A DNA stretch of 64,000 nt, from the NCBI RefSeq assembly GCF_019263705.2, contig NZ_JADQDK010000001.1, positions 1,736,001 through 1,800,000 on the forward strand, written 5' to 3'. Source of the stretch: Pseudonocardia abyssalis (GTDB lineage: Bacteria > Actinomycetota > Actinomycetes > Mycobacteriales > Pseudonocardiaceae). Numbering within the stretch: position 1 is the first letter of the stretch; every line of letters begins with the position of its first letter. The notes beneath the pieces were generated by a model. The model saw only the letters and a program-made list of their open reading frames with translations. It was not told the origin of the DNA and made no database searches. Of this stretch, positions 1 to 64,000 are shown piece after piece. A program made the translations under genes and the position numbers.

Positions 1-156
1 CAGCGCCGCGAGGACCCGGCTCGCCGTGGCGATGGCGACCCCCCACTCGCGCGTGATCGCCCGCGTCGACGGCACCCGCTCCCCCGGCGCCAGCTCGCCG
101 GACAGGATCCGCCTGCGCAGCTCCCCGGTGATGGCCGCAGAACCGCTCGTCGTCAC
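1..156 (-). CDS. GntR-family transcriptional regulator, N-terminal part (cut by window edge)
   Basis: Reading leftward from a GTG at 156, the first ~52 codons give a winged-helix N-terminus of GntR type: an ITGELRRRILSGEL helix, the APGERVPSTRAITREWGV turn and a following ATASRVLAAL recognition helix. The effector-binding domain lies outside the window, so the subfamily cannot be told. The start is chosen because no ATG is available and the reading frame begins only a few bases after a palindrome. It is divergent from the FAD monooxygenase at 270, and the shared intergenic region holds two ACTAGTAC words, which suggests that it controls itself and that enzyme. There is little room for a ribosome binding site, so leaderless translation is possible. 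Confidence 0.8.
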   Translation of the reverse strand, partial: MTTSGSAAITGELRRRILSGELAPGERVPSTRAITREWGVAIATASRVLAAL

Positions 157-160
157 CCCT

Positions 161-204
161 GTACTAGTACAGCAGTTCCCCGCCGAGGGCCAGTGCACTA
201 GTAC
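161..204. promoter_or_regulatory. Repeated ACTAGTAC operator candidate
   Basis: GTACTAGTAC at 161-170 is a perfect palindrome, and GCACTAGTAC at 195-204 differs by one base. The centres are 34 bp apart. They lie between the divergent GntR gene and the monooxygenase, the first just upstream of the GntR start. Paired palindromes in such a position are typical for autoregulating GntR proteins. The assignment to this regulator is inference. Confidence 0.55.
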
Positions 205-269
205 GATCACTACTCTGAGCTGGGAATTCATCGTTGATAGAACACCGTGTACGTCGTACGTTACGTTCC

Positions 270-1481
270 ATGCAGAACACCGACATCCTCATTTCGGGCG
301 GCGGGATCGCCGGCCCCGCCCTCGCCCACTGGCTCCGCCGGCACGGGTTCCGCGTCACCGTCGTGGAGCGCGCCACCACACCGCGCACCGGCGGACAGGC
401 CGTCGACCTGCGCGGCGCGGGACGCACCGTCGTCGCCCGGATGGGACTCGCCGACCGCATCCGCGACCTCACGCTCGACCAGCGCGGCATCGCCTGGGTC
501 GACGCCGGCGGGCGGGTGACCGCGCGGATGCCCGTCGAGGCGTTCGGCGGCGAGGGCATCGTCTCGGAGTTCGAGATCCTGCGCGGCGACCTCGCGGCCG
601 TGCTGGCCGGTGCCGCCACCGACGTCGAGCACCTGCACGGCGACACGGTCACCGCGCTCGACGAGGACGCCGACGGTGTCGTCGTCACGTTCGAGCACGC
701 GCCGCGGCGCCGGTTCGGACTCGTCGTCGGCGCCGACGGTCTGCACTCGGCGGTCCGCACGCTGGCGTTCGGACCCGGCGGCATCCGGCCGCTGGGGTGC
801 CGCACCGCCTGGTTCACCGCCCCCGCCGCACCCGACCTGGACGGCTGGTACCTCACCCACCACGCCCCCGGCGGCCTCGTCGCGTCGCTGCGGCCGGGAC
901 GGTTGCCGCACGAGACGAAGGCCGGGCTGAGCTTCCGGACCGACACCCACCCCCGCACCGTGACCGACCGTCGGTACCCCGCGGAGTGGGTCGACGAGTT
1001 CGCCTCCCGGTTCGCCGGCGTGGGGTGGCGGGCCGGCTGGCTGGTCGAGGCGATGCGGCACGCCCCGGACCTCGCCGTCGACGCCGTCTCGCAGGTCCAC
1101 CTCCCCCGCTGGTCGCGCGGGCGCGTGGTCCTGCTGGGCGACGCGGGCTACTGCCCCACTCCCCTGACCGGGCTGGGCACGAGCCTCGCCCTGGTCGGGG
1201 CGTACGTGCTGGCGGGCGAGCTCGGCGCGGCGGGCGGGGACCACCGCGTCGCCTTCGACCGCTACGAGCAGGTGCTGCGACCCTACGTCGCGCAGGCCCA
1301 GACGCTGCCGCCCGGCGGGGTCGGCGGGTACGCCCCGCGCGGCCGGTTCGCGATCCGCGGGCAGGCGACGCTGATGCGGGCCATGACCCGGTGGCCGATA
1401 CGGCCGTTGCTGGAGCGGCAGTTCGCCAAGGCCGACGCCATCGAGCTGCCCGACTACTCCGAGCCCGCGGTCCGTGCCTGA
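270..1481 (+). CDS. FAD-dependent aromatic-hydroxylase-type monooxygenase
   Basis: The 403-residue protein begins with a Rossmann dinucleotide motif (ISGGGIAGPALA, residues 8-19) ending in a ribose-binding Glu near residue 33, has the conserved VGADGLHSAVR segment near 153-163 and the GDAGYCPTPLTGLG flavin-contact motif near residue 290. This is the PHBH-like group A flavin monooxygenase fold (UbiH/TetX-like), which hydroxylates aromatic or polyketide substrates with NAD(P)H and O2. Length is normal for the family. The ATG at 270 is preferred because the ISGGG motif follows at once; an upstream TTG at 234 is in frame. The divergent GntR regulator and shared palindromes suggest substrate-induced expression, perhaps for detoxification. 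The substrate cannot be inferred. Confidence 0.88.
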   Translation: MQNTDILISGGGIAGPALAHWLRRHGFRVTVVERATTPRTGGQAVDLRGAGRTVVARMGLADRIRDLTLDQRGIAWVDAGGRVTARMPVEAFGGEGIVSEFEILRGDLAAVLAGAATDVEHLHGDTVTALDEDADGVVVTFEHAPRRRFGLVVGADGLHSAVRTLAFGPGGIRPLGCRTAWFTAPAAPDLDGWYLTHHAPGGLVASLRPGRLPHETKAGLSFRTDTHPRTVTDRRYPAEWVDEFASRFAGVGWRAGWLVEAMRHAPDLAVDAVSQVHLPRWSRGRVVLLGDAGYCPTPLTGLGTSLALVGAYVLAGELGAAGGDHRVAFDRYEQVLRPYVAQAQTLPPGGVGGYAPRGRFAIRGQATLMRAMTRWPIRPLLERQFAKADAIELPDYSEPAVRA

Positions 1482-1505
1482 ACGACCGGGCCGGGCCCGA
1501 CCCCG

Positions 1506-1567
1506 GGCGTCATCGATTCGATGCCGGAACGACGGCGTCAATGAGTCGTTGACTTCTGGATGACGCC
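1506..1567. repeat. Word-repeat hairpin between convergent genes
   Basis: GGCGTCATC at 1506-1514 pairs with GATGACGCC at 1559-1567 (9 bp perfect). The same word GGCGTCA recurs at 1534-1540, and a small inner stem AACGAC/GTCGTT lies at 1528-1550. It sits between the monooxygenase stop and the cupin stop, so a bidirectional terminator is the simplest reading. There is no U-tract. It belongs to a class of intergenic hairpins seen several times in this window. Confidence 0.5.
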
Positions 1568-1590
1568 GGCCGACGGCGGGACGCGGTCGG

Positions 1591-2046
1591 TCAGGCCCGG
1601 TGCAGTGGGTCGATCCAGGGCACGTGCTCCGGATCGGCGACGCCGGTGACGTCGAGGTTGACCACCACCGGGTCCTGTCCGCTGCGGGTCAGGACGCACT
1701 CGAGCGGCTCGTCGTCGAGCGCGTTGATCTCCTGGTGCGGCACCCAGGGTGGCACGAAGATGAACCCGCCCGGGCCGGCCTCGGCGACGAACTCCAGGTT
1801 CGCGCCCCAGCGCATCCGCGCCCGGCCGCGCACCACGTAGATGACGCTCTCCAGCTCACCGTGGTGGTGCGCGCCGGTGCGGGCACCGGGGTGGATGGTG
1901 ACGGTGCCCGCCCACAGCTTCTCCGCGCCGGCCCGCGCGTGGGTCACGGCGGCGGCCCGGTGCATGCCGGGGGTCTGCGGGGTGTTGGTGTCGAGGGCGT
2001 CCGGGGGGATCACCCGGACGCCGTCGTCTCGCCAGTCGGTGCTCAC
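1591..2046 (-). CDS. Small cupin protein at the end of the ergothioneine operon
   Basis: A 151-residue single-domain cupin. Motif 1 is visible as GARTGAHHHGELESVIYVVRG with metal-ligand candidates His60, His62 and Glu66; motif 2 is GFIFVPPWVPHQEIN with His104. The GTG at 2046 is chosen because the protein then starts just before the conserved region. It lies 20 bp after egtD on the same strand, so it is probably the last gene of the egt operon. Mycobacterial egt clusters end with the PLP enzyme EgtE at this place, and no egtE is seen here. A role in sulfur or ergothioneine metabolism is therefore a guess from context; cupins of this type occur widely with unknown substrate. Confidence 0.8.
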   Translation of the reverse strand: MSTDWRDDGVRVIPPDALDTNTPQTPGMHRAAAVTHARAGAEKLWAGTVTIHPGARTGAHHHGELESVIYVVRGRARMRWGANLEFVAEAGPGGFIFVPPWVPHQEINALDDEPLECVLTRSGQDPVVVNLDVTGVADPEHVPWIDPLHRA

Positions 2047-2066
2047 GCGGGAGATCCTGCCCGGGA

Positions 2067-3044
2067 TCAGACGGCGGTGGCCAGCGTCAGGGCGAAGCGG
2101 GCGTCCTCGTCGGTCCAGGTACGGGTCACCTCGTAACCCGTGGCCTCCAGCGCCTCGGCCACGCCGTCGGGCCGGAACTTCGTGGAGATCTCGGTGCGCA
2201 TCTCCTCGCCCTGCGCGAACTCGACGGTCAGGTCGAGCTCCGCGACCCGCACCGTCATCGCCCGCTGCGCGACCAGCCGCATCTCGATCCAGCTGTTCTC
2301 CGCGTCCCACAGCGCCCGGTGCCGGAACGCCTCCACGTCGAAGTCGGCGCGCAGCTCGCGGTTGAGCACGTGCAGCACGTTGCGGTTGAACTCCGCGGTG
2401 ACTCCCGCCGCGTCGTCGTAGGCGGGCACCATCACCGACTCGTCGACGACCAGCCCGGTGCCCAGCAGCAGCTGCTCCCCCGGCTCCAGCACCCCGCGGA
2501 GCTGCGCGAGGAAGGCGTAGCGCTCGTCGCGGGTGAGGTTGCCGATCGTGCCCCCGAGGAACGCGACCATCCGCCTGCCCCCGCGCGGGAGCCGGTCGAG
2601 GTGCTTGGTGAAGTCGCCGACGACCCCGTGCAGCTCCAGGTCCGGGTACTCGACGGCGAGCGCGTCCAACGCCAGGCGCAGCGCCGACTCGCTGACGTCC
2701 TGCGGCACGTACCGGCGCAGCGAGCCGGTGCGCCCGAACGCGTCGAGCAGCAGCCGCGTCTTCGACGACGACCCCGACCCCAGCTCCACGAGCGTCTGCG
2801 CGCCGGAGGCCACCACGATCTCGTCGACGCTCTGCGCGAGCAGTGCCGCCTCGGTGCGGGTCGGGTAGTACTCGGGGAGCTCGGTGATGTCCTCGAACAG
2901 GGCGCTCCCCCGGGCGTCGTAGAACCACTTGGGCGGCAGCGACTTCGGCACGGCGGTCAGGCCGGCGGCGGCGTCGGCGCGCAGGGCGCGGTCGGCGTCG
3001 CCGTCGGTGAGGTGGACGTCGAGCAGGGCGTGCTGGGCACTCAT
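2067..3044 (-). CDS. egtD: L-histidine N-alpha-methyltransferase EgtD
   Basis: Makes hercynine (trimethylhistidine) from histidine and three SAM, the first step of ergothioneine synthesis. The 325-residue length matches EgtD (about 320). Seen in the sequence: the YYPTRTEAALL segment (59-69), the SAM-binding ELGSGSSSKT loop (87-96), FLGGTIGNLT (162-171), and a C-terminal EMRTEISTKF stretch near the substrate pocket, all hallmarks of the histidine methyltransferase (DUF2260/Methyltransf_33) family. The ATG at 3044 overlaps the TGA of egtC (ATGA), indicating translational coupling. Context with egtA, egtB and egtC fixes the assignment. Cytosolic enzyme. Confidence 0.97.
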   Translation of the reverse strand: MSAQHALLDVHLTDGDADRALRADAAAGLTAVPKSLPPKWFYDARGSALFEDITELPEYYPTRTEAALLAQSVDEIVVASGAQTLVELGSGSSSKTRLLLDAFGRTGSLRRYVPQDVSESALRLALDALAVEYPDLELHGVVGDFTKHLDRLPRGGRRMVAFLGGTIGNLTRDERYAFLAQLRGVLEPGEQLLLGTGLVVDESVMVPAYDDAAGVTAEFNRNVLHVLNRELRADFDVEAFRHRALWDAENSWIEMRLVAQRAMTVRVAELDLTVEFAQGEEMRTEISTKFRPDGVAEALEATGYEVTRTWTDEDARFALTLATAV

Positions 3045-3802
3045 CGGACTCCCGTTGTCGTCAGAAGCGGTTCCAGGCGGTGCCGACCCGGGCGGGCCAC
3101 CACCAGGTGCCGGTCGGGCACCCCGGTCCAGGAGGGGTGGTCGTCGAGCGGTTCGGACGCGACGAGCACCGAACCGTCGTCGACCCGTACCGACAGCGCG
3201 TGGTCCCAGGCGGTGGCCCAGACCGTCGCACCGTCGGTGAGCAGGAGGTTGAGCCGCGATCCCGGTGCCGCCGCGCCGACCGCGGTGACGGTGCCGGCGA
3301 GCACCGCGGCCGGGTCCTCGCCCGCGCGCAGCCGCCGCCGGACCAGGGCCCACAGCAGTGCGGCGTCGGTCGGGGCGTCGAGGGTGAGCAGGTCGGTGAC
3401 CGGCAGCCCGCCCGCCAGCGCGGCCACGGCGTCCGGCCAGCCCGCGACGCGGCCGTTGTGGCTGAACAGCCACCGCCCGTCGACGAAGGGGGCGTTGGCG
3501 CTCGGCGTGACCGGCATCCCCGTGGTGGCCGACCGGACCGCGGCGAGCAGTGCCCCGGTCCGGGTGGCTGCGGCGAGGGCCGCGAACGAGTCGTCGGCCC
3601 AGATCGGCACCGACGTGCGGTAGCGCAGGGCGTCACCACCCGGCTCGGGGTACCAGCCCGCCCCGAACCCGTCGACGTTCACGGTGCCCCCGCCGCGCAT
3701 GTCGGCGGGCGCGTAGGACTGGTGCCGCAGCGAGTGCGGTGCGTCGAGGACCAGCGACGACAGCGTCACCGGTGGCCCGACGTAGGCCAGATGTCGGCAC
3801 AC
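3041..3802 (-). CDS. egtC: Gamma-glutamyl-hercynylcysteine sulfoxide amidohydrolase EgtC
   Basis: Class II glutamine-amidotransferase-fold Ntn hydrolase that removes the glutamate from gamma-glutamyl-hercynylcysteine sulfoxide. The GTG at 3802 is chosen because it places the nucleophile Cys at position 2 (VCRHLAYVGPP), which must be exposed after removal of the initiator. The HNGRVAG motif (115-121) and FGAGWYPE (46-53) are typical of this fold. The 253-residue length fits. It starts 4 bp after the egtB stop and its TGA overlaps the egtD ATG, so the four egt genes form one tightly coupled transcript. Confidence 0.95.
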   Translation of the reverse strand: MCRHLAYVGPPVTLSSLVLDAPHSLRHQSYAPADMRGGGTVNVDGFGAGWYPEPGGDALRYRTSVPIWADDSFAALAAATRTGALLAAVRSATTGMPVTPSANAPFVDGRWLFSHNGRVAGWPDAVAALAGGLPVTDLLTLDAPTDAALLWALVRRRLRAGEDPAAVLAGTVTAVGAAAPGSRLNLLLTDGATVWATAWDHALSVRVDDGSVLVASEPLDDHPSWTGVPDRHLVVARPGRHRLEPLLTTTGVR

Positions 3803-3806
3803 CCCG

Positions 3807-5156
3807 TCAGGCGCCCCGCTCGGCGGCGTCGCGCCCGGAGGCGTCCCGGGCGCAGCGGAAGCCGGAGAAGATCTGCCGGCGGACCGGGTGGTCCCAGTTG
3901 CGGAACGTCGACCGCAGCGCCGACGGGTCGGTGCCGAAGGAGCCGCCGCGCAGCATCCGGTAGTCGCCGCCGAAGAACACCTCGGAGTACTCCGGGTACG
4001 GGAACGTCTCGTAGCCCGGGTACGGGTGGAACCCGGTGTCGAGCCACTCCCACACGTCGCCGACGAGCTGGTGCACCCCCAGCGGCGACGCCCCCCGCGG
4101 ATACGCGCCGACCGGGGCGGGCTGCAGGTGGCGCTGGCCGAGGTTGGCGTGCTCCGCCGTCGGCTCGTCGTCGCCCCAGGGGTAGCGCCGCGTGCGGCCC
4201 GTGGCCGGGTCGTGACGGGCGGCCTTCTCCCACTCCGCCTCGGTGGGCAGCCGCTTGCCGGCCCAGCGGGCGTACGCGGCGGCCTCGTGGAAGCAGACGT
4301 GCACCACCGGCTCGTCCGGGACGATCGGTGCGAGGACCCCGAAGCGGTCGCGGAACCAGGTGCCGGCGGGATCGCGCTCCCAGTACTGCGGCGCGGCCAG
4401 GCCCGCGCCGACGCGGTGGCGCCAGCCGGCGTCGCTCCACCAGCGCGGGTCGTCGTAGCCACCGGCGTCGACGAACTCGGCGTACGCGCCGTTGGTGACG
4501 GGTGCGGTGTCGATCCAGAACGCGCCGACGTCGACGGTGTGGGCGGGGCGCTCGTTGTCCAGGGCCCAGGGCTCGACCGAGGTGCCCATCTCGAACGGGC
4601 CGCCCGGCACGAACACCTCGCGGGCCGGCAGCGGGGACCCGGCGGGTGGGGCGGGCGCGTGCAGGACGGGGGCGCCGACGCGGAGCTGGTGGGTGGCGAG
4701 CATCGTCTCGTCGTGCTGCTGCTCGTGCTGCACGATCATCCCGAACGCGAACCCGTCGCGCTCCAGGCGGCGCCCGGTCAGCGGGCTGCGGCCCAGCGCG
4801 TCGAGGGCCTTGTCGCGGACCTCGGCGACGTAGGTGCGGGCCTCGGCCGGGGTGAGCAGCGGCAGCTCGACGCGGCTCGCGCGGGAGTGCTGGAACGCGT
4901 CGTAGAGGCCGTCGATCTCGGGGCGCAGCGGTTCGCGGCCGCCGACGTCGCGGACCAGCCACAGCTCCTCCTGGCTGCCGATGTGCGCGAGGTCCCAGAC
5001 CAGCGGCGACATCAGCGGGGAGTGCTGGGCCACGAGATCGGACTCGTCGACGACGTCGGTGAGCGCGGTGCTCCGGGCGCGGGAGGCGGCGAGCAGGTCG
5101 GCCACCCGGGTGCGCAGGGCCTCGGGGTCGCCGTCCTCGGTGAGGGTGCTGCTCAT
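3807..5156 (-). CDS. egtB: Hercynine oxygenase EgtB (ergothioneine sulfoxide synthase)
   Basis: Non-heme iron enzyme that couples hercynine with gamma-glutamylcysteine and O2. The 449 residues show an N-terminal DinB-like helical domain with the iron ligands His58 (DLAHIG) and the HX3HXE motif HEQQHDE (His144, His148), followed from about residue 175 by an FGE-sulfatase-like domain that ends with the GGSFGTDPSALRSTFRNW and GFRCAR motifs. Length and architecture match EgtB of actinobacteria, the type that uses gamma-glutamylcysteine, in agreement with egtA and egtC next to it. The ATG at 5156 overlaps the egtA stop (ATGA). Confidence 0.96.
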   Translation of the reverse strand: MSSTLTEDGDPEALRTRVADLLAASRARSTALTDVVDESDLVAQHSPLMSPLVWDLAHIGSQEELWLVRDVGGREPLRPEIDGLYDAFQHSRASRVELPLLTPAEARTYVAEVRDKALDALGRSPLTGRRLERDGFAFGMIVQHEQQHDETMLATHQLRVGAPVLHAPAPPAGSPLPAREVFVPGGPFEMGTSVEPWALDNERPAHTVDVGAFWIDTAPVTNGAYAEFVDAGGYDDPRWWSDAGWRHRVGAGLAAPQYWERDPAGTWFRDRFGVLAPIVPDEPVVHVCFHEAAAYARWAGKRLPTEAEWEKAARHDPATGRTRRYPWGDDEPTAEHANLGQRHLQPAPVGAYPRGASPLGVHQLVGDVWEWLDTGFHPYPGYETFPYPEYSEVFFGGDYRMLRGGSFGTDPSALRSTFRNWDHPVRRQIFSGFRCARDASGRDAAERGA

Positions 5157-6565
5157 TCGGTCTCTCCTTCCGGGATCCCCGGTTCGAGACGGGGGGCGGT
5201 GACGGCGTCGCGGTCGCCGGGAGCCGGGTCGTCGGCGGGGCACAGTCCGCGGAGCACGTGGCGCTCGGTCGTGGTCGCGAGCGCGTCGAGCACCCAGTCG
5301 GGCGCGCCGAGACCGGGTAGCCGTTCCAGCGCGAGGGTGAACACCCCGGCGGCCGCGCGGGCCAGAACACGGTCCTCCAGGCCGTGGCGGGCACCGGAGA
5401 CCCAGCGCCCGCGGGCGGGCTCGCACAGCTCCAGCACCCGGTCGACGGTGGCCGGGTCGGCGAGGGCCGCGGCGAGCACCGCGGTGGGCAGGGCCCACCC
5501 GTCGCCCGCCTGGGCGTCGACATAGCGGATCTCCAGGAACCCGTGCGGGCGGACCGGCGGGAACAGCGTGGAGACGTGGTAGTCGAGGTCGGCGGTGGTG
5601 GGCGGGGTGGGCAGCGCACCGTTCACCCAGTCCCCGAAGGTGACGCCGCGGGGCACCGTCCACACGTCCGCGCCGCGGACGCACAGCAACGGGCTCGCCA
5701 GCACGCGCCGCGCCCACCCCGGGGCCGGGTCGACGTCGGGGTCGGTGTCGTGCAGCGGCGGCGGACCGGTGCGCGCCGGGTCGCACGCCTGCCACGCGGC
5801 CCAGCGCGACGACTTCCAGCCCGTGCGCCGCCCGTGCATGACGGGCGAGTTCGCGAACGCGGCGAGCAACACCGGCCCGACGGCGTGCACGGCCGCCCAG
5901 CGGCGGGCCACGTCGGCACCCTCCCCGGTGTCGAGGCAGACCTGCACGGCGGCGGTGGAGCACATGGCACTGCGGCCGTAGGGGCCGATGCGGTCGAAGG
6001 ACTGCTCCATCGCGCGGTAGCGCGGCGCCTGCAGCAGGCGCACGGGCGGGCGCCACGAGTCGGCGGCCCGGGAGTGGGGCGCCATCCCGTGGGCGGCGAG
6101 ACGGCCCAGCAGCGCCGCGCTGTCGGTGCGGATCGCGCGCAGGAGGGCGGGGAGGGCGGGGAACGGCGGGCTGGCCAGCTCGGCCTGGCCGCCCGGCTCG
6201 ACGGTGACGGTGGAGCCGGCCGGGAGCGGGCGGGCCGGTGAACCGGGATCGAGCGTGGTGGGGGCGTGCGGGCCGAGTGCGGCCACGAGAGTGTCGAGGT
6301 CGGGACCCGCGACATCCGGGCCTGTGACACGGGGGCCTGTGACACGGGGGCCTGCGACGTCGGCCGCGGCGTCCGGCACCGCCCTGCGGTGCAGCAGCCA
6401 TTCGAGCTCGACGCCGATCAGCCGCGGCGGGCCGTGCTTGAAACAGACCGACGCGACGTAGGCCTCGGCGTCGGCGCAGTCGTGCAGCACCGACGGACCC
6501 GCATCCGGACGAACCGGATCGGCTTCCCTCGCCTCGTCGATCCCGGAGGACACGTCCTGACTCAC
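5153..6565 (-). CDS. egtA: Glutamate-cysteine ligase EgtA
   Basis: Produces gamma-glutamylcysteine for EgtB. The GCS2-type signature GVELEWLLHR lies at residues 51-60, with the downstream SCMHGRRTGWKSSRW-like substrate region (HGRRTGWKSSRW visible) typical for actinobacterial EgtA. The frame is open further upstream; the GTG at 6565 gives 470 residues, somewhat longer than the mycobacterial protein (about 430). Part of the extra length is a small in-frame tandem repeat (RVTGP units near residues 75-85; DNA 6319-6348). First gene of the egt operon and divergent from the TetR gene at 6675, so the 110-bp gap must hold both promoters. Confidence 0.92.
   Translation of the reverse strand: MSQDVSSGIDEAREADPVRPDAGPSVLHDCADAEAYVASVCFKHGPPRLIGVELEWLLHRRAVPDAAADVAGPRVTGPRVTGPDVAGPDLDTLVAALGPHAPTTLDPGSPARPLPAGSTVTVEPGGQAELASPPFPALPALLRAIRTDSAALLGRLAAHGMAPHSRAADSWRPPVRLLQAPRYRAMEQSFDRIGPYGRSAMCSTAAVQVCLDTGEGADVARRWAAVHAVGPVLLAAFANSPVMHGRRTGWKSSRWAAWQACDPARTGPPPLHDTDPDVDPAPGWARRVLASPLLCVRGADVWTVPRGVTFGDWVNGALPTPPTTADLDYHVSTLFPPVRPHGFLEIRYVDAQAGDGWALPTAVLAAALADPATVDRVLELCEPARGRWVSGARHGLEDRVLARAAAGVFTLALERLPGLGAPDWVLDALATTTERHVLRGLCPADDPAPGDRDAVTAPRLEPGIPEGETE
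6319..6348. repeat. 15-bp in-frame tandem repeat inside egtA
   Basis: The unit GGCCTGTGACACGGG occurs twice in exact tandem (6319-6333, 6334-6348), and a degenerate third copy follows. It keeps the reading frame and codes for repeated VTGPR in a loop of EgtA, so it is a coding minisatellite and not a control element. Confidence 0.7.
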
Positions 6566-6642
6566 GCGGAACGACGCTACCCGCGCACCGGGCGCCGCGC
6601 AGGGGCTCTGCGACGAACGAACACGTGACATCCTTCCCAAGC

Positions 6643-6652
6643 CGTACGTACG
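6643..6652. promoter_or_regulatory. CGTACGTACG palindrome upstream of the TetR gene
   Basis: A perfect 10-bp palindrome 22 bp before the TetR start and 77 bp before egtA. A TATCCT box at 6662-6667 could be the -10 of the TetR gene. Palindromes in this place usually bind the TetR protein itself. Assignment is inference. Confidence 0.4.
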
Positions 6653-6674
6653 TCTGGGTGGCTATCCTGGTGCG

Positions 6675-7238
6675 ATGCCCCGCGTCAGCACCGACCAGCT
6701 CGCGGCGCGGCGTCAGGAGATCCTCGACGGGGCCCGCACCTGCTTCGCGCGGCACGGCTACGAGGGCGCCACCGTTCGGCGGCTGGAGCAGTCCACCGGC
6801 CTGTCCCGCGGCGCGATCTTCCACTACTTCCGCGACAAGGACGCCCTGTTCCTGGCGCTGGCCGAGCAGGACGCCGAGCGGATGGCCGACGTCGTCGCCG
6901 CCGACGGCCTGGTGCAGGTCATGCGCAACCTCCTGGCCGACCCCGTCGACGAGCGCAGCTGGCTCGGTACGCGGCTGGAGGTCTCGCGGCGGCTGCGCAC
7001 CGAGCCGGAGTTCCGCGAGCGCTGGAGCGCCCACTCCGCGGCCCTGACCCGCGCCACCCGCGCCCGCCTGGAGCGCCAGGCCCGGGCCGGGGCGGTGCGC
7101 GACGACGTGCCCGTCGCGGTGCTCGCACAGTACCTGGAGCTGGTGATGGAGGGCCTGGTGTCGCACCTCGCGATGGGCCTGTCCGCAGACGACCTCGGCC
7201 CGGTGCTCGACCTGGTGGAGACCGCCGTGCGCCGCTGA
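6675..7238 (+). CDS. TetR/AcrR-family regulator, AcnR-like
   Basis: 187 residues with the TetR DNA-binding domain at the N-terminus: RRQEILDGARTCFARHGYEGATVRRLEQSTGLSRG in pieces, then AIFHYFRDKDALF, about residues 12-58. The following VVAADGLVQVMRNLLADP stretch resembles, from memory, the aconitase regulator AcnR of corynebacteria and mycobacteria (Rv1474c type). In mycobacteria this gene sits near the small HTH, ABC-F and echA genes found here at 9.4-12.4 kb, which supports the link, but aconitase is not in this window. It is divergent from egtA, so a role in ergothioneine control cannot be excluded. Start at the ATG at 6675, the first codon of the conserved region. Confidence 0.85.
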   Translation: MPRVSTDQLAARRQEILDGARTCFARHGYEGATVRRLEQSTGLSRGAIFHYFRDKDALFLALAEQDAERMADVVAADGLVQVMRNLLADPVDERSWLGTRLEVSRRLRTEPEFRERWSAHSAALTRATRARLERQARAGAVRDDVPVAVLAQYLELVMEGLVSHLAMGLSADDLGPVLDLVETAVRR

Positions 7239-7257
7239 CGCGGCCCGTGCGCGGGCC

Positions 7258-9207
7258 TCAGCCGACGAAGTGCCCCTCGCTGTGCCGCACGGTGCAGCCG
7301 TCGATGCCGCACTCGATCCCGCCGTCGGGCAGGTCAGGGTCGGGCTGCTGCGCGAACTGCGTCCGGTGCAGCACCGCGTACCGGCCGCCCGCGGCGATCA
7401 GCTCGTCGTGGGAGCCGCTCTCCACGACCCTCCCGTGCTCGACGACCGCGATCGTGTCGGCGCGGCGCACCGTGGAGAGCCGGTGCGCGATGACGATCGC
7501 CGTGCGCCCCGACAGGGCCTCCACCAGCGCCTCCTGCACCGCCGACTCCGACTCGGAGTCCAGGTGCGCCGTGGCCTCGTCGAGGATCACCACGCGCGGG
7601 CGGGCCAGCAGCAGCCGCGCGATCGTCAGGCGCTGGCGCTCGCCGCCGGACAGGCGGTAGCCACGCTCCCCCACCACCGTGTCGAGCCCGTCGGGCAGGC
7701 TCTCGAACAGCTCGCCGAGCCGCGCGCGGCGCAGGGCCTCGACGATCTCGGCGTCGGTGGCGTCCGGCTTGGCGTAGCGCAGGTTCTCCGCGATCGAGGA
7801 GTGGAACAGGTGCCCGTCCTGGGTGACGACGCCGACCGCGCCGCGCAGATCGGCGAAGGCCAGGTCGCGCACGTCGACGCCGGACAGCGTCACCGACCCG
7901 GAGTCGACGTCGTAGAGCCGCGGCACGAGCGAGGCGATCGTGGACTTCCCCGCCCCGGACGACCCGACGAGCGCGAGCAGCTGCCCGGCCCCCACCTCCA
8001 GGTCGACGCCGTGCAACACCTCCTCGCTGGGCCGCTGGTCCAGCACCGCGACCTCCTCCAGCGACGCGAGCGACACCTGCTCCGCGCTCGGGTAGCCGAA
8101 GCGGACGTCGCGCAGGGCGACGGTGACCGGGCCGTCGGGCAGCGGCGTCGGGTCGGGCCGCTCGCGGATCATCGGCGCCAGGTCGAGCACCTCGAACACC
8201 CGCTCGAACGACACGAGCGCCGTCATCACGTCGACGCGCGCGTTCGCCAGTGCCGTCATCGGCGTGTAGAGGCGGGTGAGCAGCAACGCGAGGGTGACGA
8301 CCGTGCCCGGCTCGATCTGCCCGGTGACCGCGAGGTAGCCGCCCAGCCCGTAGACCAGGGCCTGCGCCAGTGCGGAGACCAGCGACAGCGCGGTGACGAA
8401 CACGCGCGAGACCATCGCGGTGCGCACCCCGATGTCGCGGACGCGCTCGGCGCGCACCCCGAAGTCGGCGGCCTCCTCCTCCGGCCGCCCGAACAGCTTG
8501 ACGAGCGTCGCCCCCGGAGCGGAGAACCGCTCGGTCATCTGCGAGCCCATGCCCGCGTTGAGGTCGGCGGACTCGCGGCGCAGGTCGGCGATGGTGCGCC
8601 CCATCCGCCGGGCCGGGAGCACGAAGATCGGGAGCAGCAGCAGGGCCAGCAGCGTGACCTGCCAGGCGAGGGTGAGCATGACGCCGAGCGCGAGGGCGAG
8701 CTGGATCGAGTTGGACAGCACGGTGGCCAGCGTCGAGGTGATCGCCGACTGGGCGCCGATGACGTCGTTGTTGAGCCGGCTGACCAGCGCGCCGGTGCGG
8801 GTGCGGGTGAAGAAGGCGACCGGCATCGTCTGGACGTGGGCGTAGACGGCCTTGCGCAGGTCGACGATCAGGCCCTCACCGATCCGGGAGGAGAACCACC
8901 GCGACACGAGCCCGGTGATCGCCTCGAGGATCGCCAGCCCCGCGATGCCCGCCGCCAGCCCGACGACGGTGGCCGCCGCCGCCGAGGCCGTCCCGCCCCC
9001 GACGATCGCGTTGACGACCTGCCCCGCGAGCACGGGCGTCGCGACGCCGATCGTCGCCATCACGACCGTGAGCAGCAGGAACGCGAACAGCCACCGGCGG
9101 TACGGGGCGGCGAAGCGCCAGATCCGCGGGATCGTGCCGGGTGCGACCGACCGCGGCGCGTCCACCCCGGCCGCGACCTTGCTCATCATCCCCACGGGCC
9201 GGTCCAC
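7258..9207 (-). CDS. ABC transporter, fused membrane and ATPase domains (exporter type)
   Basis: 649-residue half-transporter of the MsbA/lipid-A-exporter type. An ABC_membrane domain of six helices fills roughly residues 30-330, with the coupling helix region TGALVSRLNND. The ATPase domain has Walker A GSSGAGKST (about 413-421), signature LSGGERQR (about 515) and Walker B VVILDEATAHLD. The GTG at 9207 is chosen because AGGGAGG lies 8 bases upstream; an earlier in-frame codon at 9246 lacks this. The C-terminus has an unusual short tail with three Cys/His residues (ECGIDGCTVRHSEGH). Convergent with the TetR gene, 20 bp apart. Substrate unknown; works as a homodimer in the inner membrane. Confidence 0.92.
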   Translation of the reverse strand: MDRPVGMMSKVAAGVDAPRSVAPGTIPRIWRFAAPYRRWLFAFLLLTVVMATIGVATPVLAGQVVNAIVGGGTASAAAATVVGLAAGIAGLAILEAITGLVSRWFSSRIGEGLIVDLRKAVYAHVQTMPVAFFTRTRTGALVSRLNNDVIGAQSAITSTLATVLSNSIQLALALGVMLTLAWQVTLLALLLLPIFVLPARRMGRTIADLRRESADLNAGMGSQMTERFSAPGATLVKLFGRPEEEAADFGVRAERVRDIGVRTAMVSRVFVTALSLVSALAQALVYGLGGYLAVTGQIEPGTVVTLALLLTRLYTPMTALANARVDVMTALVSFERVFEVLDLAPMIRERPDPTPLPDGPVTVALRDVRFGYPSAEQVSLASLEEVAVLDQRPSEEVLHGVDLEVGAGQLLALVGSSGAGKSTIASLVPRLYDVDSGSVTLSGVDVRDLAFADLRGAVGVVTQDGHLFHSSIAENLRYAKPDATDAEIVEALRRARLGELFESLPDGLDTVVGERGYRLSGGERQRLTIARLLLARPRVVILDEATAHLDSESESAVQEALVEALSGRTAIVIAHRLSTVRRADTIAVVEHGRVVESGSHDELIAAGGRYAVLHRTQFAQQPDPDLPDGGIECGIDGCTVRHSEGHFVG

Positions 9208-9324
9208 GGCCACCTCCCTGACGTGCGCGCTGCGGAGCCACAACACCCGGCGCCCCTGCTGTACTCCCTACCTCCCCCGCCCCGCACCCGCGACCGCACC
9301 CCGCCGCACTCCGCCGCCCTGCGC

Positions 9325-9377
9325 TGCAGTGGGGTGGCTTCACTGCAGCCGGGTCGGAGTGGAGCCACCCCACTGCA
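9325..9377. repeat. 20-bp-stem hairpin with 30-bp direct repeat
   Basis: 9325-9344 and 9358-9377 form a 20-bp stem with one G-T pair and a 13-base loop. The right part also repeats directly with period 30: CACTGCAGCCGGGT at 9341 and CACTGCAACCGGGT at 9371. It lies between the echA stop and the ABC exporter start, both leftward, so a terminator for echA is plausible. It is longer and more palindromic than a usual actinobacterial terminator and lacks a U-tract. Confidence 0.6.
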
Positions 9378-9418
9378 ACCGGGTGGGGTGGGGCCCCTCG
9401 CGGTGGCGCGGCGCGGGG

Positions 9419-10210
9419 TCAGCCGGTGCCCGCGGCCAGGGAGCCCAGACGGCGGATCTGGGCCCGGCGCTCCGCCGCCAGCGCCGCGGCCGGGTCCAGG
9501 CCGTCGGCCACGTCCGAGAGCAGGCGCAGCGTCTCCGCGGCGGCCTTCGGCGGGGCGGAGACCAGTGCGGTCGCGAGCTCGTCGACGGCGGCGTCGAGCT
9601 CACCGGCCGGTACCGAGCGCAGGGCCAGACCGAGCGCGACGGACTCCGCGGCCCCGACGCGGCGGCCGGTCAGGCAGATCTCGACGGCCCGGGCGTAGCC
9701 GACGGCCCGCACCAGCGGGTAGGTGCCGCCGAGGTCGGGCACGATGCCCAGTGCGGGCTCGGCCATGCAGAACTGGACGTCGTCGGCGACGACCCGCAGG
9801 TCGCAGGCCAGCGCGAGCTGGAACCCCCCGCCGATCGCGTGGCCCTGCACCGCGGCGACCGTGACCCGGGCCGGGTCGCGCAGCCACGAGAACCCGGCCT
9901 GGTACCCCGCGATCGTCAGGTCCGCCTCCTCCGGCGGCATCGTGCCCAGTGCGCTGATCCCGGGCTCGTCGGCCGAGGGCGTGAACAGGCTGCGGTCCAG
10001 ACCGGCGGAGAACGCCCGGCCCTGTCCACGCACGACGACCACCCGCACGTCGTCGGACAGCGACTCGCCGACCGCGGCCAGCGCGGCCCACGTGTGCGGG
10101 GTCTGGGAGTTGAGCGACTCGGGTCGGGACAGCGTGATCGTGGCCCGGGCGCCGACGACGTCCAGGGTCAGGCCGCCGCGCTGCAGCAGGTCGGTTTCCG
10201 CGAGGGTCAT
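9419..10210 (-). CDS. Enoyl-CoA hydratase/isomerase family protein
   Basis: 263-residue crotonase-fold protein. The oxyanion-hole segments are visible as GRAFSAGLDRSLF (first, near residues 63-75) and AVQGHAIGGGFQLALACDLRV (second, in pieces near 120-140). The second catalytic Glu region reads EPALGIVPDLGGTYPLVR, which keeps one acidic residue, so hydratase activity is possible though not certain. From memory the mycobacterial counterpart in this neighbourhood is echA12 (Rv1472). The next gene upstream on the strand is the small HTH gene at 27 bp, so the two may share a transcript. Specific acyl-CoA substrate unknown. Confidence 0.9.
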   Translation of the reverse strand: MTLAETDLLQRGGLTLDVVGARATITLSRPESLNSQTPHTWAALAAVGESLSDDVRVVVVRGQGRAFSAGLDRSLFTPSADEPGISALGTMPPEEADLTIAGYQAGFSWLRDPARVTVAAVQGHAIGGGFQLALACDLRVVADDVQFCMAEPALGIVPDLGGTYPLVRAVGYARAVEICLTGRRVGAAESVALGLALRSVPAGELDAAVDELATALVSAPPKAAAETLRLLSDVADGLDPAAALAAERRAQIRRLGSLAAGTG

Positions 10211-10236
10211 GCCGGGCAGGCTACCCCCGAGTAGGG

Positions 10237-10446
10237 CTACTTCTTCTTGGTCCGGGTCGCTCCGCCGCGCCCGCGCAGCGTGACCCCGGTCTCGGAGAGC
10301 ACGCGGTGCACGAAGCCGTAGGAACGGCCGGTCGACTCGGCGAGGGCCCGGATGCTGGCGCCCTTCTCGTACTTCTTCTTCAGATCGCCCGCGAGCTTGT
10401 CGCGCTGGGTACCCGTGATTCGGGCGCCCTTCTTCAGGTCGGGCAT
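10237..10446 (-). CDS. Small helix-turn-helix DNA-binding protein
   Basis: 69 residues, starting at the ATG at 10446 (MPDLKKGARI), with a lysine-rich N-terminus, a resolvase/Hin-type HTH core (KYEKGASIRALAESTGRSYG followed by FVHRVLSETGV) and a basic RGRGGATRTKKK tail. Such tiny HTH proteins are conserved in actinobacteria; the mycobacterial one at this locus is Rv1473A. The basic tail suggests nonspecific DNA contact in addition to HTH recognition. The neighbours, ABC-F upstream and echA downstream, are syntenic. Targets are unknown. Confidence 0.85.
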   Translation of the reverse strand: MPDLKKGARITGTQRDKLAGDLKKKYEKGASIRALAESTGRSYGFVHRVLSETGVTLRGRGGATRTKKK

Positions 10447-10733
10447 GACGCGCGCCTCCTCGTTAGCTCCCCGCGGATCCCCGCGGGGGATCTCGTCCGG
10501 CCCCCCGGTGCAGCAATGATCGCCCAGGTCAGAGGCCGCGAGAAGGAGATCGACTTGATGATCGGTGAGCGGTTCGCCCGAATGGATCACGCGTACGGGT
10601 GATCATCTCCGCATGGCCGACACCGCGGAGTCACCCCGACGCCACTCCCCCGTCACCCGGACGACGTTCCCGGGCAACGAGACCCCGGTCACACCGGCGT
10701 TCGGGTGGCGCAGGCGGGTTCATGATCGCCCGT
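10447..10733. other. 287-bp gap with a GATCAC palindrome
   Basis: No gene is seen. A GC-rich repeat CCCCGCGGATCCCCGCGGGG lies near 10472-10491 just upstream of the HTH gene. GATCAC at 10585-10590 and GTGATC at 10599-10604 form an operator-sized palindrome with 8-base spacing. The region separates the ABC-F gene (stop 10734) from the HTH gene and must hold the promoter of the latter. Confidence 0.45.
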
Positions 10734-12356
<1,623 letters not shown>

Positions 12357-12469
12357 GAGAGGACTCCAGGGTTCGGGGGACGTGGGCCGAAGACGGCCGC
12401 TACCCGATCCGGATCACGGCGACCAGAGTACCGGCCGGGGCACCGGGATTCCCGACGTAGGGTCGCCGC

Positions 12470-13249
12470 ATGACTGATCTCACCGGCCGCGCCGCCCTCG
12501 TCACCGGCGCCAGCCGCGGAATCGGCTACGCGATCGCCGCCGAGCTCCTCACCCGCGGGGCGTCGGTGACGATCACCGCCCGCAAGCCCGACGAGCTGAA
12601 CACCGCCGCGGAGAGGCTGGCCGCCGACCACGCGGGCGGCGACGCCGGGCGCGTGCTGGCGATCACGGCGAACGCGAGCTCCGCGGAGTCGCGCGAGGCG
12701 TCGGTCACGCAGACGGTCGAGCGCTTCGGCCGCCTCGACATCCTGGTCAACAACACCGGCATCAACCCCACCTACGGCTTCCTCATGGACGTCGACCTCG
12801 CCGCGGTGAGCAAGACCTTCGACACCAACGTCGTCGCCACGCTCGCCTACGTGCAGCTCGCCTACCGCGCGTGGATGGCCGAGCACGGCGGCACGATCGT
12901 CAACATCGCCTCGGTCGCGGGCCTGCGCTCCAACGGCGTCATCCCGGCCTACGGCGCGTCGAAGGCGGCCCTGATCCGGCTCACCGAGGAGCTGGCCTGG
13001 CAGCTCGGCCCGTCGATCCGCGTCAACGCGGTGGCGCCCGCCGTCGTCAAGACGAAGTTCGCGGCCGCGCTCTACGCGGAGGGCGAGGAGAAGGCCAGCG
13101 CCCCGTACCCGATGAAGCGCCTGGGCGAGCCGGAGGACGTCGCGAACGTGGTCGGCTTCCTCGTCTCCGACGCCGCGAGCTGGATGACGGGCGAGACCGT
13201 CCGCGTCGACGGCGGGATCCTCGCCACGGGCAGCCTCGGCTCGGTCTGA
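12470..13249 (+). CDS. Short-chain dehydrogenase/reductase, FabG-like
   Basis: 259-residue classical SDR. The cofactor motif TGASRGIG lies at residues 14-21, followed by ARKPDEL, where Arg after the beta-2 strand favours NADPH. NNTG replaces the usual NNAG (residues 92-95), the catalytic Ser is in INIASVAG-type IVNIASVAG, and Tyr-x-x-x-Lys is YGASKAAL (about 162-169). The C-terminal MTGETVRVDGG motif is standard. Activity is probably 3-oxoacyl or related reduction; the substrate cannot be told. Divergent from the ABC-F gene and convergent with the dGTPase gene 25 bp away. Confidence 0.92.
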   Translation: MTDLTGRAALVTGASRGIGYAIAAELLTRGASVTITARKPDELNTAAERLAADHAGGDAGRVLAITANASSAESREASVTQTVERFGRLDILVNNTGINPTYGFLMDVDLAAVSKTFDTNVVATLAYVQLAYRAWMAEHGGTIVNIASVAGLRSNGVIPAYGASKAALIRLTEELAWQLGPSIRVNAVAPAVVKTKFAAALYAEGEEKASAPYPMKRLGEPEDVANVVGFLVSDAASWMTGETVRVDGGILATGSLGSV

Positions 13250-13274
13250 CCCTCCCCCGTCGTCCGGGCCGCCC

Positions 13275-14705
13275 TCAGAGGACGGCCGCGTCGGTCCAGA
13301 TCCGGCCGGTGCGCCCGGTCAGGACGTCGAGCAGGGCACCGGCCTGGCCGTCGGTGAGGCTCGCCGTGTAGTCGATCACCGCGCGGCCGCGCGCCTGCTC
13401 CAGCGGTGCCCCCTGGCTGCGGGCCAGCTCCGCCAGGTCGTGCAGGCGCGGCGGGAGGCGGGGTGCGTCGTCGTCGGCGAGCCAGTCGGCGAGCGCTCCG
13501 ACCAGTCCGGTGAGGACCGTCCCCTGCCCCCGCTGATAGGACGCCAGGTCGGCGCGACCGAGCACGAACCGCTGGTGGACGAACTTGAGCACCGCGACCT
13601 CGTGCCACTGCGGCCCGGCGAGCGCGACCGGCCCGGAGCGCACCGGCGGGTCGGGATCGAGCACCACGCCCCCGGCGAGACGGGCCGTCCAGCGCGCGGA
13701 GAACTCCGCGACCGCCCGCTCCGTGGCCATCGAGCCGTCGAACGCGACGCCGAGCAGGCCGTCGACCAGCTCGTCGCGGACGCGGTCGACGGCCGCGGCG
13801 AACAGGTCGTCGTCGTAGGCCCAGGCGTCCTTGTCGGCCAGCCGGCGCCGCAGCGCCTCCAGCCCGGCGCCCGGTCCGGACGTGCCGCGGTGGCGCCGCC
13901 AGCCCGCGAGCTCGGCCGCGACCCCGGCCTGCTGCAGCACCCCGACGCGGTGGAAGTCCTCGAGGTCGTGGATGGCGTAGGCGACGTCGTCGGCGGTGTC
14001 CATCACCGCGGCCTCGACGCTCTGGCGCCACGGGCCGGTGTCCGGGAACGCGGCACGGGCGGAGCGCAGGTCGTCGAGCTCGGTCTCGTAGCAGGAGAAC
14101 TTCGCCGACCCCGCGGCCGGCTCGCCGGGCAGCGGCCCGCCCCCGCGCGGCGGCACCGCGGCCCGGCTGGGGTGCGGGTCAGGGTACCCGCGCCGGGTCC
14201 ACGGGTACTTGAGGATCGCGGCGCGGACGGCGGCGGTGAGGTCGAGGCCGGTGCCCGTCGGGCCGTGCAGGTCGATGGTGGTGACGATCCGGAAGCTCTG
14301 GGCGTTGCCCTCGAAGCCGTCCGGCAGCCCGAGGCGCTCGCGCGCGAGGCGGTCGAGGACCTGCTCGCCGAGGTGCCCGAACGGCGGGTGCCCGAGGTCG
14401 TGGGCCAGTGCCGCGGCCTCCACCACGTCCGGGTCGCACGTCGCGTCGGGAAAGCCGGCCGTGACCCGCTCCGCGATCGCCCGGGCCACCTGCGCGACCT
14501 GCAGAGAGTGGGTCAGCCGGTTGTGCACGACGAGGCCCGTCCCCGCCGGGCTGACGACCTGGGTGACGCCCGCGAGCCGCGCGAAGAACGGCGAGGCGAC
14601 GATCCGGTCGCGGTCGACGCGGAACGGGCCCGCCGCCAGCCCCGCCCCGGACTCCCCCGGCCCGGAACGCCGGGAGGTGCGGGCGGGGACCGTCGGATCG
14701 CTCAC
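13275..14705 (-). CDS. dgt: dGTPase-like HD-domain triphosphohydrolase
   Basis: 476 residues from the GTG at 14705. The HD motif is complete: RLTHSLQV (His66), AAALAHDLGHPPFGH (His102-Asp103, then His106) and the distal TADDVAYAIHDLEDFH with the third metal-binding Asp. Family members remove triphosphate from dGTP or other dNTPs and influence nucleotide pools. A proline- and glycine-rich loop (SRAAVPPRGGGPLPGEP) interrupts the middle of the protein, as often in actinobacteria. The frame is open further upstream, but that part overlaps the divergent flavoprotein gene, so the GTG is preferred. Convergent with the SDR gene. Confidence 0.9.
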   Translation of the reverse strand: MSDPTVPARTSRRSGPGESGAGLAAGPFRVDRDRIVASPFFARLAGVTQVVSPAGTGLVVHNRLTHSLQVAQVARAIAERVTAGFPDATCDPDVVEAAALAHDLGHPPFGHLGEQVLDRLARERLGLPDGFEGNAQSFRIVTTIDLHGPTGTGLDLTAAVRAAILKYPWTRRGYPDPHPSRAAVPPRGGGPLPGEPAAGSAKFSCYETELDDLRSARAAFPDTGPWRQSVEAAVMDTADDVAYAIHDLEDFHRVGVLQQAGVAAELAGWRRHRGTSGPGAGLEALRRRLADKDAWAYDDDLFAAAVDRVRDELVDGLLGVAFDGSMATERAVAEFSARWTARLAGGVVLDPDPPVRSGPVALAGPQWHEVAVLKFVHQRFVLGRADLASYQRGQGTVLTGLVGALADWLADDDAPRLPPRLHDLAELARSQGAPLEQARGRAVIDYTASLTDGQAGALLDVLTGRTGRIWTDAAVL

Positions 14706-14751
14706 GGGTCCAGACGCTAGCCGTGGACGGGTGACGGGTAGAACTGGCGGC

Positions 14752-15936
14752 ATGGACCCCGACGTACTCGTCGTCGGCGGCGGCCCGGCGGGTCGCGCGC
14801 TGGCCGCGGAGTGCGGGGCGCTGGGCCTGCGCACCACGCTGCTCGATCCCGCGCCCGACCGGGCATGGCCTGCCACCTACGGCGTCTGGGCCGACGAGCT
14901 GCCCGACCTGCCCGACGACGTCGTCGCCGCCCGCGCAGCGGGTCGGGCGATCGCGCTCACCGCGCACCGGCTCGACCGCACCTACGCCGTCCTCGACGTC
15001 GCGGCGCTGCGCACCCACCTCGACGCCCGGATGGCCCGCGGTGGGGTGCGGGTCCGGGCCGGGCGCGCGGTCGCGTCCCCGGCGGCGGGCACCGCGGTGC
15101 TCACCGACGGCACGGAGCTGCGGGCCGGGGTCGTCGTCGACGCGGGCGGGCGCGCGCAGCCGCTGCGGGGCCGGCGCGCCGCCCGGGCGGCGGCCGAGCA
15201 GACCGCGTACGGCGTCGTCGTCGACGAGCCACTCGCCGCCCCGCTCGTCGCACCCGGCGAGGCCCTGTTCATGGACTGGCGCCCCGACCACGGCGAACCC
15301 GGCCCGCCGACGTTCCTCTACGCGATCCCGCTCGGCGGCGGCCGGGTGCTGCTGGAGGAGACCTCGCTCGCCCGCCGTCCCGGCCTGCCGCTCCCGGTCC
15401 TGCGCCGGCGGCTGCTGGCCCGCCTGCGCCACCACGGGATCGTCCCGCCCCCGGACGCGGCGGTGGAGAAGGTGTCCTTCCCGCTCGACCGGCCCGTGCA
15501 CCGCGCGCCGCACGTCCTCGGCTTCGGCGCCGCCGCACCGCTGGTGCACCCGGCGAGCGGGTACAGCCTGGCCACGGCGCTGGGCCTCGCCCCCGTCGTG
15601 GCCCGCGCGATCGCGCACCACCCGGACGCCGCGCTGGCGGCCGCCCGTGCCACCGTCTGGCCGCCCGCCGCCCGGGTGGTCCACCACGTCCGGGGCATCG
15701 GGTTGGAGGCGCTGCTCCGGATGCCGGCCGATGAGGTGCCGGGCTTCTTCGAGGTCTTCTTCGCCCTGCCCGACCGGCATCGCCGCGCCTATCTGTCCGG
15801 GCGTCACGACCTGCGGGGCACGCTCGCGACGATGGGTGCGCTGTTCGCGGCCGCCGACCCGACGCTGCGCCGCAGGCTGGTCGGACCCGCCTTCCTGCCC
15901 CGCCGGAGCAACGACGGGACTGGCCCGATCGGGTGA
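14752..15936 (+). CDS. Lycopene-cyclase-family flavoprotein
   Basis: 394 residues. The N-terminal dinucleotide motif VLVVGGGPAGRALA lies at residues 5-18. The middle has FLYAIPLGGGRVLLEETSLA and the C-terminal part GFGAAAPLVHPASGYSLATALGLAP, both typical of lycopene beta-cyclases (CrtL/CrtY type), which form the ionone rings of carotenoids. No other carotenoid gene is in the window, so the physiological role rests on family resemblance alone. It could act on another polyene. Start at the ATG at 14752, divergent from the dGTPase gene by 46 bp. Confidence 0.8.
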   Translation: MDPDVLVVGGGPAGRALAAECGALGLRTTLLDPAPDRAWPATYGVWADELPDLPDDVVAARAAGRAIALTAHRLDRTYAVLDVAALRTHLDARMARGGVRVRAGRAVASPAAGTAVLTDGTELRAGVVVDAGGRAQPLRGRRAARAAAEQTAYGVVVDEPLAAPLVAPGEALFMDWRPDHGEPGPPTFLYAIPLGGGRVLLEETSLARRPGLPLPVLRRRLLARLRHHGIVPPPDAAVEKVSFPLDRPVHRAPHVLGFGAAAPLVHPASGYSLATALGLAPVVARAIAHHPDAALAAARATVWPPAARVVHHVRGIGLEALLRMPADEVPGFFEVFFALPDRHRRAYLSGRHDLRGTLATMGALFAAADPTLRRRLVGPAFLPRRSNDGTGPIG

Positions 15937-16000
15937 GGGAGCCGGTGCGGCAACCGAGTGCTACCGGGAGTAACCTGGCGTCCCCCGAGACGGAGGCCCC

Positions 16001-16450
16001 ATGTCCGCGTACCGCACCATCGTCGTCGGCACCGATGGTTCCGACACCTCGCTCGCCGCCGTCGACCGCGCCGCGTCGGTCGCCGCCGACAGCAGCGCCG
16101 AGCTCGTCATCGTCTGCGCGTACACCCCGGCCGGCCGCGACGACACCGCCGGCGCCGAGGACGCGCTGAAGGACGAGGCGTACCTCGTCGTCGGCTGGAC
16201 CCCGGCCGAGGAGACGCTGCGCACCGCCGAGGAGCGTGCGGTCGCGGCGGGCGCGCAGCAGATCCGCACCGTCGCCGCCGACGGCAACCCGGTCGAGGTG
16301 CTGCGCAAGGCCGCCGACGACGCGAACGCCGACCTGCTCGTCGTCGGCAACCGCGGCCTCAACACGCTCTCGGGCCGCATCCTCGGCTCGGTGCCGTCGG
16401 ACGTCGCGCGCCGCTCGGGCGTCGACGTGCTGATCGTCCACACCACCTGA
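16001..16450 (+). CDS. Universal stress protein (UspA family)
   Basis: 149-residue single Usp domain. It begins with IVVGTDGSDTSLAAVDRA, and the ATP-binding signature G-2X-G-9X-G(S/T) is present near the C-terminus as VGNRGLNTLSGRILGSVPS. It is probably a nucleotide-binding dimer in the cytosol. The adenylate cyclase gene starts at the very next base after the stop, so the two are translationally coupled; some mycobacterial Usp proteins bind cAMP, which makes the pairing attractive, though that is inference. Confidence 0.93.
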   Translation: MSAYRTIVVGTDGSDTSLAAVDRAASVAADSSAELVIVCAYTPAGRDDTAGAEDALKDEAYLVVGWTPAEETLRTAEERAVAAGAQQIRTVAADGNPVEVLRKAADDANADLLVVGNRGLNTLSGRILGSVPSDVARRSGVDVLIVHTT

Positions 16451-17488
16451 GTGGCGGGGCGCGGATTCCTCGCGGGCGTCGGCCGGCTGTTCAACGGGGC
16501 GGTCGTCCGGCACCTGGCCGGGGACGCCCCGCTGGACGAGGCCATCGAGGAGATCGTCCTCGGTGCGCCCCGGCGCTACACCCGGGCCGGTTTGGCCGAG
16601 GCGGCCGACTTCGACCTCGCCGAGGGTCGCAGGCTGTGGCGCTCGCTCGGCTTCGCCGAGGTCGGCGACGACGAGGTGCTGTTCACCGACCAGGACGTCG
16701 CCGCGGTCCGCCTGATGGCCGGGCTCACCGAGGCGGGCGTGCTGGAACCGGAGGTGCGCGAGGCCGTCGCCCGGGCGGTCGCCCAGTCGATGTCGCGGCT
16801 CGCGGAGTGGCAGGTCGGGATGCTGCGCCGACTACTGGAGGGGCACACCGAGGACCTCACGCCCGTCGAGTCGCTGCAGGTCGCGGCCGCCGTCATCCCG
16901 GCGCTGGAGCAGTTGCAGAGCTATGTGTGGCGCCGCCACCTCGCCGCCACCGTGCACCGGATGATGGCCACCGCCGCCGGTCCCGGTGACGGGAGCGACA
17001 CCTGGCCGCTCGTCGTCGGGTTCGCGGACATGGTCGGCTTCACCCGCACGACGCGCAAGCGCTCGCCCGAGGAGCTCTCCGAGATGATCGAGCGGTTCGG
17101 GTCCACGACGACCGACGTGATCGCCGACGGGCGCGGCCGCATCGTCAAGACGGTCGGTGACGAGGTGCTGTTCGTCGCCGACGACGCCCCGACCGCGGCG
17201 TCGATCGCGCTCGCGCTGCAGGACCGCGTCCGCGCCGAGGACGTCCTGCCCCAGCTCCGCATCGGGCTCGCCGCCGGGTCGGTGCTCACCCGCTACGGCG
17301 ACGTGTACGGCGAGGTCGTCAACATCGCCTCGCGCCTGACCACCCACGCCCGGCCCGACACCGTCCTCGTCGACGACGTGGTGGCCGACGCCCTCGCCGA
17401 CGACGAACGGTTCCGGGTGCGTTCCCTGCGGCCGGTGTCGGTCCGCGGCTACCGCAGCCTGCACCCGTGGCTGCTCGAACGCCCCTGA
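16451..17488 (+). CDS. Class III adenylate cyclase with N-terminal regulatory domain
   Basis: 345 residues, starting with the GTG directly after the TGA of the Usp gene. The N-terminal ~175 residues match the helical autoinhibitory domain of pH-sensing cyclases of the Rv1264 type. The catalytic domain begins at residue 188: metal Asp193 in GFADMVGFT, substrate-binding Lys233 in RIVKTVGDEV, second metal Asp237, transition-state Asn291 and Arg295 in VNIASRL. All key residues for cAMP formation are there. Cytosolic homodimer, no membrane helices. Coupling to a Usp gene suggests a stress-linked cAMP signal. Confidence 0.92.
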   Translation: MAGRGFLAGVGRLFNGAVVRHLAGDAPLDEAIEEIVLGAPRRYTRAGLAEAADFDLAEGRRLWRSLGFAEVGDDEVLFTDQDVAAVRLMAGLTEAGVLEPEVREAVARAVAQSMSRLAEWQVGMLRRLLEGHTEDLTPVESLQVAAAVIPALEQLQSYVWRRHLAATVHRMMATAAGPGDGSDTWPLVVGFADMVGFTRTTRKRSPEELSEMIERFGSTTTDVIADGRGRIVKTVGDEVLFVADDAPTAASIALALQDRVRAEDVLPQLRIGLAAGSVLTRYGDVYGEVVNIASRLTTHARPDTVLVDDVVADALADDERFRVRSLRPVSVRGYRSLHPWLLERP

Positions 17489-17538
17489 ACCCGAACACCC
17501 TTGACCTCGACCCGGGTGCAGCCTGCACGATCGCGGCC

Positions 17539-18384
17539 ATGAGCGACCGCTACTTCGCCCGCATCGGGCTCCCCGCCCCCGATCGGCCCGATCTCGCGGG
17601 CCTCCGCGCGATCGTCGCCGCCCACACCCGCACCATCCCGTTCGAGAACCTCGACCCGTTCACCGGGCGCGACGTCGACATCTCCCCCACCGCCGTCACC
17701 GCCAAGCTCGTCGACGGCGGCCGCGGCGGGTACTGCTTCGAGCACAACACGCTGCTCCGCTCCGTCCTCGACGGGCTCGGCTACTCCGTCACCGGTCTCG
17801 CGGCGAGGGTCGTGTGGGGCAGCCCGCCCGGCGCGCCACCGTCGGCGCAGACCCACATGCTGCTGCGCGTCGACCTGCCGGAAGGCCCGCACCTCGTCGA
17901 CGTCGGGTTCGGCGGGCAGACCCTGACCGGCGTCCTCGCCGTCGTCGCGGAGGACACGCAGGAGACGCCGCACGAGCCGTTCCGGCTGCACCTCGACCGG
18001 GCCGGGGACGGGGAGATCCACGAGATGCAGGCCCGCATCGGCGACGAGTGGCGGCCGATGTACCGCTTCGAGCCGCGCACCGCGCCGGAGATCGACTTCG
18101 AGGTGGGCAACTGGTACGTCTCGCGGCACCCGCGCTCGGGCTTCGTCACCGGGCTGGCAGCCGGCCGCGCCGCACCCGACCGGCGGTTCGCGCTCGGCGG
18201 CCAGGTCGGGGTGGGCGGGGTCGGGGGCGGGGGCGCCGTGCTCTCGGTGCACCACCTCGGAGGGCCGAGCGAGCGGCACGAGCTGGGGTCGCCCGCCGAG
18301 GTCCGCACGGTGCTGGAGCGCGACCTGCTGATCGATACGTCCGGGCTCCCGGACCTGGAGACGCACCTGGTCCGCCTGTTCTGA
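17539..18384 (+). CDS. nat: Arylamine N-acetyltransferase
   Basis: 281 residues with the complete NAT catalytic triad: Cys66 in GRGGYCFEHN, His106 in QTHMLL and Asp121 in LVDVGFGG. It transfers acetyl from acetyl-CoA to arylamines or hydrazines (drug inactivation in mycobacteria). The ATG at 17539 is preferred because IPFENLDPF then falls at the normal position (33-41). A glycine-rich insertion (about residues 216-228) precedes the C-terminal SVHHLGG segment and is unusual for the family. Separated from the cyclase gene by 50 bp on the same strand. Confidence 0.93.
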   Translation: MSDRYFARIGLPAPDRPDLAGLRAIVAAHTRTIPFENLDPFTGRDVDISPTAVTAKLVDGGRGGYCFEHNTLLRSVLDGLGYSVTGLAARVVWGSPPGAPPSAQTHMLLRVDLPEGPHLVDVGFGGQTLTGVLAVVAEDTQETPHEPFRLHLDRAGDGEIHEMQARIGDEWRPMYRFEPRTAPEIDFEVGNWYVSRHPRSGFVTGLAAGRAAPDRRFALGGQVGVGGVGGGGAVLSVHHLGGPSERHELGSPAEVRTVLERDLLIDTSGLPDLETHLVRLF

Positions 18385-18571
18385 CACGTCACTTCTGAAT
18401 CGATCGTGAGGACACTCACCAGGCACTGGCTTGCGCCGAGGGGGTGGTCCGGTCGCACCATGGAGCGCGGCGCACGCGGTCGTGCGTCTCCTCCCGACCG
18501 CCCGCGACACCGCCGGGCCCCGCGACGGCAACCGACGCCGTACGCGCACCGCCCGGTCCGAGGTCCTCCCC

Positions 18572-19978
18572 ATGTCCGACGTTCTCGCGCGCCTGCGCGC
18601 GCCCACCACCTCCGTGGCCGCCGTCTTCGCCCTCGACGGCCTGCTGTTCGGCAGCTGGGCCGCCCGGATCCCCGACGTCACCGACCGGGTCGGCGCGACG
18701 CACGCGACCCTCGGCGTCGCGCTGCTGTGCCTGTCCTTCGGCGCGCTGGCCGGGATGCAGCCGGCCGGCGCGCTGTGCGCGCGGTTCGGGGCCGGGCGCG
18801 TCACGACGGCCGCGGCCGCGCTCGCCTCGCTCGCCGTCGCCCTGCCCGGGGCCGCCACCTCGGTCCCGGTCCTGGGGGCCGCGCTCGTGGTCTTCGGCGC
18901 CGCGACCGGGCTGCTCAACGTGTCCGTCAACAGCGCGGGCGTGCAGGTCGAGGCCCGCGCGGGGCGGCCGCTCCTGCCCGCCCTGCACGCCGCCTTCAGC
19001 ATCGGCGGACTGGCCGGGGCCGCGGTCGGCGGGCTGGTCTCCAGCTCGATCGGGGTCGCGGCACACCTCGTCGGCGTCGGCGTCGTCGGGCTCGCGGTCG
19101 TCGCCGGTACCTCCTGCGACCTCGGCCGACTCGCGGACACGGCCCCGGACGGCGGCGGCGCGGACGGGCGCCCGGTCGGCCGCACCCGCGGGATCGTCGT
19201 CCTGCTCGGGGTGATCGCGGGCTGCACGGCGTTCGGCGAGGGTGCGCTCACCGACTGGGGTGCCCTGCACCTGGCCGAGACCCTCGGCGCGTCCGCGGGG
19301 CTCGCCGCCGCCGGTTACGCCGGATTCTCGCTGGCCATGGCCACAGGTCGGCTCGCGGGCGGGCGGCTGCTGAGCCGGTTCGGGGAGACCCGCCTGCTCG
19401 GCGGTGGCGCCCTGCTCGCCGCGGCCGGGATGGCGCTCGCCCTGCTCACCCCGTCGGCCCCCCTCGCGCTCGCCGGGTTCGTGCTGGTCGGGCTGGGGTT
19501 CGCGAACCTGTTCCCGGTCACGATCGCCAGGGCCGGGGCGCTGGGCGGGTCCGGCGGGGTCGCCCTGGCCTCGACCGTCGGCTACAGCGGCCTGCTGGGC
19601 GGGCCGCCCGTCATCGGGTTCCTCGCCGAGCACTCCGGGCTGCCGGTCGCGCTGGCCACGGTGCCCGTGCTCGCGGTAGTCGCCGCGGCCCTCACCCTGG
19701 TGGTGGCGATGGAGCGGCCCCGGATCGCGGTCCGGGCCACGCTGGCGCGGCTCGCGACCGCCGCGGCCCGGGACGTCGACGGCCCGTCGCTGCAGATCCC
19801 GTCGCTGCAGATCCCGTCGCTGCGGATCCTGTCGCGGGGCTTCGCCGCCACCACCCGCCCCGCGGCGCTGCGCGGCTCGGCGGTGCCGCGCCGCCACGGC
19901 GACGACCTGCGCACCCTCACCGGGGACTCCGGACCGGCCCTGCGCCCGCACCCCGGGCTGGAGGCACTCGCCGCCTGA
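18572..19978 (+). CDS. MFS transporter
   Basis: 468 residues, with about 12 hydrophobic segments from residue 15 to ~390, beginning with VAAVFALDGLLFGSWAARIPDV, a start seen in the YbjJ-like group of sugar or drug MFS proteins. The ATG at 18572 is preferred; an upstream in-frame start would add a very basic stretch. A hydrophilic C-terminal tail of ~75 residues follows, which contains a threefold 15-bp repeat (PSLQI PSLQI PSLRI). Substrate unknown. The 187-bp upstream gap after the NAT gene probably holds its promoter. Confidence 0.88.
   Translation: MSDVLARLRAPTTSVAAVFALDGLLFGSWAARIPDVTDRVGATHATLGVALLCLSFGALAGMQPAGALCARFGAGRVTTAAAALASLAVALPGAATSVPVLGAALVVFGAATGLLNVSVNSAGVQVEARAGRPLLPALHAAFSIGGLAGAAVGGLVSSSIGVAAHLVGVGVVGLAVVAGTSCDLGRLADTAPDGGGADGRPVGRTRGIVVLLGVIAGCTAFGEGALTDWGALHLAETLGASAGLAAAGYAGFSLAMATGRLAGGRLLSRFGETRLLGGGALLAAAGMALALLTPSAPLALAGFVLVGLGFANLFPVTIARAGALGGSGGVALASTVGYSGLLGGPPVIGFLAEHSGLPVALATVPVLAVVAAALTLVVAMERPRIAVRATLARLATAAARDVDGPSLQIPSLQIPSLRILSRGFAATTRPAALRGSAVPRRHGDDLRTLTGDSGPALRPHPGLEALAA
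19784..19828. repeat. Triple 15-bp repeat in the tail of the MFS gene
   Basis: CCGTCGCTGCAGATC at 19784 and 19799 is exact, and CCGTCGCTGCGGATC at 19814 differs by one base. In frame, coding for PSLQI units in the cytoplasmic tail. Confidence 0.75.
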
Positions 19979-19982
19979 GCCC

Positions 19983-20030
19983 GCACACGGGTCCGGCCCT
20001 GTGTGCCGGCCCCCGGAGCTGTGTGCGAGC
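19983..20030. repeat. GCACAC word-repeat hairpin between the MFS gene and mobA
   Basis: GCACACGGG at 19983-19991 pairs with CCCTGTGTGC at 19998-20007 (one bulged T), and a further CTGTGTGCGAG copy follows at 20019-20029. It lies between two rightward genes, so a terminator of the MFS gene is the simplest reading. Confidence 0.45.
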
Positions 20031-20048
20031 GGCCGTAGGATCGCCCGC

Positions 20049-20912
20049 GTGGGCACCGCAGCGGGCGCGTTCGTGCTGGCCGGGGGCCGGTCGTCGCGGA
20101 TGGGCACGGCGAAGGCCGACCTCGAGTGGCACGGGTCCACGCTGCTGCACCGGACCACGGCCCTGCTCGCCCGCGTCGTCGACGGGCCGGTGCTGGTGGT
20201 CGCCGCGCCCGGGCAGGTGCTCCCGGCGCTCCCCGACGGCGTCGGGGTCGTCGAGGACCCGGTCGAGGGGCTCGGCCCGCTGGCCGGGATCGGCGCCGGG
20301 CTCGCCGCACTCGCCGGACGCGCCGAGGTGGCGTTCGCCTGCTCCACCGACCTGCCGTTCCTGCACCCCGCGTTCGTGCGCCACGTCCTCCGCGCCGTCG
20401 TCGACGGGGTCGGCGGGGTCGGCAGGGTCGACGGGGTCGACGGGGTCGACGGGGTCGACGGGGTCGGCGGGGTCGACGTCGCACTCCCCCACGCCCGCGG
20501 CTTCCGCCAGCCCCTCGCCGCGGCCTACCGCACGTCGCTCGCGCCACTGGTCGCCTCGCTGGTCGCGGGCGGGAAGCTCCGACCCGGGATGCTCTACGAC
20601 CGGTGCACGGTCGCCGTCCTCGACGACGCCGCGCTGCTCGCCGACCCCGACGTCGCCCGTCTCGACCCCGACCTGGACTCCCTGACGAACGTCAACGCCC
20701 CCGACGACTACGCCGCCGCCCGCGCCGTCCCGGCCCCGGTCGTCCGGGTCGGGCTGCGCACGGTCCGCGCCGCGACCGTCGGCGCGCTCGGCGTCGGGGC
20801 CGTGATCCTGGACGGCCGCCGCGTGGACGACCCCCTGACCCCGCTCGCGACCGGCGACGTCGTCAGGCTTGCGGCAGGTTCTGCACGTGCTGGAACCCGA
20901 ACCGGCCCTTGA
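20049..20912 (+). CDS. mobA: Molybdenum cofactor guanylyltransferase MobA-like
   Basis: 287 residues; attaches GMP to molybdopterin to give the MGD cofactor needed by formate dehydrogenase. The nucleotide-binding motif LAGGRSSRMGTAKADL lies at 10-25, and the metal Asp is in CSTDLPFLHP (98-106). The GTG at 20049 is used. Two oddities: residues 118-143 are a (VDG/VGG)n insertion made by a 9-bp repeat, and the C-terminus runs about 60 residues beyond the usual end (NVNAPDDY), the last 50 bp overlapping the 3-prime end of the opposite formate dehydrogenase gene. Context with fdhA and fdhD fits a Mo-cofactor role. Confidence 0.85.
   Translation: MGTAAGAFVLAGGRSSRMGTAKADLEWHGSTLLHRTTALLARVVDGPVLVVAAPGQVLPALPDGVGVVEDPVEGLGPLAGIGAGLAALAGRAEVAFACSTDLPFLHPAFVRHVLRAVVDGVGGVGRVDGVDGVDGVDGVGGVDVALPHARGFRQPLAAAYRTSLAPLVASLVAGGKLRPGMLYDRCTVAVLDDAALLADPDVARLDPDLDSLTNVNAPDDYAAARAVPAPVVRVGLRTVRAATVGALGVGAVILDGRRVDDPLTPLATGDVVRLAAGSARAGTRTGP
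20400..20471. repeat. 9-bp coding minisatellite in mobA
   Basis: Eight tandem 9-bp units of GTCGACGGG or GTCGGCGGG (one GTCGGCAGG) code for repeated VDG/VGG. The reading frame is kept. Such repeats change copy number easily by slippage. Confidence 0.8.
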
Positions 20913-21999
20913 TGCACAGGTGCCCGTGCGTGACGGAGTGGTCGGCCGGGCTGGTGACGTTGACGATCGAGCCCTGCTGCACGTGCAGCTCCAGGTTGCA
21001 GCCGACACCGCAGAACGAGCAGATCGTCGTGGTGACGGTCTCCTCGTCGGGGTGCCAGTCGCCGTCGGAGCGCAGCTCGTGCTCGCGCACCGACTTCAGC
21101 GCGCCGGTGGGGCACACCCCGATGCAGTTGCCGCAGTACACGCACGCCGAATCGGGCAGCTCCGCGTTGAACTCCGTCGCGATGCGGGCGTCGAAACCGC
21201 GGCCCGCCGCGGAGATCGCGAACGTGAACTGGGCGTCGGTCCCGCAGGCGTTGACGCACTTGTAGCACATGATGCAGCGCGAGTAGTCGCGTACGTAGAG
21301 GTCGTTGTCGATCTTCACGGGCTGCGCGACGGTCTCCGCGGTGGCCCCGTCGGGCGCGTGGTGGTGCCCGGCGTGGCGGGTGTCGCGGTCGGTCGACGGG
21401 GGCGCCGGCGGCCCGTACCGCGCGGCGTCGACCCCGTACTCGGCCGTCCAGCGCGCCACGTCGGCGCTCGCCTGGCTCATGTCCGCCGAGGACGCCAGCA
21501 GCTCCAGCACCATCCTCCTGCTGTGCCGCACCTTCTCCGAATCGGTGCGCACCACCATCCCGTCCTCGACCTTCCGCGCGCAGGACGGGACCAGGACCCG
21601 CGAGTTCTCGACCTCCACGACGCACACGCGGCAGGCGTTGATCGGGTCCATGTTGGGGGCCCAGCACAGCGTGGGGGTGTCGGCCTGCGCCGGTGTGCCC
21701 TCGGCGTGCAGCGCGTCGAGGATCGTGGCGTCCTCCGGCACGCGCAGCTCGTCGCCGTCGACGGTGAGGGTGACCATCCGGCGGATCCGGCCCAGCAGCA
21801 CCGGCCCGCCGCCCGCGGCCGGGGCGCGGTCGGGCGCGACCGGATCGACCGCGGTGGGGCCGACCGGCCCCGCCGGGGCCTCACGGGACTCCGCCGCGTG
21901 CTCGCCGACCGGCGGGCCGTCGCCGACGGTGTCGGTACCGGGCACGGGCGCGCCCCCGGCGTCGGCCTCGGGCGCCCCGTCGGGGTTCGTGGTGGTCAT
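20863..21999 (-). CDS. Formate dehydrogenase iron-sulfur subunit with FdhF-type Fe4S4 domain
   Basis: 378 residues. After a Pro/Ala-rich N-terminal stretch comes a 2Fe-2S ferredoxin domain (Cys112, 123, 126, 140), then two 4Fe-4S motifs (Cys242/245/248/252 and Cys286/289/292/296), and at the end a Molybdop_Fe4S4 domain (ICSFCGVGC with Cys327/330/334 and Cys362 in HLCIKGRFG). In FdsA/FdhF proteins this last domain is directly followed by the molybdopterin domain of the same chain; here the protein stops after GRFGFQHVQN, and the matching molybdopterin part is the separate gene at 23944-25863. It passes electrons from the Mo centre to the NuoEF-like subunit. ATG overlaps the upstream stop (ATGA). 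Confidence 0.92.
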   Translation of the reverse strand: MTTTNPDGAPEADAGGAPVPGTDTVGDGPPVGEHAAESREAPAGPVGPTAVDPVAPDRAPAAGGGPVLLGRIRRMVTLTVDGDELRVPEDATILDALHAEGTPAQADTPTLCWAPNMDPINACRVCVVEVENSRVLVPSCARKVEDGMVVRTDSEKVRHSRRMVLELLASSADMSQASADVARWTAEYGVDAARYGPPAPPSTDRDTRHAGHHHAPDGATAETVAQPVKIDNDLYVRDYSRCIMCYKCVNACGTDAQFTFAISAAGRGFDARIATEFNAELPDSACVYCGNCIGVCPTGALKSVREHELRSDGDWHPDEETVTTTICSFCGVGCNLELHVQQGSIVNVTSPADHSVTHGHLCIKGRFGFQHVQNLPQA

Positions 22000-23849
22000 C
22001 GGTGCGACACCTTCCCGTTGCGCGCCCCGTCCACCGGGGTGTCGAGCAGCCCCAGCCGCAGCGCCGACTGCACCGCGGCGGGCGCGGTGTGCCCGAGCCC
22101 GCAGATCGACGCGTCCTGCATGACGCGGGCGAGATCGCCCAGCAGCGTGAGCTCCGGCCCGCGCGGGGCGCCGCGCTCCAGCCGGGCGAGCGACTCCTCC
22201 TGCCGTACCGTGCCCACCCGGCACGGTACGCACTGCCCGCACGACTCGTCGCGGAAGAACGCGGCGATCCGGCGCAGGGTGCCGACGAGGTCGGCGTCGG
22301 TGTCGAACGCCATCACCACCCCCGAGCCCAGGGTGGCCTCGATCGACCGCGATCCTTCGAGGGTGAGCACGACGTCGAGCTGGTCGGGCATGACGAACCC
22401 GCCCGCCGCACCCCCGAGCAGGATCGTGCGCAGCTCCCCGCGCAGCCCACCCGCGAGATCGAGCAGCTCGCGCAGCGTGGTGCCGAACGGCACCTCGTAG
22501 ACACCGGGCACCGCGACCGCGCCGGACAGGCAGAACAGCTTGTGACCCGTGGACCGCCCGGACCCGATCGACGCGAACGCCGGCCCGCCGATCGCGAGCA
22601 CGTCGAGCGCGTTGTAGAGCGTCTCCACGTTGTTGATCACGGTGGGCTTGCCGAACAGGCCCTTCACCGACGGGAACGGCGGCTTGTTGCGCGGCTCCCC
22701 GCGGAACCCCTCGATGGAGTTCAGCAGCGCCGTCTCCTCGCCGCAGATGTACGCGCCCGCGCCGCGGCGCAGCTCGATGTCGAAGGCGAACCCCTCGCCC
22801 ATGACGTCCTCGCCCAGGTACCCGCGCGTCCGCGCCGCCGCGATCGCCTGCTCCAGGCGGCGCGTGGCCAGCGGGTACTCGCCGCGGATGTAGAGGTAGC
22901 CGCGCTCGCAGCCGGTGGCGTACCCGGCGATGGTCATGGCCTCGATCAGCCCGAACGGGTCGGACTCCATCAGCACGCGGTCCTTGAACGTGCCCGGCTC
23001 CGACTCGTCGGCGTTGCAGACCAGGTAGTGCGGCCGCTCCGGGGCCTTCGCCACGCCGTCCCACTTGACGCCCGTCGGGAACGCCGCGCCGCCGCGCCCG
23101 GTGAGCGAGGCGTCGGTGACCTCGGTGATCACCCGCGTCGGCCCGAGCTCGACGGCCCGGCGCAGGGCCTGGTAGCCGCCGTGGGCGCGGTAGTCGTCGA
23201 GGCTGTCCGGGTCGACGACGCCGACGCGGCGCAGCAGCCGCAGGTCCGGGTCCCCCACCTGCGGGACGCTGACCGAGGCGTCGGCGAAGGCGGCGTCGGC
23301 CTCCCGTGCACGGTGCCCTGCGCCCTGGCCCGCCTCGCCGCTCACGACCCCGGACGCCACCTCGGTCACGTCAGCGGGCCGGGCCGGGGCGATCGAGAAG
23401 TCGGGCTCGCCCGCGAGCTGGAACAGCACCGCGGGGGCCCGCTCGCAGAGCCCGAGGCAGGGGCTCCGGACCACCTCGACGCCGTCCGGCCCGCCGTCGA
23501 GCGCGGAGAGGATCTCCTCCCCGCCGAACGGACCGCACGCCACGTCGTCGCACACGTGCACGACGCGTGGCGCCTGCGGCTCGGTGGCGAGCATCGCGTA
23601 GAACGTGGCCACCCCGTAGGCGTCGGCGGGCGGCACCGACAGCCGGCGCGACACGTGGTTCAGCGCACCCGGGGAGATCCACCCGACCGCGTCCATGACG
23701 GCGTGCAACGCGGGGAGCAGCAGGTGACGGCGCGCCCGGGCCGCGTGCCCGGCGTCGGCGAAGTGCGGGTCACCGGTCCCGCCCAGGACCGCGTCCACGG
23801 CGGCCCGCTCGGCGTCACTCGGCGATGCCGACGAAATACGAAGATCCAC
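21996..23849 (-). CDS. NAD-linked formate dehydrogenase diaphorase subunit (NuoE-NuoF fusion)
   Basis: 617 residues. The N-terminal NuoE-like thioredoxin fold has four 2Fe-2S cysteines (Cys100, 105, 131, 135). The NuoF-like part has the NADH/FMN motif GRGGAAFPTGVKW, CNADESEPGTFKDR, GAGAYICGEETALLNSIEG and the 4Fe-4S motif SCGQCVPCR near residue 536. This is the FdsB-type module (with the FdsG-like domain fused in front) that reduces NAD+ with electrons from formate. GTG at 23849 is preceded by AGGGAG. A 17-bp-stem hairpin separates it from fdhA, and its stop overlaps the ATG of the iron-sulfur gene. Confidence 0.92.
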   Translation of the reverse strand: MDLRISSASPSDAERAAVDAVLGGTGDPHFADAGHAARARRHLLLPALHAVMDAVGWISPGALNHVSRRLSVPPADAYGVATFYAMLATEPQAPRVVHVCDDVACGPFGGEEILSALDGGPDGVEVVRSPCLGLCERAPAVLFQLAGEPDFSIAPARPADVTEVASGVVSGEAGQGAGHRAREADAAFADASVSVPQVGDPDLRLLRRVGVVDPDSLDDYRAHGGYQALRRAVELGPTRVITEVTDASLTGRGGAAFPTGVKWDGVAKAPERPHYLVCNADESEPGTFKDRVLMESDPFGLIEAMTIAGYATGCERGYLYIRGEYPLATRRLEQAIAAARTRGYLGEDVMGEGFAFDIELRRGAGAYICGEETALLNSIEGFRGEPRNKPPFPSVKGLFGKPTVINNVETLYNALDVLAIGGPAFASIGSGRSTGHKLFCLSGAVAVPGVYEVPFGTTLRELLDLAGGLRGELRTILLGGAAGGFVMPDQLDVVLTLEGSRSIEATLGSGVVMAFDTDADLVGTLRRIAAFFRDESCGQCVPCRVGTVRQEESLARLERGAPRGPELTLLGDLARVMQDASICGLGHTAPAAVQSALRLGLLDTPVDGARNGKVSHR

Positions 23850-23875
23850 GAAGCTCCCTAGTCGACCGTGCACGT

Positions 23876-23923
23876 CCTGCCGTCGCCGTGCACACGTCTC
23901 GCCGTCTGCACGGTGACGGCAGG
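23876..23923. repeat. 17-bp-stem intercistronic hairpin in the fdh operon
   Basis: 23876-23892 and 23907-23923 form a 17-bp stem with one G-T pair and a 14-base loop. It lies between the fdhA stop and the start of the diaphorase gene. It may reduce read-through or protect mRNA ends, so that fdhA is expressed differently from the downstream subunits. Confidence 0.6.
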
Positions 23924-23943
23924 GTGGGCACGGTGGTCGTCCA

Positions 23944-25863
23944 TCAGCTGCCGGCCGCCGGGAGCGTCACCGCCACCCGCTCGATGCGCACCGCCGTCGC
24001 CTTGAACTCCGAGGTCCCGGACTTGGGGTCCCAGGCGTCGTTCGTCAGCACGTTGACGTCGACCTCCTCGGAGAAGTGCGGGGTGAAGCTGGCCAGCCCG
24101 GGCCGCAGGCTCGGGTCGAACGCCACCGGCGCCTGGACCGATCCCCGCCTGCTCGTGACGCGCACGAGGTCGCCGTCGGCGATGCCGAGGGCGGCACCGT
24201 CGGCGGCGTCCATCCGCAGGGCCTCCCGGCGGCGCAGCGGAGAGGCGTACCCGCCGGTCTGCACCCCGGAGTTGTAGGCGTCGAGGACCCGGACGGTGGT
24301 GAGCCGGATCGGGAACTCGGGGGTGAGCGTGTCGACCGGCGGCACGTGCTCCACCGGCGTGAACGGCGCCGCCTTCCCCCGCGCCTCGCCGGACTCCCAC
24401 AGCCGTGCGTGCATCAGCGGCGTGCCCGGGTGGTCGAGCGTGGGGCACGGCCACTGCAGGCCGCCGAGCGCGTCGAGCCGCTCGTAGGACATCCCGTGGT
24501 GCCAGTTGAGCGACAGCGACCGCAGCTCGTCCCAGACCTGCTCGGCGGTCGGCGCACCCCAGTTCTGCCCCAGCCGGTCGGCGACGGCGCAGATGATGTG
24601 GGTGTCCGGGCGGGCCTGACCGGGCGGGTCGATCGCCTTCCGGACGCGCTGCACCCGCCGCTCCGAGTTCGTGACCGTGCCCTCGTACTCGCACCAGTCC
24701 GCCGCCGCGGGCAGCACCACGTCGGCCATGTCGGCGGTGGCGGTGCGGAAGATGTCCTGGACGACGAGGTGGTCGAGTCCCTCCAGCAGGTGCCGGGAGT
24801 GGGTGGCGTTGGCCTCGGACTCCGCCGGGTTCTCCCCGATGCAGTACAGGGCCTTCAGCTGACCGGTCTCCATCGCCTCGAACATCTGCGACAGGTGCAT
24901 GCCGGGCTTCACCGACAGTGTGGCGCCCCATGCCTGCTCGTAGCGGGCGCGCGCGACGTCGTCGCCGACGTCGTAGCCACCGGGCAGCTTGGCCGGGATC
25001 GAGCCCATGTCGCCGCCGCCCTGCACGTTGTTCTGCCCGCGCAACGGCACCAGCCCCGAGCCGTAACGCCCGACGTGACCCGTCAGCAGGGACAGGTTGA
25101 TCAGCGCGAAGACGTAGTCGGCGGCGTTGTGGTGCTCGGTGATGCCGAGGGTCCAGCAGATCTGCGCGCGGTCGGCCCTGGCGTAGGCGTGGGCCAGCTC
25201 CTTGATCAGCGCGGCGTCGACGCCGGTGATCTCCGCCGCGCGTTCCAGCGTGTACGGCTCGACCGTGGCGCGGTACTCCTCGAAGTGCTCCGTGGACCGC
25301 TTGACGAACGCCTCGTTGACCAGCCCGGCGTGGATGATCTCCCGGCCGATCGCGTTGGCCAGCGCGATGTCGGTGCCGACGTCGAGGCCCAGCCACGCGT
25401 CGGCCCACTGCGCGGTGGACGTGCGCCGCGGGTCCACCGAGTACATCCGGGCGCCGTTCTTCAGCCCCTGCAGCACGTGGTGGAAGAAGATCGGGTGGGT
25501 CTCACGCGCGTTGGAGCCCCACAGGACCAGCAGGTCGGCGTGCTCCGCCTCGACGTAGGACGAGGTGCCGCCACCCGCTCCGAACGTGGCCGTCAGACCG
25601 ACGACCGAGGGAGCGTGTCAAGTGCGGTTGCAGGAGTCGACGTTGTTGGACCCCATGACCACCCGCGCGAACTTCTGCGCGGTGTAGTTCATCTCGTTGG
25701 TGGCCTTGGAGCAGCTGAACAGGCCGAACGCCTCGGGCGCCACGCCGCGGAACCCGGCGGCGGCGCGGTCGAGGGCCTCGTCCCAGGTGGCGGGGCGCAG
25801 GACGCCGTTCTCGCGCACCATGGGCTCGGTGATCCGGACGTGACGGGGACGGCGGCGGCGCAT
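23944..25863 (-). CDS. fdhA: Formate dehydrogenase catalytic subunit, selenocysteine-containing (in-frame TGA)
   Basis: 639 codons if the TGA at 25618-25620 is read as selenocysteine (residue 82). The frame continues without change on both sides. Before it: [24 protein letters not shown]; after it: [17 protein letters not shown]. In E. coli FdhF the equivalent is NNVDCCARV-Sec-HGPSVAGL, so TGA lies exactly at the Mo-ligand position. The rest has the molybdopterin-domain motifs [24 protein letters not shown] and the C-terminal MGD-binding domain up to residue 639. ATG 25863 has GGAAGGA 6 bases upstream. The protein lacks its own Fe4S4 domain, which is in the gene at 20863. First gene of the operon, divergent from fdhD. 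Oxidises formate to CO2. Confidence 0.93.
25588..25620 (-). promoter_or_regulatory. SECIS element for selenocysteine insertion
   Basis: Directly after the UGA (25620-25618), the leftward strand has GGUCGUC at 25606-25600, loop GGUCU at 25599-25595, and GACGGCC at 25594-25588: a 7-bp stem with one U-G pair. In E. coli fdhF the SelB-binding loop is also GGUCU and also begins 18 bases after the UGA. Loop, stem and distance all agree, which is hard to explain by chance. Confidence 0.88.
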
Positions 25864-25897
25864 CGTCGGTCCTTCCAACGGGAACAGGACTACCGTG

Positions 25898-25924
25898 GGA
25901 CACGATAGATGATCGTTCGTGTCC
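25898..25924. promoter_or_regulatory. GGACACGA palindrome between fdhA and fdhD
   Basis: GGACACGA at 25898-25905 and TCGTGTCC at 25917-25924 are perfect inverted arms with 11 bases between. The position, in the 80-bp gap between the divergent fdhA and fdhD starts, suits an operator for a shared regulator. The regulator is unknown. Confidence 0.5.
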
Positions 25925-25940
25925 TGGGTCACTGGAGGAA

Positions 25941-26771
25941 ATGATGGGCCGGCTCAGCATCCGTCGACCGGTGGTCCGGATCGGCCCGGACGGTGCGCGG
26001 CGCGAGCTCGACACCCTGGCCGTCGAGGAGCCCCTGGAGCTGCGTGTCGACGGCAAGCCGCTGTCGGTCACGATGCGCACGCCCGGCCACGACGTGGAGC
26101 TGGCCCACGGCTTCCTGCTGACCGAGGGCGTGCTCGGCAGCGCGGCCGACATCTCCACCGCGCGCTACTGCGACTCCTTCGACGACGACGGCCGCAACAC
26201 CTACAACGTCCTCGACGTGGCGCTCGCCCCGGGCGTCGAGCCGCCGGACGCGAGCATCGAGCGCAACTTCTACACGACGTCGTCGTGCGGGGTGTGCGGC
26301 AAGGCGAGCCTCGACGCCGTCCGGCTCAAGACCCGCTTCTCCCCCGCCGCCGACCCGATGACGGTCTCCCCCGCCCTGCTCAGCGCCCTCCCCGACCGGC
26401 TGCGCGCGGCACAGAAACTGTTCGACTCCACCGGCGGCCTGCACGCCGCGGGCCTGTTCACCACCGACGGCGAGCTGCTCGTCGCGCGCGAGGACGTCGG
26501 CCGGCACAACGCCGTCGACAAGGTGCTCGGGTGGGCCCTGCTCGACGGGCGGGTCCCGGCGGCGGGCACGGTGCTGATGGTGTCCGGGCGGGCGTCGTTC
26601 GAGCTGGTGCAGAAGGCGGTCATGGCCGGGGTGCCGATGCTCTCGGCGGTCTCCGCGCCCAGCTCGCTCGCGGTCGAGCTGGCCGACGACACCGGCGTCA
26701 CGCTCGTCGGATTCCTGCGCGGGGAGACCATGAACGTCTACGCGGGGGCGCAGCGGATCGCCACCGGCTGA
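25941..26771 (+). CDS. fdhD: Formate dehydrogenase accessory sulfurtransferase FdhD
   Basis: 276 residues from the first ATG; the second ATG at 25944 has better spacing (5 bases) to GGAGG at 25934-25938 and may be the true start. FdhD moves sulfur from IscS-type desulfurases to the Mo-bisMGD cofactor, needed for formate dehydrogenase activity. The persulfide-carrying CGVC motif is at residues 115-118 (counting from 25944), inside [13 protein letters not shown]; downstream [23 protein letters not shown] and [13 protein letters not shown] are all diagnostic. Divergent from fdhA with a shared palindrome. Confidence 0.96.
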
Positions 26772-26809
26772 CCGCTGCGCCCCGGGTCCCCACGGCACAG
26801 GGTGATCAC

Positions 26810-27180
26810 GTGCCCATCGCGACCGAGCCCGACGTCGAGATGAGCACCCGCGGGACGTGCGCGGGCGCGGGAGGTCCGACGGCGTGTTCGACCCGTTCGC
26901 GCAGCAGGGACCCGACGACGCCGACGCCGTGGCCTGGGCCGCGACGATCGAGCCCGGCCGCGCGCACGCCTACGAGATCGACCTGTGGGCGACCTCCTGC
27001 GTGGTGGCTGCGGGGCACCGGCTGCGGGTGGAGATCGCATCCAGCTGCTTCCCGCGCTGGGTCCGCTACCCGCAGACCGGTGAGGAGGCGGTGCGCGCCA
27101 CCGCGTTCGCGCCGGCCCGCCAGGAGGTGTTCCACCACGCCGCGCGGCCCTCGCACGTCACGCTGCCGATCGTCCCGCGG
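26810..27180 (+). pseudogene. Remnant of a CocE/NonD-family hydrolase (X-Pro dipeptidyl-peptidase C-terminal domain)
   Basis: From GTG 26810 about 14 codons (VPIATEPDVEMSTR) resemble the start of CocE/NonD serine hydrolases. Then the frame changes and the central catalytic part is absent. From about 26884 to 27180 the frame codes for the C-terminal jelly-roll domain: EPGRAHAYEIDLWATSCVV, RLRVEIASSCFPRW, then HHAARPSHVTLPIVPR. There is no Ser nucleophile region, so it is an internal-deletion remnant. The C-terminal piece is in frame with the LacI gene and without a stop between them, but the LacI protein has its own start. Confidence 0.75.
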
Positions 27181-27237
27181 TCGGTCCGGCGCCGGGCCAC
27201 CTGCGACGATGTGCGGCGGACGACGGAGGCGAGGCCG

Positions 27238-28269
27238 ATGGCGGTGCGGGACGGGCGCGGGGCGCCCACACTGGAGTCGGTCGCGGCACGCGCGGGGGTC
27301 TCCCGGGCCACGGCCGGCCGCGTGCTGTCCGGGTCGACGACGGTCGGCCCCGAGGCCCGCGACGCGGTGCTCGCCGCGGCCGCCGAGCTGCGCTACGTCA
27401 CCAACCGGGCGGCCCGCTCGCTGATGACGCGGCGCAGCGACTCGATCGGCTTCGTCGTCGCCGAGTCCGAGGACCGCTTCTTCGCCGACCCCTACTTCTC
27501 CCAGGTCCTGCACGGTGCGCACGGGGTCGTGGCGCGCCACGACATGCAGCTCGTGTTCGCCGTGGTCAGCGGCGACGACGTCGAGCGGCAGCGCTTCGAG
27601 CGGTTCGCGCTCGGCGGCCACCTCGACGGTGCGATCCTGGTCTCCCTGCACGGCGACGACCCGCTGCCGCACCGCCTGCAGGACGCCGGGGTGCCGGTCG
27701 TGCTGTCCGGGCGCCCGTTCGCCCACGAGTCGCGCACCCCGCTCACCTACGTCGACGCCGACAACGTGGGCGGGGCGATGGCCGCGGTGCGGCTGCTCGC
27801 GCAGCTGGGGCGCAGGCGGATCGCGACGATCACCGGCCCGCTCGACATGGCCGCGTCCGTCGACCGCGTCGACGGGTTCCGGGCGGAGCTCGCCGCGCAC
27901 GACATCGTCGACGCCGGGGCGGCCGACGGCGACTTCAGCATCGCCGGGGGGCGGCGCGCGATGCTCGACCTGTTCGCCGCCGACCCCGCGATCGACGGCG
28001 TCTTCGCCGCGAACGACCTGATGGCGGCCGGGGCGCTGCAGGCCGCGCGCGAGCTGGGCCGTCGCGTGCCCGAGGATCTCGCGGTCGTCGGCTTCGACGA
28101 CTCCGCGATCGCGGCGTCCGCGCAGCCCGCGCTCACGACGGTCCGCCAGCCGATGGTCGAGATGGGTCGCACCCTGGCCACGCTGCTGCTCGACCAGATC
28201 ACCCACGGCGGCGAACCGCAGGCCCCCGTGATCCTGCCGACGGAGATCGTGCGCCGCGACTCCGCGTAG
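27238..28269 (+). CDS. LacI-family repressor of the beta-glucoside operon
   Basis: 343 residues. The HTH is at the N-terminus (PTLESVAARAGVSRATAGRV, about residues 10-29) with the hinge-helix consensus ALR replaced by AARSLMTRRS. The periplasmic-binding-like effector domain follows (SIGFVVAESED, DGAILVS, GRP, FAANDLMAAGAL, GFDDSAIAASAQPALTTVRQP). The ATG at 27238, with GGAGGCGAGG upstream, is preferred to the longer open frame that joins a hydrolase remnant. Two LacI-type palindromes lie between this gene and the sugar-binding-protein gene, so it very likely represses the ABC transporter and beta-glucosidase operon, as CebR does in Streptomyces. Confidence 0.93.
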   Translation: MAVRDGRGAPTLESVAARAGVSRATAGRVLSGSTTVGPEARDAVLAAAAELRYVTNRAARSLMTRRSDSIGFVVAESEDRFFADPYFSQVLHGAHGVVARHDMQLVFAVVSGDDVERQRFERFALGGHLDGAILVSLHGDDPLPHRLQDAGVPVVLSGRPFAHESRTPLTYVDADNVGGAMAAVRLLAQLGRRRIATITGPLDMAASVDRVDGFRAELAAHDIVDAGAADGDFSIAGGRRAMLDLFAADPAIDGVFAANDLMAAGALQAARELGRRVPEDLAVVGFDDSAIAASAQPALTTVRQPMVEMGRTLATLLLDQITHGGEPQAPVILPTEIVRRDSA

Positions 28270-28277
28270 ACGCTCGT

Positions 28278-28345
28278 GAGAGCGCTCTCTTGACTTCTCG
28301 CACGATCGGGGACACTCTCTCCGCACGGTGTGAGCGCGCTCTCAC
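28278..28345 (+). promoter_or_regulatory. Promoter with two LacI/CebR-type operators
   Basis: GAGAGCGCTCTC at 28278-28289 is a perfect palindrome; GTGAGCGCGCTCTCAC at 28330-28345 is one with a single mismatch. Centres are 54 bp apart. A TTGACT -35 candidate at 28290-28295 abuts the first and a CACTCT -10 candidate is at 28313-28318 (17-bp spacer). The CGCT core matches LacI-family sites such as the CebR site TGGGAGCGCTCCCA. Confidence 0.75.
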
Positions 28346-28388
28346 GGGCTCGCCCACCGCCGACGACGACGCCGGCCCGGGAGAACAC

Positions 28389-29684
28389 GTGAAGAACATC
28401 CGCAAGACGTCCACCGCCGCACTCACCACCGCCGTGGCGGGCACGCTGCTGCTCGCCGCCTGCGGGGGCGGCGGCGGGTCCGCGCCCGACGACGGCACGA
28501 CGGTGCTCACCGTCGGCCTCTTCGGCACGTTCGGCTACGAGGAGCTCGGGCTGTTCGACCGCTACGAGGCCGAGCACCCCGGCATCACGATCACCTACGA
28601 GTCCACGCAGGGCGAGGACAAGTACTGGCCCGCACTGCAGACCCGTCTCGCCTCGGGCAGCGGCGTCGCCGACGTCCAGGGCATCGAGGTCGCGCGCATC
28701 GCCGACGTCGTCGCCAACCAGCAGGACCTCTGGACCGACCTGCGCAACACCGCCGCGGCCCCGTCCATCGACGGCTACGTCGAGTGGAAGGAACCGGCGG
28801 CCACCACCGCCGACGGCGCCGTGCTCGGTCTCGGCACCGACATCGGCCCCATGGGCATCTGCTACCGCTCCGACCTGCTCGCCCAGGCCGGCCTGCCCAC
28901 CGACCCGGCCGCCCTGTCGGCCCGCCTCACCAGCTGGGACGACTACGTCGCTCTCGGCACCGAGTACCGGGCCGCGGCCCCCGCGGGCAGCGCGTGGATG
29001 GACTCCGCGGGCGGGTTCTACAACGCGATCATCTCCACCGAGCAGGAGATCTACTACGACGCCACGGGCAACCTGGTGCACGAGTCCAACCCCGCCGTCC
29101 GCTCGGCGTTCGACACCGCCGCCGCGGCCGGCCAGGCCGGGCTCACCGCACGCCTGGAGCAGTTCGTCGACCCGGGCTGGGACGCCGGTTTCGCCTCCGG
29201 CAGCTTCGCGACCATCGCCTGCCCGTCCTGGATGATCGGCTACATCAAGGGCAAGGCCGGCGACGCGGGCTCCGGCCTGTGGAACGTCACGACGCTGCCC
29301 GGCGGCGCGGGTGGCAACTGGGGCGGCGCCTACCTGGGCATCCCCGCCTCCAGCGAGCACGTCGAGGAGGCCGCCGAGCTGATCGCCTGGCTCACCGCCC
29401 CCGAGCAGCAGGCCGAGGTGTTCGCCTCGGTCGGCAACTTCCCGTCGACCACGGCGGCGATCGCGATGGTCGGCGACGCCACCGACCCGTGGTTCAACGG
29501 AGCCCCCATCGGGCAGATCTTCTCCGACTCCTCCACCAACGCACCGGTGCAGATCCTCGGCCCGGAGGACGGTGTGATCAAGAGCGCGATGGTGCAGGCG
29601 CTGCTGTCGGTCGAGGCCAACGGGGTCACCCCCGCGGACGCCTGGAACTCCGCACTCGCCGACGTGAACAACCAGGTCGGCTGA
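28389..29684 (+). CDS. Sugar ABC transporter substrate-binding lipoprotein
   Basis: 431 residues from the GTG at 28389. A lipoprotein signal peptide is clear: positively charged start, hydrophobic stretch and lipobox LLAAC with Cys25. The body is an SBP_bac_1 (CUT1) binding protein, with WTDLRNT, MGICYRSDLLAQAGLPTDP and WMIGYIKGK segments, and is close in kind to cellobiose-binding CebE proteins. Anchored outside the membrane, it delivers oligosaccharide to the two permeases that follow. No ATPase gene lies in the operon, so a shared MsiK-like ATPase is expected elsewhere, as in Streptomyces. First gene after the operator region. Confidence 0.93.
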   Translation: MKNIRKTSTAALTTAVAGTLLLAACGGGGGSAPDDGTTVLTVGLFGTFGYEELGLFDRYEAEHPGITITYESTQGEDKYWPALQTRLASGSGVADVQGIEVARIADVVANQQDLWTDLRNTAAAPSIDGYVEWKEPAATTADGAVLGLGTDIGPMGICYRSDLLAQAGLPTDPAALSARLTSWDDYVALGTEYRAAAPAGSAWMDSAGGFYNAIISTEQEIYYDATGNLVHESNPAVRSAFDTAAAAGQAGLTARLEQFVDPGWDAGFASGSFATIACPSWMIGYIKGKAGDAGSGLWNVTTLPGGAGGNWGGAYLGIPASSEHVEEAAELIAWLTAPEQQAEVFASVGNFPSTTAAIAMVGDATDPWFNGAPIGQIFSDSSTNAPVQILGPEDGVIKSAMVQALLSVEANGVTPADAWNSALADVNNQVG

Positions 29685-29686
29685 GC

Positions 29687-30640
29687 GTGCCGACCACTCT
29701 GCGTCCGGCTCCCGGGGTGCGCACGCCCCCGCGGGCCGGGACCCCGTGGCGCACCCGGCTCTTCCAGGTGGAGGAGCGCACCGCCCCCTACGCCTACATC
29801 GCGCCGTTCTTCCTGCTCTTCGCCGCGTTCGGGCTGTTCCCGCTGGTCTACACGGCGTGGATCAGCCTGCACTCCTACAAGCTCGGCTCCGACATGGAGT
29901 GGCTCGGCCTGGACAACTACACCTGGCTGCTGTCCAACCCGGAGTTCTACAACGCGCTGTGGAAGACCGTCACGATCGGCGTCCTGTCGACGGTGCCGCA
30001 GCTCGCCATCGCGTTGGGCCTCGCGCACCTGCTCAACTACCGGATGCGGGGCCGCACGTTCTTCCGCGTCTCGATGATCATGCCGTACGCCACCTCGGTG
30101 GCGGCCGCGGCGCTGGTGTTCGCCCAGCTGTTCGGCCGCGACGCGGGGGCCGTCAACTGGCTGCTCGGCATCGTCGGGGTCGACGCGGTCGACTGGCGCA
30201 ACGGCGACTGGACGGCCCAGGTCGCCATCTCCGTCATCGTCATCTGGCGCTGGACCGGCTACAACGCGCTGATCTACCTGGCCGGCATGCAGTCGATCAG
30301 CCAGGACCTCTACGAGGCCGCCGCCCTGGACGGGGCGAGCCGCTGGCAGCAGTTCCGGCACGTCACGCTGCCCGGGCTGCGCCCGACGATCCTGTTCACG
30401 ATCGTCGTCTCCACGATCGGCGCCAGCCAGCTCTTCGGCGAGCCGCTGATCTTCGGCGGCGGGAAACCCGACGGCGGCGCGCTCGGGCAGTACCAGACGC
30501 TCGGGCTGTTCATGTACCAGCAGGGCTGGACCTACGGCAGCCTCGGCCGCGCCGCCACCGTCGCCTGGGTGACGTTCCTGCTGATCATCGTGCTGGTCCT
30601 GGTGAACACCCGGCTGGCGAAGCGGAGGGCCTCGAAGTGA
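29687..30640 (+). CDS. Sugar ABC transporter permease (CebF-like)
   Basis: 317 residues, GTG start 2 bases after the stop of the binding protein. Six hydrophobic helices, first at [19 protein letters not shown]; the EAA loop for ATPase contact reads [25 protein letters not shown] (about 207-231, shown in two overlapping parts). Partner of the next permease in the membrane. Its stop overlaps the start of the next gene (GTGA). Confidence 0.94.
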
Positions 30641-31524
30641 CCGCGACCCTGGAACGCCCGCCCGTCACCCCGGTGCCGCCCCCGGCGTCGCGGAAGCGGT
30701 TGCGCCGCAACGACACGGCGGGCCCCCTGGCCTACGTCCTGCTCGGGATCACCGCGCTGGTGTTCCTGGTGCCCTTCTACTACATGATCGTCGCGGCCAG
30801 CCGGCCGATGGCGGAGATGAACCGGACCCCGCCGCCGCTGACGCCGGGCCCGGACCTGTGGTCCAACGTCGTCAAGGCGATCGACTCGCAGGACATCGGG
30901 CTCGCGCTGGTCAACTCGACGATCGTGTCCGGCGTGATCACCGTGAGCACGGTGCTGCTGTGCACGCTGGCCGGGTTCGCGTTCGCCAAGCTGCGCTTCC
31001 GCGGGCGCGCGGCGCTGTTCGGGGTCGCGCTGGGCACGATGATGATCCCGCCCAGCCTCGGCGTCGTCCCGCTCTACGCGCTCATGGCGAACCTCGGGCT
31101 CGCCGGCGAGCTCAGCTCGGTGATCCTGCCGTCGCTCGTCGCCGCGTTCGGGGTGTTCTTCATGCGCCAGTACCTCATCCAGACGCTGCCCGACGAGCTG
31201 CTCGACGCGGCGAAGGTCGACGGAGCCACGTCGCTGCGCACGTTCTGGTCCATCGTCCTGCCCGTCGCCCGCCCGGGCATGGCGGTGCTCGCGATGCTCA
31301 CGTTCATGACGGCCTGGAACGACTTCTTCTGGCCGGTCATCACGCTGAACTCGTCCAACCCCACCGTGCAGGTGGCGCTGAACAACCTCGGCAGCGGGTA
31401 CGTCCCGGACACCTCGGTGATCATGGCGGGCACCCTCGTCGGGACGCTGCCGGTGATCGTGGTCTTCCTGCTGCTCGGCCGTCAGATCGTCGGCGGCATC
31501 ATCGCCGGCGCCGTGAAGGGATGA
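30637..31524 (+). CDS. Sugar ABC transporter permease (CebG-like)
   Basis: 295 residues, GTG start overlapping the previous stop. Six helices; the EAA loop is [20 protein letters not shown]. The N-terminal 30 residues are Pro/Arg-rich and cytosolic. Together with the CebF-like permease it forms the translocation path for the sugar. The stop overlaps the ATG of the beta-glucosidase gene, so the whole set is translated in a coupled manner. Confidence 0.94.
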
Positions 31525-32990
31525 CCCGCTTGACCACCACGCACCCAGCGACCGCCACACACGCAGCCGCGGCCACCACCCCGCTGACCTTCCCCACCGG
31601 GTTCCTGTGGGGCTCGGCCACCGCCGCCTACCAGATCGAGGGGGCCGTCGCCGAGGGCGGGCGCACGCCGTCGATCTGGGACACCTACGCCCACACCCCG
31701 GGCCGGGTGAGCAACGGCGACACCGGTGACGTCGCCGTCGACCACTACCACCGCTTCCGCGCCGACGTCGCACTCATGGCCCGGCTCGGGCTCACCTCGT
31801 ACCGGTTCTCGGTGTCCTGGTCGCGGATCACCCCGCAGGTCACCGCCGACGGGCTCGGCCCGGTGAACGCCGAGGGGCTCGCGTTCTACTCCGACCTGGT
31901 CGACGAGCTGCTCGCCGTCGGGATCACCCCGGCCGTCACGCTGTACCACTGGGACCTCCCGCAGGCCCTGGAGGACACGGGCGGCTGGACGGCCCGCGCG
32001 ACGGCGGAGCGGTTCGGCGAGTACGCCGGGGTCGTCGCCGCCGCGCTGGGTGACCGGGTGCGGCTGTTCATCACGCTCAACGAACCGTGGTGCACCGCCT
32101 ACCTCGGCTACGCCAGCGGCGTGCACGCGCCGGGCCGCACCGAGGACGCCGCGGCGCTCGCCGCCGTGCACCACCTCAACCTGGCCCACGGTCTCGGCGC
32201 CGCCGCGGTCCGGGCGGCCGTCCCGGACGCGCGGATCTCGATCAGCCTCAACCTGGTGTGGGTGCGCCCTGAGACGGACGCGGCGCCCGACGTCGACGCC
32301 GCCCGGCGCGTCGACGGCCTGCAGAACCGCGTGTTCCTCGACCCGCTGCTGCGCGGCTCCTACCCCGCCGACGTACTCGCCGACACCGCCGCCGTCACGG
32401 ACTGGGGGTTCGTGCGGCCGGGTGACCTCGCCACCATCGCAGCCGGGGGCGTCGACGTGCTGGGGGTGAACTACTACTCCCCCACCGTCGTGCGGCACTG
32501 GACCCGCGAGCGGCCCAAGGAGTACGCCGACGGCCACGGCGACGGGGCGGCGAGCCCGTGGATCGCGTGCGAGGACGTCGAGTTCCCGTTCCGCCCCGGC
32601 CGCAAGACCGACATGGGCTGGGGCATCGACCCCCGCGGCATGACCGAGCTGCTGGTGCGGATGGCGCACGAGCACCCGGGCCTGGAGCTGCTGGTCACCG
32701 AGAACGGGGCCGCGTTCCCCGACGTCGTGGGACCCGACGGCCGCGTCGCCGACCCGGACCGCCGCGAGTACCTGCGGACCCACATCGCCGCGGTGCACGC
32801 CGCGATCACCGCCGGTGCACCGGTCGTCGGGTACTGCGTGTGGTCGCTGCTCGACAACTTCGAGTGGGCGTGGGGGTACGGCAAGCGTTTCGGGATCGTG
32901 CACGTCGACTACGCCACCCAGGAGCGGACCGTGAAGGACAGCGCCCTGTTCTACGCCGACGTGATCCGGGCGAACGCGGTGCAGCCCTAG
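31521..32990 (+). CDS. Beta-glucosidase, glycoside hydrolase family 1
   Basis: 489 residues. Substrate-binding start [19 protein letters not shown], acid/base Glu188 in TLNEPW, nucleophile Glu394 in [10 protein letters not shown] and the C-terminal [23 protein letters not shown] aglycone region are all present. No signal peptide, so it cleaves imported cellobiose or other beta-glucosides in the cytosol. An Ala/Thr-rich N-terminal extension of ~20 residues precedes the domain. Last gene of the LacI-controlled operon, ATGA overlap with the permease. Confidence 0.96.
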
Positions 32991-33054
32991 CCCCCGGTCC
33001 CGAGTCCGAGCCCGAGCCCCGGTGATCGTTCCGAGGTGCACCTCGTGGCGATCG

Positions 33055-33340
33055 GACGTCGATGCCGAGGTTGATCACGCCGAGGTGGCCGGTGGCGGTC
33101 CGTCGGGCCGTGAGCAGTCCGCTCGCCTCGTAGATCGGGTCCTCGGCGTTGTCGGTGTCGCGGCCGGTGTGGCCGGAGTACGGCGTAGGCCGCGTCGGCG
33201 AGGGCGTCGTCGACGTAGCCCTGGGTGGCCAGCACCGTGGCCCGGTCGATGTGCACCGTGACCTGGATGTGGGTGGTGCGGACGCGGTACCAGCCCGGGA
33301 AGACGGTGCTGAACTGCACGATCCCGCGGTCGTCGTCCAT
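33055..33340 (-). pseudogene. Frameshifted C-terminal remnant of an intradiol ring-cleavage dioxygenase
   Basis: From 33340 leftward the frame codes for DDDRGIVQFSTVFPGWYRVR then THIQVTVHIDRATVLATQGY and VDDALADAAYA, the C-terminal beta-sandwich of intradiol dioxygenases. Near 33181 one extra base shifts the frame; the sequence then continues in the next frame as YSGHTGRDTDNAEDPIY and ATGHLGVINLGIDV, again typical. The N-terminal two thirds with the iron ligands are absent. A dead fragment, surrounded by otherwise intact genes. The rest of the gap (32991-33054, 33341-33418) shows nothing recognisable. Confidence 0.75.
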
Positions 33341-33418
33341 CGATCTCCCTCGGTGGCGGTGGGTACGCCGCCGGGGGTGTCGTCCGGGCGCGTGCGCGAG
33401 CTGTGCGGGCCCGTGGGA

Positions 33419-34342
33419 TCAGGTCAGCGTGCTGCGCAGGGCTGCGAGCTGGTCCAGCGCCGCGACCGGGTCCTCCGCCGCGGGGATGAGCACCACCGAG
33501 TCGGCTCCGGCGTCGCGCAGGGCGTCGAACGAGCGGCGGGCGGAGTCGCCGGAGATCGTGAGCTCGTCGAGCCAGGCGTCGGGGAGCTCCGCGGCGTCCT
33601 CGAGGGCCGACAGCTCGTCGGTGAGCGCACCCCACTGCCCGGACGACCCGCCGCTGCGCACCCCGTCGGCGACGAGCGGGCGCACGGCGTCGCGGTCGGG
33701 CGCGGCGTAGGCGTACACCGTGACGTGGTGGGCGTCGGTGCGCCCCGCCTCCGCGCGGCCCTCGTCGATCCGCTCCCGCGCCCACCGCACGTACGCCGGC
33801 ACCGACAGCTCGGTCAGCACCGTGCCGTCGGCGACCCGGCCCGAGACGCGCAGCGACCTCGGCCCCCGAACCCCCGTGGCCACCGGCGGCACGACGGGCG
33901 GGGGGAACTCCAGCACGACGTCGTCGAGGTGCACGTGCCGGCCGTCGACGGTGACGCGCTCACCGCGCAGCAGGGCCCGCACCGCCGAGGTCGTCTCCTG
34001 CAGCGCCGCGAGCTGCGACGAGGGGAACGCGCCGATCTGGTGCATCCACGACGTGACGCCGTGCCCGATGCCCGGTCGCACTCGACCGGGGAACATCCGG
34101 GCGAGCGCGGCGATCTCCAGGGCGGTCGTGGCCGGGTTGCGCATCACCGCGGGCAGGACGCCGAGCCCGACGGAGATCCGCTCGGTCGCGGCGAGGGCGA
34201 CCGCCCCCGCCGCGATCCCGCCCGCGTAGAAGCAGTCCTCGACGACCCACAGCTCGTCGAAGCCGAGGTCCTCGACCCCGCGCGCGTAGGCGGCGGTGTG
34301 CTCCGGGAGCACCTCCCGCCGCAGCATCGCCCCGAGCGCCAC
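33419..34342 (-). CDS. LLM-class (F420-dependent type) flavin oxidoreductase
   Basis: 307 residues of the luciferase-like TIM-barrel family. Visible marks: DLGFDELWVVED near the N-terminus, TERISVGLGVLPAVMRNPATTALEIAAL-type segment, FPGRVRPGIGHG and VAGRVADGT-like SGRVADGTVLTE. Most actinobacterial members use coenzyme F420 in place of FMN; the substrate is unknown. The GTG at 34342 starts 2 bases past the sufT stop on the same strand, so it is probably cotranscribed as the last gene of the suf operon, which may be chance. Confidence 0.85.
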   Translation of the reverse strand: MALGAMLRREVLPEHTAAYARGVEDLGFDELWVVEDCFYAGGIAAGAVALAATERISVGLGVLPAVMRNPATTALEIAALARMFPGRVRPGIGHGVTSWMHQIGAFPSSQLAALQETTSAVRALLRGERVTVDGRHVHLDDVVLEFPPPVVPPVATGVRGPRSLRVSGRVADGTVLTELSVPAYVRWARERIDEGRAEAGRTDAHHVTVYAYAAPDRDAVRPLVADGVRSGGSSGQWGALTDELSALEDAAELPDAWLDELTISGDSARRSFDALRDAGADSVVLIPAAEDPVAALDQLAALRSTLT

Positions 34343-34344
34343 CG

Positions 34345-34773
34345 TCAGACGCGGAAGCCGAGCGCCCGCAGCTGCTCGCGGCCGTCCTCGGTGATCTTCT
34401 CCGGGCCCCACGGCGGCATCCAGACCCAGTTGATCTTGATGTCGTTCACCAGGCCGCCGGTGCCGCCCCCGGTCAGCGCGGAGCGGGTCTGCTCCTCGAT
34501 GACGTCGGTGAGCGGGCAGGCCGCACTGGTCAGCGTCATGTCGATCGTGGCCACGCCGTCGGTGGCCGCGATGCCGTACACCAGGCCCAGGTCGACGACG
34601 TTGATCCCGAGCTCGGGGTCGACCACGTCGCGCATGGCCTCCTCGAGGTCGTCGACAGACGGGTTCGTGTCGGCGGCCGCGGGCGGCTCGGGCATCCCGG
34701 CGGCGCCGCGGACGACGTCCTCGGTGGGCTCGGTGGGCTCGGTGGTCTCGGTGGTCTCGGTGGTCTCACTCAT
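34345..34773 (-). CDS. sufT: Fe-S assembly protein SufT (DUF59/MIP18 family)
   Basis: 142 residues. An N-terminal low-complexity stretch SETTETTETTEPTEPTED comes from a 9-bp DNA repeat (34722-34766). The DUF59 domain has DPELGINVVDLGLVYGI and the conserved Cys in LTSAACPLTDVIEEQ. SufT proteins help Fe-S maturation, mainly under high demand. The ATG overlaps the sufU stop (ATGA). Same place as Rv1466 in mycobacteria. Confidence 0.94.
   Translation of the reverse strand: MSETTETTETTEPTEPTEDVVRGAAGMPEPPAAADTNPSVDDLEEAMRDVVDPELGINVVDLGLVYGIAATDGVATIDMTLTSAACPLTDVIEEQTRSALTGGGTGGLVNDIKINWVWMPPWGPEKITEDGREQLRALGFRV
34722..34766. repeat. 9-bp coding repeat in sufT
   Basis: Five tandem 9-bp units CGGTGGGCT or CGGTGGTCT on the + strand code on the other strand for the TET/TEP repeats at the SufT N-terminus. 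In-frame slippage repeat. Confidence 0.7.
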
Positions 34774-35222
34774 GCTGTTGCCTCCTTGGAGTCGCCGACC
34801 CGGATGACCGCGTCCTTGAACGCCATCCACCCGAGCAGCGCACACTTGACCCGCGCCGGGTACTTCGCGACGCCGGCGAACGCCACGCCGTCGCCGAGCA
34901 CGTCCTCGTCGGGCTCGACCTTCCCGCGTCCCTGCGCCATCTCCTGGAACGCCTGGAGGATCTTCATCGAGTCGCCGACCGACCGCCCGACGACGAGGTC
35001 GGTGAGCACCGACGCCGATGCCTGGCTGATCGAGCAGCCGAGGGTCTCGTGGGAGACCTCGGCGACCGTGTCGCCGTCGAGCCGCACGCGCAGCGTGATC
35101 TCGTCGCCGCAGGTCGGGTTGATCTGCATCGACTCGGTGTCGAACGGCTCGCGCAGTCCGGCGCCGTGCGGCGTGCGGTAGTGGTCCAGGATGATCTCCT
35201 GGTACATCTGCTCCAGCTGCAT
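34770..35222 (-). CDS. sufU: Zinc-dependent sulfurtransferase SufU
   Basis: 150 residues. The zinc-site residues are Cys38 and Asp40 (NPTCGDEI), Cys63 (LGCSISQAS) and Cys127 (VKCALLGW). SufU takes the persulfide from SufS and passes sulfur to SufBCD. ATG 35222 is 3 bases after the sufS stop. It replaces SufE, as is normal in Gram-positive bacteria. Confidence 0.96.
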   Translation of the reverse strand: MQLEQMYQEIILDHYRTPHGAGLREPFDTESMQINPTCGDEITLRVRLDGDTVAEVSHETLGCSISQASASVLTDLVVGRSVGDSMKILQAFQEMAQGRGKVEPDEDVLGDGVAFAGVAKYPARVKCALLGWMAFKDAVIRVGDSKEATA

Positions 35223-35224
35223 GT

Positions 35225-37233
<2,009 letters not shown>

Positions 37234-37258
37234 GTGTGAATCGCTCCGTGTGGTGGTG

Positions 37259-38433
37259 TCAGACGCCGACGACGGCGAGCTCGGCCTCGACGGCCGCCTC
37301 CAGCCGTTCGCGCAGGTCGGGAAGGGTGATCTTGGACAGGATCTCGCCGAAGAAGCCGCGCACGACCAGGCGCCGGGCCGCGTCCTCGGGGATGCCGCGG
37401 CTCTGCAGGTAGAACAGCTGCTCGTCGTCGAACCGGCCGGTGGCGCTGGCGTGCCCGGCGCTGACGATCTCGCCGGTCTCGATCTCCAGGTTCGGCACCG
37501 AGTCGGCGCGGGCACCGGGGGTGAGCACCAGGTTGCGGTTGAACTCGAAGGTCTCGGTGTTCTCCGCGGCCGCGCGGATCAGCACGTCGCCGATCCAGAC
37601 GGTGTGCGCCCCGTCGCCCTGCAGCGCGTTCTTGTAGAGCACGTTGCTCGTGCACTGCGGCACGCCGTGGTCGACGAGGAGGCGCTGCTCCAGGTGCTGG
37701 TTCGCGTCGGCGTAGCCCAGCCCGAGGAGCTCGGCGTCGCCGCCGGGGCCGCGATAGTTCACCGTCGAGACGATGCGCACCAGGTCGCCGCCGAGTTGGA
37801 CGGCGACACCGCGCAGGGTGGCGTCACGGCCGATCGAGAAGTGGTGCGAGCCCGCGTGCACGGCGTCGTCGGCCCACTCCTCGGTGACCACGAGGTGCAG
37901 CGTGGAGCCGTCGGCCACCACGACCTCGAGGTTGTCGGCCAGCGTGCCGGAGCCGCCGTTCTCGACGACGACGGTGGCGACCGTGTGCGGGGTCGTGCGG
38001 ATCTGCACGTGGCCCACCGCGACCGCACCCTCCCCCGGGCCGGTGACCGAGATCGTCACCGGCTCGGGAGTGCCGTCCAGCGTGACGACGGTGGCCTCGG
38101 TGAACGCCGACCACGCCGCGGCGGCGATGCGGTCGGCGGGGACGCCGCCCTCGCCGATCCGGGCGTCGTCGCGGCCGACGGTCTCGACCGCCACGCCCGC
38201 CGAACCGGCGTCGCTCACCGTGACGGTGGCCGATGCCTCGAACGTCGTGGTCTCCCACAGCCCGCGCAGCCGCCGCTTCGGCGTGAAGCGCCAGTTCTCC
38301 TCGCGGCCGCTGGGGACCTCGAAGGCGCCCACGTCGTAGGCGGTGAAGCGCTCGCTCGCGCTGGCCAGGGGCTTGGAGCCCATGCCCTTCTTCGCGCCGG
38401 CCAGCTCAGGGGCCAGACCGGAAACTACGTCGG

Positions 38434-38437
<4 letters not shown>
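37259..38437 (-). CDS. sufD: Fe-S scaffold subunit SufD
   Basis: 392 residues of the SUF/FeS-cluster-assembly beta-helix family. The C-terminal part has [21 protein letters not shown] and [27 protein letters not shown], typical for SufB/SufD; the conserved His for cluster binding with SufB is in AGHASATG. The N-terminus has the usual SufD region [14 protein letters not shown] overlaps the sufB stop. Confidence 0.96.
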
Positions 38438-39860
<1,423 letters not shown>

Positions 39861-39864
<4 letters not shown>

Positions 39865-40628
39865 TCGGGCTGTCTCCCTCTCGGGATCGTGGTGGTTGTC
39901 GTGCTCCGCCGGATCTCGGGAAGATCCAGAGGGACGTGGGTGGTGCACGCGGAGTCACCGCGGGCGATGGTCGCGAGGCGCTGCACGTGCGTGCCGAGCA
40001 GCTCCGCGAAGGCGTGGGTCTCGGCCTCGCACAGCGCCGGGAACTCGGCCGCGACGTGCGCGACCGGGCAGTGGTGCTGGCACAGCTGGACGCCGTGCCC
40101 GCCGGGTCCGGTGCCCGCCGACCGGGCCTGGGCCGCGTAACCGCGCGCGGTGAGCACGTCGGCCAGCGCCTCGACCCGGGCGTCGGCGCCGTGCGCCGCC
40201 GTGACCTGCGCGATGCCGTCGCCGAGGAGCTCCTCGACGCGGCTCTGCGCGAAGCCCTCGACGGCGTCCGGGCCCCCGTGCTGCGCCAGGTAGCGCAGCG
40301 CGGCGACCGCGAGGTCGTCGTAGCCGTGGCCGAAGCGCGCCCGGCCGGCGTCGGTGAGCAGGTACTGCTTCGGGGGGCGCCCCCGGCCGCGCGGGCCCCG
40401 ACGGGGGGCGTCGCGCACGTCGGCCTCGCCGTCGGCGAGGAGTGCGTCGAGGTGCCGGCGCACGGCGGGCGAGGACAGCTCCAGGGCCGCGGCGACGTCG
40501 GCCGCGGTGATCGGCCCCTGCTCCATGAGCAGGCGGGCGACCGACTCGCGGGTGCGGCCGTCGGTGGGCCCCCCCGCCTGGATGGGCACACCGGCGGTCC
40601 CGAGAACGGGGGTACCGGTTGTTTTCAC
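39861..40628 (-). CDS. sufR: Fe-S-responsive repressor SufR
   Basis: 255 residues from the GTG at 40628. Winged helix with [24 protein letters not shown] (about 40-63, in pieces), then an effector domain with the cluster-binding cysteines Cys183, Cys187 and Cys200 ([11 protein letters not shown] and FPALCEAE). First gene of the suf operon, so it represses its own operon. The operator motif overlaps the start codon, and a TATAGG -10 candidate is only about 14 bases upstream, so the mRNA would be leaderless or nearly so. A later internal start is less likely because the HTH would be cut. Confidence 0.92.
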
Positions 40629-40639
40629 AACGCCAGTGT
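40625..40639 (-). promoter_or_regulatory. SufR operator (ACACT-N5-TGTGA)
   Basis: On the leftward strand 40639-40625 reads ACACTGGCGTTGTGA, an exact match to the inverted motif ACACT-N5-TGTGA that I recall for mycobacterial SufR (Rv1460). It lies just after a TATAGG -10 candidate (40647-40642) and includes the sufR start codon, so bound repressor would block initiation. Confidence 0.8.
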
Positions 40640-40722
40640 TGCCTATATCGCCGAGGACGGCAAAGGCACCCCCCGCCACGGGTGAGGCGCTTCACGTCGG
40701 GGCCGGTCGATACGCTCCCGGC

Positions 40723-42324
40723 ATGGCCGCACCCGGGGTGGACGACACGATCGTGGACGAGGGTCCGCCGTCGCCGCCCGCGCGCGACCCGAGCCGCACC
40801 GCCCGGCTGTTCGGGCTCGTCGGCTCGCTGCTGATGGCGGGGGGCGCGCTCGGGTCCGGCGCACTGCCCGTGCCCAACCCGCTGTTCGGCATCCGGGTGC
40901 TCAGCCTGCCCAGCCGCAACGCCACGGTCGCCATCGCGATCACCTACGCGGGCATCGGCATGGTCGTGCTGGCCTGGCTGTGGATCGGCAAGATGCTGCG
41001 CGAGAACGGGGCCGTCGCCCCGGCCCCGACCCGGGCCCAGCTCAGCCGCACCGCGGTGCTGTGGGCGATCCCGCTCGCGCTGGCCCCGCCGCTGTTCTCC
41101 CGCGACGTCTACAGCTACCTCGCGCAGAGCGCCACGCTGGCCCGCGGACTCGACCCGTACACGCTCGGCCCGGCCGAGGCGTTCGGCGTCGACGACCCCC
41201 TGGTGCGGTCGATCCCCACGATCTGGCGCGACACCGGCGCCCCGTACGGCCCGTTCTTCCTCGTGCTCGGCCGCGGGATCACCGCGCTCACCGGCAACGA
41301 CATCGTCGCCGGGGTGTTCGCCCACCGGGCACTGGCCCTCGTCGGTGTGGCGATGATCGTCTGGGTGCTGCCGAAGCTCGCGCGGCGCTGCGGGCTCGAC
41401 GTCGGGCTCGCGATGTGGCTCGGCGTGGCCAACCCGCTCGTACTGTTCCACCTGGTCAGCGGCATGCACAACGAGTCACTGATGGTCGGGCTGATGCTCG
41501 TCGGGTTCGAGGTGGGGCTGCGCGCGGGCGAGCGCTGGTGGGATCCGTACCTGCTCGGCGGCGGCGTGCTGATCGTGCTGGCCTCGGCGGTCAAGCTGCC
41601 CGCGCTGCTCGCGCTGGGGTTCCTCGGCATCGAGTGGGCGCGGCGGCGCGGCGGGCGGGTGCGCGACGTCGCGATCGCGGCCACGCTGTTCACCGCGATC
41701 GCGGTGCTGGTCTACGCGGCCTTCGGCTACTTCACCGGTCTCGGCCTGCGCTGGCTCGACGCGCTGGGCGCACCCAGCCTGATCCGCAGCTGGCTGTCGA
41801 TCTCCACCGACTTCGGGCTGCTCGGCGGCCAGGTCGGCATCATCCTCGGCGGTCTCGGCGACCACACCGACGCCGTGCTCTCCCTCACCCGCGCCGCGGG
41901 ACTGGTGCTGGCCGCGCTGCTGGCCGGCCGGCTGATGCTCGCCGTGCTGCGCGGGCGGCTCGACGCGATCACCGGGATGGCCGCCGGGATGGCCGCGGTG
42001 GTGGTGCTGAGCCCGATCGTGCACCCCTGGTACCTGCTCTGGGCGGTGATCCCGCTGGCCGCCACGAAGGCGATGCCCAAGGCGCGACGGGCGATGCTGG
42101 TGATCTCCGGCATCCTCGCGATCGTCGTGCCGCCGACGGGGGCCGACTTCAACTTCCGCGCCTACCAGCTCCCCATGTCGATCATCGCCGGGCTGCTGGT
42201 GCTCGCGCTGTCCCTGCTCGTGGTGCGGCGCAGCCTGGCCGGACGCACCGGGGTCGACGTCGACGCGTGGCCGGGGCGCGTCCCGGCGGGTCGCCCTCAG
42301 GACAGCCCGGGGGCACCTCTCTAG
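40723..42324 (+). CDS. mptB: Alpha-(1->6)-mannopyranosyltransferase MptB-like (GT-C)
   Basis: 533 residues with about 13 membrane helices. The catalytic-type Asp is in the first large loop, FSRDVYSYLAQSATLARGLDPY, followed by WRDTGAPYGPFFLVLGR, a pattern typical of polyprenol-phosphate-mannose-dependent mannosyltransferases of mycobacteria. MptB starts the alpha-1,6 mannan core of lipomannan. From memory it is the gene (Rv1459c) divergent from sufR in mycobacteria, exactly as here. Start at ATG 40723. Acts on the outer side of the membrane. Confidence 0.9.
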   Translation: MAAPGVDDTIVDEGPPSPPARDPSRTARLFGLVGSLLMAGGALGSGALPVPNPLFGIRVLSLPSRNATVAIAITYAGIGMVVLAWLWIGKMLRENGAVAPAPTRAQLSRTAVLWAIPLALAPPLFSRDVYSYLAQSATLARGLDPYTLGPAEAFGVDDPLVRSIPTIWRDTGAPYGPFFLVLGRGITALTGNDIVAGVFAHRALALVGVAMIVWVLPKLARRCGLDVGLAMWLGVANPLVLFHLVSGMHNESLMVGLMLVGFEVGLRAGERWWDPYLLGGGVLIVLASAVKLPALLALGFLGIEWARRRGGRVRDVAIAATLFTAIAVLVYAAFGYFTGLGLRWLDALGAPSLIRSWLSISTDFGLLGGQVGIILGGLGDHTDAVLSLTRAAGLVLAALLAGRLMLAVLRGRLDAITGMAAGMAAVVVLSPIVHPWYLLWAVIPLAATKAMPKARRAMLVISGILAIVVPPTGADFNFRAYQLPMSIIAGLLVLALSLLVVRRSLAGRTGVDVDAWPGRVPAGRPQDSPGAPL

Positions 42325-42334
42325 ACTCACCTCC

Positions 42335-43258
42335 GTGAGTCCGCACCCCGCCGTGTCCGTCCGTGGCCTGGTCAAGCGCTACGGCCGGACGACCGCGGTC
42401 GACGGGCTCGACCTGGAGCTGCCCGCCGCCTCCGTGCTGGCCCTGCTCGGGCCCAACGGCGCGGGCAAGACCACCACCGTCGAGGTGTGCACCGGGTTCG
42501 CCACCGCCGACGCGGGCGAGGTGCGGGTGCTCGGCGTCGACCCGGCGGGGGCGCCCGACGCGCTGCGCGCCCGGATCGGGGTGATGCCGCAGGGCGGCGG
42601 CGCCTACCCGGGCGTCCACGCCGGGGAGATGCTGCGGGTCGTCGCGGCCTGCGCGGCGCACCCGCTCGACGTCGGCTGGCTCTCCGAGGTCCTCGGCCTC
42701 GACGCGTGCGGCCGCACCCCCTACAAGCGCCTCTCCGGCGGGCAGCAGCAGCGCCTCGCGCTCGCCTGCGCCGTGGTCGGGCGTCCGGAGCTGGTGTTCC
42801 TCGACGAGCCGACCGCCGGCATGGACCCCCAGGGCCGCCGGCTGGTCTGGGACCTGATCTCCGCGCTGCGCCGAGACGGCGTCGCCGTGCTGCTCACCAC
42901 GCACCTCATGGAGGAGGCCGAGGCGCTCGCCGACGACGTCGTGATCGTCGACCACGGCCGCGTCGTCGCCCACGGCACGCCCGCCGTCCTCACCGCGGGC
43001 GAGCAGCAGGAGCTGCGCTTCCGCGCCCGCGCCGGCATGGACCTCGACGGCCTGCGCGCCGCCCTGCCCGACGGCTACGGCGCCGTCGAGCCGGTCGGCG
43101 GCCGCTACGTGGTGCAGGGCCGGATCAACCCCGCCGTGCTGTCGGTGATCACCTCGTGGTGCGCCGAGCAGGGCGCGCTCGCCGACGACGTGCAGGTCGC
43201 CCGGCGCAGCCTGGAGGACGTGTTCCTCGAACTGACCGGACGGGAACTGCGGGCATGA
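42335..43258 (+). CDS. ABC transporter ATPase (DRA/CcmA type)
   Basis: 307 residues from the GTG at 42335, 10 bp after mptB. Walker A GPNGAGKTT (about 35-43), signature LSGGQQQRLAL, Walker B LVFLDEPTAGMDPQGR, and a C-terminal ~85-residue extension as in drug-export ATPases. Works with the next gene. Corresponds to the Rv1458c position. Substrate unknown; cell-envelope component or drug. Confidence 0.93.
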   Translation: MSPHPAVSVRGLVKRYGRTTAVDGLDLELPAASVLALLGPNGAGKTTTVEVCTGFATADAGEVRVLGVDPAGAPDALRARIGVMPQGGGAYPGVHAGEMLRVVAACAAHPLDVGWLSEVLGLDACGRTPYKRLSGGQQQRLALACAVVGRPELVFLDEPTAGMDPQGRRLVWDLISALRRDGVAVLLTTHLMEEAEALADDVVIVDHGRVVAHGTPAVLTAGEQQELRFRARAGMDLDGLRAALPDGYGAVEPVGGRYVVQGRINPAVLSVITSWCAEQGALADDVQVARRSLEDVFLELTGRELRA

Positions 43259-44058
43259 CGTCGTCGATGTACTCCTCGCCGCAGGGCCGGTTCGTGCCCG
43301 GCACGTTCACCCCGCGCCCCGGGGCCGGGACGCCCGGGAGGATGCTCGCGGCCCAGGCGGGCACGGAGCTGCGCCTGGCGCTGCGCAACGGCGAGCAGGT
43401 CCTGCTGACGCTGCTCATCCCGATCGTGCTGCTGGTCGGGCTCACGCTGCTCGACCTCGTGCCGCTGCCCGAGCCGCGGGTCGCGTTCGTCGTGCCGGGG
43501 GTGCTCGCGCTCGCGGTGATGTCCACGGCGTTCACCGGGCAGGCGATCGCGTTCGGCTTCGACCGCCGCTACGGGGTGATCCGCCGCCTCGCCGCCACCG
43601 CGCTCCCCCGCTGGCTGCTCGTCGCGGGCCGGCTCGTCGCGGTGCTGGGGATCGTCGCCGTGCAGATGGTGGTGCTGGGCGTCATCGCCGCGGTGCTGGG
43701 CTGGCGCCCGGCGGGCGCCGGGCTGGCCTGGGCGGTGCTGCTGGTACTGCTCGGGTCGGCGGCGTTCGGGGCGCTGGGCATCCTGCTCGGCGGCACGCTG
43801 CGGGCGGAGGTCACCCTCGCCGTCGCCAACGTCGTGTGGTTCGTGCTGCTGCTCGCCGGCGGCATCGTGATCCCGGTGGCCCAGCTCCCCGGCCCGCTGG
43901 CCGCGGTGGCGTCGGCGCTGCCGTCGGGCGCGCTGGCCGAGGGCCTGCGGACGGTCCTGACCACCGGCGCACCCCCCGGCCTCACCCCCGTGCTCGTGCT
44001 GGTGGCGTGGGCGGCGGCGGCCGGGCTGGCGGCGACGCGGCTGGTCAAGCTGCGCTGA
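43255..44058 (+). CDS. ABC-2 type permease
   Basis: 267 residues with six hydrophobic helices from about residue 45 (LLTLLIPIVLLVGLTLLDLV). Start ATG overlaps the ATPase stop (ATGA). Has an ABC-2 type pattern (FGFDRRYGVIRRLAATALPR between helices). With the ATPase it makes a complete exporter, syntenic with Rv1457c. Confidence 0.92.
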   Translation: MTSSMYSSPQGRFVPGTFTPRPGAGTPGRMLAAQAGTELRLALRNGEQVLLTLLIPIVLLVGLTLLDLVPLPEPRVAFVVPGVLALAVMSTAFTGQAIAFGFDRRYGVIRRLAATALPRWLLVAGRLVAVLGIVAVQMVVLGVIAAVLGWRPAGAGLAWAVLLVLLGSAAFGALGILLGGTLRAEVTLAVANVVWFVLLLAGGIVIPVAQLPGPLAAVASALPSGALAEGLRTVLTTGAPPGLTPVLVLVAWAAAAGLAATRLVKLR

Positions 44059-44075
44059 CGCCGGCCGTATGACGC

Positions 44076-44111
44076 CGTCGCACAGGGTGCGGCTCGTCGC
44101 ACGGGGTGCGG
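44076..44111. repeat. Tandem 17-bp repeat upstream of the AbiEi-like pseudogene
   Basis: CGTCGCACAGGGTGCGG at 44076-44092 and CGTCGCACGGGGTGCGG at 44095-44111 differ by one base. The same word in opposite orientation (CCACACCCTGTGCG) occurs at 45166-45179 on the other side of the gene. Confidence 0.65.
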
Positions 44112-44210
44112 CGGCCGCGACGGTCCGGAACCCGTGCGCGAGGGCCGGGGCGTCCACAGGTTGTCGCGTTCGGCCCCACCGGAAGCCTTCCCGGCCCCAT
44201 CCTGCGCGGC

Positions 44211-45118
44211 ATGGACATCGACGATCCGCAGCTGCTGACGCGCCGCGAGCTCCTCTCCCACGGGTTCGACGACGGCGAGATCCGGGCCCGTCGACGGCGC
44301 GGCGATCTCTGCACGGTGCGCCGCGGCGCCTACGCCCGGGTCCTGCCCTCGCGCCCCGAGGACCGGCACGCCGTGCTGGTCCGCGCGGCGGTCGGGCAGG
44401 TCTCCCCGGACGCGGTGGTCAGCCACCTCGCGGCGGCCGTGCTGCACGGGCTGCCGGTCTGGGGCGACCCGCTGCGCCGGGTGCAGCTGACCCGCACCCG
44501 TCGGTCCGGCGGGCGACTCACCGCCGACCTGCACGTCCACGCCGCCCCGCTGGAACCGTGGGAGACCGTCGTCGTCGACGGGATCGCGGTCACCTCTCCG
44601 CTCGCACCCTCGTCGACGTGGGGCGTCAGATCGGGTTCGAGCAGGCCGTGGTGGTCGCGGACGCGGCGCTGTGGCGCCGGATCGTGACCCGGGAGGAGCT
44701 GGACGGCGCCCTCGCCACCGCCCGCGGACGGCCCGGGGTCCCGGCCGCGCGCCGCGTACTGGCCTTCGCGCGGTGGGGCAGCGAGAGCGTCGGGCAGTCG
44801 CGCAGCCGCGTCGCGATGAGGCGCGCGGGCATCCCGGACCCGGTGCTGCAGTGGGAGGTGCGGACGGCAGCCGGGGTCGTGCACGCCGACTTCGGCTGGC
44901 CGGGGTTGCGCACCTTCGGCGAGTTCGACGGGCGGGAGAAGTACGGGCGGCCGGTCGCACCGGGGCGGACACCCGGTGACGTCGTGTACGCGGAGAAGCG
45001 GCGCGAGGACGCGATGCGCGGCGAGGACCTCGGTGCGGTCCGCTGGGGCTGGGCCGACCTGACCCCCTTCGCCCCGACGGCCGCCCGCCTCCGGCGCACC
45101 TTCCGGTACCAGCAGTGA
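44211..45118 (+). pseudogene. AbiEi/DUF559-like gene, frameshifted
   Basis: The ATG at 44211 begins LLTRRELLSHGFDDGEIRAR, the AbiEi-type antitoxin N-terminal domain. Near 44600, inside VVDGIAVTS, one base is missing relative to the intact paralog at 55983-56879 and the protein continues in the next frame with RTLVDVGRQIGFEQAVVVAD to the stop at 45118. The C-terminal part has the nuclease-like pattern DFGWPGLRTFGEFDGREKYG and EKRREDAMR of DUF559 proteins. Otherwise it aligns along its length with the paralog, so one change has broken it. A sequencing error cannot be excluded. No toxin partner gene is next to it. Confidence 0.75.
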
Positions 45119-45135
45119 GCGAGCAGCCCCCCGGT

Positions 45136-45232
45136 CGTCGCACGCCCGTCGGGCTCTCGCACGGGCCACACCCTGTGCGCCGGGCCACGGGGTGTGCGGG
45201 GGCGGGGTGTGCGGGGGCGGGGTGTGCGGGGA
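45136..45232. repeat. Inverted and tandem GCAC-word repeats upstream of ctaA
   Basis: Contains CGTCGCACG (45136), CCACACCCTGTGCG (45166-45179, inverse of the word at 44079-44092), and three tandem 15-bp units CGGGGTGTGCGGGGG at 45188, 45203 and 45218 (last one with one change). It runs to 18 bases before the ctaA start, so ctaA transcription or translation must pass it. Confidence 0.65.
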
Positions 45233-45250
45233 GCGGCCTACGATCGTGGG

Positions 45251-46201
45251 GTGAGCGTCCTCGACCGTCTCCCCGTCACCTCGGCCACCACGATGCGCCG
45301 TCTCGCGATCGCGAACCTCGTGGCCCAGGTGGGGATCATGGTCACCGGGGTCACCGTGCGGGTGACCGGGTCCGGGCTGGGCTGCCCGGGCTGGCCGGAG
45401 TGCTTCCCCGGCAGCATGGTGCCCGTCTCGAACGCCGACGTGGCCCCGCTGCACCAGTGGGTCGAGTTCGGCAACCGGCTGCTGACGTTCGTGATCGTCA
45501 TCGTCGCCGGGCTGGTCCTGCTCGCCGCGCTCGGCACCCGTCCGCGACGGCGCCGGCTGACGCTGCTCGCCGCGGTGATGCCCGCGGGGATCGTCGCGCA
45601 GGCCGTCATCGGGGGCATCACGGTGCTCACCGACCTGGCGTGGGGCGGGGTCGCGCTGCACTTCATGGTCTCGGCGGGGCTCGTCTGGCTCTCCGCGGCG
45701 CTGGTGCTCGCCACCGGCGAGGGTGACGGTCCGCCGCGGCCGCTGGTGCCGCGGGCGATCCGCGGGCTGGTCGGCGTCAGCTCCGGGGTGCTCGCGGCAC
45801 TGCTGGTGGCGGGCACGCTCGTCACCGCGGCCGGCCCGCACGCCGGCGACGCGGAGACCCCGCGGCTCGGGCTGGGCGTCGAGGCGATGGCGCAGCTGCA
45901 CGCGGAGCTGCTGTTCGGCTACCTCGGGCTGCTCGTCGGGCTGGGGTTCGCGCTGCACGCCGTCGCCGCCCCCACCGCACTGGTCCGGCGCTTCCGCGTG
46001 CTGGTCGTCGTCGTGCTCGCGCAGGGCGCACTCGGCGGGATCCAGTACGCGATCGGCGTCCCCGAGGTGCTGGTCGTGCTGCACGTCCTCGGCGCCGGGC
46101 TGGTCACCGCCGCGGCCTCGACCCTGTGGTCCGCCACCGTCGAGCGCTCGGGCGCCCCGGTCGGCACCCGGGATGCGGAACCCGCCCTCGCCGCGCCATG
46201 A
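45251..46201 (+). CDS. ctaA: Heme A synthase (COX15/CtaA)
   Basis: 316 residues, eight membrane helices. Conserved TGSGLGCPGWPECFPG with a cysteine pair, and heme-ligand histidines in APLHQWVEFGNRLL, LHFMVSAGLVWLS, MAQLHAELLFGYLGLL and VLHVLGAGLVTA. Converts heme O to heme A for cytochrome aa3. GTG at 45251 is preferred because the open frame upstream only translates the tandem repeat. CtaB, which makes heme O, is at 57131 in the same window. Confidence 0.95.
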   Translation: MSVLDRLPVTSATTMRRLAIANLVAQVGIMVTGVTVRVTGSGLGCPGWPECFPGSMVPVSNADVAPLHQWVEFGNRLLTFVIVIVAGLVLLAALGTRPRRRRLTLLAAVMPAGIVAQAVIGGITVLTDLAWGGVALHFMVSAGLVWLSAALVLATGEGDGPPRPLVPRAIRGLVGVSSGVLAALLVAGTLVTAAGPHAGDAETPRLGLGVEAMAQLHAELLFGYLGLLVGLGFALHAVAAPTALVRRFRVLVVVVLAQGALGGIQYAIGVPEVLVVLHVLGAGLVTAAASTLWSATVERSGAPVGTRDAEPALAAP

Positions 46202-46208
46202 TCGGGCC

Positions 46209-47180
46209 GTGCGCGCGATCCAGATCTCCGAGGCCGGTGGCCCCGACGTCCTGACCCCGACCGAGCTCGACGACCCGGCTCCCGGGCCCGGCGAGATCCT
46301 CGTCGAGGTGGCGGCGGCGGGTGTCAACTTCATCGACACCTACCAGCGCGAGGGCGTCTACCCGATGACGCTGCCCTACGTCGCCGGGATGGAGGGCTCC
46401 GGTCGGGTCCGGGCGCTCGGCGAGGGTGTCGACCCGTTCGCCGTAGGTGATCGCGTGGCGTGGTGCGAGCAGCTCGGGAGCTACGCCGAGCTCGTCGCGG
46501 TCGAGGCGGCGAAGGCCGTCCCCGTCCCCGACGGCGTCGCCGACGACCTGGCCGTCGGCGCGCTGCTGCAGGGCATGACCGCCCACTTCCTGGTCAACGA
46601 CACCTACCCCGTGCGGCCCGGTGACGACGTGCTGGTGCACGCGGCCGCGGGCGGGGTCGGGCTGCTGCTCACCCAGCTCGCCGCCGCGAAGGGCGCCCGG
46701 GTGATCGCGACCGTCTCCACCGCGGAGAAGGAGGAGCTGGCCCGCGGGGCCGGGGCGGCCGAGGTGATCCGGTACACCGAGGTGGACGACCTCGCGGCCG
46801 CGGTGCGCGACCTCACCGGCGGCACCGGCGTGGCCGTCGCCTACGACAGCGTCGGGAGGACGACGTTCGACGCGAGCCTCGACTCCCTGCGCGTGCGCGG
46901 GATGCTCGTGCTGTTCGGCGCGGCCAGCGGCCCGGTGCCGCCGGTCGACCCGCAGCGGCTCAACCGCGGCGGCTCGCTCTACCTCACCCGCCCCACGCTG
47001 TTCCACCACCTCCCGACCCCCGAGGCGCTGCGGGAGCGGGCCGCGGCGGTCTACGCCTCGGTCGCCGACGGCACCCTCGACGTCCGCATCGGGCACCGCT
47101 ACCCCCTCGCCGAGGCCCGCACCGCCCACGAGGACCTGCAGGCCCGGCGCACCACCGGGAAGCTGCTACTGGTCCCCTGA
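46209..47180 (+). CDS. qor: NADPH:quinone oxidoreductase (MDR family)
   Basis: 323 residues from the GTG at 46209. Zinc-free medium-chain reductase: AAAGVNFIDTYQREGVYP, the cofactor motif HAAAGGVGLLLTQLAAAKGARVIATVST (in overlapping pieces, about 145-172) and the C-terminal TGKLLLVP. Reduces quinones with NADPH. Syntenic with Rv1454c, 7 bp after ctaA. Its last 15 bp overlap the convergent iron-ABC ATPase gene. Confidence 0.94.
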   Translation: MRAIQISEAGGPDVLTPTELDDPAPGPGEILVEVAAAGVNFIDTYQREGVYPMTLPYVAGMEGSGRVRALGEGVDPFAVGDRVAWCEQLGSYAELVAVEAAKAVPVPDGVADDLAVGALLQGMTAHFLVNDTYPVRPGDDVLVHAAAGGVGLLLTQLAAAKGARVIATVSTAEKEELARGAGAAEVIRYTEVDDLAAAVRDLTGGTGVAVAYDSVGRTTFDASLDSLRVRGMLVLFGAASGPVPPVDPQRLNRGGSLYLTRPTLFHHLPTPEALRERAAAVYASVADGTLDVRIGHRYPLAEARTAHEDLQARRTTGKLLLVP

Positions 47181-48185
47181 GGACGGGTAGAACAGCACCG
47201 GCCCCGCCACCTCCACGTCGACCCGCTGCCCCACGTGCGGCAGGTCGGCGTCGGCGGTGCGGCAGCGCAGCACGGTTCCGCCGTGCTCGACCAGCACCGT
47301 CGAGTCGTGCCCGTGGAAGATCACCTCGCGGACCGTGGCGGCCGACCCACCGCGCAGCCGGAGCTGCTCGGGGCGCAGCAGGACCCGGCCCGGCCCGTCA
47401 GGGCCGTCGACGGCGAGGCGGCCCAGCGCGGTGTCGGCCCGGCCCGCGCTGACCCGCGCTGACAGCACCACGGCCTCGCCGACGAACGTGCCGACGTCGA
47501 GGTCGACCGGGGCCCGGTACAGCTCGTGCGGCGGCCCGGCCTGCACGACCCGGCCCGCGACGAGCACCGCGACCCGGTCGGCCACGCCGAGGGCCTCCTG
47601 CTGGTCGTGGGTGACGAGGACCGCGGCGGCCCCGGCGGCCCGCAGCGCGGCGCACACCTGCTCGCGCACCTCGGCGCGCAGCCCGGCGTCCAGGGCGGTG
47701 AACGGTTCGTCGAGCAGGACCAGGGCCGGGGCCGGGGCCAGCGCCCGGGCCAGCGCGACGCGCTGCTGCTGGCCGCCGGAGAGCTCGTCGGGGCGGCGCC
47801 GGCCGTACCCGGGCAGGCCGACGAGCTCCAGCACCTCCTCGACGCGCCCGTTGCGACGGCCCGCGCGGTCGAGGCCGAACCCGACGTTGCCCGCCACGGT
47901 GAGGTGCCCGAACAGCGCACCGTCCTGGGGCACCAGTCCGACGCCGCGGCGCTCCGGGGCGACGTCGACGCCGTCGGAGGCGACGAGCCGTCCGTCGAGC
48001 TCGACGGACCCGGCGTCGAGCGGGTGGAACCCGGCGACGGTGCGCAGCAGCGTGGTCTTGCCGCAGCCCGAGCCGCCGAGCACGGCCACCAGCTCACCCG
48101 CGGCCACCGTCAGGTCGATCCCGTGCAGGACCGGCGTGTCCGGGTAGGAGGCCCGCACCCCCCGGACGACGAGTGCCGGCGTCAC
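47166..48185 (-). CDS. fbpC: Ferric-iron ABC transporter ATPase (FbpC-like)
   Basis: 339 residues. Walker A GGSGCGKTT (about 37-45), signature LSGGQQQRVALARAL, Walker B LVLLDEPFTALD, and a C-terminal TOBE-like domain with VLLRPEQLRLRGG. Length and TOBE domain match FbpC/PotA-type ATPases. The GTG at 48185 overlaps the permease stop (GTGA). Third gene of an iron-uptake operon. Confidence 0.92.
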   Translation of the reverse strand: MTPALVVRGVRASYPDTPVLHGIDLTVAAGELVAVLGGSGCGKTTLLRTVAGFHPLDAGSVELDGRLVASDGVDVAPERRGVGLVPQDGALFGHLTVAGNVGFGLDRAGRRNGRVEEVLELVGLPGYGRRRPDELSGGQQQRVALARALAPAPALVLLDEPFTALDAGLRAEVREQVCAALRAAGAAAVLVTHDQQEALGVADRVAVLVAGRVVQAGPPHELYRAPVDLDVGTFVGEAVVLSARVSAGRADTALGRLAVDGPDGPGRVLLRPEQLRLRGGSAATVREVIFHGHDSTVLVEHGGTVLRCRTADADLPHVGQRVDVEVAGPVLFYPSSGDQ

Positions 48186-49750
48186 CGCCGCACGGCCCGG
48201 TCGAGCAGCAGGACGGGGACGGCGGCGAGCACGACGAGCAGGATCGCATAGGGAGCCGCGGCCGCGTACTGACCGGCGCCGGTGTGGGTCCACAGCCGGA
48301 TCGCGAGCGTGTCGGCGCCGGTGGGGCGCAGCAGCAGCGTGGCCGGTAGCTCCTTGGCGGCCGTGAGGAACACCAGCGCGGCCCCGGCGGCGACGCCGGG
48401 CGCGGCGAGCGGGACCGTCACGCGGGCCAGGGTCGCGACCCGGCCGTGCCCCAGCGAGCGCGACACCTCCTCCAGCCGGGCCGGCGTGGCCGCGACGGCC
48501 GCGCGGATCGAGCCGACGGCCAGCGGCAGGAACAGCACCGTGTATGCGAGCACGAGCAGCGGCGTCTCCTGGTAGATCCCCGGCAGCACCCGGATCCCGA
48601 GGAACACCAGCGCGAGTCCCACGGTGATGCCGGGCAGCGCGTGCGCGACGTAGGTGGAGGTCTCCAGCGCGGCGGTGGCCCGGCCACGGTACCGGGCGGC
48701 GAGCACGCCGACGGGGATCGCGAGCACCGTCGTCAGGAGCGCACCGAGCGCCGCGACCTGCAGCGTGACCAGCCCGGATGCGCCGAGGTCGGCCGCGTCG
48801 ATGCCGAGCGAGGAACCGACGACCATCCAGTGCGTGAGGTTCCATGCGGGGATCCCGAGCGACACCCCGACGACCCCCGCGGAGAACGCGAGCCACGGCG
48901 CCCGCGCGCGACCGAGCCGGACCGGGGCCGGCGGCCGGGCCGCGCCGCGCGCGATCCGGTGCGCCGCCCGCCCCCGCGCCCTGGCCTCGCCGAGCGTCAC
49001 CAGCGCGGCCAGGACCACCAGCACGCAGCCGAGCACGGCGGCCGGGGTGCGGTCGAACGTGCCGCGGTAGCTCGTGTAGATGCCCAGGGTGAAGGTGTCG
49101 TAGCGCATCAGCGAGACCGCACCGAAGTCGCTCAGCACGTACAGCGCGACCAGCAGCCCACCCGCGGTCGCCGCGGGCCACGCCTGCCGCAGCGTGACGC
49201 CGAGCAGCACGCGCGCCGGACCGTGCCCGAGCGACCGCGCGACCTCCTCCAGCCCACCGTCGGCCGCCCGCAGCGCCCCCGCGACCGGCAGGTACACGTA
49301 GGGGAAGCTGACGGTCGCGAGCACCCCGAACGCCCCCCAGAACCCCGCCGACGTCGGCCACTCGGAGATCCAGGTGAACCCGGCGACGTAGGACGGCACG
49401 GCCAGCGGCAGTGCGAACAGCACCGCGAGCACGCGCCGACCGGGCAGGTCGGTGCGGACGACGAGCCACGCCGCCAGCGAGCCGACGACGACGCACACCG
49501 CGGTGACCGACGCGGCCAGCAGCACGCTGGCGACCAGCAGGTCGAAGGTGCGCGGGCGACCCAGGACGGTCAGGAACAGGCCGGGGCCGCCCTCCAGGGC
49601 CCGGACGACCAGGTGGGCCAACGGGACGACGGCGACGATGCCGGCCACCGCACCCCAGCCCAGGAGCAACGCGGGGGCCCGGTGCCGCCGCGACCGGGTG
49701 GCGCGCCCGGCCGGGGTGGTGGTGACCGGGCGCTGCGCCACCGCCGTCAC
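48182..49750 (-). CDS. fbpB: Ferric-iron ABC transporter permease (FbpB-like, two-domain)
   Basis: 522 residues, twelve membrane helices in two homologous halves, as in FbpB/SfuB. Two EAA loops are seen: LEEVARSLGHGPARVLLGVTL in the first half and LEEVSRSLGHGRVATLARVTV in the second (about residues 160-180 and 420-440; each given in full here only as a pattern). GTG start overlaps the stop of the binding-protein gene. Carries iron across the inner membrane. Confidence 0.93.
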   Translation of the reverse strand: MTAVAQRPVTTTPAGRATRSRRHRAPALLLGWGAVAGIVAVVPLAHLVVRALEGGPGLFLTVLGRPRTFDLLVASVLLAASVTAVCVVVGSLAAWLVVRTDLPGRRVLAVLFALPLAVPSYVAGFTWISEWPTSAGFWGAFGVLATVSFPYVYLPVAGALRAADGGLEEVARSLGHGPARVLLGVTLRQAWPAATAGGLLVALYVLSDFGAVSLMRYDTFTLGIYTSYRGTFDRTPAAVLGCVLVVLAALVTLGEARARGRAAHRIARGAARPPAPVRLGRARAPWLAFSAGVVGVSLGIPAWNLTHWMVVGSSLGIDAADLGASGLVTLQVAALGALLTTVLAIPVGVLAARYRGRATAALETSTYVAHALPGITVGLALVFLGIRVLPGIYQETPLLVLAYTVLFLPLAVGSIRAAVAATPARLEEVSRSLGHGRVATLARVTVPLAAPGVAAGAALVFLTAAKELPATLLLRPTGADTLAIRLWTHTGAGQYAAAAPYAILLVVLAAVPVLLLDRAVRR

Positions 49751-50799
49751 AGCAGGCCGACCTCCTGCAGCAGGGTCTCGGTCTCGGCCAGCGACGACAG
49801 GTCCGCCAGGTCGACGTCCGGCGCGGACAGCGACTCCAGCGCCACCAGGTCGACGTCGGCACGGGCCGGGGTGACGCCGTCGATCACCGGGTACTCGGCC
49901 GTCCGGTCGACGAGGTACTGCTGGCCCTCGGCGGAGAGCAGGTAGCGCACGGCCTCCAGCGCGGGCCCCTGGTCGTCGGCGGCCGCGGTGACGCCCACCC
50001 CGGCGACGTTGACCAGGCCCAGCGGGTCGTTCGCGACGTAGTGGTTGCGCACCGGGTAGGTGGCCGGGTCGAGCTCGGCGATCTTCTCGAAGAGGTAGTA
50101 GTGGTTGACGAGGCCGGCCGCGACGGTGCCCGCCGCCACCGCGTCGACGACGGCACCGTTGCCGTCGAAGCGCTGCGGGTTCTGCGCGGCGAAGGCGGTG
50201 AGCCACTGGCGGGCACCGTCCTCGCCGCGGATCAGCCGCAGGCCGGTCACGAACGACAGCCACGACGCGTTCGACGGCGCGATGCCGATCTGCCCGGCCC
50301 ACCGGGGGTCGAGCAGGGCGTCGAGCGAGGTCGGCAGGTCGGCCTCGGGGACCAGGGCGGTGTTGTAGGCGACGACCCGGGCGCGCGCCGAGGTGGCGAC
50401 CCAGGTGGAGTCGGTGGCGCGGTAGCGCTCCAGGGCGGGCTCCAGCACGTCGGCGGGGAGCGGGGCGAGCAGCCCGGCGCCCGCGACGGCGCCGAGCGCA
50501 CCGGCGTCCTGGGCGAAGAACAGGTCGGCGGGTGAGTCGGCTCCCTCCTCCAGGAGCTGGGCGGCCATCTCGCCGGTGCTGCCGTAGCGGACCTCGACGG
50601 GAGTGCCGACGGCCGCCTCGAGCTGCGCGATCAGCGGGCCGACGAGCTCCTCGTTGCGTCCGGAGTAGATCGTCAGGACGCCGTCGCCCTCCGCGGCCGT
50701 CGCAGGCGCCGGGGCGGGCGCACCCCCGCACGCGACGAGCGCGGCCCCGACCGTCAGCAGGGCGATCGTCCGACTCACGTACTTACTGGGCAGATGCAC
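49747..50799 (-). CDS. fbpA: Ferric-iron-binding lipoprotein (FbpA-like)
   Basis: 350 residues. Signal peptide with lipobox LVAC (Cys24). The mature part begins LTIYSGRNEELVGPLIAQLE, the hallmark of FbpA/FutA-type ferric binding proteins, and has the vicinal tyrosines GLVNHYYLFEK, which bind Fe3+. ATG at 50799 follows a GAAAGGGACC ribosome-binding region. Preceded by an IdeR-like box, so iron limitation should induce the operon fbpA-fbpB-fbpC. Confidence 0.94.
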   Translation of the reverse strand: MHLPSKYVSRTIALLTVGAALVACGGAPAPAPATAAEGDGVLTIYSGRNEELVGPLIAQLEAAVGTPVEVRYGSTGEMAAQLLEEGADSPADLFFAQDAGALGAVAGAGLLAPLPADVLEPALERYRATDSTWVATSARARVVAYNTALVPEADLPTSLDALLDPRWAGQIGIAPSNASWLSFVTGLRLIRGEDGARQWLTAFAAQNPQRFDGNGAVVDAVAAGTVAAGLVNHYYLFEKIAELDPATYPVRNHYVANDPLGLVNVAGVGVTAAADDQGPALEAVRYLLSAEGQQYLVDRTAEYPVIDGVTPARADVDLVALESLSAPDVDLADLSSLAETETLLQEVGLL

Positions 50800-50820
50800 G
50801 GAAGGTCCCTTTCACTCAGT

Positions 50821-50839
50821 TGAGCGCAGGCTAACCTAG
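50821..50839 (-). promoter_or_regulatory. IdeR/DtxR iron-box candidate
   Basis: On the leftward strand the 19 bases read CTAGGTTAGCCTGCGCTCA. Compared with the consensus TTAGGTTAGSCTAACCTAA, 14 of 19 positions match, including the whole left half core TAGGTTAGCCT. Located 22 bp upstream of the ferric-binding protein gene. Confidence 0.7.
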
Positions 50840-50888
50840 CCAGGGGTCCGAGTCGACGGTCGGCCGGATGCTGGTCCAGGGTGGGTCC

Positions 50889-52886
50889 ATGAGCAGCCGG
50901 TTCGACGACCTCCAGGACTACCTCGACCTGCCGCGCCTCTCGGGGCTCACGCTCTCCCCCGACGGCACCCGCCTCGTCACGTCCGTGGCGACCCCGGGGC
51001 CCGACCGCACCCGGTTCGGCACCGCGCTGTGGGAGATCGACCCGGCCGGGGAGCGGCCCGCCCGCCGGCTCACCCACAGCGCGAAGGGCGAGGCCGGGGC
51101 CGTGTTCACCCCCGACGGCGACGTGCTCTTCACCTCTGCGCGGCCCGACCCGGCCGTCGCCGAACAGGCCACCGACTCCCCCGACGCGCTGTGGCGGCTG
51201 CCGGCGGGCGGCGGGGAGGCCGAGGTGGTCGGCACCCGGCCCGGCGGGATCTCCGGCGTCGCCGTGGCCCGGGACGCCGGCACCGTCGTGGTGACGTCGA
51301 TGACGCTGCCGGGCTCGACCTCCGGTGAGGACGACGGGTCCCGCCGGAAGGCACGGCGGGAGAAGAAGGTGAGCGGGATCCTGCACACCGCGCACCCCGT
51401 CCGGTTCTGGGACCACGACCTGGGTCCGGACGCGCCGCGCCTGCTCGGCGCGTCCGCACCGGGCGAGCCGTGGACCGACCTCACGCCGACCCCCGGGGCC
51501 GCACTCGTCGAGGGCTCCCACGACGTCACCCCCGACGGCCACCACGTCGTCGGCACCTGGGCGGTGCCGCAGCGCGGTGGCGGCACGCGGTCGACGCTCG
51601 TCGTCGTGGAGGTGGCGACCGGCGAGCGGCGGGTGCTCGCCGACGACCCCGGCCACGAGTTCCACGGCCCGGTGATCAGCCCGGACGGCACGCGCGTCGC
51701 CTGCGTCCGGGAGAGCCTCTCGACGCCGCACACCGCCGTCGACATCCGGCTCGTCGTGCTGCCGCTCGCGGGCGGGGAGCCCGTCGACGTCGCGCCGGGG
51801 TGGGACCGCTGGGTGTCCGGGTCGCAGTGGACGCCCGACGGCGCCGCGCTCGTCGTCACCGCCGACGACGGGGGCCGCTCGCCGGTGTTCCGCATCGAGA
51901 ACGGTGTCGTCACGCGCCTGACCGGCGACGACGGCGCGTACACCGACGTGCGGGTGTCGCCGGACGGCGCGCACGTCTACGCCCTGCGCAGCGCGATCGG
52001 CGCCCCGCCCGCCCCCGTCCGCCTCGACGCACGCACGCCCGATCAGCGCCCCGTCCTGCTCCCCTCCCCGGAAGCGGCCCCGGAGGTGCCCGGCACGCTC
52101 ACCGAGGTGCACGCGACCGCCGAGGACGGCACCGCGCTGCGGGCGTGGCTGGTGCTGCCGGAGTCGTCGGAGCCCGCGCCGCTGGTGCTGTGGATCCACG
52201 GTGGTCCGCTGGGCAGCTGGAACGCCTGGCAGTGGCGCTGGAACCCGTGGTTGATGGCCGCGCGCGGGTACGCGGTGCTGCTCCCGGACCCGGCGCTGTC
52301 CACCGGCTACGGTCTCGACTTCGTCGCCCGCAGCTGGGGCGAGTGGGGCGGCACCCCGTACACCGATCTGATGGCGCTCACCGACGCCGCCGTCGCGCAC
52401 CCGGACGTCGACGGGACCCGCACCGCGGCGATGGGCGGCTCCTTCGGCGGCTACATGGCCAACTGGATCGCCGGACACACCGACCGGTTCGCCGCGGTCG
52501 TCACGCACGCGAGCCTGTGGGCACTCGACCAGTTCGGCCCCACGACCGACGCGCCCTGGTACTGGCAGCGTGAGATGACCGCGGACATGGCGCAGGCCAA
52601 CAGCCCACACCGCTTCGCCGACGCCGTCTCCACACCGATGCTGGTGATCCACGGCGACCGCGACCACCGCGTGCCCGTCGGCGAGGCGCTGCGGCTGTGG
52701 TGGGACCTCGTCAGCCGGTTCGACGGGGACCCGGACGACCTGCCGCACCGGTTCCTGTACTTCCCCGACGAGAACCACTGGATCCTGACGCCGCAGAACG
52801 CCGCGCTCTGGTACGCCACCGTCCTCGCGTTCCTGGACCATCACGTGCTCGGGAAGGACTGGGAGACCCCGGACCTACTGCAGTAG
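50889..52886 (+). CDS. S9-family serine peptidase (acylaminoacyl-peptidase type)
   Basis: 665 residues from ATG 50889 (an in-frame ATG at 50868 is possible). An N-terminal beta-propeller with several LSPDGTR/SPDGTRVACV repeats covers residues 1 to ~400; the alpha/beta-hydrolase domain follows. Catalytic Ser is in GGSFGGYMANW (G-x-S-x-G), Asp in VIHGDRDHRVP and His in PDENHWIL. No signal peptide, so cytosolic; cleaves short or acylated peptides. Overlaps the convergent DUF305 gene by 12 bp. Confidence 0.94.
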   Translation: MSSRFDDLQDYLDLPRLSGLTLSPDGTRLVTSVATPGPDRTRFGTALWEIDPAGERPARRLTHSAKGEAGAVFTPDGDVLFTSARPDPAVAEQATDSPDALWRLPAGGGEAEVVGTRPGGISGVAVARDAGTVVVTSMTLPGSTSGEDDGSRRKARREKKVSGILHTAHPVRFWDHDLGPDAPRLLGASAPGEPWTDLTPTPGAALVEGSHDVTPDGHHVVGTWAVPQRGGGTRSTLVVVEVATGERRVLADDPGHEFHGPVISPDGTRVACVRESLSTPHTAVDIRLVVLPLAGGEPVDVAPGWDRWVSGSQWTPDGAALVVTADDGGRSPVFRIENGVVTRLTGDDGAYTDVRVSPDGAHVYALRSAIGAPPAPVRLDARTPDQRPVLLPSPEAAPEVPGTLTEVHATAEDGTALRAWLVLPESSEPAPLVLWIHGGPLGSWNAWQWRWNPWLMAARGYAVLLPDPALSTGYGLDFVARSWGEWGGTPYTDLMALTDAAVAHPDVDGTRTAAMGGSFGGYMANWIAGHTDRFAAVVTHASLWALDQFGPTTDAPWYWQREMTADMAQANSPHRFADAVSTPMLVIHGDRDHRVPVGEALRLWWDLVSRFDGDPDDLPHRFLYFPDENHWILTPQNAALWYATVLAFLDHHVLGKDWETPDLLQ

Positions 52887-53507
52887 CCCGCGCAGGCGGT
52901 CGATGTCGGCACTCTGCGTTGCGACGACGTCGTCGGCGAACTCCGCGACCAGGAGGTCGGTGCCGGCGGTGCGCACCTGCCCCGCCATCGTCAGCGCGCC
53001 CTGGTGGTGGGCGATCATCAGCGTGACGAAGAGCCGGTCGAACGCGGGCCCGGTGGCGGTGGCGAGGTCGGTGAGCTGCGCGGGGGTGGCCATACCCGGC
53101 ATGCCGGTGTGGTCCCCGCCATCCCCGCCATCCCCGCCATCCCCGTGGTCCCCGTGCGCTGGGTGGGCGTCCTGGCGGGCGAGCCAGGACTCGAGCACCG
53201 CGATCTCCGGCCCCTGGACGCCGGCGATGCGTTCGGCCATCGCCCGCACCCCCGGGTCGGCGGCCCGGGCCGGGGCGAGTACCGCCATCTCCAGCGCCTG
53301 TTCGTGGTGCGGGACCATCCGCTCGACGAACTCGACGTCGGCGGGCGACACCGGCACCGGTGAGCGCCGCTGCGCCACCTCCGCCCCGTCCATGATCTGC
53401 GCGGGCTCCCCCGGCGCACCCGGCACGACGACCCGTGGGCCCTCCGGCGCGGCGCCGCACCCGGCCAGCGCGAGGACCAGCGCAGCGGTCACCAGTGCGC
53501 GTCGCAT
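52875..53507 (-). CDS. DUF305 lipoprotein
   Basis: 210 residues. Signal peptide with lipobox LAGC (Cys17). Two four-helix DUF305 repeats, each with a metal-like motif: ERMVPHHEQALEMA and TLMIAHHQGALTMA. The segment between has HGDHGDGGDGGDGGDH from a 9-bp repeat (CCCCGCCAT, three units at 53114-53140), which may bind metal. Family members are ferritin-like, often linked to copper; function is not firmly known. Start at ATG 53507. Confidence 0.9.
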   Translation of the reverse strand: MRRALVTAALVLALAGCGAAPEGPRVVVPGAPGEPAQIMDGAEVAQRRSPVPVSPADVEFVERMVPHHEQALEMAVLAPARAADPGVRAMAERIAGVQGPEIAVLESWLARQDAHPAHGDHGDGGDGGDGGDHTGMPGMATPAQLTDLATATGPAFDRLFVTLMIAHHQGALTMAGQVRTAGTDLLVAEFADDVVATQSADIDRLRGLLQ

Positions 53508-53633
53508 GCCGGTGACGCTACCGACGCCCCGCTGATCCGGTCGAGTGATCCTCCCGCGCGGGGGTTCGGTTCCGTCCGGTTCCCTTGGCACAGTGCGTGG
53601 CAGTCGGGGGACACGTCGGGGGGACGATCAGCG

Positions 53634-55025
53634 ATGGACGGACGGCTGCGAACCGTACTGGTCACGGCGGTGGTGGCGGCGTTCGCGCTGGTCACACCGC
53701 TGCCTGCCTCGGCGACGGTTCCGGGGCCGCCACCGGTCGGGCCGGGCGTCGACGAGATCGTGAGCAGCGACAACCTCACCCAGCTCGCGAACGTCCCGCG
53801 GCGGGACCCGTTCACCGGCGAGGCGTCCTACGGCACCGACATCGCCTTCCAGGGCGAGCTCGCCTACGTCGGCAACTACGACGGTTTCGTCGTCTACGAC
53901 ATCAGCGAGCCCACCGCGCCGCAGATCGTCAGCCAGGTGCTGTGCCCGGGCTCGCAGAACGACGTGTCGGTGAGCGGTGACCTGCTGTTCCTGTCCACCG
54001 ACTCCCGCTGGAGCGACGACACCTGCTCCGCGGCGCCGCAGCCGCAGGGCCTGCTGCCGTACTGGGAGGGCATCAAGGTCTTCGACGTGTCCGACCCGGC
54101 CGATCCGGCGTACGTGACGTCGGTGGCCACGGCCTGCGGCTCGCACACCCACACGCTCGTCCCCGACACCGCGGGCGAGTCGGTCTACCTCTACGTCTCC
54201 TCCTACTCCCCCGCGCCGGAGCTGCTCGACTGCCGGCCGCCGCACGACCGGATCTCGATCGTCGAGGTGCCGCTGGCCGACCCGGCCGCCGCGGCCGTCG
54301 TCGCGGAGCCGGTGCTGTTCCCGGACGGCGGCAACCCCGGCCCGGGCAGCGACACCACCACCGGCTGCCACGACATCACCGTCCACCCGGCGACGAACCT
54401 CGCCGCGGGTGCGTGCATGGGCGACGGCGTGTTGTTGGACATCTCCGACCGCGAGGACCCGCAGGTCATCGAGCGGGTGCGCGACGACACCAACTTCGCG
54501 TTCTGGCACAGCGCCACGTTCAACGACGACGGCACGAAGGTCGTCTTCACCGACGAGCTCGGCGGCGGCAGTGCGGCCACCTGCACCGCCGCGGTCGGTC
54601 CGCTGCGCGGCGCCGACGGGATCTACGACATCGTCGACGGTCAGCTCGAGTTCCGCAGCTACTACAAGATCCCCCGCCTGCAGACCGAGCAGGAGAACTG
54701 CGTCGCGCACAACGGCTCGCTCGTCCCCGTGCCGGGTCGCGACGTCATGGTGCAGGCCTGGTACCAGGGCGGGATCTCGGTGTGGGACTTCACCGACTCC
54801 ACGAACCCCGTCGAGATCGGGTTCTGGGAGCGCGGCCCGCTCTCGAGCACCGAGCTGACGCTGGGCGGCTCGTGGTCGGCGTACTGGTACAACGGCCACG
54901 TCTTCTCCTCCGACATCCAGAAGGGCCTCGACGTGCTCGCCGTCGACGACCCCGCGATCGCCGGCGCCGAGGACGTGGTGTTCGACGTGTTCAACCCCCA
55001 GACCCAGCCCACCTACGGCGGCTGA
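53634..55025 (+). CDS. Secreted LVIVD-repeat beta-propeller protein
   Basis: 463 residues with a Sec signal peptide (hydrophobic VLVTAVVAAFALVTPLPASA, cleavage after ASA). The mature part has repeated propeller strands such as LAYVGNYDGFVVYDISEPTAPQIV, KVFDVSDPADPAYVTSV and ISVWDFTDSTNPVEIGFW, the LVIVD pattern, and many Cys in pairs, suggesting disulfides outside the cell. Ligand and function are unknown. Stands alone between a convergent-side DUF305 gene (divergent here) and a pseudogene. Confidence 0.88.
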   Translation: MDGRLRTVLVTAVVAAFALVTPLPASATVPGPPPVGPGVDEIVSSDNLTQLANVPRRDPFTGEASYGTDIAFQGELAYVGNYDGFVVYDISEPTAPQIVSQVLCPGSQNDVSVSGDLLFLSTDSRWSDDTCSAAPQPQGLLPYWEGIKVFDVSDPADPAYVTSVATACGSHTHTLVPDTAGESVYLYVSSYSPAPELLDCRPPHDRISIVEVPLADPAAAAVVAEPVLFPDGGNPGPGSDTTTGCHDITVHPATNLAAGACMGDGVLLDISDREDPQVIERVRDDTNFAFWHSATFNDDGTKVVFTDELGGGSAATCTAAVGPLRGADGIYDIVDGQLEFRSYYKIPRLQTEQENCVAHNGSLVPVPGRDVMVQAWYQGGISVWDFTDSTNPVEIGFWERGPLSSTELTLGGSWSAYWYNGHVFSSDIQKGLDVLAVDDPAIAGAEDVVFDVFNPQTQPTYGG

Positions 55026-55086
55026 GCCCCGTTCTCACCCCCGTCCGCCGACGGGTAGGCCCTCCTCCGCACATGAGGAGGCACGC

Positions 55087-55836
55087 ACGAGTGGGAACAA
55101 GATCGTCGCCTACAAGGAGCCCGGCGTCGTCGCGGTCGAGGACCACGACTACCCGAAGCTCGAGGTCCCGACCCAGGTGGCCGAGGCGATGGGGATGACC
55201 CGCAAGGCCGACCACGCGGTGATCCTGCGGACGGTCTCGACGAACATCCGGGCGGGCTCCGCGTACGGCTACCTCGACATGGGTGGCTGGGAGGGCGGGC
55301 AGGCCGAGTTCGTCATGGTCCCCTTCGCCGACTTCAACCTGCTGAAGTTCCCCGACCGGGACCAGGCGCCGGAGAAGGTCCTCGACCTCACGATGCTGTC
55401 GGACATCTTCCCGACCGGCCACCACGGCGCCCACACCGCGGGCGTGACGACCGGGGTCCACCGGCTACGCCGCCGGGGCCGGCCCGGTCGGTCTCGCCGC
55501 CGCGTACTCGGCGAACCTGCTGGGCGCGGCCGTCGTCATCGTCGGCGACCTCAACGCCGACCGGCTCGCCCAGGCGCGCTCGTTCGGCTGCGAGACCGTC
55601 GACGTCTCCGCGGGCGCCTCCCTGGAGGACCAGATCGGCCAGATCCTCGGGACGAACGAGGTCGACTGCGCCGTCGACGCGGTGGGCTTCGAGGCCACCG
55701 GACACGGCGCCGGGGCGGGCGAGCAACCGGCCGCGGTGCTCGACTCGATCATGTCGCTGACCCGCGCGGGCGGCGCCTCGGCATCCCCGGGCTCTACGTC
55801 ACCGGCGACCCCGGAGCCGGCGACCCCGACGGCCTG
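55087..55836 (+). pseudogene. Decayed glutathione-independent formaldehyde dehydrogenase
   Basis: AGGAGG at 55076-55081 stands 5 bases before ACG AGT GGG AAC AAG, where an ATG would be expected, so the start seems mutated. The frame gives NKIVAYKEPGVVAVEDHDYP, then after RTVSTNI jumps to RAGSAYGYLDMGGWEGGQAEF: the segment with catalytic zinc ligands is deleted. Further on, near 55460, a frameshift leads to AGAGPVGLAAAYSANLLGAA (NAD-binding motif), and a second one near 55780 to GIPGLYVTGDPGAGD. The C-terminal third is absent. Pseudogene beyond doubt, family known from Pseudomonas-type FdhA (about 400 residues). Confidence 0.85.
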
Positions 55837-55857
55837 ACCGGTCCGGTTCCACCGCCG

Positions 55858-55926
55858 ACCGCGCAGACCCCCGGTCACCGCACAGACCCCCGGCGGTCTG
55901 CGCGGTGACATCAGGGTCTGCGCGGT
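55858..55926. repeat. Nested double hairpin with GCAGACC word
   Basis: Outer arms ACCGCGCAGACCC (55858-55870) and GGGTCTGCGCGGT (55914-55926) are a perfect 13-bp inverted repeat. Inner arms GTCACCGCACAGACC (55874-55888) and GGTCTGCGCGGTGAC (55895-55909) are 15 bp with one mismatch and a 6-base CCCGGC loop. Lies 56 bp downstream of the AbiEi-like gene (which reads leftward). Confidence 0.7.
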
Positions 55927-55982
55927 GGCGTCCGGCGGGGTGGAAGCGGGGTCAGCGCGCGTCGGCCGGCGACGGGTCGGGG

Positions 55983-56879
55983 TCAGCGGAAGGTCTGTCG
56001 GAGCCGCTCGGCCACCGGCGCGAACCGGTCGAGGTCGGCCCACACCCACCGCACCATCCCGAGGTCCTCGGCCCGGACGGCGTCCTCCCGCCGCTTCTCC
56101 TCGAACAGCACCTGCGCGACGTCCTGCCCGGGGCGCAGGGACCGGCCGTACTTCACCCGGCCGTCGAACTCCCCCACCGTCCGCCGTTCCGGCCAGCCGA
56201 AGTCGGTCTGCGCCACCTCGGTCCCGTCGCGGCGGCGCACCCGCCACTGCAGCACCGGCACCGGGAGGCCGGCGTCGCGCAGCGCGATGCGACTGCGCGT
56301 CTCGCCGACGCTCATCGAGCCCGGGTCGGCGAACGCGAGCACCCGGGCGGCACCGGGTGCGCCGCGCCACCGCTGCGCCCGCACCAGCGCCGCGGCCAGG
56401 TCCTCACGCGTGAGGAGGTGGCGGTGCAGCGCCGCGTCGGCGACGACCAGCGCGGCGTCGAACGACACCGACCGCGCCACGTCGAGCACCGTCCGCGCGA
56501 TCGAGGTGACCCGCACGCCGGCGACGACCACGATCTCGTCGGGATCGAGCCGGGCCGCGTGCAGGTGCGTGACGGGGCTGCGGCGCGCGCCCGACCGCCG
56601 GTCCCGGGTCGCGTGCACGCGGGTCAGGTCCGTGTCCCAGATGGGCAGGCCGTGCACGACGGCGGCCGACTGGTGGCTCGCGACGGCGTCCGGGGCCAGC
56701 TCCGCCATGGCGGCGTGCACGTTCAGCAGGTGGCGCAGCTCCGGCCGCGACGGGAGCGGGCCCGCCACGTACCGGCCCCGCCGGACCCCCGCGAGCTCAC
56801 CGAGCCGCAGCTGCCGACGGACCTCGTGCGGGACCGCCCCGGCCGCGAGCAGGGCGTGCCGGTGCAGGAGGGGATCCAC
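55983..56879 (-). CDS. AbiEi/DUF559-like protein, intact paralog
   Basis: 298 residues from the GTG at 56879. The N-terminal winged-helix-like part of AbiEi type is weak (LRLGELAGVRRGRYV). The centre has SHQSAAVVHGLPIW and IARTVLDVARSVSFDAALVVAD; the C-terminus has DFGWPERRTVGEFDGRVKYG and EEKRREDAVRAEDLGMVRWVWADLDR, a PD-(D/E)XK-nuclease-like arrangement as in DUF559/Vsr-type proteins. No toxin (AbiEii) partner lies beside it. Paralogous to the frameshifted gene at 44211. Both are bracketed by word-repeat hairpins. Function unknown. Confidence 0.82.
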   Translation of the reverse strand: MDPLLHRHALLAAGAVPHEVRRQLRLGELAGVRRGRYVAGPLPSRPELRHLLNVHAAMAELAPDAVASHQSAAVVHGLPIWDTDLTRVHATRDRRSGARRSPVTHLHAARLDPDEIVVVAGVRVTSIARTVLDVARSVSFDAALVVADAALHRHLLTREDLAAALVRAQRWRGAPGAARVLAFADPGSMSVGETRSRIALRDAGLPVPVLQWRVRRRDGTEVAQTDFGWPERRTVGEFDGRVKYGRSLRPGQDVAQVLFEEKRREDAVRAEDLGMVRWVWADLDRFAPVAERLRQTFR

Positions 56880-56940
56880 CGGGAGAGGATGCTGCGGCGG
56901 TCGTCGTCCCCGTGGCGGAACGGTGGAACTCGGCGGCACC

Positions 56941-57046
56941 GCGCAGACCGGGTGGTCACGGCGCAGACCGGGTGGTCACGGCGCAGACCGCCGGCGGCCT
57001 GCGCCGTGCCCGTGGGTCTGTGCGGTACTGCGGGGTCTGCGCCGTG
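56941..57046. repeat. 20-bp tandem repeat and hairpin with GCAGACC word
   Basis: GCGCAGACCGGGTGGTCACG occurs exactly twice (56941-56960, 56961-56980), then half a copy. A hairpin follows: CACGGCGCAGACC (56977-56989) with GGCCTGCGCCGTG (56996-57008), one mismatch, 6-base loop GCCGGC. Two more inverted words, GGGTCTGTGCGGT (57014) and GGGTCTGCGCCGTG (57033), complete it. It mirrors the element at 55858-55926 on the other side of the AbiEi-like gene. Confidence 0.75.
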
Positions 57047-57130
57047 CGTGGGTCAGGCGGGACGTACAGCCGGCGGGGTCGCGCGCCGGGCCGCGTGGCC
57101 CGACGGGTCGCAGCGCGGCGGGGCGGGCCG

Positions 57131-58081
57131 CTAGAAGGGCAGGCCGAGGACCGGGAGGCCGATCGCCGCGTCCACCGCGATCGCGGCGAACAGCAGGCAG
57201 AGATACATGTTCGACAGGTGGAACAGCTTCATCGGGCTGACCTCGTCGCCCGCCACGATGTCGTGGTGCAGGCGGTGGGCCGAGATGACGAACCACGCCC
57301 CGCCCAGCACCGCGACGGCCGCGTAGATCCACGACGTGACGGGCAGCAGCGCGAGCGTGACCACGAACATCACCCACGAGTACGCGACGATCCGACGCGA
57401 CACCTGCACCGGCGTGGCGACGACGGGCAGCATCGGCACCCCGGCGGCGGCGTAGTCCTCGCGGTAGCGCATGGCGAGCGCCCAGAAGTGCGGCGGAGTC
57501 CAGAAGAAGATGATCGCGAACATGACCAGCGCGGGCCACTCGACGGTGCCGGTGACCGCCGCCCACCCGATGACGACGGGCATGCAGCCCGCCGCGCCGC
57601 CCCAGACGATGTTCTGCGAGGTCCGGCGCTTGAGCAGCAGCGTGTAGACCAGCACGTAGAACGCGATGGCCGCGACCGACAGCGCGGCGGCGAGCCAGTT
57701 CGTCGTCAACCCGAGCCAGACCGAGCTGAGCACGCCCAGGACCAGGCCGAAGATCAGCGCGTTGCGCGGCGGCACCTGACCCTTGGCCAGCGGACGGCGC
57801 GCGGTGCGCTTCATCACCTTGTCGATGTCGGCGTCGACGACGCAGTTGAGCGCGTGCGCGCTCGCCGCGGCCAGCGCGCCGCCGAGCAGCGTGGCGATGA
57901 TCAGCCAGACGCTCGGGATGCCCCGCTGCGCGAGGAACATCGCCGGGACCGTGACGACCAGGAGCTGCTCGATGATCCGGGTCTTGGTGAGGCCCAGGTA
58001 GGCGCCGACGGTGGATCGCGCACGAGCCACGAATCCGACCTGCGTCGGTGCCACGTCGGACACGGGCACACTCACCGGCAC
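57131..58081 (-). CDS. ctaB: Protoheme IX farnesyltransferase (heme O synthase) CtaB
   Basis: 316 residues, nine membrane helices of the UbiA family. First Asp-rich motif [20 protein letters not shown] and second region [14 protein letters not shown] hold the Mg-prenyl-diphosphate residues. Makes heme O, the substrate of CtaA. The protein starts with a codon at 58081; in-frame GTGs slightly downstream could also serve. Divergent from tkt; the gap 58082-58294 has a TAGGCT box at 58217-58222 as a -10 candidate for tkt and no other gene. Confidence 0.96.
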
Positions 58082-58294
58082 AACCTCGATCCGCGATGTG
58101 GTGGGGCGGTTCTTCTACAGCGCGTCGATCCTAGCCCGGCGCATGACGGGACGGCCTGTCGGGTAACCCGGCGTGAACCGTGGGTGCGCAGAGCACACCC
58201 ACCTGTCCGACGTGGATAGGCTGGCGCCGACGCGTCGTGGCGTACCGCCCCGTGACCAGTGCCTGAAGTAGAAGCCCAAGACCAGGGAGCCGCC

Positions 58295-60400
<2,106 letters not shown>

Positions 60401-60411
60401 GGAGTTCCGAG

Positions 60412-61521
60412 ATGAGCAACGACCGTCTGAAGGCGCTCGCCGACGCGGGTGTCTCCATCTGGCTCGACGACCTGTCGCGCGAGCGCCTGCGCAGCGGCAA
60501 CCTGCAGGAGCTGATCACCGGGTCGCACGTCGTCGGCGTCACCACCAACCCGACGATCTTCGCGGGGGCGCTGGCGAACGGCGAGGCCTACGACGAGCAG
60601 GTCCGCGAGCTCGCCGGGCGCGGCGCGTCGGTCGAGGACGCGGTCCGCGAGATCACCGTCGCCGACGTCACCGAGGCCTGCGACGTCTTCCGCGGCGTCT
60701 GGGAGTCCACGAACGGCGTCGACGGACGCGTGTCGCTGGAGGTCGACCCGGGCCTGGCCCGTGACCCCGACGGCACCGTCGCACAGGCGATCGACCTGTG
60801 GAAGGCCGTCGACCGGCCCAACCTGCTGGTGAAGATCCCGGCCACCGAGGCGGGCCTGCCCGCGGTCGGCCGCACGCTCGCCGAGGGCATCTCGGTGAAC
60901 GTCACGCTGATCTTCTCGGTCGAGCGCTACCGCGCCGTCATGGGCGCCTACCTGGAAGGGCTGGAGGCCGCCGCGGCCAACGGGCACGCGCTGCCGGGCA
61001 TCGCGTCGGTCGCGAGCTTCTTCGTCTCCCGCGTCGACGGCGAGATCGACAAGCGGCTCGAGAAGATCGGCACCGACGAGGCGCTGGCGCTGCGCGGCAA
61101 GGCCGGGGTCGCGAACTCCCGGTTGGCCTACGCGGCGTTCCAGGACGTGTTCTCCGGGGAGCGCTGGGAGGCACTCGCCGCGCAGGGGGCGGTCGTCCAG
61201 CGACCGCTGTGGGCCTCGACCGGGGTCAAGAACCCCGACTACCCCGACACCCTCTACGTCACCGAGCTCGTCGTCGCCGACACCGTCAACACCATGCCGG
61301 AGAAGACGATGCAGGCCTTCGCCGACCACGGCGAGGTCCACGGCGACCGGGTCACCGGCACCGCAGCCGAGGCGCAGGAGGTCTTCGACGCCCTCGAGCG
61401 CGTGGGCATCGACCTCACCGACGTGTTCCTCGTGCTGGAGGAGGAGGGCGTCGAGAAGTTCGACAAGTCCTGGGCCGAGCTCGGCGAGACCGTGCAGGGC
61501 CAGCTCGACGGCGCCCGCTGA
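60412..61521 (+). CDS. tal: Transaldolase
   Basis: 369 residues, 11 bp after tkt with GAGGAG upstream of ATG 60412. The N-terminal [17 protein letters not shown] and [12 protein letters not shown] motifs and the Schiff-base Lys in [16 protein letters not shown] are typical of actinobacterial transaldolase. [19 protein letters not shown] segment ([14 protein letters not shown]) follows. Works with transketolase. Confidence 0.98.
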
Positions 61522-61542
61522 GTTGGACGAGATGGGGCGCCC

Positions 61543-62823
61543 GTGCTGACCACCTCCGTCCACCAGCCGGCCGAGCTGCTCGACCGGCTGGTGGACGGGG
61601 CCGTCGCGTCCCGGGTCGCCGACGGACCGCGCGCCGCGTGCGTGCGGGCCGCGCGGCCGCTGGTCGGCGAGATCACGGCGCTGCGGGAGTCGCTGCACGT
61701 CGCGGGGCTGGCCAAGGTGCTGCTGGTCGCCGCGCCGGAGGTCGGTGCGGTCGCCGAGGCGTTCGCGGGCGACGGCGCCCGGCTCCTCGTGCTCGACACC
61801 GCCGACCCGGTACGGGTGGCCGACGCGCTCGACGGCGACCTCGACGCCACGGTGCTCGTGGTCGCCGTCCCGCCCGGCACCGCCCCGGTCGAGGTCCGGG
61901 CGCTGGACCGCGTCGTCGAGGAGATCCGCGCGGGATTCCGGGCGGAGGGGCTCGACGCGGACGCGCACACGGTGGTCGTCGCACCCGGTCGGGACGCCAC
62001 CGTCACCGGTGGGGCCGCCGGTGCCTTCTCCCCCTACGCCCTGGTGCCCGCCGGGCTCGCCGGTGCCGACGTCGCCGCGCTCGTCACCGACGCCGTGGCG
62101 GCCCGCGACACCCTGCTCGCCGACGACCCGGCCAACCCCGCCATCGTGTTGGGCGCGCTGCTGGCCGAGCACGACGTCGTGGAGGTCGGGGACCGCTGGG
62201 CCGCCGCGCTGCTCGACGCGGTCGGCGGCGAGCCGGTGCCCGTCGTCCACGACGGCGGACCGGACACCCACCAGGCACTGCGCATCGGCCCGGACGGTGA
62301 CGTCGACGTGCCCGGCCCGGTCGCCGCGCGGATCCTGCTGTGGGAGCACGCCGCGGCCGTCGCCGCGCACCTGCGGGAGCCCGGGCGGCCCGCCCCGTCC
62401 GGTGACCACCTGCGTCCGGCGTTCACCGACGACGACGTCGAGGTCTCCGCGGGGCCGTGGCTGCCCCCGGGCACCACCACCGTCGGCGACGCCCTGCTGG
62501 CCCTGATGGACGCCGGCGGGACCCACGTCGCGCTGCACGCCCACCTCGACCGCGAGTCCGACGCCTCGATCGCGCTGCTGCGCGGCGTGCTGGCCCGGCG
62601 GACCGGCCGCACCGTCACCTTCGACTGGGGCCCGGCGCTGCGGCCGGGAGCGGCCGTCTGCCAGATCACCGGCGCGGGCGACGGCCGCTCCGGGCTCGAC
62701 GACGCCCAGGTCGGACAGGCCGACGCCGACGCCGCGGCCCAGCCCGGACCGGTACTGCGGCTGCACCTGCCCGACCGCCTCCTCGGGCTGGTGGCCGTCG
62801 TGCGCGCGGTACAGCACCTGTAG
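61543..62823 (+). CDS. Glucose-6-phosphate-isomerase-like protein, active site missing
   Basis: 426 residues from GTG 61543, against about 550 in active enzymes that actinobacteria keep between tal and zwf. It aligns with that family: GAFSPYALVPAGLAGADV corresponds to the sugar-phosphate signature that normally reads GGRYSALTAFGLVPAGLAG; here GGRYS has become GGAAGAFS. Later, VALHAHLDRESDASIALLRGVLARRTGRTVTFDWGP (in pieces) matches, but the STGQYHKGGP segment with the catalytic His and Lys has been deleted, and QITG follows at once. The reading frame is intact and codon use normal, so it is probably a non-catalytic or regulatory relic and not a fresh pseudogene. Confidence 0.8.
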   Translation: MLTTSVHQPAELLDRLVDGAVASRVADGPRAACVRAARPLVGEITALRESLHVAGLAKVLLVAAPEVGAVAEAFAGDGARLLVLDTADPVRVADALDGDLDATVLVVAVPPGTAPVEVRALDRVVEEIRAGFRAEGLDADAHTVVVAPGRDATVTGGAAGAFSPYALVPAGLAGADVAALVTDAVAARDTLLADDPANPAIVLGALLAEHDVVEVGDRWAAALLDAVGGEPVPVVHDGGPDTHQALRIGPDGDVDVPGPVAARILLWEHAAAVAAHLREPGRPAPSGDHLRPAFTDDDVEVSAGPWLPPGTTTVGDALLALMDAGGTHVALHAHLDRESDASIALLRGVLARRTGRTVTFDWGPALRPGAAVCQITGAGDGRSGLDDAQVGQADADAAAQPGPVLRLHLPDRLLGLVAVVRAVQHL

Positions 62824-62858
62824 GACGATCACCCCACACCGAACGACTGGGAGACACG

Positions 62859-64000
62859 ATGACGGCCACGCCGGCTGCGGGCTGGAGCAACCCGCTCCGC
62901 GACCCGCGCGACAAGCGGCTCCCGCGGATCGCGGGACCGTGCGGACTGGTGATCTTCGGGGTCACCGGTGACCTCTCGCGCAAGAAGCTGATGCCCGCCA
63001 TCTACGACCTCGCCAACCGCGGGCTGCTGCCGCCCGGCTTCGCCCTCACCGGCTTCGCCCGCCGCGACTGGGCCGCGCAGGACTTCGGCCAGGTCGTCTA
63101 CGAGGCCGTCAAGGAGCACGCGCGCACCCCGTTCCGGCAGAGCGTGTGGGACCGGCTCGCGGAGGGGTTCCGGTTCGTCCAGGGCAGCTTCGACGACGAC
63201 GACGCGTTCGACCGCCTGGAGGACACCGTCCGCGAGCTCGACCGCGAGCGCGGCACCGGCGGCAACCACGCCTTCTACCTCTCGATCCCGCCGAACGCGT
63301 TCCCGGTGGTGTGCAAACAGCTCTCCCGCTCCGGGCTCGCCGCCCAGGAGGGCCTCGATCAGTGGCGCCGGGTCGTCATCGAGAAGCCGTTCGGGCACGA
63401 CCTGAAGTCGGCCGTGGAGCTCAACGGGATCGTCAACGAGGTCTTCCCCGAGGACTCGGTGTTCCGCATCGACCACTACCTCGGCAAGGAGACCGTCCAG
63501 AACATCCTGGCGCTGCGCTTCGCCAACCAGCTGTTCGAGCCGATCTGGAACTCCCACTACGTCGACCACGTGCAGATCACGATGGCCGAGGACATCGGCC
63601 TCGGCGGGCGGGCGGGGTACTACGACGGCATCGGCGCCGCCCGCGACGTCATCCAGAACCACCTGCTGCAGCTGCTCGCGTTCATCGCGATGGAGGAGCC
63701 CACGTCGTTCTCCTCAGACGAGCTGCGCGCGGAGAAGACCAAGGTGCTCAAGGCGACCCGCCTCGTCGGGCCGCTGGAGGAGACCACCGCCCGCGGGCAG
63801 TACAGCGGCGGGTGGCAGGGCGGCGAGAACGTGCCCGGGCTCAAGGAGGAGGTCGGCTTCGACCCCGAGTCCGGCACCGAGACCTACGCCGCGATCACCG
63901 TCGAGGTCGACACCCGCCGCTGGGCGGGCGTGCCGTTCTACCTGCGCACCGGGAAGCGCCTCGGCCGCCGCGTCACCGAGATCGCGGTGATCTTCAAGCG
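62859..64000 (+). CDS. zwf: Glucose-6-phosphate 1-dehydrogenase (runs off the window)
   Basis: First 380 codons from ATG 62859, with GGGAG upstream. NADP-binding IFGVTGDLSRKKLMPAIYDLA at the N-terminus (about 31-51, in pieces IFGVTGDLSRKK), substrate motif RIDHYLGKETVQN with the catalytic His, and VIEKPFGHDL. Oxidative entry to the pentose phosphate pathway, forming NADPH. The C-terminal ~130 residues lie past 64000. Fourth gene of the tkt operon; opcA and pgl would be expected next. Confidence 0.97.
   Translation, partial: MTATPAAGWSNPLRDPRDKRLPRIAGPCGLVIFGVTGDLSRKKLMPAIYDLANRGLLPPGFALTGFARRDWAAQDFGQVVYEAVKEHARTPFRQSVWDRLAEGFRFVQGSFDDDDAFDRLEDTVRELDRERGTGGNHAFYLSIPPNAFPVVCKQLSRSGLAAQEGLDQWRRVVIEKPFGHDLKSAVELNGIVNEVFPEDSVFRIDHYLGKETVQNILALRFANQLFEPIWNSHYVDHVQITMAEDIGLGGRAGYYDGIGAARDVIQNHLLQLLAFIAMEEPTSFSSDELRAEKTKVLKATRLVGPLEETTARGQYSGGWQGGENVPGLKEEVGFDPESGTETYAAITVEVDTRRWAGVPFYLRTGKRLGRRVTEIAVIFK

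Follow-up and report, generated by a model that had tools for sequence, protein, structure and literature searches.

A related genus is already known to possess an enzyme similar to the one analysed here. According to a 2020 report (PMC7176365), Actinomycetospora chiangmaiensis DSM 45062 has three selenocysteine (Sec)-containing formate dehydrogenases (FDHs), of which FDH3 was termed cytoplasmic and NAD+-dependent, was detected in the proteome and is made up of subunits 640, 614 and 316 aa long. The same report states that selenite was needed for formate removal and that the FdhA genes were analysed by bSECISearch. Our search for literature on Sec-containing FDHs of Pseudonocardia returned only PMC7176365 and work on Methylocystis. 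Here we analyse an FDH gene cluster within a 64,000-nucleotide stretch of the Pseudonocardia abyssalis genome (the window), the catalytic gene of which contains an in-frame TGA (Table 1).

More distant systems provide further points of comparison. FdhF of Escherichia coli is a single chain, and an unpaired U in the fdhF hairpin is important for binding by E. coli SelB. The SelB-bound SECIS of Moorella thermoacetica fdhA has an uninterrupted stem with a C-G pair closing the GGUCU loop, and it is not known to contain the unpaired U. Sec is also encoded by UAG in Geodermatophilus, a case that did not turn up among the papers listed by our literature search. PMC10778597 mentions UAG/UAA recoding.

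Table 1. Features of the FDH cluster, in coordinates of the window
Feature	Coordinates	Strand	Evidence
fdhA, FDH catalytic subunit (molybdopterin), 639 aa + stop	23944..25863	-	PF00384 2e-66, PF01568 3.3e-24
NuoE-NuoF fusion, 625 aa from GTG, diaphorase subunit (NAD(H)/FMN)	21996..23873	-	PF01257, PF01512, PF10531, PF10589
Iron-sulfur subunit, 378 aa: 2Fe-2S + 4Fe-4S domains, C-terminal Fe4S4 domain PF04879	20863..21999	-	Domain search of 20911-21966
fdhD, formate dehydrogenase accessory sulfurtransferase	25941..26771	+	PF02634 2.1e-71; NF001943 396 bits, cut-off 269
UGA selenocysteine codon (almost certain reading), Mo-ligand position, fdhA codon 82	25618..25620	-	91/133 related loci TGA here, 42/133 TGC/TGT
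SECIS hairpin, 7-bp stem + GGUCU loop, GGUCGUC-GGUCU-GACGGCC, 19 nt	25588..25606	-	Part of MFE structure

Organization of the FDH cluster

The cluster comprises three genes on one strand, with fdhD divergent from fdhA. A Pfam search placed PF00384 on residues 10-429 of FdhA, across the internal TGA. Against TIGR01591, the Fdh-alpha equivalog, FdhA aligned with model positions 52-672 (2e-187), and its score of 624.3 bits lies below the cut-off of 666.25 bits. Of 148 confirmed loci the best 80 were kept; among these, the best match to the window locus was L024 from Pseudonocardia, with 91% identity, and loci of other Actinomycetospora displayed 73-84% identity.

FDH3 of A. chiangmaiensis has a short, Sec-containing FdhA of 640 aa, vs 639 aa here, and FdhD is present in both genomes. 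Compared by published sizes, the beta and gamma subunits are of 625 and 378 aa here vs 614 and 316 aa in FDH3 (PMC7176365). The two organisms belong to different genera, and three Sec-FDHs are reported for A. chiangmaiensis, whereas only one of the six PF00384 matches in the present genome, fdhA of the cluster, contains an internal TGA. The first-pass annotation had held that SECIS elements are little described in actinomycetes, a statement weakened by the publication of this similar FDH together with a bSECISearch analysis and selenium dependence (PMC7176365).

Conservation of the in-frame UGA

The TGA is the single internal in-frame stop of its kind in fdhA. To either side of it the reading frame is uninterrupted, with 557 further codons downstream, and the motifs NNVDSCNRT and HAPSVVGL flank it in the same frame. 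The first-pass annotation had assigned this TGA to the Mo-ligand position between two flanks in one frame, and the coordinates proved exact to the base. It had also expected gene calling to break the gene in two; indeed, a table-11 ORF listing splits fdhA into pieces of 104 aa and 510 aa, which for annotation means that the two ORFs almost certainly represent one selenoprotein gene.

Altogether 134 loci were examined, 133 of which cover the codon (L059, a fragment, does not). These 133 consist of the window itself, 79 of the 80 loci taken from a contig collection (the best 80 of 148 confirmed), 29 loci from a family sample and 24 from a class sample, both samples having been drawn evenly from larger groups. 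The copy of the window, L104, was excluded as a duplicate, and the same species may recur across the two collections. In one sample, eight of the 38 listed matches fell outside the set (one fragment and seven at 38-40% identity), including G122, in which a TGA may lie at this codon. A TGA found in G124 was rejected as a Sec codon, as it is the ordinary stop of its gene.

The question of whether relatives have Cys or Sec at this codon was answered by the presence of both, with TGA in 91 of the 133 loci and TGC or TGT in 42. A decayed downstream frame in TGA-bearing relatives, which the first-pass annotation had named as evidence against its proposal, was not observed; 546-587 open codons follow the TGA in 91/91 genes.

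Two loci of the set deserve separate mention. L067, on a contig titled as a Streptosporangiales MAG, bears two FDHs, one of the Sec type and another of the Cys type, located around 4699 (+) and 12088 (-). L096, on a contig titled as a Klebsiella pneumoniae MAG, bears a related FDH with 65% identity and probably derives from a mislabelled bin.

The hairpin following the UGA

A 7-bp stem begins 11 nt past the UGA, and 18 nt separate the UGA from the GGUCU loop on top of it, exactly as the first-pass annotation had described. Folding of the region after the UGA, which it had proposed as a check, gave a divided result: the MFE fold of 43 nt includes the 7-bp hairpin, but its energy is unexceptional (-13.9 kcal/mol, shuffled sequences averaging -14.13; z = 0.08). 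Stability did not exceed that of shuffled sequence, with an equal or better fold in 96 of 200 shuffles, and Rfam returned zero matches across the window at gathering thresholds. When fdhA was recoded synonymously at its own codon usage, a 7-bp stem with GGUCU appeared in 273 of 20,000 trials.

Comparison of the related genes revealed at least six contiguous stem pairs together with GGUCU in 91/91 TGA genes vs 0/42 Cys genes. The stem was of six bp in 58 TGA genes and of seven or more in 33. The Cys genes are an imperfect control, as nearby residues differ too; synonymous randomisation with each gene's own usage is the cleaner one, and 952 of the 45,500 sequences randomised in this way had both stem and loop. 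The 91 TGA loci are related by descent and contain 62 distinct 45-mers, and the 6-bp core is missing from the 45-nt MFE structure in 14 of the 91. The Gly codon within the loop is GGT in 91/91 TGA genes vs 649 of the 5714 Gly codons in the rest of those genes. Stem pair 2 is unbroken throughout the TGA genes (U-A in 51, U-G in 27 and C-G in 13) and broken in 18 of the 42 Cys genes. Replacement of U-A by C-G at this pair turns Val into Ala on one side and Thr into Ala on the other, and such a residue-changing exchange is expected if selection acts on pairing. The hairpin is thus beyond chance by its position and conservation, and not by its folding energy. The consensus from the 91-gene set is GUCGYC-GGUCU-GRCGRC, starting 12 nt past the UGA, and is usable to find more members in high-GC genomes.

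The first-pass annotation had classified the element as an E. coli-type SECIS. As in E. coli fdhF, the UGA lies at the same active-site place and GGUCU begins at index 21 counted from the U of the UGA, a spacing that was checked on annotated fdhF. That classification is borne out by the loop and the 18-nt spacing, and not by the stem: the MFE structure of E. coli fdhF leaves the U at index 17 unpaired, whereas a C faces a G there in 91/91 TGA genes. The hairpin resembles the M. thermoacetica fdhA SECIS, with the phylum and SelB differing between the two. No mention of a SECIS bulge was found in the accessible portions of PMC4513850 or PMC10778597.

Selenocysteine machinery and its co-occurrence with the UGA

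To the first-pass annotation, the presence of selA, selB, selC and selD was a check of the whole proposal, and all four were found in the genome (6.3-Mb, 99.39% complete, 3.43% contamination), each above its curated cut-off. The tRNA-Sec, with anticodon TCA, scored 75.1 bits (gathering cut-off 47) and lies ~2 Mb from fdhA, and selD, selA and selB adjoin one another some 6 kb beyond it. Profile search of the genome gave 387.1 bits for SelA and 387.8 bits for SelD. SelB scored 257.5 bits against a cut-off of 242.25, with the model match limited to positions 2-339 of 581, and its winged-helix domain PF09107 was recognised separately at the C-terminus. The C-terminal winged-helix part of SelB binds the SECIS. 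Among 14 control genomes, SelB exceeded its cut-off in two, SelD in two, SelA in one and tRNA-Sec in five. The tRNA-Sec by itself is not decisive, because 5/14 control genomes pass its cut-off vs 1/14 for SelA.

Among genomes with an FDH of the cluster type, tallied by hand, SelA exceeded its cut-off in 13 of the 14 that have TGA vs six of the 35 that have Cys (2/12 in the family sample and 4/23 in the class sample; Fisher p = 1.2e-6). G172, the sole TGA genome lacking a SelA match, is 80% complete and in 450 contigs. The six genomes in which SelA is over cut-off yet the FDH is of the Cys type (G280, G302, G355, G374, G126 and G141) may therefore contain another selenoprotein.

The first-pass annotation had regarded selenoproteins as uncommon in actinomycetes. 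This view is contradicted by our samples: SelA was above cut-off in 103/150 sampled family genomes and 121/394 sampled class genomes, so the Sec trait is common in the family and class as sampled. Symbiobacterium has since been reclassified out of Actinobacteria. It supplies 12 of the 19 proteins in the Actinobacteria count of PMC1794560, which names Actinobacteria as one of three phyla rich in selenoprotein families.

Proposed mechanism and alternative explanations

From the gene order, the domains, the position of the UGA, the conserved hairpin and the presence of selA, selB, selC and selD, all of them observed, the cluster can with very high confidence be taken to encode a cytoplasmic, NAD+-linked, Mo-dependent FDH with a Mo-ligand Sec specified by UGA and a SECIS. 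The fdhA UGA is almost certainly read as Sec, directed by a bacterial SECIS. We infer Sec insertion, the metal, the electron path and the substrate from known families. By this analogy, on arrival of the ribosome at the UGA, codon 82 of fdhA, SelB carrying Sec-tRNA-Sec(UCA) would bind the GGUCU-loop hairpin, so that Sec would be delivered with no termination. The Sec would be a ligand of Mo in a bis-MGD centre, and FdhD would provide sulfur to the cofactor. Electrons from formate would travel along Fe-S clusters carried by the iron-sulfur subunit, a separate chain, to the NuoEF-like subunit, where NAD+ would be reduced.

If fdhA were a pseudogene, the TGA arising by nonsense mutation or sequencing error, a table-11 ORF listing would break it at the TGA just as it does. 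This explanation is extremely improbable, given that the TGA recurs at the exact codon in 91/133 loci ahead of downstream frames of 546-587 codons, and that the genome has the complete set of sel genes; it was rejected on the conservation of the TGA and of the downstream frame. Near-cognate suppression would instead place an amino acid such as Trp or Cys, and not Sec, at the UGA, and the hairpin would then have arisen as a side effect of constraint on the protein and its codons. The strong conservation of the protein around the site and the ordinary folding energy speak for it, but constraint of that kind yields the stem and loop in only 952/45,500 synonymous randomisations, the stem and loop are missing in 42/42 Cys genes, and SelA accompanies the TGA in 13/14 genomes, all of which leaves suppression very improbable.

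The UGA might also double as a regulated stop, with an 81-residue product having its own function at low selenium. Recoding of the E. coli fdhF UGA in vivo is 30-40%, so a truncated product is to be expected, and RF2 is a weak competitor at that codon (PMC4513850). Here, however, such a product would end at the active-site residue, and none of the features noted in this analysis points to a separate role for it. A regulated stop of this sort seems exceedingly unlikely.

Division of the catalytic subunit

In the FDH that we take to carry Sec, the alpha subunit is divided between two genes. The Fe4S4 domain usually forms the N-terminal part of the catalytic chain; in the Pfam search of the cluster, PF04879 was found only in the iron-sulfur subunit, two genes downstream of fdhA. 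Consistently, positions 1-38 of TIGR01591 match the C-terminus of that separate subunit (30.2 bits), and the remainder of the model, from position 52, matches FdhA.

The same arrangement was observed in the related loci. The Fe4S4 motif is missing from the fdhA frame in 91/91 TGA genes. Where a TGA locus offers 4 kb or more of sequence downstream (63 loci), a separate downstream gene ending shortly past the motif is present in 62, L075 being the exception; in the 28 TGA loci with less than 4 kb of flank, a separate Fe4S4 gene is visible in six and not in 22. Five fused Cys homologues (L129-L133, ~40% identity) have the motif in the frame of the catalytic domain. In the remaining 37 Cys loci the motif never lies in the fdhA frame (0/37), and L087, the only one of them with enough flank, shows a separate Fe4S4 gene. 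This FDH is consistently divided between an Fe4S4 domain and a Mo domain.

FdsA-like NAD-dependent FDHs, in which the alpha subunit is fused, share the NuoE/NuoF and Fe-S modules with the cluster, whereas in the five fused Cys loci L129-L133 the Fe4S4 motif lies in the catalytic frame, and here it is separate. E. coli FdhF likewise differs, as the Fe4S4 domain here is on another gene. The separate location of this domain is the less-described feature of the enzyme: we found no literature report of a separately encoded FDH Fe4S4 domain, a weak negative given the poor coverage of subscription journals.

We judge the chances to be even that the cluster represents a distinct subtype, namely a Sec-FDH with its proximal Fe4S4 on the diaphorase-side iron-sulfur subunit and an actinobacterial GGUCU SECIS with an uninterrupted stem. 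If so, electrons leaving the Sec-Mo site would follow a path built from two polypeptides, and SelB would have to recognise a hairpin that is devoid of the unpaired U of E. coli fdhF. The split alpha subunit offers a testable point on the assembly of NAD-linked FDHs. Finally, the end of the cluster is occupied by an ORF (20001-20912, +) which by eye resembles a MobA-type molybdenum cofactor nucleotidyltransferase (LAGGRSSRMG).
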